Virus record (IMG/VR): IMGVR_UViG_3300036818_000025
Location: 1-21,934 of that record
DNA length: 21,934 nucleotides
From: a virus
Direction: 5' to 3' (one strand)
Shown here: positions 1 to 21,934 of the stretch, piece by piece
How the letters are laid out: each line of letters begins with the position of its first letter
How positions within the stretch are numbered: the first letter of the stretch is position 1
Translations under genes and position numbers: made by a program
The notes under the pieces: model-generated
The model's database searches: none
What the model saw: only the letters and a program-made list of their open reading frames with translations
What the model was told of the DNA's origin: nothing

Positions 1-102
1 TGACGGGTCTCCCCGACAGACTGGGGCCTGCTACCGGGCGCTCCGGTGCCTACCCGGACGGGACTTTCACCCGCTGGCCTGGTCCAGCTTCCAGGACGCA
101 AC
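1..102 (-). ncRNA. possible 5' part of a group II intron (domain I), truncated by the window edge
   Basis: Read on the minus strand from about 102 down to 1, the sequence holds a small hairpin (CCTGG at 95-91 pairing with CCAGG at 82-78), then GGGTGAAAGTCCC (73-61) that can itself fold, then a GGTAGC element (36-31). The order 'GGTGAAAGTCC ... GGTAGC' close to the 5' end recalls domain I of bacterial group II introns. A clear GTGYG 5' boundary is not seen (the nearest string is TTGCG at 101-97), and the reverse transcriptase and domains V/VI would lie outside the window. No protein-coding frame is convincing here. This is a family resemblance judged by eye; another structured RNA or chance is possible. 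Confidence 0.3.
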
Positions 103-142
103 ATGCCGCCCAGCATAGCTTTCGTGCCGCCAAATACCGCCT

Positions 143-172
143 TTGCCGACCTGTCCACACGCGACTTATCTT
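143..172 (+). promoter_or_regulatory. candidate sigma-70-like promoter for the packaging/structural operon
   Basis: TTGCCG (143-148) and TATCTT (167-172) are separated by 18 nt and sit about 50 nt upstream of the GTG start at 227. They resemble actinobacterial -35 and -10 hexamers and lie in the only non-coding stretch before the long run of co-directional genes. The match is degenerate and could be chance in any 200-nt leader. The rest of 103-226 shows no other feature apart from the ribosome binding site of the first gene. Confidence 0.25.
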
Positions 173-226
173 CCGGGCGAGCGTGATCTCCACTCGACGC
201 CAGCACGTGTGACGCAGGAGGTGACC

Positions 227-688
227 GTGGGCAAAGCTGTCGACCCCGAACTCACGTCATCCGAACGCCGCGCCGAAGTCGTCGACCTCTACCGGCAAGG
301 CCTCACGTTCCAGGTCATCGGCGATCAGCTCGGCTTCTCCCGCCAGCGCGCCCACCAGCTCTACTGGGAAGCGATGCGCGCCGTCGTCGAGGAAGCCGTC
401 AGCGCCCACCGTGCCGCGATGGTCGAGGAGATCGCCGAAATCATCCGCGTCGCCAGCCAGGTCATGCACGGCCAGCACTACGCGCACTCCAACGGCCGCG
501 TCGTCACCGACCCCCACACCGACAAGCCGCTGCTCGACGACGGACCCAAGCTCGACGCCGCGCGCACCATCATCGCCGCACAAGCCCGGCTCGCGAAGGT
601 CCTCGGCGCCGATGCTGCAACCAAGGTCGAGTCGGACGTGTCGCTCAAGTACGAAGTGGTTGGCGTCGAGGTGAGCGACCTTGTCTGA
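227..688 (+). CDS. HTH protein, putative small terminase subunit
   Basis: 153 aa. The start is GTG 227 because GGAGGTGA (216-223) is placed correctly for it; the frame stays open to a TTG at 143, but that extension has no ribosome binding site. Residues about 15-45 form a helix-turn-helix ('LTFQVIGDQLGFSRQRAHQL') of the kind found in sigma region 4-like and small terminase DNA-binding domains. The middle (about 45-85) is helical and acidic. The C-terminus 'ARLAKVLGADAATKVESDV' followed by 'KYEVVGVEV' matches a tail often seen in actinophage proteins encoded just upstream of the large terminase. Small terminases bind the packaging site and hand DNA to the large subunit. The large subunit is 2.2 kb downstream rather than adjacent, so a phage transcription regulator remains the alternative. 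Confidence 0.6.
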   Translation: MGKAVDPELTSSERRAEVVDLYRQGLTFQVIGDQLGFSRQRAHQLYWEAMRAVVEEAVSAHRAAMVEEIAEIIRVASQVMHGQHYAHSNGRVVTDPHTDKPLLDDGPKLDAARTIIAAQARLAKVLGADAATKVESDVSLKYEVVGVEVSDLV

Positions 689-854
689 CACCACATTCCA
701 ACTCCCCGGCAGCCGCGAACTGGCCATCCAGCTTGGCGCGCGCACCCTGCTGGCCACGGACGCCGCCATGTTGGGCACCGGCCACCAGCTGAGCCTCACC
801 CCGGAACGGGCGCGCGAACTGGCCGAGCAAGCCGTCGACGAGGTCGCGCTATGA
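681..854 (+). CDS. small hypothetical protein (57 aa)
   Basis: TTG start at 681 with GAGGTGAG (668-675) five nt upstream; it overlaps the end of the HTH gene by 8 nt and its TGA (852-854) overlaps the ATG of the next gene as ATGA. The product starts 'MSDTTFQLPGSRELAIQLGA' and ends with a short charged helix 'SLTPERARELAEQAVDEVAL'. No family is recognised. The tight coupling on both sides and the G/C-biased third positions are the reasons for calling it real. No signal peptide or membrane segment. Confidence 0.6.
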   Translation: MSDTTFQLPGSRELAIQLGARTLLATDAAMLGTGHQLSLTPERARELAEQAVDEVAL

Positions 855-1108
855 CCGACTTCAGCGAGAACCGCATCGGCAACTGGGTGTTCACCGCCTA
901 CGGCCTCACCATGCCGCTGCCCGCCGACCTCACCCAGCGCGTCAAGCAGCCGGTGCCCAACCGCAGCGAGCGACGCCGTGCCGCGCGGGAGGCGCTGCGA
1001 AACCTGCGCGCAGCCCAGCCCGCGACCCCGGCCATCGTCAAGGCTCCCGAGCCAGCCGACCTGATCGGCGACGTCAGCAACTGGCAGCCGACCGGGCTCC
1101 GGCCGTGA
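851..1108 (+). CDS. small hypothetical protein (85 aa)
   Basis: ATG at 851 inside an ATGA junction with the preceding stop; ends TGA 1106-1108 overlapping the next GTG. The N-terminal 40 residues ('NRIGNWVFTAYGLTMPLPAD') could be a small folded segment; residues about 36-55 are strongly basic ('RSERRRAAREALRNLRAAQP'), which would suit nucleic-acid or protein binding; the rest is Ala/Pro-rich. I do not recognise a family. It is part of a run of small coupled genes between the two terminase genes, a place where phages carry poorly conserved accessory ORFs. Confidence 0.65.
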   Translation: MTDFSENRIGNWVFTAYGLTMPLPADLTQRVKQPVPNRSERRRAAREALRNLRAAQPATPAIVKAPEPADLIGDVSNWQPTGLRP

Positions 1109-1371
1109 ACGGCGACGGCATCTTCACCGGCATCCTGGCGTTCGAGTCGCGCGGCGAGTCCGACGGCACCGTTATCCGCTGGTACGTCGAGACCGCGCCG
1201 ACTCGCCGCAACCTGATCGCCTCCGCCAGCCGGCGCCATGTTCGCTTCCACCGCGACGACATCCCGGCCCGCGTCCGCGACGCCGCGCACGGCGCCCACC
1301 GCGAACTCGCCGGCAACCCGAACGCCGACATCCGGCACTACCTCACGCCGGCCGCCGAGGTGACCCCGTGA
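1105..1371 (+). CDS. small hypothetical protein (88 aa)
   Basis: GTG start at 1105 (GTGA overlap with the previous stop), ends at 1371 within another GTGA. The protein has two short beta-like stretches ('GILAFESRGESDGTVIRWYV' near the N-terminus) followed by a His/Arg-rich part ('RRHVRFHRDDIPARVRDAAH'). No motif tells its function. Its last codons (GAG GTG ACC CCG) also form the ribosome binding site of the next gene, and the same 15-nt string is reused at 1584-1598. Confidence 0.65.
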   Translation: MNGDGIFTGILAFESRGESDGTVIRWYVETAPTRRNLIASASRRHVRFHRDDIPARVRDAAHGAHRELAGNPNADIRHYLTPAAEVTP

Positions 1372-1598
1372 CCAACCCGCGCGTCCGGATCGAACTGAAG
1401 CCGATGGACAACCACGTCTGGATCAACGACGTGGACATCCGCAACCTCGTCACCGCGGTCCGCATCGAGTTCGAGGCGAAAGATGGCCCCTTCGCCAAGG
1501 TTTCACTGGACCTCATGCCCGGCGCCGAGATCATGGTCGACGGCGAGCTGATCGAGGCGATCCAACCGGTTCTCGTACGCCGCGAGGTGACCCCGTGA
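1368..1598 (+). CDS. small hypothetical beta-rich phage protein (76 aa)
   Basis: GTG start at 1368 with GAGG (1357-1360) eight nt upstream. The sequence alternates hydrophobic and polar residues ('RVRIELKPMDNHVWINDVDI', then 'FAKVSLDLMPGAEIMVDGEL'), predicting an all-beta fold. Short proteins with the pattern 'I/V.V.G.DI....T.V.I......P.VTL.L.P' are frequent in actinophage genomes and are generally left unnamed; I make no functional claim. It ends 'REVTP', like its upstream neighbour, because both stops lie in the same 15-nt translation-coupling string. Confidence 0.65.
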   Translation: MTNPRVRIELKPMDNHVWINDVDIRNLVTAVRIEFEAKDGPFAKVSLDLMPGAEIMVDGELIEAIQPVLVRREVTP

Positions 1599-1948
1599 TC
1601 GCCGGCCTGCTGCACATCCTCGGCATCGACGACGTATCCGGCCGCTGGTACGCCCTGTGGTCAGGATTTGGCGGCGACCTCGGCCTCATCGGCGCTGCAT
1701 ACGCGCTGCTCCGCAAGCACAACTGCCACCAGCAGTGGTGCCCGCGCATCGGACGCCACCCGCACGGCGACTGGATGCTGTGCAGCCGACACCACCCGCT
1801 CGGCGCACCCACCGCGACGGACGTCACCGACCGCACAGACCGCCAGGCCGAGCTACTCGCCCAGGTGGTCATCGAACTGCGCGAGGTCAAGTCCACCATC
1901 CAGCGCGGCGGACTCGGCGTTCCCACCCGCATCGGTGGTGCGTCGTGA
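1595..1948 (+). CDS. small membrane protein with C-terminal coiled coil
   Basis: 117 aa, GTG start at 1595 with GAGG at 1584-1587. Residues about 15-42 ('WYALWSGFGGDLGLIGAAYA' onward) form one membrane segment. It is followed by a Cys/His cluster, C49-x4-C54 and later C68 with HH, whose pattern 'HNCHQQWCPRIGRHP...CSRHHP' is typical of small actinophage membrane proteins. Residues about 85-108 ('QAELLAQVVIELREVKSTIQ') form a helix likely to be coiled coil. The Cys/His cluster could bind a metal on one side of the membrane. Role unknown; a membrane protein in a packaging operon is not obviously a virion component. Confidence 0.7.
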   Translation: MIAGLLHILGIDDVSGRWYALWSGFGGDLGLIGAAYALLRKHNCHQQWCPRIGRHPHGDWMLCSRHHPLGAPTATDVTDRTDRQAELLAQVVIELREVKSTIQRGGLGVPTRIGGAS

Positions 1949-2112
1949 AGCGCCTGCCGTTCACCGCGCTGCCGTCGATGCACCTGGCCGCGCTCACCCG
2001 TTCCGTCCGGATCGCCGTCGCGACGGACAACCTGATCGTCGCCCGCGCCCAGGCCCGCATCCAGCTCGACGAGCTGCGCCGGCAGGCAGCCGAGAGCGAG
2101 GCAGGCCAGTGA
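1945..2112 (+). CDS. small hypothetical helical protein (55 aa)
   Basis: GTG at 1945 and TGA at 2110-2112, with GTGA overlaps at both ends. It starts 'MKRLPFTALPSMHLAALTRS' and continues as one Ala/Arg-rich amphipathic helix ending 'IQLDELRRQAAESEAGQ'. No membrane segment and no recognised family. It is called on coupling, codon bias and the absence of any other good frame in this interval. Confidence 0.55.
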   Translation: MKRLPFTALPSMHLAALTRSVRIAVATDNLIVARAQARIQLDELRRQAAESEAGQ

Positions 2113-2570
2113 GTACCGGCGCCGAGCGTCTCGCCGGCGTACTCCAGCAGATCGTCGAGCACGACACCGACTACGACGTCCGCTACCCGCTCGTGTTCGA
2201 GGCCCTGGCGCTCGCGCTCGACCTCGACATGCGGGCCGGCATCGCCATCGACCCGGCCGAGCCGGACTGGCCCGTCGTCTACATCGAACTCCCCACCGGT
2301 CAAACGTCGTGGCATCTGCCGAAGCACGGCCGCGCCTGGGATCAGCATTCGACGGACGAGAAGCACTACCGGATCGAGCAGTTCGTCAACCAGGTGCACA
2401 CCGAGGCGCCCAGCGCGCCGGCCGCGCGCCCGGCCGACGTCGCCGGCCTCACCGCATGCCCGAACACGCCGCCGTGCCCGCATCCCAAGCTCGTCCACGA
2501 CATCGACGAACTCAACGCCCCACGGCCCACGTGCTGCGCCGTCGGCTGCACCTGCGGCAGGACCGCATGA
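2109..2570 (+). CDS. hypothetical phage protein with C-terminal Cys cluster (153 aa)
   Basis: GTG start at 2109 overlapping the previous stop; the frame extends upstream but only inside the preceding gene. The first ~100 residues contain 'YIELPTGQTSWHLPKH' and 'WDQHSTDEKHYRI', a pattern I recognise from unnamed proteins common in actinophages. The C-terminal ~40 residues carry six cysteines and a histidine (C-x4-C-P-H, then CC-x3-C-x-C), which could form a metal site. The exact biochemical role is unknown. It lies three genes after the small membrane protein and two genes before the large terminase. Confidence 0.65.
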   Translation: MSTGAERLAGVLQQIVEHDTDYDVRYPLVFEALALALDLDMRAGIAIDPAEPDWPVVYIELPTGQTSWHLPKHGRAWDQHSTDEKHYRIEQFVNQVHTEAPSAPAARPADVAGLTACPNTPPCPHPKLVHDIDELNAPRPTCCAVGCTCGRTA

Positions 2571-2615
2571 GCACCACCATGGCCGCCCGGCCGACACACG
2601 CAACGGAGGAAACCC

Positions 2616-2882
2616 ATGAGCACGCCGACCGCGCCGGACGTGTCCATTCACGACTTCACGCTTACCGTCGACACCGAGGCGACCGCAGCAGCGCAACGCG
2701 AGGCGCGCGACAAGGTGATCTGCCGGCTCGAACGGGACGGCGAGTCGATCACGATGGAATGCTCCGCCGCCCAGCTGGTGTGGGTCATCGAGGACCGCGA
2801 CCTGTTCACCGGCTGGTACGCGCAAGCCATCGCGCAGCGCGCGGCGGCAGCTGCTGCACCGGAACAAGTCACGGCTGGCTGA
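2616..2882 (+). CDS. small hypothetical protein (88 aa)
   Basis: ATG start at 2616 with a strong GGAGGAAA site 6-7 nt upstream, the first clear independent ribosome binding site since the small terminase. The stop TGA (2880-2882) overlaps the large-terminase ATG. Residues about 12-70 look like a compact alpha/beta domain: a beta hairpin ('VICRLERDGESITMECSA') then a helix ending 'RDLFTGWYAQAIAQ'. The end is poly-Ala. No family recognised. Its coupling to the terminase suggests co-translation, not necessarily shared function. Confidence 0.65.
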   Translation: MSTPTAPDVSIHDFTLTVDTEATAAAQREARDKVICRLERDGESITMECSAAQLVWVIEDRDLFTGWYAQAIAQRAAAAAAPEQVTAG

Positions 2883-4276
2883 TGACCGCGGCCGTCGTCG
2901 ACGCGGCCAACGAGCGCATCGTCCGATATAACCCGCGCGGCGCCGCTGTCGAGCTGATGCAGAGTCGCGTCAAGATCGTCGCGATGAGCGGCCCGGCGGG
3001 TACGGGCAAGAGCCTGGCGGCACTGTTCAAGCTGCACCTGGCCGCGCTGGCCATGCCGGACCTGCGGGGCCTGATCGTCCGGCAGACGCACGTTTCGCTC
3101 ACCTCGACGACGCTGATCACGTTCGAAAAAGAGGTCGCCGCCGCCGCGCTCGAAGCTGGCGTCGTCACCTGGTTCGGCGGCTCCGGCCGGCAGCCCGCCG
3201 CCTACCGGTACGCCAACGGCTCCACCATCACCGTCGGCGGCCTCGACAAGCCGGTCAAGTTCATGGGTGGCCAGTACGACCGGATCGTCATCGACGAGGC
3301 GACCGAGATCACCGAGACCGCGCTGGAACTGCTCAGCACTCGGCTTCGCGCGGACACCCCGACGTACAAGCAGCTGATCATGTGCTGCAACCCGGACGCG
3401 CCCGGCCATTGGCTGAACCAGCGCGCCGCCAAGGGCGCCATCCCGATGTTGCAGTCCCGGCACCGCGACAACCCGGCCTACTTCCGGGCCGACGGCACCA
3501 TGACCGCCCGCGGCGCCGACTACATGGCCGTCCTCGACGCCCTCACCGGCGTCCGGCGCCTGCGCCTCCTCGACGGGATCTGGGCGGCGGCCGAGGGCGT
3601 CATCTACGACACGTTCGACACCTCCGTGCACCTGATCGACAAGCCGACGTTCAGCAAGAACACGCCGCTGTGCTCGGCCGGCCTGCCGTGGGATTGGGCG
3701 CGTTACTGGTCGATCGACTTCGGGTTCACGCACCCATTCGTCCTGCAACGCTGGGCGATGGACGGCGACGGCCGGCTGTACCGGTACGCCGAGATCTACC
3801 GCACCCAACGCCTCGTCGAAGACCACGCCGCCGACGTGCTCGCCGAGGTGTCCCGCGAAGGCACCAAGGCCGAAGGGTTGGCCGGGAAACGGTTCTGGAC
3901 CGAACCCCACCCGCAGGCCGTGATCTGTGACCACGACGCCGAAGGCCGGGCCACGTTCGAGGAGAAGTCAGGCCTGGCCACCGTCGCCGCACGCAAGGCC
4001 GTCAAGGAAGGCCTCCAGGCCGTGCAGTCCCGGTTGAAGCTCGCCGGCGACGGTCGGGCGCGCCTGTTCCTGATCCGCGACGCCTGCGGCCGCAAGGACC
4101 AGTCGCTCGTCGACAAGGCGTTGCCGGCGTGCACCGAGGACGAGATCGGTGGCTACGTCTGGGACGGCACGAAAGAGCAGCCAGTCAAGGAAAAAGACGA
4201 TGGCTGCGACACCAAACGCTACTTGGTCATGCACGTCGATCACGGGCGCCGACACAGGATCAAGTGGGTCTCATGA
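2882..4276 (+). CDS. terL: terminase large subunit (ATPase + nuclease)
   Basis: 464 aa. Motor of DNA packaging: it docks on the portal, translocates DNA with ATP and cuts the concatemer. Visible motifs: Walker A GPAGTGKS (37-44); Walker B IVIDEAT (135-141) with catalytic Glu; coupling motif 'LIMCCNPDAPGHW' (165-177). In the RNase H-like nuclease half there are three acidic positions: D279 in 'SIDFG', D350 in 'VICDHDAEG', and D440/D443 in 'KDDGCDTKRYLV'. The order and length match PBSX/Terminase_3-type large subunits. The start is ATG 2882 (TGATG overlap); the frame is open back to 2309, but that part is the shadow of two other genes. The protein appears intact, with no missing catalytic residue. 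Confidence 0.93.
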   Translation: MTAAVVDAANERIVRYNPRGAAVELMQSRVKIVAMSGPAGTGKSLAALFKLHLAALAMPDLRGLIVRQTHVSLTSTTLITFEKEVAAAALEAGVVTWFGGSGRQPAAYRYANGSTITVGGLDKPVKFMGGQYDRIVIDEATEITETALELLSTRLRADTPTYKQLIMCCNPDAPGHWLNQRAAKGAIPMLQSRHRDNPAYFRADGTMTARGADYMAVLDALTGVRRLRLLDGIWAAAEGVIYDTFDTSVHLIDKPTFSKNTPLCSAGLPWDWARYWSIDFGFTHPFVLQRWAMDGDGRLYRYAEIYRTQRLVEDHAADVLAEVSREGTKAEGLAGKRFWTEPHPQAVICDHDAEGRATFEEKSGLATVAARKAVKEGLQAVQSRLKLAGDGRARLFLIRDACGRKDQSLVDKALPACTEDEIGGYVWDGTKEQPVKEKDDGCDTKRYLVMHVDHGRRHRIKWVS

Positions 4277-4593
4277 CGGTAATCAACGGTGCCCGGCCGA
4301 TCGTCACCCCGCGCGGAAGTGTCCTCGGCGCGTTCATGCCGAAGCCCCGCGCCACCATCCAGGTGGAAGCTGCCGAGCGGACGCCGCACCGTCGGCTGCG
4401 CGACCGGCTGGCCGGCCGTGGCCGCCAGATCAAGGACGGCATCGTCGCCACCGCAGCGACCGCATCCGGCTGCGTCGCCGCGTTCGACTGGCACCCGTGG
4501 GCGGGCTTCCTCGCGATCGGCCTGTCGCTGGTGTTCATCGACCACGCGGTCGACCGGCCCGAGGCGGTGATCGACGATGAGTGTGTGGAATAA
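4273..4593 (+). CDS. small two-segment membrane protein
   Basis: 106 aa, ATG 4273 in an ATGA junction with the terminase stop. The N-terminal ~55 residues are basic and probably cytoplasmic ('RTPHRRLRDRLAGRGRQIKD'). Two hydrophobic stretches follow: about 56-72 ('GIVATAATASGCVAAF') and about 77-92 ('AGFLAIGLSLVFIDHA'). The C-terminus is acidic. It overlaps the portal gene by 17 nt. Small membrane proteins between terminase and portal are common in actinophages; their role is not known to me. It could also be a virion or superinfection-exclusion component. Confidence 0.65.
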   Translation: MTVINGARPIVTPRGSVLGAFMPKPRATIQVEAAERTPHRRLRDRLAGRGRQIKDGIVATAATASGCVAAFDWHPWAGFLAIGLSLVFIDHAVDRPEAVIDDECVE

Positions 4594-5881
4594 CCTCACC
4601 CGCCGGCGCCCGCGCACCCGGCCGCGCAACGCTGCGGCGCCAGCCACCCCTGGGCCGCGTGTGCCGATGGTCGGCCGATTCCCGTCCGTTCTCGCGTCCC
4701 TGACCGGTACGTCCGATCCCGAGCAGCAGATGGAAACGTTCGGCCGGTCCGGCACGCTCCACTCGGTCGTCACCCTGGCCGCGTCCTCGTTCAGCCAGGT
4801 CCAATGGCGGCTGTTCCGTCAGGCCGACGGCCGTGGCCGTATCTCCGGCCCGGACCCCGTCCGCGAGGTCACGTCGCATGCCGCGTTGGACATGTGGAAC
4901 AAGCCGAATCCGTGGATGGCCGGCCAACTGTTCCGTGAGTCCTACCAGCAGCACCTGAAGCTGACCGGGCTGGCGTACTGGGTGATCAGCTACGTCGGCA
5001 GCATCCCGGCGTGGATGTGGCCGGTGCGCCCAGACCGGATGATGCCCGTGCCGGACGCCAAGACATTCATCGCCGGATGGGTCTACACCGGACCGTCCGG
5101 TGAGCAGATCCCGCTGGAAAACAAGGAAGTCGTCTGGCTGCGGCAGCCACACCCGCTCAACCCGTACGGCGGCATGGGCGCGGTCGAGCCGCTCATGCCC
5201 GACATCGAGTCGGCCAGCTACACCAGCCAGTGGAACCGGAACTTCTTCAAAAATTCCGCCCAGCCGGGCGGCCTGTACATCTTCCCCGACCGTGTCGGTG
5301 ACGACCAGTGGGAGGAAATGGCCGAACGGTGGGCCGAGCAGCACCAGGGCGTGCAGCGCGCGCACCGGGTCGCGTTCTTGGAAGGTGGCGGCCAGTGGGT
5401 GCCGGCCACCTACTCGATGAAGGACATGCAGTTCACCGAGTTGCGGCAAGACGGCCGGGACATCATCTACGAGGGATACGGCACCAGTAAAGGGATGTTG
5501 GGCGTCGTCGACGACGTCAACCGCGCCAACATCGAGGGCAGCGAGTACATCTACACCAAATACCGGCTCGGCGTCGACCTCGCCCGCACCAAAGACGTTC
5601 TCAACTACCAGTTCCTGCCGCTGTTCGGGTCGTCCGGCCAGGGCGTCAGCTTTGACGCGGACAACCCGGTTCCGCGCGACTGGCAGGCCGACGCCGCGAC
5701 TACTGCGGCGAACGCGAACGCCGCGATCGGACTCGTACAGGTCGGGTTCGATCCCGAGGAAACCCTGAACGCGATGAGCCTGCCGGCGATCAAGCACACC
5801 GGGGCCATCCCCTCCACGGTGCAGCCGCCGCTCGCTGCGCCGGCCAAGACGTACGAGCCAGCCGAGACCGAGGCCGCGTGA
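4577..5881 (+). CDS. portal protein (HK97/SPP1-type family)
   Basis: 434 aa. Forms the dodecameric ring at one capsid vertex through which DNA enters and leaves and on which terminase and connector dock. Seen: a disordered Arg/Pro-rich N-terminus (1-35); the core 'SFSQVQWRLFRQ' near 75; 'GLAYWVISYVG' and 'MWPVRPDRM' (wing and clip regions); 'VVWLRQPHPLNPYGGMGAVE' around 190-210, the family's typical 'h.r.....d...G.SpL' segment; and 'FFKNSAQPGGLYIFPD' around 225-240. A long stem helix 'NRANIEGSEYIYTKYRLGVDL' lies near 315-335. It is encoded just after the terminase and before the protease, the usual order. The start ATG 4577 overlaps the previous gene. Confidence 0.9.
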   Translation: MSVWNNLTRRRPRTRPRNAAAPATPGPRVPMVGRFPSVLASLTGTSDPEQQMETFGRSGTLHSVVTLAASSFSQVQWRLFRQADGRGRISGPDPVREVTSHAALDMWNKPNPWMAGQLFRESYQQHLKLTGLAYWVISYVGSIPAWMWPVRPDRMMPVPDAKTFIAGWVYTGPSGEQIPLENKEVVWLRQPHPLNPYGGMGAVEPLMPDIESASYTSQWNRNFFKNSAQPGGLYIFPDRVGDDQWEEMAERWAEQHQGVQRAHRVAFLEGGGQWVPATYSMKDMQFTELRQDGRDIIYEGYGTSKGMLGVVDDVNRANIEGSEYIYTKYRLGVDLARTKDVLNYQFLPLFGSSGQGVSFDADNPVPRDWQADAATTAANANAAIGLVQVGFDPEETLNAMSLPAIKHTGAIPSTVQPPLAAPAKTYEPAETEAA

Positions 5882-5906
5882 TGGCGACCCTGCAACGAAG
5901 GGGGCG

Positions 5907-7268
5907 ATGACGATCCCCGCCATCGGAATCCACCACACGTCCACCGAGGACAGTCCTTGGGACGGCCCGGCTGCGGTCGCGGCGATGCCTGCCGAGTACG
6001 CGACTCTGCACTACTGCCACGCCTGGTGGTCGGCGGACGCGGCAGCGTCCAGCCACACCGCCGGTGACGACGACGCCGACGACAAAAAGTCGGCCTACTC
6101 CTTCCCCCATCACAAAAAGGACGGCGGTCCGGCGAACGTTCCTGGCTGCCGCAACGTCCTCGCCCGCGTCGCGAACAGCAGCATCCCGGCCGGCGACAAG
6201 GCTGGTGTCCGCAAGCACGCCCAGGCCCACCTCGACGACGCGAACAAGAAGTCGAACAGCGGCAGCCGGCTACTTCTGCCGTCCGCGATGCAGGCGACGT
6301 TGCGGCGCATCCACAACCTGACCCCGCCGTCCGCACGGAAGTGGTATCGCTTCACCAACGCGGCCGAGGCCGACGACGGCAGCTCGACGCTCTACATCTT
6401 CGGGCCGATCGGCGGCTGGTTCGGCGCGAACGCCGAGGACTTCGTCGAGGACCTGGCGCAGGTGTCGGGCCCGCTGAACGTGCACATCAACTCTGGTGGC
6501 GGTGACGCGTTCGAGGGCATCACGATCTCGAACCTGCTCCGCAACCACCCGTCCACCGTGAACGGCATCGTCACCGGCATGGCCGCCAGCGCCGCGTCGA
6601 TCATCGCGATGGGCTGCGACAGCCTTACCATGTCGCCCGGCAGCCAGCTGATGATCCACCGCGCCGCGACCAGCGTCTACGGCAACCGCGACGACATGGC
6701 CGAGGTCATGGACATGTTGGAGCGCATGGATACCTCGCTGGCCGGCCTCTACCAGTTGCGCGCCGGTGGCGACCTGGCCGACTGGGAATCCGCGATGCAG
6801 GCCGAGACCTGGTACACGCCCCAGGAGGCCGTCGACGCAGGCCTGGCTGACCACATCGCCGAACCGCCGAACAAGGCCGGCGACGACGAGGACGAGGCAG
6901 CCGGCAACGGCGCCACCGGGTGGGGTAACACCACGCGCCGCGACACCGCCCCGGTGGCGGCCGTCGACGACGCCGACACCAAGTGCCCCAGCTGCGGCAA
7001 GTTCAACAAGGCCGACGCCGACACCTGCACCGAATGCGGCGCCGACATGGGCGGCGACGACGGTGACGACGAAGACGGCGACACCGACGACAAGGCTGCC
7101 GCAGCCACCACTACACAGACTCCGGTGCTGGAGCAGCCGCGCGCGGCAGCTGCCCCGGCACCGGTCCCGCCACCGGTTGTACCCGCGCCGCAACCGGTGA
7201 TCGATCCGGAGGTTGTGCGTGCTGCTTTCCGCAGCGCGTTCTCCGCTCACAAGAAGGAGGCGCGGTAA
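5907..7268 (+). CDS. ClpP-type prohead protease with N-terminal 'WDG' domain and C-terminal zinc ribbon
   Basis: 453 aa, ATG 5907 with AAGGGGG upstream. Cuts scaffold/capsid delta domain during prohead maturation. Three parts. (1) Residues 1-115, with 'EDSPWDGPAAVAAMP' and 'YSFPHHKKDGGPANVPGCRN', resemble an accessory domain that other phages fuse to maturation proteases or capsid proteins. (2) ClpP-like domain about 145-320: oxyanion segment 'NSGGGDAFEG' (195-204), nucleophile S228 in 'GMAASAAS', catalytic H251 in 'MIHRA', and E300 with 'TPQEAVDAGLADHI' at the end. (3) An acidic, low-complexity tail containing a C-x2-C...C-x2-C zinc ribbon (C360, C363, C374, C377) and a Pro/Ala-rich end that may act as scaffold. 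No separate scaffold gene is seen between this gene and the capsid gene. Confidence 0.88.
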   Translation: MTIPAIGIHHTSTEDSPWDGPAAVAAMPAEYATLHYCHAWWSADAAASSHTAGDDDADDKKSAYSFPHHKKDGGPANVPGCRNVLARVANSSIPAGDKAGVRKHAQAHLDDANKKSNSGSRLLLPSAMQATLRRIHNLTPPSARKWYRFTNAAEADDGSSTLYIFGPIGGWFGANAEDFVEDLAQVSGPLNVHINSGGGDAFEGITISNLLRNHPSTVNGIVTGMAASAASIIAMGCDSLTMSPGSQLMIHRAATSVYGNRDDMAEVMDMLERMDTSLAGLYQLRAGGDLADWESAMQAETWYTPQEAVDAGLADHIAEPPNKAGDDEDEAAGNGATGWGNTTRRDTAPVAAVDDADTKCPSCGKFNKADADTCTECGADMGGDDGDDEDGDTDDKAAAATTTQTPVLEQPRAAAAPAPVPPPVVPAPQPVIDPEVVRAAFRSAFSAHKKEAR

Positions 7269-7270
7269 CG

Positions 7271-8686
7271 ATGACCGCACCCACCATCCCCACGTCCTCC
7301 CAGGAGCTGGAGGACTTCATGCACGACGAGGTCAAGTGGGGTGAGATCGTCACCCAGCTGACCACCGGGAACAACGGCCCGTTCAGCGACTTCATGGGCA
7401 AGTACGCCGCTGCCCACACGGCCAAGAACATCGACACCGCGAAGCAAGTCGAGGAGCAGACGCAGAAGGTCCTGCGCGACTTCCTCGTCCAGAACGGCCA
7501 GGACATCACTGGCAAGCTCGACATGCGCGACGTGAACCGCGCCAAGGCCTCCAGCTCGGGTCTGACCAACCGCGACAAGGGTCAGATGTACAACGCGAAG
7601 GCGCCCGGCGCGAAGCTGGACAAGGCGTTCGCGAACCACGCCGAGTTTTTCCAGGCCGCGTGGCACCGCAACAGCCAGCTGCCGAACATCGACGACCTCC
7701 GCAAGAAGATGGAGAACCACAGCAAGATCGTCCGCGAGCTCCGCAACGCGGCCGGTTCGACGGTTCCGTCCGACGGTGGTTTCCTCATCCCGGAAATCCT
7801 GCGCAGCGACATTCTTCAGCTGGCCCTTGAGGGCGCGGTTGTCCGTCCTCACGCGACGGTCATCCCCATGGACTCGCTGACGGTGCCGATCCCGGCCGTC
7901 GACGAAACCAGCCGCGTGACGAACATCTATGGCGGCATCCAGTTTTACTGGACCCCAGAGGGTGGCCTGGGCGTCGACAGCTCGGCGAAGTTCGGGCAGA
8001 TCAACCTGGTCGCGAAGAAACTGTTCGGGTACAGCGGCATCCCGAACGAGCTACTCGCCGACGCGGCAGCCTTCGTCGCCTGGTTCGGGCAGGCATTCCC
8101 GTCGGCCTACGGCTGGTTCGAGGACATCGCGTTCCTGACCGGCGACGGCACCGACAAGCCGCTCGGCGTGGAGAAGGGTCCCGGCGTGGTGACCACCACC
8201 CGTGCGGGTTCGGGCCAGTCGGCCACCATCGGCTACGACGACGTCGTCCAGATGTTCGCGCGCATGTACCCGGCGTCGATGCGCAACGCCCGGTGGGTCG
8301 CGAACATCAGCACCTACCCGCAGCTCGCCGAACTGTCCTTCACGCCAGCCGGCGGGTCGACCCCGGTGCCGGTGATGTTGTGGCAGATGAACGCGATCGG
8401 CCAACCAGAGCAGACGCTTCTCGGTCGCCCGATCGACTGGACGGAGAAGACCTCGGCGTTGGGCACCACCGGTGACCTGATGCTCGTCGACTGGTCCCAG
8501 TACCTCATCGGCGACCGGCAGGCCATGTCGCTGGAGTCCAGCAACGACTACCTGTTCGGCACCGACAAGACCGCGTTCCGCATCCTCGGCCGCCTCGACG
8601 GCCAGCCGTGGCTGCGTTCCGCGATCACCCCGCACAGCGGCGGCCCGACCCTGTCCCCCTACGTGATCCTCGGCCAGAACACCTGA
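7271..8686 (+). CDS. major capsid protein (HK97 fold)
   Basis: 471 aa, ATG 7271, with AAGGAGG at the very end of the protease gene as ribosome binding site. Residues 1 to about 160 are polar and helical ('EEQTQKVLRDFLVQNGQD'), as expected for a delta/scaffold domain; the core begins near 'AAGSTVPSDGGFLIPEIL' (160-177), the typical start of a mature HK97-type subunit. The core contains 'VRPHATVIPMDSLTVPIPAV', 'YWTPEGG', 'FLTGDGTDKPLGV' and 'YLFGTDKTAFRILGRLDGQP', all standard family blocks (N-arm, E-loop, spine helix, P-domain). The maturation cleavage near residue 160 by the upstream protease is an inference from this layout. The length including the delta domain is usual. Confidence 0.92.
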   Translation: MTAPTIPTSSQELEDFMHDEVKWGEIVTQLTTGNNGPFSDFMGKYAAAHTAKNIDTAKQVEEQTQKVLRDFLVQNGQDITGKLDMRDVNRAKASSSGLTNRDKGQMYNAKAPGAKLDKAFANHAEFFQAAWHRNSQLPNIDDLRKKMENHSKIVRELRNAAGSTVPSDGGFLIPEILRSDILQLALEGAVVRPHATVIPMDSLTVPIPAVDETSRVTNIYGGIQFYWTPEGGLGVDSSAKFGQINLVAKKLFGYSGIPNELLADAAAFVAWFGQAFPSAYGWFEDIAFLTGDGTDKPLGVEKGPGVVTTTRAGSGQSATIGYDDVVQMFARMYPASMRNARWVANISTYPQLAELSFTPAGGSTPVPVMLWQMNAIGQPEQTLLGRPIDWTEKTSALGTTGDLMLVDWSQYLIGDRQAMSLESSNDYLFGTDKTAFRILGRLDGQPWLRSAITPHSGGPTLSPYVILGQNT

Positions 8687-8717
8687 TCCACGCCAGCCGC
8701 ACCGAAAGGAAACGATC

Positions 8718-8930
8718 ATGGCTGCCGCCGCAACGTTCGCGCTGGACTCCACCGGACTGATCTACGTCAACCTGAACACGGTTCCGGCGTTGACCGTCCA
8801 GGGGTCCAGCACCACGTGGCGGATCGCCACGGCCCAGAGCGGCGGCGCCACGTTCAGCACCGTCTACGCCTCGAAAGCCTTGGCACTGGCGGCGATCGTG
8901 ACCTACGTCGGCACCGCGGTCGTGCTGTAA
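8718..8930 (+). CDS. small capsid-adjacent protein (70 aa)
   Basis: ATG 8718 with AAAGGAAA upstream. The protein is hydrophobic and beta-rich in the first half ('STGLIYVNLNTVPALTVQGS') and ends in a helix ('YASKALALAAIVTYVGTAVV') that could be mistaken for a membrane segment. There is no signal peptide. It is placed right after the capsid gene and before a strong hairpin, which would suit a highly expressed minor capsid or decoration component. I do not recognise a family, so this role is only a guess from position. Confidence 0.65.
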   Translation: MAAAATFALDSTGLIYVNLNTVPALTVQGSSTTWRIATAQSGGATFSTVYASKALALAAIVTYVGTAVVL

Positions 8931-8934
8931 CCCC

Positions 8935-8966
8935 GGCCGGGCGTGGCATAGACGCCACGCCCGGCC
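8935..8966 (+). terminator. perfect 13-bp GC hairpin after the capsid cluster
   Basis: Left arm GGCCGGGCGTGGC (8935-8947) and right arm GCCACGCCCGGCC (8954-8966) are exact reverse complements around the 6-nt loop ATAGAC. It begins 4 nt after the stop of the 70-aa gene, in the longest gap (88 nt) after the leader. No T-run follows, so it would be a T-less actinobacterial-type terminator, an attenuator, or an mRNA-stabilising 3' end that keeps capsid mRNA abundant. Genes continue on the same strand downstream. Confidence 0.65.
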
Positions 8967-9018
8967 CTCAACCCACCGAGCACCTTTGTTCCCCCGGAAC
9001 TAAAACGGAAGGCACCAC

Positions 9019-9528
9019 ATGTACAAGCTCGGATACACCGTCGACGCTGGCCCGGTCGCTGCCGTGCAGGACTTCCACACCGGCGCGGTCACCGGCAAGC
9101 GCGTCATGCTCCGCAACGCCCAGTCGGTGATCTTCCTCATCACCATGGCAGCCGCCGCCAGCGGCACCGACGACCTCGTGTTCACCCTCAACGAGCACAC
9201 CGCATCCTCGGGTGGCACCACCACCGCGCTGGCCAACATCACCACCTGGTGGCTGAAGCAGGCCACCACGCTGGCCGGCACCGAGACGTGGACGAAGGAA
9301 ACCCAGGCCGCAGGGTCGACGCTCACCATCCCCGGTGCGTCGTATGCCACCAAGCAGGTCATGGCCGCCGTACAGGTCAACACCAAGGACCTGGACGACG
9401 GCAACGACTACGTCAGCCTGTCCTGCGCGGCCACCGCGGCGGTGTCCCGGTTCGGGGCGATCAGCGTGCTGCTGACCGACCTGGTCACCAAGCGCGACCC
9501 GGCGAACCTCGCCGCGACGCTGTTCTGA
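9019..9528 (+). CDS. putative phage structural protein (169 aa)
   Basis: ATG 9019 with GGAAGG 7-8 nt upstream. The chain is all-beta with repeated short strands: 'MYKLGYTVDAGPVAAVQDFH' at the start, 'LVFTLNEHTASSGGTTTALA' in the middle, and a C-terminal 'YVSLSCAATAAVSRFGAISV'. The tone (Thr/Ala-rich beta sandwich, no catalytic motif, no signal peptide) suits a virion surface or capsid decoration protein. It resembles unnamed proteins found downstream of actinophage capsid genes, but I cannot assign a named family. It is the first gene after the hairpin. Confidence 0.65.
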   Translation: MYKLGYTVDAGPVAAVQDFHTGAVTGKRVMLRNAQSVIFLITMAAAASGTDDLVFTLNEHTASSGGTTTALANITTWWLKQATTLAGTETWTKETQAAGSTLTIPGASYATKQVMAAVQVNTKDLDDGNDYVSLSCAATAAVSRFGAISVLLTDLVTKRDPANLAATLF

Positions 9529-9541
9529 TCGGAGAGTCGTC

Positions 9542-9919
9542 ATGACGAGCGCACACCCGCCGATCGAACACAACCCGCACGTGTGGGCCGACATCGTGGT
9601 CACCGACCGGAATCTGTCGGTACAGCCACCGATCCCGGTGGTAACCGACCCGACGGTAACGGTCACCCAGGCCGGCACGTCCACCACCGTGCCGGCGGTC
9701 ACCGAGGGAGGTGAGCAGCCATCAGTCAGCCCACCGGAGACGGCGGCATCGGCTGGTACGGACTCCTCGGCCAACTCCAGTCCGGCCGCGAAATCCGACG
9801 CCAGTTCCGCGAAGCCGACCCCGTCGCCTGCCCCAAGTGCGGCGAGCCCGTCCGCGCCGGCGGTGAAACCGGCGAAATCTTCTGCCGCTGGGGCCACTGG
9901 CACTGGGACGGCTCAGTAG
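9542..9919 (+). CDS. Pro/Thr-rich small protein; 3' half overlaps another gene
   Basis: 125 aa if read to its TAG (9917-9919). ATG 9542 has GGAGAG upstream. The first ~60 residues look genuine ('HVWADIVVTDRNLSVQPPIP', then 'PTVTVTQAGTSTTVPAVTEG'). From about residue 60 the product becomes Ser/Ala/Pro low complexity, exactly where a different frame (9721-9945) begins to encode a clear zinc-ribbon protein. So the second half is probably an overlap by-product or a disordered tail. Possibilities: two overlapping genes, a -1 frameshift fusion, or a base error. The function of the first half is unknown. Confidence 0.55.
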   Translation: MTSAHPPIEHNPHVWADIVVTDRNLSVQPPIPVVTDPTVTVTQAGTSTTVPAVTEGGEQPSVSPPETAASAGTDSSANSSPAAKSDASSAKPTPSPAPSAASPSAPAVKPAKSSAAGATGTGTAQ

Positions 9920-9945
9920 AGGACGCGCAACCGCGCAACAACTAG
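9721..9945 (+). CDS. zinc-ribbon protein with apparent ATC start (74 aa)
   Basis: This frame has no ATG, GTG or TTG between its upstream stop (TGA 9712-9714) and its end, yet encodes a typical actinophage small protein: 'GDGGIGWYGLLGQLQSGREI', then C37-x2-C40 ('CPKCGEPV'), C55 and 'RWGHWHWDG' (C-x2-C-x14-C plus His). Third positions are strongly G/C. GGAGGTGA (9707-9714) lies 6 nt before ATC 9721, perfect spacing, and the next codons give 'SQPTGDGG', so ATC (or an ATG changed to ATC) is the likely start. Alternative: fusion to the overlapping upstream gene by a -1 shift, although no slippery heptamer is seen. Homologues near capsid genes are unnamed. Confidence 0.6.
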   Translation: MSQPTGDGGIGWYGLLGQLQSGREIRRQFREADPVACPKCGEPVRAGGETGEIFCRWGHWHWDGSVEDAQPRNN

Positions 9946-9962
9946 TTCGGGAGGAGGGCAGC

Positions 9963-12260
9963 ATGAGCGCGATCGGCTTTACGAGCGGAGATCCACGGAA
10001 AGTCAGCGTTTCCGGCGACACGATGACCGGCGCGCTCGTGCTGCCCGGCAACCCGGACGCGCCGTTGCAGGCCGCGCCGGAGCAGTATGTGGACGCCGAG
10101 ACCACACGCGCCGAGGCGGCCGAGGCCGGGCGCAAGATCGTCGCACCCGTCGCGCAGATCAACCGCGGCCGCGCGAGCGTCATCACCACCTACGCCAGCG
10201 GTCACGGCTGGACGGCCAACGGGTTCGCCAGCAGCAACGTCAACGACACCAGCGACGGCCGGCTGTCCGGCCAGATGCTCACTGGCACCACCACCGGAAA
10301 CGCCAGCGCGTTCCCGACCTTCACCAAGACCGGTGCCTCGGCGATCAGCATCGCCGGGAACTGCCTGCGCGTGTGGGTCAAGGTCGACGTTCCGACGAAC
10401 GTCACCGCGATCACGCTGCGGGTCGCGGACACGGGCGGTATCGCGGCCGGCCGCTACATCAGCTGGACCGCGCTCGCCTCCTCTGGCGGCACCTACCGCA
10501 CCAACGGCCTGATCATCCCGCCGAACACGTGGACCGAGCTGTCGTTCAGCCTCGGCTCGGCGTTCACGGCCGGCTCGCCGAACCTGGCCGCGCTCACCGA
10601 GTACCGGTGGATCTGCCAGGACAACGGCACCGCGTTCACTGCGCACTTCGGCGGCATCGAGATGTACCCGGCCCTGGCTGGCCGCTATCCGAACGGCGTC
10701 GTCTGCCTCGGATTCGACGACTGCTACGCCGGCCAAGCCAGCTTGGCGATGAATCTGCTGTCCAGCTTCGGCTACACCGCAACAATCTTCCCGATCATCG
10801 ACCAGATCGGGCAGTCCGGCAGCTGGACGCTCGCCCAGTTGCAGCAGATGGCCAACATCGGCTGGGAAGTCGCCCCGCACGCCCACACCCTGGCCAACCA
10901 CACCGGATGGAACAGCCTGACCACCGCGCAAGTCGCCGCAGACGTCGCCGCCAGCAAGGCATGGATCGCCGCCAACGGGTTCGGGCTGTCCGGCATGTTC
11001 GCCTACCCGCTCGGCGGGTTCAACGACGGGTTCGACGCTGCGGTCGCACCGCTGGTGCAGGTGGCGCGCACGATCGACTCGACGCTGATGACCGAGACAT
11101 TGCCGATCGGCAGTGCACAGCACCTGCGCTCGGCGGCAGGCGTCGGTGGCAGCGGCGGCATCGGTGTCAGCACGTACACCACGGCGAGTACCGGCGTGCT
11201 CGCGCTCGCCAAGGCCGCGGGCGCGCTCGTCCCGATCACCATCCACGACGTGTCCAGCGGCGCGTCGGGCAACATCAACCAGATCAGCATCGCGGACCTG
11301 ACCACGCTGGTCACCGCGATCAACACGGCCGGCATGGCCGTCGCCACCTACGGCGAGGTGCTCGCCTACGCGATGCTCGGCGCGACACCGGCCGCGCCCA
11401 TCTCCGCCGCCGACGCGACGATCACCATCACCGGCGCCCAGAACGCGCAGCAGGCCAAGGTCACGGCCGGCACGTTCGTCACGCCGTCCGGCGGCAGTGC
11501 GACCGTCGCGCCGACGACCGCGTACGCACACCGGCGGGACACGCTCGCGAACTGGCTGGCCAACAGCGCACTCGTCCTGGCTGCCGGCGAGATGGCGTAC
11601 GAGACCGATCTCAACTGCGCCAAGGTCGGCGACGGCGCATCCACCTGGGCAGCACTTCCCTACCTGCGCACGCCTGGCGTGTGGACGGCATCCAGTAGCG
11701 GACTGGTCGCCGCGACCGGTGATGGGTCGATCTTCCCGAGCCAAGGTCCGCCGACGACCGGGCGGCCGATGTTCTTCCCGGTGCGCATCGACCAGAACGC
11801 CGCGATCACCAATCTGATCACCGGCTACGTCAACGGCTCGACACCCACGCTGCCGACCGGCTCGTTCCTGGCCATGTACGCGTGCTCGACGCCCGGCGCG
11901 TCCGGCGGCGCGCTGCTCGGCGCGACGGCGGACTTCTCGGCGGACGTGACCCCGACACAGCTGGAGCTGGTGCTCCCGATCGCCAGCAATGCCGCCGGTG
12001 CTGCCTCGTCGATTCCCGCTCAGCCGATCGGCGCCTGGGTGTACTTCATGCTGCTCACCTCGTACACGGGGTTGACCACCGCTGCGGCCCAGTACGTCGC
12101 TGGGCGCCTGTTCGGCACCAACCTTGACGGCCTGGTTTCCGGCATCACTCCGCGCGTCTACACCAACAGCGGCGGCGCGACGATGACGACGCCGCCGCTC
12201 GCGGTGCCGACCCTGACTCAGTCGAACATCAACGTCACCAGCTGGATGTGTGCGAAATGA
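9963..12260 (+). CDS. fibre-like virion protein with polysaccharide deacetylase (CE4/NodB) domain
   Basis: 765 aa, ATG 9963 with GGGAGGAGGG upstream. N-terminus 'VSGDTMTGALVLPGNPDAPL' and 'QYVDAE' (15-45) is the common anchor repeat of phage fibres. Residues about 70-240 form a beta-rich domain. Residues about 243-465 match NodB-type deacetylases: motif 1 'LGFDDCY' (D252, D253), motif 2 'HAHTLANH' (H306/H308/H313), motif 3 'YPLGGFN' (348-354), motif 5 'ITIHDV' (H428). Next come 'TAGTFVTPSGGSATVAP' (501-517) and 'GEMAYETDLNCAKVGDGAST' (542-561), another fibre module, then a C-terminal beta domain of about 190 residues. It probably removes acetyl groups from host surface glycan. Unusually, it lies between capsid and connector genes. 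Motif 2 spacing differs slightly from H(S/T)xxH. Confidence 0.8.
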   Translation: MSAIGFTSGDPRKVSVSGDTMTGALVLPGNPDAPLQAAPEQYVDAETTRAEAAEAGRKIVAPVAQINRGRASVITTYASGHGWTANGFASSNVNDTSDGRLSGQMLTGTTTGNASAFPTFTKTGASAISIAGNCLRVWVKVDVPTNVTAITLRVADTGGIAAGRYISWTALASSGGTYRTNGLIIPPNTWTELSFSLGSAFTAGSPNLAALTEYRWICQDNGTAFTAHFGGIEMYPALAGRYPNGVVCLGFDDCYAGQASLAMNLLSSFGYTATIFPIIDQIGQSGSWTLAQLQQMANIGWEVAPHAHTLANHTGWNSLTTAQVAADVAASKAWIAANGFGLSGMFAYPLGGFNDGFDAAVAPLVQVARTIDSTLMTETLPIGSAQHLRSAAGVGGSGGIGVSTYTTASTGVLALAKAAGALVPITIHDVSSGASGNINQISIADLTTLVTAINTAGMAVATYGEVLAYAMLGATPAAPISAADATITITGAQNAQQAKVTAGTFVTPSGGSATVAPTTAYAHRRDTLANWLANSALVLAAGEMAYETDLNCAKVGDGASTWAALPYLRTPGVWTASSSGLVAATGDGSIFPSQGPPTTGRPMFFPVRIDQNAAITNLITGYVNGSTPTLPTGSFLAMYACSTPGASGGALLGATADFSADVTPTQLELVLPIASNAAGAASSIPAQPIGAWVYFMLLTSYTGLTTAAAQYVAGRLFGTNLDGLVSGITPRVYTNSGGATMTTPPLAVPTLTQSNINVTSWMCAK

Positions 12261-13636
12261 CCACCGTCCAGCAGGGACAGTCCCTCACGCTGACCGCCCA
12301 GTTCTTCGAATACGAGTCCGGGCCGGCGCAGGACGTCACCGACCTGACCATCACCATCACCGCACCCGACTCCACAGTGGACGTGGCCACGACGTCGACG
12401 GGCATCACGCACGTCACCACCGGCACCTACCAGTACGTGTGGGCCGTCCCGGCTGACGCGGTCCTCGGCGACCACCTCGTCGCCTGGGTCGCGAACGAGG
12501 CCTCCGCCAGCGAACTCGTCACCGTCACCACCAACGTCCCGTCCGGCAGCACCAACGAGGTCTGGTACTGCACCCGCGAGGACGTCAAAGCAGCTCTCGA
12601 CGTACCCGAGGTGTCCTGGCGTGACGCGCAGATCGACCGCGCCATCGAGGGTGCTTCCCGATCGATCGAGGGCGACCTCGGCCGCTACTTCTACCCGCAG
12701 TACGCCGTCGAGACATTCGACTGGCCAGACCACCAGTACAGCGCCGCATGGCGGCTGTGGCTCGACCAGCGGGAACTGACCTCCGTCACCTCGGTTACCA
12801 CCGCCGGTATCGACATCACCTCGTCGGTGATGCTGCGCCCGGACGATGCTCCGCTGCGCGGGTTTCCGTACACCAAGGTCGAGATCGACCTGTCCAGCAG
12901 CGCCGCGTTCTCCGCTGGCCAAACGTTCCAGCGCAGCATCGCGATCACCGGCACGTTCGGGTTCTGTGCCGGCGAAACGACCGGCGGCACCATGGTGTCA
13001 GCGTTCTCGGACACCACCGGCACTACCGGCACCGTCTCCGATGCCAGCCTGATCGGTGTCGGCAACATCATCCGTGTCGACGCCGAACGCATGATCGTCA
13101 CCGGGCGCGGTATGGCCAGCACCAGCCAAACGCTACTGGCGCCCGGCCTGACCGCGCTCAACAGCAACAACACCGTGCCCGTCACCACCGGCGCCGAGTT
13201 CGACACAGGCGAGATCATCCTCATCGACAGCGAACAGATGCTGATCACCACAGTCGCCGGCAACAACCTCACCGTGAACCGGGCCTGGAACGGCAGCGTC
13301 CTCGCCGCACACACGGCCGGCGCCACGATCTACGCACCCAGGCTGCTTACGGTCCAGCGTGGCGTGCTCGGTACCACCGCGGCCACCCACTCCGCCAACG
13401 CCGCCGTCAACGTGCACCTGGTGCCACCGTTGATCCGGTCCCTCGCCGTCGCCGAAACCCTCAACTCGCTCGTACAGGAACGCCGCGGCTACACCACGAT
13501 CGTCAAGCGCAGCTCGGGCACGTCGTCCGCGCCCGGTGACCCCCTGGACGTGTCGACCGCGCTCGACGACCTACGCAAGCGTGCCGCGGCCCGTTACAAA
13601 CGGCTGCGCACCCGGACCGCTGCGAGGCTCGTATGA
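12257..13636 (+). CDS. head-tail connector protein with N-terminal Ig-like domain
   Basis: 459 aa, ATG 12257 (ATGA with the fibre stop) preferred to the GTG at 12248, which lies inside the previous gene. Residues 1-95 are an Ig-like beta domain ('LTLTAQFFEYESGPAQDVTD'). From about 105, 'CTREDVKAALDVPEVSWRDA' and 'IDRAIEGASRSIEGDLGRYF' match the helical gp6/Ad1-type adaptor that binds the portal. Residues about 265-395 contain two diverged copies of an 'I.VD.E.M.VT' unit, the second ending 'VQRGVLGTTAATHSANAAV', a phrase common in actinophage connectors. The C-terminal 60 residues are helical and basic. Typical adaptors are about 100-200 aa, so this one carries large insertions. Confidence 0.72.
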   Translation: MTTVQQGQSLTLTAQFFEYESGPAQDVTDLTITITAPDSTVDVATTSTGITHVTTGTYQYVWAVPADAVLGDHLVAWVANEASASELVTVTTNVPSGSTNEVWYCTREDVKAALDVPEVSWRDAQIDRAIEGASRSIEGDLGRYFYPQYAVETFDWPDHQYSAAWRLWLDQRELTSVTSVTTAGIDITSSVMLRPDDAPLRGFPYTKVEIDLSSSAAFSAGQTFQRSIAITGTFGFCAGETTGGTMVSAFSDTTGTTGTVSDASLIGVGNIIRVDAERMIVTGRGMASTSQTLLAPGLTALNSNNTVPVTTGAEFDTGEIILIDSEQMLITTVAGNNLTVNRAWNGSVLAAHTAGATIYAPRLLTVQRGVLGTTAATHSANAAVNVHLVPPLIRSLAVAETLNSLVQERRGYTTIVKRSSGTSSAPGDPLDVSTALDDLRKRAAARYKRLRTRTAARLV

Positions 13637-14091
13637 GCTTCGACGCCAACGGCATCCTCAACCAGCTCATCTCGGTCGCACAGGCGTCCGGCCTGTTCGA
13701 CCAGGTGAACGGCCACGAACCGGCCAGCATCCCCGCCAGCGGTGTCACCGCCGGGGTGTGGTTGCAGAGCATCGGTCCGTCCAAAAAGGTGTCCGGCCTG
13801 GCGTCGACCGCGGCACGGGTCGAGTACCTGATGCGGCTCTACACGCCTGGCATCACGGGAAACCTGGACTGGATCGAGCCGAACATGACCAACGCGGCAG
13901 CGGTGATGATCGGTGCGCTGTCGGCCGAGTTCACGCTCGGCGGCGAGGTGTTCGCGACGGATCTCCTGGGCGCGTGGGGGAACCCACTGGCCGGAAAAGC
14001 GGGCTGGGTGGACCAGGCCGGGCAGAAGATGCGGATCATCGACATCACGGTGCCGTTCCTGGTGGACAACGTCTGGGAGCAGGTGGCGTGA
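13633..14091 (+). CDS. putative tail terminator / neck protein
   Basis: 152 aa, ATG 13633 in an ATGA junction. The arrangement 'ISVAQASGLFDQVNGHEPAS', 'GVWLQSIGPSKKVSGLASTA', 'VEYLMRLYTP', 'FTLGGEVFATDLLGAWGNPL' and 'MRIIDITVPFLVDNVWEQ' fits a family seen in many actinophages at the head-tail junction, usually unnamed or called tail terminator. Such a protein caps the tail tube and joins it to the neck. The gene lies between connector and gp10-like genes. Head-closure protein is the main alternative; the sequence alone does not decide. Confidence 0.55.
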   Translation: MSFDANGILNQLISVAQASGLFDQVNGHEPASIPASGVTAGVWLQSIGPSKKVSGLASTAARVEYLMRLYTPGITGNLDWIEPNMTNAAAVMIGALSAEFTLGGEVFATDLLGAWGNPLAGKAGWVDQAGQKMRIIDITVPFLVDNVWEQVA

Positions 14092-14468
14092 TGGCGGAAC
14101 TAATCCTGTCCGGGCCATGGTTCGACGACGCCGACGGCATCATCGGCGAGTTGGCCGAGAACTGCATCCACGCGGTGTCCGGGCAAGCGAAGGACGACTG
14201 GTCGAGCAACCTGCACGACAACCTCCAGCACCCGACTGGGAAGTACGAGTCGCGGGTGCACGTCGACGAGTCGCCGGACCGGGACGTGTTGAACGACGAC
14301 CAATCGGTCTATGGGCCATGGCTGGAAGGCACCGGCAGTCGGAATGCGCCTCGCACAAGGTTTGAGGGCTACCAAAGCTTTCAGGACATGGTCGACGCGC
14401 TTCCGGGCAAGATCAGCGACGTGTGCCAGCCGCACGTGGACGAGGCGGTCGGGGAGCTGAACGCATGA
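14091..14468 (+). CDS. HK97 gp10-like head-tail joining protein
   Basis: 125 aa, ATG 14091 (TGATG overlap with the previous stop). It contains 'YGPWLEGTGSRNAPRTRFEG' followed by 'YQSFQ', a phrase I associate with the HK97 gp10-like neck/minor tail family of actinophages, and a helical C-terminus with 'MVDALPGKISDVCQPHVDEA'. The family acts at the head-tail interface during joining. Length is normal. The reading frame is also open far upstream, but that portion is the shadow of the preceding two genes. Confidence 0.65.
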   Translation: MAELILSGPWFDDADGIIGELAENCIHAVSGQAKDDWSSNLHDNLQHPTGKYESRVHVDESPDRDVLNDDQSVYGPWLEGTGSRNAPRTRFEGYQSFQDMVDALPGKISDVCQPHVDEAVGELNA

Positions 14469-14722
14469 CCGTGCAGCTGCTCGAATGGCTGATCGACGCA
14501 CTCGGCTTGGTGTCCGGGTGGCTGCTCACGAGCCGAAGCCGCGCCGGCTGGTGGTTCGCGCTCGCCGCGCAAGCCGTGTGGCTGGTGGTCGCGGTCGCGA
14601 CGGGCCAGTGGGCATTTGTGGCGGCGAGCGTGGTGTACGGCGGTATCGCCGTGCGCGGCTTGCTCAGTTGGGGCCGTCACGTGGGCTGCCCGGACCTGAC
14701 TATCCAGGAAGGACAGACCTGA
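14465..14722 (+). CDS. small membrane protein in the neck/tail operon
   Basis: 85 aa, ATG 14465 in an ATGA junction. Hydrophobic segments: about 5-21 ('LLEWLIDALGLVSGWLL'), about 29-46 ('WWFALAAQAVWLVVAVAT') and about 49-65 ('WAFVAASVVYGGIAVRG'), so two or three membrane passes with a short basic loop 'TSRSRAGW' between the first two. The C-terminus is soluble. There is no signal peptidase site. Role unknown; holin-like or exclusion functions would be guesses, since no endolysin lies beside it. Confidence 0.65.
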   Translation: MTVQLLEWLIDALGLVSGWLLTSRSRAGWWFALAAQAVWLVVAVATGQWAFVAASVVYGGIAVRGLLSWGRHVGCPDLTIQEGQT

Positions 14723-15069
14723 TGACGCTTCCGACCCCGCTGGAGCAGGCCGAGGCCGGCTACACGGGCTACGCCGAGGCGACCGGCGGCAAGACGTTCG
14801 ACGGCCGCGACATGCCGGCGTGGCAGGACCTTCCCGAGCACACCGTCCAGGCGTGGACCACTGCGGCCGGCGCGATCCGCTCGGAACTGCCGGAGGTCCG
14901 AGTCCTGCGGCTCCAGCCGGGCGACGAGCTCGTCCTGGCCGTCGACCACGCGCTGGACGACTCCGAGGCCGAGGACATGAACGAGCTGCTCCACGCGCTG
15001 TTCCCGGATCACCGCACCCGCGTGGTCTCCGGCGGCGAACTGACCGTGGTTCGAAAGGACGGTGAGTGA
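14722..15069 (+). CDS. hypothetical tail-region protein (115 aa)
   Basis: ATG 14722 (TGATG overlap), GGACAG upstream. N-terminal part 'AEAGYTGYAEATGGKTFDGR' followed by 'MPAWQDLPEHTVQAWTTAAG' is a pattern found in several small phage proteins; the C-terminal half 'VLRLQPGDELVLAVDHALDD' to 'VVSGGELTVV' looks like an alpha/beta unit with a helix (about 78-92) between strands. The function is unknown. Location just before the tube genes suggests expression with the tail module. Confidence 0.65.
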   Translation: MTLPTPLEQAEAGYTGYAEATGGKTFDGRDMPAWQDLPEHTVQAWTTAAGAIRSELPEVRVLRLQPGDELVLAVDHALDDSEAEDMNELLHALFPDHRTRVVSGGELTVVRKDGE

Positions 15070-16022
15070 TGACCAAGCAGTCCGGCCTTGGCGATAACTG
15101 CTACGTCGGCGGCTATAACCTGTCCGGCGACATCGGCCAGATCAAGACCATCGGGTCGCCGATGAAACCGATCGACACGACCGGGATCGACAAGTCCGGG
15201 CACGAACGCATCCCTGGGCTGCGGGACGGCATGTTCGAGTTCATCGCGTTCTACAACCCATCCAGCAACCAGGAACACCCGGTGCTGTCCGTGTTGCCGA
15301 CGATCGACGTGTCGGTGTACTACGCGCGCGGCACCACCCTGGGTGCGCCGGCCGCGTGCATGATCGGCAAGCAGATCGACTACAAGCCGTCGCGCGGCAG
15401 CGACGGCAGCTTCACGTTCGACGTCCAGTTCCAGGCCAACGGGTACGGCCTGGAATGGGGAACCCAGCTGACGGCCGGCATCCGGACGGACACGGCGGCA
15501 ACGAACGGCGCGAGCGTCGACGGCGGCAACGGCTTCGCCACCCCTGCGGTGGCCGCCACGACGATTCCGGTGACCAACACGTCGCCACTCCCGGCGACGG
15601 TGGTCATCAGCGCAGGCACGCTCACCAACGTCTCCGTCAACGGCGTCACGGCCGGCACTGGCGACGGCACCTACACCGTCCCGGCCGGCGGCACGATCAC
15701 CCTCACCTACTCGGTGGCGCCGACGTGGACATGGGCACTACAGACCTCGAACGGTTGGCAGGCGTATCTGCAGTTGTTCGGGTTCACCGGCACGGACGCG
15801 ACGGTGACGTTGCAGGACTCGGCGGACAACTCGTCGTGGACGAACATCGCCTCTGGCGCGTTCGCCCAGATCACCGCCGGCCGACAGACGCAGCGGCTCG
15901 CAGTCGGGAGCACCGCAGCCGTGCGCCGATACGTGCGGGCAATCACGAGCACCTCGGCCGGCTTCAGCAACCTCGCTTTCGCCGTGATGCTCAACAAAAA
16001 CCAGGTAGCGACCGGCTTCTGA
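15069..16022 (+). CDS. tail tube-like protein with C-terminal beta-sandwich extension
   Basis: 317 aa. Start ATG 15069; a GTG three nt earlier is equally in frame. Residues 1-140 are related to the second tube protein (16519-16923): both begin 'KQSGLG', share 'TGIDK..HER' (38-47 here), a following 'F.NP', a 'TLG' strand and a 'DY...R...G...F/W.V...ANG/ADG' ending. After about 165 comes a short Thr/Val-rich domain, then about 228-317 a discoidin-like unit ('GWQAYLQLFGFTGTDATVTL', 'VRRYVRAITSTSAGFS') common on phage tail surfaces. It may be the major tail protein with a decorative domain or a minor tube component. Confidence 0.7.
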   Translation: MTKQSGLGDNCYVGGYNLSGDIGQIKTIGSPMKPIDTTGIDKSGHERIPGLRDGMFEFIAFYNPSSNQEHPVLSVLPTIDVSVYYARGTTLGAPAACMIGKQIDYKPSRGSDGSFTFDVQFQANGYGLEWGTQLTAGIRTDTAATNGASVDGGNGFATPAVAATTIPVTNTSPLPATVVISAGTLTNVSVNGVTAGTGDGTYTVPAGGTITLTYSVAPTWTWALQTSNGWQAYLQLFGFTGTDATVTLQDSADNSSWTNIASGAFAQITAGRQTQRLAVGSTAAVRRYVRAITSTSAGFSNLAFAVMLNKNQVATGF

Positions 16023-16036
16023 TCGAGAGGACCACC

Positions 16037-16513
16037 GTGAACGAGCCATATCACTTGCCCTCGGCCGGGCCGGCCGAGGAGTACCAGACCTACCAGGTGA
16101 AGGCACCGAAGACGACGCACTGGCGCCGCGCAACGTGCGAGGAAGTCGACTGCCCGAACTTCCTGCACGGTTTCATGGTGCTGTGTGACGAGTCCAGTGA
16201 GGACGGACAGCGCCGCGCAGCCTATATCCGGCAGGACAAGAGCCGCGAATGCCGGGAACAACGCGGTTTCGACCACCCGGACCACCAGATCCCACCGTCG
16301 GTGACCGTGTTCATCTACACCCCCGGCCAAACCTGCTTCGCCGCCGGCGAGCACCGCGTACCCAACGGGCGCCAAGAGCTGTACCTCGTCCGTGGCGGCG
16401 ACTGGCGCGGCAACCCCCGGCAGATGTTGCGTCGGCACTCCGGTGCGCAGGCGTGGCTCGACGACTTCGGCGAGCACCAGGAAAAGATCGCCGACCTGCT
16501 ACAGAAAGGCTGA
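16037..16513 (+). CDS. hypothetical tail-module protein (158 aa)
   Basis: GTG 16037 with GAGAGGA upstream. Contains 'TTHWRRATCEEVDCPNFLHG', later 'SRECREQRGF', 'FIYTPGQTCFAAGEHRVP', 'ELYLVRGGDWRGNP' and 'WLDDFGEHQEKIADLLQ'. I recognise this arrangement as an unnamed family common in actinophage tail regions. Conserved C39, C44, C53 and C76 with His residues might form a metal site or disulfides. It lies between two related tube genes, so a role in tail assembly or as a minor tail component is plausible but unproven. Confidence 0.68.
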   Translation: MNEPYHLPSAGPAEEYQTYQVKAPKTTHWRRATCEEVDCPNFLHGFMVLCDESSEDGQRRAAYIRQDKSRECREQRGFDHPDHQIPPSVTVFIYTPGQTCFAAGEHRVPNGRQELYLVRGGDWRGNPRQMLRRHSGAQAWLDDFGEHQEKIADLLQKG

Positions 16514-16518
16514 CAGAG

Positions 16519-16923
16519 ATGGCAAAGCAAAGCGGGCTCGGCTGGACCACGATGTCGGTGGCCACCTCCGGCGGTACCCCCACTGACATCCGCAACGACT
16601 GCACGCAGCTCGACTTCAGCACGCCGAAGGCTGTCCAGGACATCACCGGTATTGACAAGTTCGCGCACGAGCGCCTGCTGCTGCTCGTGGACTTCACCCT
16701 GAACTTGCAGGGCGTGTTCAACCCGGCCGTGTCGCACACCGTGTTTTCCGACATCTCCTCGACGTCGGTGAACCGGGCGACGTCGATCGTGGTTGGCGGG
16801 AAAACCCTCGGCCCGGTCAACGCCGTCTACACCGACTACCCGCTGACCCGCGCCGCCGGCGGTGACCTCACCTGGAAGGTGACCGGGAACTTGGCGGACG
16901 GCGCAGTACCTACTTGGAGCTGA
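16519..16923 (+). CDS. major tail (tube) protein
   Basis: 134 aa, ATG 16519 with AAAGG about 10 nt upstream. The chain 'AKQSGLGWTTMSVATSGGTP' and 'DIRNDCTQLDFSTPKAVQDI' then 'TGIDKFAHERLLLLVDFTLN' and 'DYPLTRAAGGDLTWKVTGNL' matches tube proteins encoded just upstream of the tail assembly chaperones in many actinophages. It forms the stacked hexameric rings of the tail tube. It lies directly before the chaperone pair, the usual position. It lacks the C-terminal extension of its paralogue at 15069-16022, with which it shares several motifs in the same order. Confidence 0.78.
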   Translation: MAKQSGLGWTTMSVATSGGTPTDIRNDCTQLDFSTPKAVQDITGIDKFAHERLLLLVDFTLNLQGVFNPAVSHTVFSDISSTSVNRATSIVVGGKTLGPVNAVYTDYPLTRAAGGDLTWKVTGNLADGAVPTWS

Positions 16924-16925
16924 CC

Positions 16926-17354
16926 ATGGACCGGTTTGTGGTGCCTCGCACCATCTATAAGCTCCGCTTCACCGACGACCAGTACGCGGGCCTCGTCGTG
17001 CGTGCGCGCCGCATGGACCTCGGCACGGTGCTGCGCGGTGGCACGGACACCTCGTGGACCGCGAATGAATCGCTGACCCCGGCCGAGCGCGTCGAGCGAC
17101 TGGACAGCCTGCACCGGACGTTCGTCGAGCACCTGGTGGACTGGAACCTCACCGAGGAGGACGGCAGTCCGGTACCCGGCACGTTCGACGGACTGCGCTC
17201 GCTGGAAGGCGAGTTTGTGTCCGCCCTGATCGGAGCGTGGCTGTACACGCCAACTTCGGTGGACGTCCCTTTGGACAAGCCCTCCAGCGATGGCGATCCG
17301 TCCCTGGAGGCGTCGATGACAACGGTGACCCTGTCACCAAGCCTCGCGAGCTGA
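16926..17354 (+). CDS. tail assembly chaperone, short (G-like) form
   Basis: 142 aa, ATG 16926 with GGAG eight nt upstream; a TTG at 16914 in the same frame is within the previous gene. Small acidic/basic mixed protein: 'RTIYKLRFTDDQYAGLVVRA' at the start, 'PAERVERLDSLHRTFVEHLV' in the middle, and 'GEFVSALIGAWLYTPTSVDV' before the frameshift site. The last ~26 residues after the site are low complexity, as expected for the non-shifted end. Such proteins coat the tape measure while the tube polymerises and are absent from the virion. Confidence 0.75.
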   Translation: MDRFVVPRTIYKLRFTDDQYAGLVVRARRMDLGTVLRGGTDTSWTANESLTPAERVERLDSLHRTFVEHLVDWNLTEEDGSPVPGTFDGLRSLEGEFVSALIGAWLYTPTSVDVPLDKPSSDGDPSLEASMTTVTLSPSLAS

Positions 17355-17482
17355 TCGAAGCGGAACAGGTCATTGGCCTGTGTGACCGGTTCCGTTGTCT
17401 ACCAAGCCAATTGTTCGCCGAGGACGCGCAACTGCTGCGTTGGCTGGCGATCGTGAACTACGGGAAGGACGGTGACGACTAG
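16926..17482 (+). CDS. tail assembly chaperone, -1 frameshift (G-T-like) fusion
   Basis: Predicted 185 aa: residues 1-116 from frame 16926-17273, then re-reading base 17273 to continue in the -1 frame to TAG 17480-17482. The added 69 residues include 'GQALQRWRSVPGGVDDNGDP', 'KPRELIEAEQVIGLCDRFRC' and 'FAEDAQLLRWLAIVNYG', a plausible T domain. The downstream frame has no independent start with a good ribosome binding site near the boundary; its first possible GTG (17237) is inside the upstream gene. A minority of ribosomes shifting gives the long form, whose ratio to the short form matters in lambda-type systems. Confidence 0.78.
17267..17310 (+). promoter_or_regulatory. programmed -1 ribosomal frameshift signal
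   Basis: Slippery heptamer C CCT TTG (17267-17273) is in phase with the upstream frame (GTC-CCT-TTG) and fits X-XXY-YYZ. After a 7-nt spacer, CCTCCAG (17281-17287) pairs perfectly with CTGGAGG (17304-17310) across a 16-nt loop. Slippery site, spacer and stem match the arrangement known for phage tail chaperone genes. Confidence 0.82.
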
Positions 17483-20400
17483 TGGGCAACGAAATCGAAC
17501 TGGTCGTCACCGCCAGCGACGCAACCAAACCCACCCAGGATGCGTTGAAGGCCAGCTACAACGAGTGGGCGAAGTCATTCCAGCCGATCGGCCTCACCGC
17601 GACGAACCCGATCAACGACGCGTTCATGGCCCAGGTGAGGGCGTCGATCAAGGAACTGTCCAGCCAGGAACTGCTGATCCCGGTCGAGCCGGACACCGAG
17701 GCGTTCCGGGAACAGTTGCAGGCGCAGGTACAGGAGATCGCGTCCGTCACGAAGGCCGACATCCCGCTGGAGCCGGCGAATGCCGACGCGTTCCGGGCGG
17801 AGGTGCTGGAGCAGGTCGAGGCGATTTCCGCGCAGGCCCGCGTGGTCGTCGAGGTCGACACCGACGAGGCATCGCTGGCGGAGGCGCGCGCGGCGATCCT
17901 CTCGGCCGCCGATGCGTCGCAAGCCGAGGTGCAGGCGCAGCAAGACCTCAACGACGCGCTCGCGAAGAACAACGCCGACGACATCGCGAAGGCCGAGGAG
18001 GACCTGGCAGCCGCGCAGAAAACCTCGGCCGACACCGCCGAGGCACAGGCTGCGGCGATGGACGTGGCGGCCGAAGCCGAGGCGGCGGCGAGTGTCGCCG
18101 CCGAAGCCGCATCGACCTCATTCCGCGGCATGGGCGCGGCGATGGGCCCTGTATATCTCCTCATCAACGCCGTCCAGATGGCGATGTTCGCGTTCGGTGG
18201 GAGCTCCAGCTCTGTCGCCGCGGGCGTTCAGGACATGTCGCAGCAGCTGATCGCGCTCGGCAGGGACGGATCGAGCGCGGCGAGTTCCCTGTCTGGCAAC
18301 AGTGGCCTGGCGGGCATCAACACTCAGCTGGATACCATCGGGTCGAGCTCGGCGGCGTTTTCGCAGGCATTTTCCGGCTCGCTGCAAATGGCGAAGGGTT
18401 ATGTCGAGAATCTGACCAGTGCGCAGTCGGCGCTCGGCGCTCAAAGTGTTGTCGTCGGCCAGGAAATGGTCAGCGGCAGCAGTGGAGGAAAGGCCGCCGG
18501 CGAGTCGCTCACCGAAACGTACAAGACGACCACGCAGACGATCGCCCAGCTGACCCAGCAGGTCAATGACCACAAGATCGCGGAAAGCAGCCTCCCGCAA
18601 GCCGTCCAGGACAACATCACCAAGTACAACGCCTACAACGACGTCATCAACCAGGCGACGAAGGCGTACAACGACGAACAAGCCTCGCTGCTCGTCATCA
18701 CACAGGATCTCGCCCAGCAGGGGATTGTGCTGTCGTCCGCGCAGCAGGGATGGAACTCGATCGGTCAGGCGGTCGCCGGCACCGTGTCGCAGTACAACAC
18801 CGCGACCGCGGGCGTGAAGGAGATCACCGACGCGACGGTCGCGGCAGCGGCGGCGAACATCTCCGCGACCACCCAGTTCCAGCAGCTCGACCAAGCCGTC
18901 ACCTCCTCGGCGAACTCGCTGGCGCAGGCCGAGCACGGGATTGTCTCCGCGCAGCAGGGTGTCGCGTCCGCACTGCAGGGCATCCAGTCCGCCCAAGACG
19001 GGGCGACGCAGGCTGAGCAGGCCTACCAGAACGCGCTCGGGCAGGAAACCGTCGCGCAGCAGGCTGTGGCGGCCGCTCGCAAGGCGGCGCAGCAGAACCT
19101 GATCGATCTCCAGTTGCAGGCCAACGATGCCGCAGCGGGGACGCTGAATGCCGGGGTGGGTCTGTTCGACGCGACGACGTCGGCAGCCGCATTGGGGGTG
19201 AACGCCTCCAACGCGCACTCGATCGCCGCCGGGCAGGTCACGGCCGGGAACGAAGCCCAGGTCAAGGCCGCTATCGCGCTGATCGAGGCCCAGAATCAGG
19301 TCGCGGACGCCCAGAATTCGAGTGCTCAGGCACAGAGCGGCCTGACCTCGGCGCAGCAGCTCGGGATCGACGGCAACGCTGGCGTGGTCTCGGCGAACCA
19401 GTCGCTGGTCAATTCCTCCCAGCAGGTGGTGTCCGCTCAGCACGGCGTCCAGACCGCCCAGGAGGCCGTCAACGCGGCCAGCTTGGCGTTGTCGAACGCC
19501 CAGTATGCGGTACAGCAGGCACAGCAAGCCGCCCGGCAGGCGTCGGAGGCGTACACCACGGCCCAGCAGGACGCGTCCCGGAATACCGATATCACCACGG
19601 CGGCCGGGAACCGCAACTACACGATGCTGGAGGGCCTGTACGAAAAGAACTACTCGGCCACTCAGTCGGTCCAGGACGCGACGGCCGCGACCGAGGCCGA
19701 GGGCGAGAAGATGGGGTTCACGGCCGGCCAGATCGACGGCGTCATCAGCGCGGTGACGCGCATCCCGCTGGTGACGAACTTCTCGATCGTCGGCACACCG
19801 TCGCTGAACCTGGCGACCTTGTTGCAGCAGGCGTCCGCCCAGGGCATCAGTCCGTATTCGCTCGGTCTGCCCGCCAGTCAGGTCGACTTGGCGCAAGGCG
19901 GCACCCACTACGCGCAGGGTGGCCCGATCGGCGGCGCTGGTGGCCCTACCGCCGACGATCAGCTGATCTGGGCGTCGTCCGGCGAACACATGTGGACCGC
20001 CGACGAAGTCCAGGCAGCCGGCGGCCACCAGGCCGTCGCGGCGCTGCGACGCTCAGCGAAGGGCTATGCGAGCGGTGGGCCGGTCACCCCACAGCAGGCG
20101 ATGGGCGTGAACCTGCGACTGGCCGGATGGGACGCGTTCCTGCAATCCGTCTCGTATGGGCTGCAGGGAATGGGTGCGAAGACACCGAACCTGCCGACAG
20201 GGACGCAGAAGGTCGACCTCGGCTCGTTCGGTGTGCCGACGGTCGGTATCACGGGCGGCGTGTCGGGCAGCCGGGCGCAGAACAAAGCGATCATGCAGCA
20301 GGTGTTCGCGTCGATGTTCGGCTGGACCGGGCAGCAGTGGGCGGACGCCGTCACGCTGGAGATGATGGAGGCCGGGTTCAACAACACCGCCCAGAACCCG

Positions 20401-20826
20401 ACGTCGACGGCCTACGGCATGGGCCAGTTCCTGAACTCGACGTGGGCGGGCTACGGGATTCCGAAAACCTCCGACCCGACGTTGCAGTCCGAAGCGATGG
20501 GCCGCTACATCTCGGCCCGGTACGGCAGCCCGGCCGGCGCACTGTCGCATGAAGACGCCTACCACTGGTATGGGGCCGGCGGCCCCGCTGGCGGCGTGGT
20601 CGGTATCGGCGACGGCGGCCCCGAAGCGGTACGGCTGCCCAACGGTTCCACGGTGATGCCCGCCGCGAACACGGCCGCGTTGTCGCAGGGCGCGGACCAG
20701 ATCACCAAGATCGAGGTCATTTTCGGTGGCAACACTGATGGTGCTCTCGCAACCGCGTTCATGAAACTCGTGCGCGGCAACGAAATCCAGCTCAACGTCA
20801 ACGGGCAACGAGTCCGGGTCGGATAG
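17482..20826 (+). CDS. tape measure protein with lytic transglycosylase-like domain
   Basis: 1114 aa; GTG 17482 overlaps the chaperone stop (TAGTG) with GGAAGGA upstream. N-terminal 220 residues are helical and Ala/Glu-rich; a hydrophobic helix lies about 221-240 ('GPVYLLINAVQMAMFAFGG'). Residues about 470-700 are Gln/Ala-rich with recurring 'SAQ' units, a long coiled-coil segment. Around 811-840 and 1038-1062 are Gly-rich GGP stretches ('GDGGPEAVRLPNGSTVMPA'), typical of tape measures. Residues about 936-1034 ('LEMMEAGFNNTAQNPTSTAY', 'GMGQFLNSTW', 'YISARYGSPAGALSHEDAYH') are an SLT/lysozyme-like domain; E960 or E963 is the likely catalytic Glu. It sets tail length and probably opens peptidoglycan during entry. 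At about 0.15 nm per residue the tail would be near 165 nm. Confidence 0.9.
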   Translation: MGNEIELVVTASDATKPTQDALKASYNEWAKSFQPIGLTATNPINDAFMAQVRASIKELSSQELLIPVEPDTEAFREQLQAQVQEIASVTKADIPLEPANADAFRAEVLEQVEAISAQARVVVEVDTDEASLAEARAAILSAADASQAEVQAQQDLNDALAKNNADDIAKAEEDLAAAQKTSADTAEAQAAAMDVAAEAEAAASVAAEAASTSFRGMGAAMGPVYLLINAVQMAMFAFGGSSSSVAAGVQDMSQQLIALGRDGSSAASSLSGNSGLAGINTQLDTIGSSSAAFSQAFSGSLQMAKGYVENLTSAQSALGAQSVVVGQEMVSGSSGGKAAGESLTETYKTTTQTIAQLTQQVNDHKIAESSLPQAVQDNITKYNAYNDVINQATKAYNDEQASLLVITQDLAQQGIVLSSAQQGWNSIGQAVAGTVSQYNTATAGVKEITDATVAAAAANISATTQFQQLDQAVTSSANSLAQAEHGIVSAQQGVASALQGIQSAQDGATQAEQAYQNALGQETVAQQAVAAARKAAQQNLIDLQLQANDAAAGTLNAGVGLFDATTSAAALGVNASNAHSIAAGQVTAGNEAQVKAAIALIEAQNQVADAQNSSAQAQSGLTSAQQLGIDGNAGVVSANQSLVNSSQQVVSAQHGVQTAQEAVNAASLALSNAQYAVQQAQQAARQASEAYTTAQQDASRNTDITTAAGNRNYTMLEGLYEKNYSATQSVQDATAATEAEGEKMGFTAGQIDGVISAVTRIPLVTNFSIVGTPSLNLATLLQQASAQGISPYSLGLPASQVDLAQGGTHYAQGGPIGGAGGPTADDQLIWASSGEHMWTADEVQAAGGHQAVAALRRSAKGYASGGPVTPQQAMGVNLRLAGWDAFLQSVSYGLQGMGAKTPNLPTGTQKVDLGSFGVPTVGITGGVSGSRAQNKAIMQQVFASMFGWTGQQWADAVTLEMMEAGFNNTAQNPTSTAYGMGQFLNSTWAGYGIPKTSDPTLQSEAMGRYISARYGSPAGALSHEDAYHWYGAGGPAGGVVGIGDGGPEAVRLPNGSTVMPAANTAALSQGADQITKIEVIFGGNTDGALATAFMKLVRGNEIQLNVNGQRVRVG

Positions 20827-20834
20827 GAGACAAC

Positions 20835-21344
20835 GTGCACAGGTACAAGTGTTGGAACGCCCCCATGCCGACCACGGGCAACCTGGCCGGATCGTCGGGG
20901 ATCGCTGGCACCAAGACGTTGCTGCAACTCGCGACACCGACCAACAGGCAGCTGACCGTCATCTCGTGGGGGTACAGCATCCAGACGCTACCCACCACGG
21001 TGGGCGGCGGCATCATCGACCTGGTGTCGCAGAACGTGGCGGACACGGTGACCGCGCACATCGCGTCAGGTCTTCAGCCGCTCGACCCGAACTTGCCGGC
21101 GAGCCTGCTCCAGTTGGGGACCGCCCTGTCGGGATACAACGCCAGCGCGCAGGGCGCGGTGACCACGAGCCGCGCGCACGACTCGAACTTCGTCAACAGC
21201 GTCGCAGGCACGGACGAGCTGACCTACGAGTATCAATTCATGCCCGACGAGCGGCCCATCGTCGCTATCTCATCATTCTTGAAAATCCGCGCCACCGTAA
21301 TGGCAGGCTCCAGCATTATTTGCTGGGTTGTGTGGGATGAATAG
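20835..21344 (+). CDS. minor structural protein (169 aa)
   Basis: GTG 20835 with AGGAGA 6 nt upstream; an in-frame ATG at 20865 is possible but has no ribosome binding site. The chain is beta-rich ('RQLTVISWGYSIQTLPTTVG') with a hydrophobic C-terminus 'VMAGSSIICWVVWDE'. It starts 'MHRYKCWNAPMPTTGNLAGS'. Position right after the tape measure, where distal tail and tip genes begin, suggests a virion tail or surface protein. I recognise no named family. Base composition falls in the last ~110 nt. Confidence 0.65.
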   Translation: MHRYKCWNAPMPTTGNLAGSSGIAGTKTLLQLATPTNRQLTVISWGYSIQTLPTTVGGGIIDLVSQNVADTVTAHIASGLQPLDPNLPASLLQLGTALSGYNASAQGAVTTSRAHDSNFVNSVAGTDELTYEYQFMPDERPIVAISSFLKIRATVMAGSSIICWVVWDE

Positions 21345-21352
21345 GGAGAGAA

Positions 21353-21532
21353 ATGGCCACGGCAGAAACAGCTATTTGTACGGCGCTCGGCTACAGCATG
21401 GACGCGAGCAAGATTCTTGCTTGGACCAACAACGTCACCACTGGGCAGCTTGAGCTGATCTACGACGGTGCGCCCGGAGTTGATTCCGAGAACATCACCG
21501 TCGCCGTATTCAATGCGCATGCTTCTGAGTAG
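21353..21532 (+). CDS. small hypothetical protein (59 aa)
   Basis: ATG 21353 with GGGAGAG 3-4 nt upstream (rather close). Product: 'MATAETAICTALGYSMDASK', then 'LAWTNNVTTGQLELIYDGAP', ending 'VAVFNAHASE'. Visibly more A/T and less third-position G/C than its neighbours, as is the 3' end of the preceding gene. No family recognised; size, location and tone would fit a small virion component, but a recently acquired accessory gene is also possible. Confidence 0.6.
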   Translation: MATAETAICTALGYSMDASKILAWTNNVTTGQLELIYDGAPGVDSENITVAVFNAHASE

Positions 21533-21549
21533 ATAGAGGAGGATCGACG

Positions 21550-21934
21550 ATGGGCGTTGCGCCGTTCGTTGCGGCTTTCGGTCGACGCTGGCCGAAGCAG
21601 TTGGCCGGACCCCTGGGTCCGATCAACGCGGGCAGCGGCGCAACGCCGGGCGTGCCGATCCTGCTCAACAGCAGCGCCACCCTCGCCGGCCCGGTCCACC
21701 TCGTCGTCGAGTTCGCGTGGGGCGCGCAGATCACTACCCCGGCGACGCCGTGGACCTGGACGGAGGTCACCTCCGACGTCCAGTACGCCAAGGCGATCAG
21801 CATCACGATCGGCCGGTCGGACGAGTCCGCGAACCCGCAGCCCGCGCAGGCCGCGTTCACGTTGCTCAATACGAGCGGCGCCTACTCCTACGGGCCGGCG
21901 TCGCCGAACTATCCGAACGTGAAACGCAACGTGC
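21550..21934 (+). CDS. minor tail protein, 5' part (cut by window edge)
   Basis: ATG 21550 with GAGGAGG (21537-21543) six nt upstream; the frame is open to the last base, giving at least 128 residues. From about residue 78, 'WTWTEVTSDVQYAKAISITI' and 'GRSDESANPQPAQAAFTLLN' then 'SGAYSYGPASPNYPNVKRNV' match the start of a large minor tail protein family in actinophages, whose members often sit after the tape measure and contribute to the tail tip. C-terminus and any further domains are outside the window. Confidence 0.72.
   Translation, partial: MGVAPFVAAFGRRWPKQLAGPLGPINAGSGATPGVPILLNSSATLAGPVHLVVEFAWGAQITTPATPWTWTEVTSDVQYAKAISITIGRSDESANPQPAQAAFTLLNTSGAYSYGPASPNYPNVKRNV

Follow-up and report, generated by a model that had tools for sequence, protein, structure and literature searches.

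Results

Locus and features

The window, by which we mean the whole stretch of 21,934 nucleotides analysed, carries a phage head gene block in which terminase (2309-4276), portal (4577-5881), Clp-type head protease (5907-7268) and capsid (7271-8686) genes are followed by small genes and then by genes for a large fibre-like protein (9963-12260) and a head-tail adaptor-like protein (12248-13636). The fibre-like protein has a polysaccharide deacetylase domain and an Mtd N-terminal domain, and is not at that place in loci L002 and L003. Residues 358-381 of the head protease, close to its C-terminal end, weakly match a Pfam zinc-ribbon model.

A reading frame (9715-9945), situated between the genes for the major capsid protein and the head-tail connector, lies almost entirely within another open reading frame, one frame over. 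As a sequence-only reading of the window had pointed out, and as the window sequence confirms, this frame holds no ATG, GTG or TTG codon, yet from an ATC at 9721 it runs for 74 codons, reading AAISQPTGDGGIGWYGLLGQLQ...CPKCGEP...FCRWGHWHWDG...NN up to the stop codon 9943-9945. That reading also correctly placed the Shine-Dalgarno (SD) element GGAGGTGA six bases ahead of the ATC and correctly recognised the overlap with an upstream ORF at 9542, which we find to extend to 9919. The features are collected in Table 1.

Table 1. Features of the nested locus, in window coordinates.
Feature	Position	Strand	Evidence or remark
Overlapping upstream ORF, 125 aa, ATG start	9542..9919	+	Open through the site in 80/83 ATC/ACG homologues
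Shine-Dalgarno GGAGGTGA, within the upstream ORF; contains the TGA (9712-9714) that is the last stop in the ribbon frame	9707..9714	+	Duplex energy -15.2 kcal/mol
Proposed AUC start codon (ATC)	9721..9723	+	Homologous position ATC in L240 and L242; GTG or ATG in close relatives
Nested gene, 74-aa protein, predicted N-terminal helix and zinc-ribbon hairpin	9721..9945	+	Homologues and AlphaFold2 model
Second ATC, at the position of codon 1 in relatives of the SWYQLLDI type; for the window, the less likely start of the two	9748..9750	+	Weak SD; missing in L240 and L242
CPKC knuckle, codons 37-40	9829..9840	+	C-P and G-x-P-[L/V/I] conserved; at the knuckle's fourth position the family mostly has C or D
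Second knuckle CRWGH, codons 55-59	9883..9897	+	Cys55 invariant

The Shine-Dalgarno element and the window's own clade

The element GGAGGTGA is complementary to the 3' end of 16S rRNA, and the ribbon frame of the window has no standard start codon at SD distance from it. Anti-SD pairing before 9721 reaches -15.2 kcal/mol, as against a median of -3.4 for random ATC trinucleotides in related loci. The combination of GGAGGTGA, six nucleotides and ATC occurs once in the window; however, 25 of 100 shuffled sequences held at least one match when up to one mismatch was accepted, so the DNA motif alone is not striking and it is the homologues that give it significance.

The clearest case for a putative ATC start is the window's own clade. 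Behind the same SD stands ATC in the window, L240 and L242, GTG in L237, L238 and L239, and ATG in L241, and all of these open the same protein. In L240 and L242, which share the ATC, the SD is again 6 nt away; in the other four it lies close by, L238 having the variant GGAGGTGG in place of GGAGGTGA. L242, an independent contig, reads GGAGGTGAGCAGCC-ATC-AG as the window does and is identical to it over GGAGGTGAGCAGCCATCAG.

The same clade bears on where initiation would take place. The ATC at 9748 aligns with the family ATC, at codon 1 of the SWYQLLDI-type relatives, and has a GGAG 8 nt upstream. Its anti-SD pairing is weak (-6.6 kcal/mol against -15.2 at 9721), the GTG and ATG relatives begin upstream of GWYG behind the same SD, and L240 and L242 keep the equivalent of the 9721 ATC while having none at 9748. 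Given the missing ATC in these two relatives and the weak pairing, 9721 is the better start, and we regard a start at 9748 as improbable.

The start position across the family

Homologues were gathered by sequence and profile searches of IMG/VR, then by searches of bacterial genomes and by genus and family searches. So as not to exclude Met starts, the IMG/VR contigs were scanned with a pattern beginning after codon 1. This unbiased scan gave ATC 44, GTG 8, ACG 7, ATG 3, TTG 2 and GGC 3 at the start position. The bacterial scan, with one genome per species and a query without its first residue, returned 34 loci, mostly from Streptomyces and other Actinomycetota (the genera include Streptomyces, Kitasatospora, Nonomuraea, Umezawaea and Lentzea); the codon was read in 30 of them, as ATC 21, GTG 6, ATG 2 and TTG 1. 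Genus and family searches added a few further loci. Over 121 distinct sites in IMG/VR contigs and Streptomyces-type genomes, the codon is ATC in 76, GTG in 18, ATG in 10, ACG in 7, GGC in 6, TTG in 3 and TCC in 1. At the GGC and TCC sites the frame continues in from upstream, which leaves room for other starts or for a fusion. One locus, L004, was removed from the set because its zinc knuckle matched by chance and belongs to another protein. Among isolated phages, tblastn found Streptomyces phage Dagobah as the only convincing relative, and a search of plasmids found none.

Thus ATG, GTG, TTG, ATC or ACG occupies the start position in 114 of the 121 sites, at a near-fixed distance from a strong SD, which strongly supports the proposal of a real ATC start. 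The sequence-only reading had asked whether homologues carry ATG at this position: a start-type codon is indeed shared, but it is mostly ATC and only rarely ATG. The absence of ATT and ATA from the start position was considered as further evidence and rejected, since isoleucine is ordinarily encoded by ATC in this family (150 of the 157 Ile codons of nested ribbons, about 96%).

These counts also bear on the suggestion that an ATG or GTG had been lost by sequencing or assembly error, or by a recent inactivating mutation. The window is a metagenomic virus record, in which an error of this kind is conceivable. However, ATC is the majority state of the family and is carried by 25 distinct bacterial-genome loci, among them the isolate genomes of Streptomyces canus, S. 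typhae, S. fumanus, S. niveus and Nonomuraea thailandensis, and sequencing error in one metagenome cannot explain so many cases in isolates. The same SD and ATC recur in the independent contig L242, and the downstream protein is intact, with its invariant Cys and Pro residues. We give a lost ATG or GTG the slightest chance of all the alternatives.

Across the family, the SD peak is centred about 10 nt upstream with a mean of -9.8 kcal/mol, which equals the strength at the family's canonical starts. In 49 of the 76 ATC sites, exactly 6 nt separate GGTGA, GGAGTGA, GGCGA, GAGGTGA or GGAGGTGA from the ATC. A comparison with synonymous recodings of the overlapping protein was dropped as a test of the AUC start, as it does not discriminate: the SD before ATC is slightly stronger than after recoding (medians -10.9 and -10.0), the recoded SD being nearly as strong because the Glu-Gly-Ser/Gly-Glu stretch of the overlapping protein itself spells an SD. 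Among the nested ATC and ACG sites, 67 of 75 have no ATG, GTG or TTG between the last in-frame stop and codon 1.

ACG replaces ATC at the start position in L012, L088, L089, L091, L097, L115 and L127. Five of these seven loci have an in-frame GTG nearby at poor SD spacing; L012 and L127 have none, and in these two ACG may be another start, though we are less sure of ACG than of ATC. At ATC sites with AGC as second codon (for example L042:2624), ATC AGCTGGTACCAGCT includes a 14-bp perfect palindrome, which is probably a by-product of the Ser-Trp-Tyr-Gln codons. A tree of 105 ribbons was poorly resolved; the best tree has 14 changes between canonical and non-canonical starts, of which only about 3 are forced by well-supported branches, and an independent-pairs test had no power.

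Two overlapping frames

The C-terminal half of ORF 9542-9919 is a tail rich in Pro, Ser, Thr and Ala, and is encoded by the same DNA as the zinc-ribbon gene. The upstream protein of the family often begins MPKITVHGG- or MAKITVHGG-, 20-100 residues ahead of the overlap, and in several non-nested relatives it terminates at the ribbon start (GTGA or ATGA). In the non-nested loci L151, L160 and L168, the C-terminal stretch of the MPKITVHGG protein resembles a HeH/SAP helix-extended-helix motif that is absent from the nested phages. L174, L173 and L151 have a tiny zinc-ribbon frame (CxxC...CPxC, with AVGAP or SVGAP between) directly before the overlapping MPKITVHGG gene.

The overlapping frame is itself under selection, as the base composition of the ribbon shows. 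G at its fourfold third positions has a median of 0.16 in nested ribbons against 0.39 in canonical-start relatives (Mann-Whitney p 6e-8), and stands at 0.05 in the window. A third position of the ribbon is the middle base of a codon in the overlapping protein, so this bias favours Ser, Thr, Pro, Ala, Glu and Lys there over Arg, Gly, Cys and Trp. Of 59 nested ribbons, 57 leave the overlapping frame open for the first 180 nt, where 33.5 are expected after synonymous recoding. Nesting accompanies non-canonical starts (80 of 83, against 11 of 31 with canonical ones; Fisher p 1e-11); closely related loci do not count as independent in this comparison, and at several of the 11 only chance keeps the frame open.

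The ribbon might be an untranslated, decaying gene in the ATC phages, held open only by the frame that overlaps it, and at one locus (L099) the ribbon is indeed frame-broken. However, ribbon residues are conserved among diverged ATC phages, and within the ribbon third codon positions are still the most variable (0.39-0.42; first and second positions, 0.26-0.30). This pattern marks the ribbon frame as selected, from which it follows that the ribbon is also coding. Decay is accordingly a very slim prospect. We take the locus to be a dual-coding pair, with both frames open and, by these substitution and composition patterns, both under selection.

A coding ribbon could also be reached from upstream, and the sequence-only reading had allowed for a product made only as a fusion with the overlapping ORF. 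Ribosomes translating ORF 9542 would slip back one base near 9720 in a programmed -1 frameshift, with the SD acting as stimulator, as in dnaX. In every case a -1 shift out of the upstream ORF leads into the ribbon frame, the sites carry an SD-like element, and true in-frame ribbon fusions in other phages (L003, L020, L021, L094, L103 and L128) indicate that a fused ribbon is viable. Against this, only 1 of 75 sites has an XXXYYYZ heptamer within the region open to slippage (11 of 75 under a loose rule), and the window has none; 45 of 75 sites have a ribbon-frame stop no more than 4 codons ahead of codon 1, too close for slippage, that of the window being the TGA at 9712-9714; and the canonical starts of relatives fall at exactly the same codon, as does the annotated ATG of Streptomyces phage Dagobah. 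With no consistent slippery heptamer and with in-frame stops just ahead of the ATC, the fusion is not supported, and we judge it highly improbable. Of the in-frame fusions, that of L003 (610-3165) is an 851-aa protein with many VPSPALSLALTL-type repeats that ends in the zinc ribbon.

The predicted product

Translation from the ATC at 9721 would give a small protein consisting, as modelled, of a helix and a zinc ribbon. Cys37 and Cys55 (window numbering) are invariant among 31-32 homologues, and in many homologues Asp replaces the second Cys of each knuckle. An AlphaFold2 model from 31 aligned homologues (mean pLDDT 80.6) has a helix at residues 12-31 and strands at 43-47 and 52-55, the beta hairpin bearing the Cys residues. 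Foldseek against solved structures gave a weak likeness to small zinc-ribbon structures (best E 0.4), an FmdB-type model scored under its cut-off, and the best BFVD match was one unnamed viral protein of 60 residues. Searches of Pfam, PHROGs and NCBIfam gave no family for either the ribbon or the overlapping protein. From the position of the gene one might guess at a low-copy role in head or neck assembly.

Discussion

Taken together, the homologues and the SD lead us to propose, with a probability of roughly 85%, that translation initiates with fMet at the conserved AUC at 9721, the start of a gene nested in the 3' half of ORF 9542-9919. The strong SD GGAGGTGA six bases upstream would place the initiator tRNA at this AUC. 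Initiation there with fMet is presumably weak, and would leave the nested protein scarcer than the one that surrounds it. Published reporters put the efficiency of AUC starts at 0.1-0.3% of AUG in E. coli and at 5-20% in Clostridium (PMC9680021), and AUC is counted among the seven strongest start codons in E. coli studies (PMC12350097); for Streptomyces, we found no value in the open-licence literature.

Why AUC should be used may be explained by the overlapping frame. Any NTG start would put TGN, that is Cys, Trp or a stop, into a frame rich in Ser, Thr, Pro and Ala, whereas ATC puts TCN, that is Ser, in its place. A single change of ATGA to ATCA would simultaneously remove the stop of the upstream gene and make the AUG an AUC. 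This constraint is a preference and not a necessity. The stronger claim, that nesting forces ATC, was rejected: L006 (the same contig as L237), L007 (the same contig as L238), L164, L239 and L241 are nested yet use GTG or ATG, with Trp or Cys in the overlapping frame, and at 27 of 69 ATC sites the second codon is such that no stop would arise from an ATG. We lean, by a modest degree, towards a fuller interpretation in which AUC is the normal, selected start of a widespread family of actinobacterial phages and prophages, kept both for its Ser reading and for a weak initiation that would fix a low ratio of nested to surrounding protein. That a low output is useful here is something we infer.

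Besides infC, pcnB is among the known genes with non-AUG starts. The infC gene, encoding IF3, resembles the nested gene in having a conserved near-cognate AUN start behind an SD, with reduced initiation, but it is a host housekeeping gene under IF3 autocontrol and its start is AUU. The nested gene, in contrast, is a phage gene inside another gene, and relatives alternate its AUC with GUG, AUG, UUG and perhaps ACG. The AUU start of infC figures in the reference list of PMC9845219. HUN42_00015 of Streptomyces phage Dagobah (MT711977.1, 8909-9091) is a homologous small protein, annotated but unnamed, at the same place in the head block; it differs in having an ATG start within a 4-base ATGA overlap, where the upstream gene ends, so that it is not nested.

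PIRT-Seq in E. coli identified out-of-frame coding sequences with a putative AUC start, among them CDS177 (PMC12350097). Like the nested ribbon, CDS177 is a frame that overlaps another gene, has a putative AUC start and is removed by standard start-codon rules. However, it is a single E. coli frame, whereas the arrangement described here is conserved over many phage lineages and has a product predicted to fold. Same-strand nested phage genes, in which two proteins are made from two frames by way of an internal SD, have AUG, GUG or UUG starts; the nested ribbon differs from these in mostly having AUC at the proposed start.

Gene finders limited to ATG, GTG and TTG miss the nested ribbon gene, and the whole family, present in prophages of common soil actinomycetes and in metagenomes, is detectable only by homology. 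If initiation at the AUC is confirmed, the family would offer a clear example from nature of an AUC start that recurs, explained by the constraint of an overlapping frame. Its matched AUC, GUG and AUG homologues, which share one SD, make start-codon discrimination in Streptomyces directly testable.
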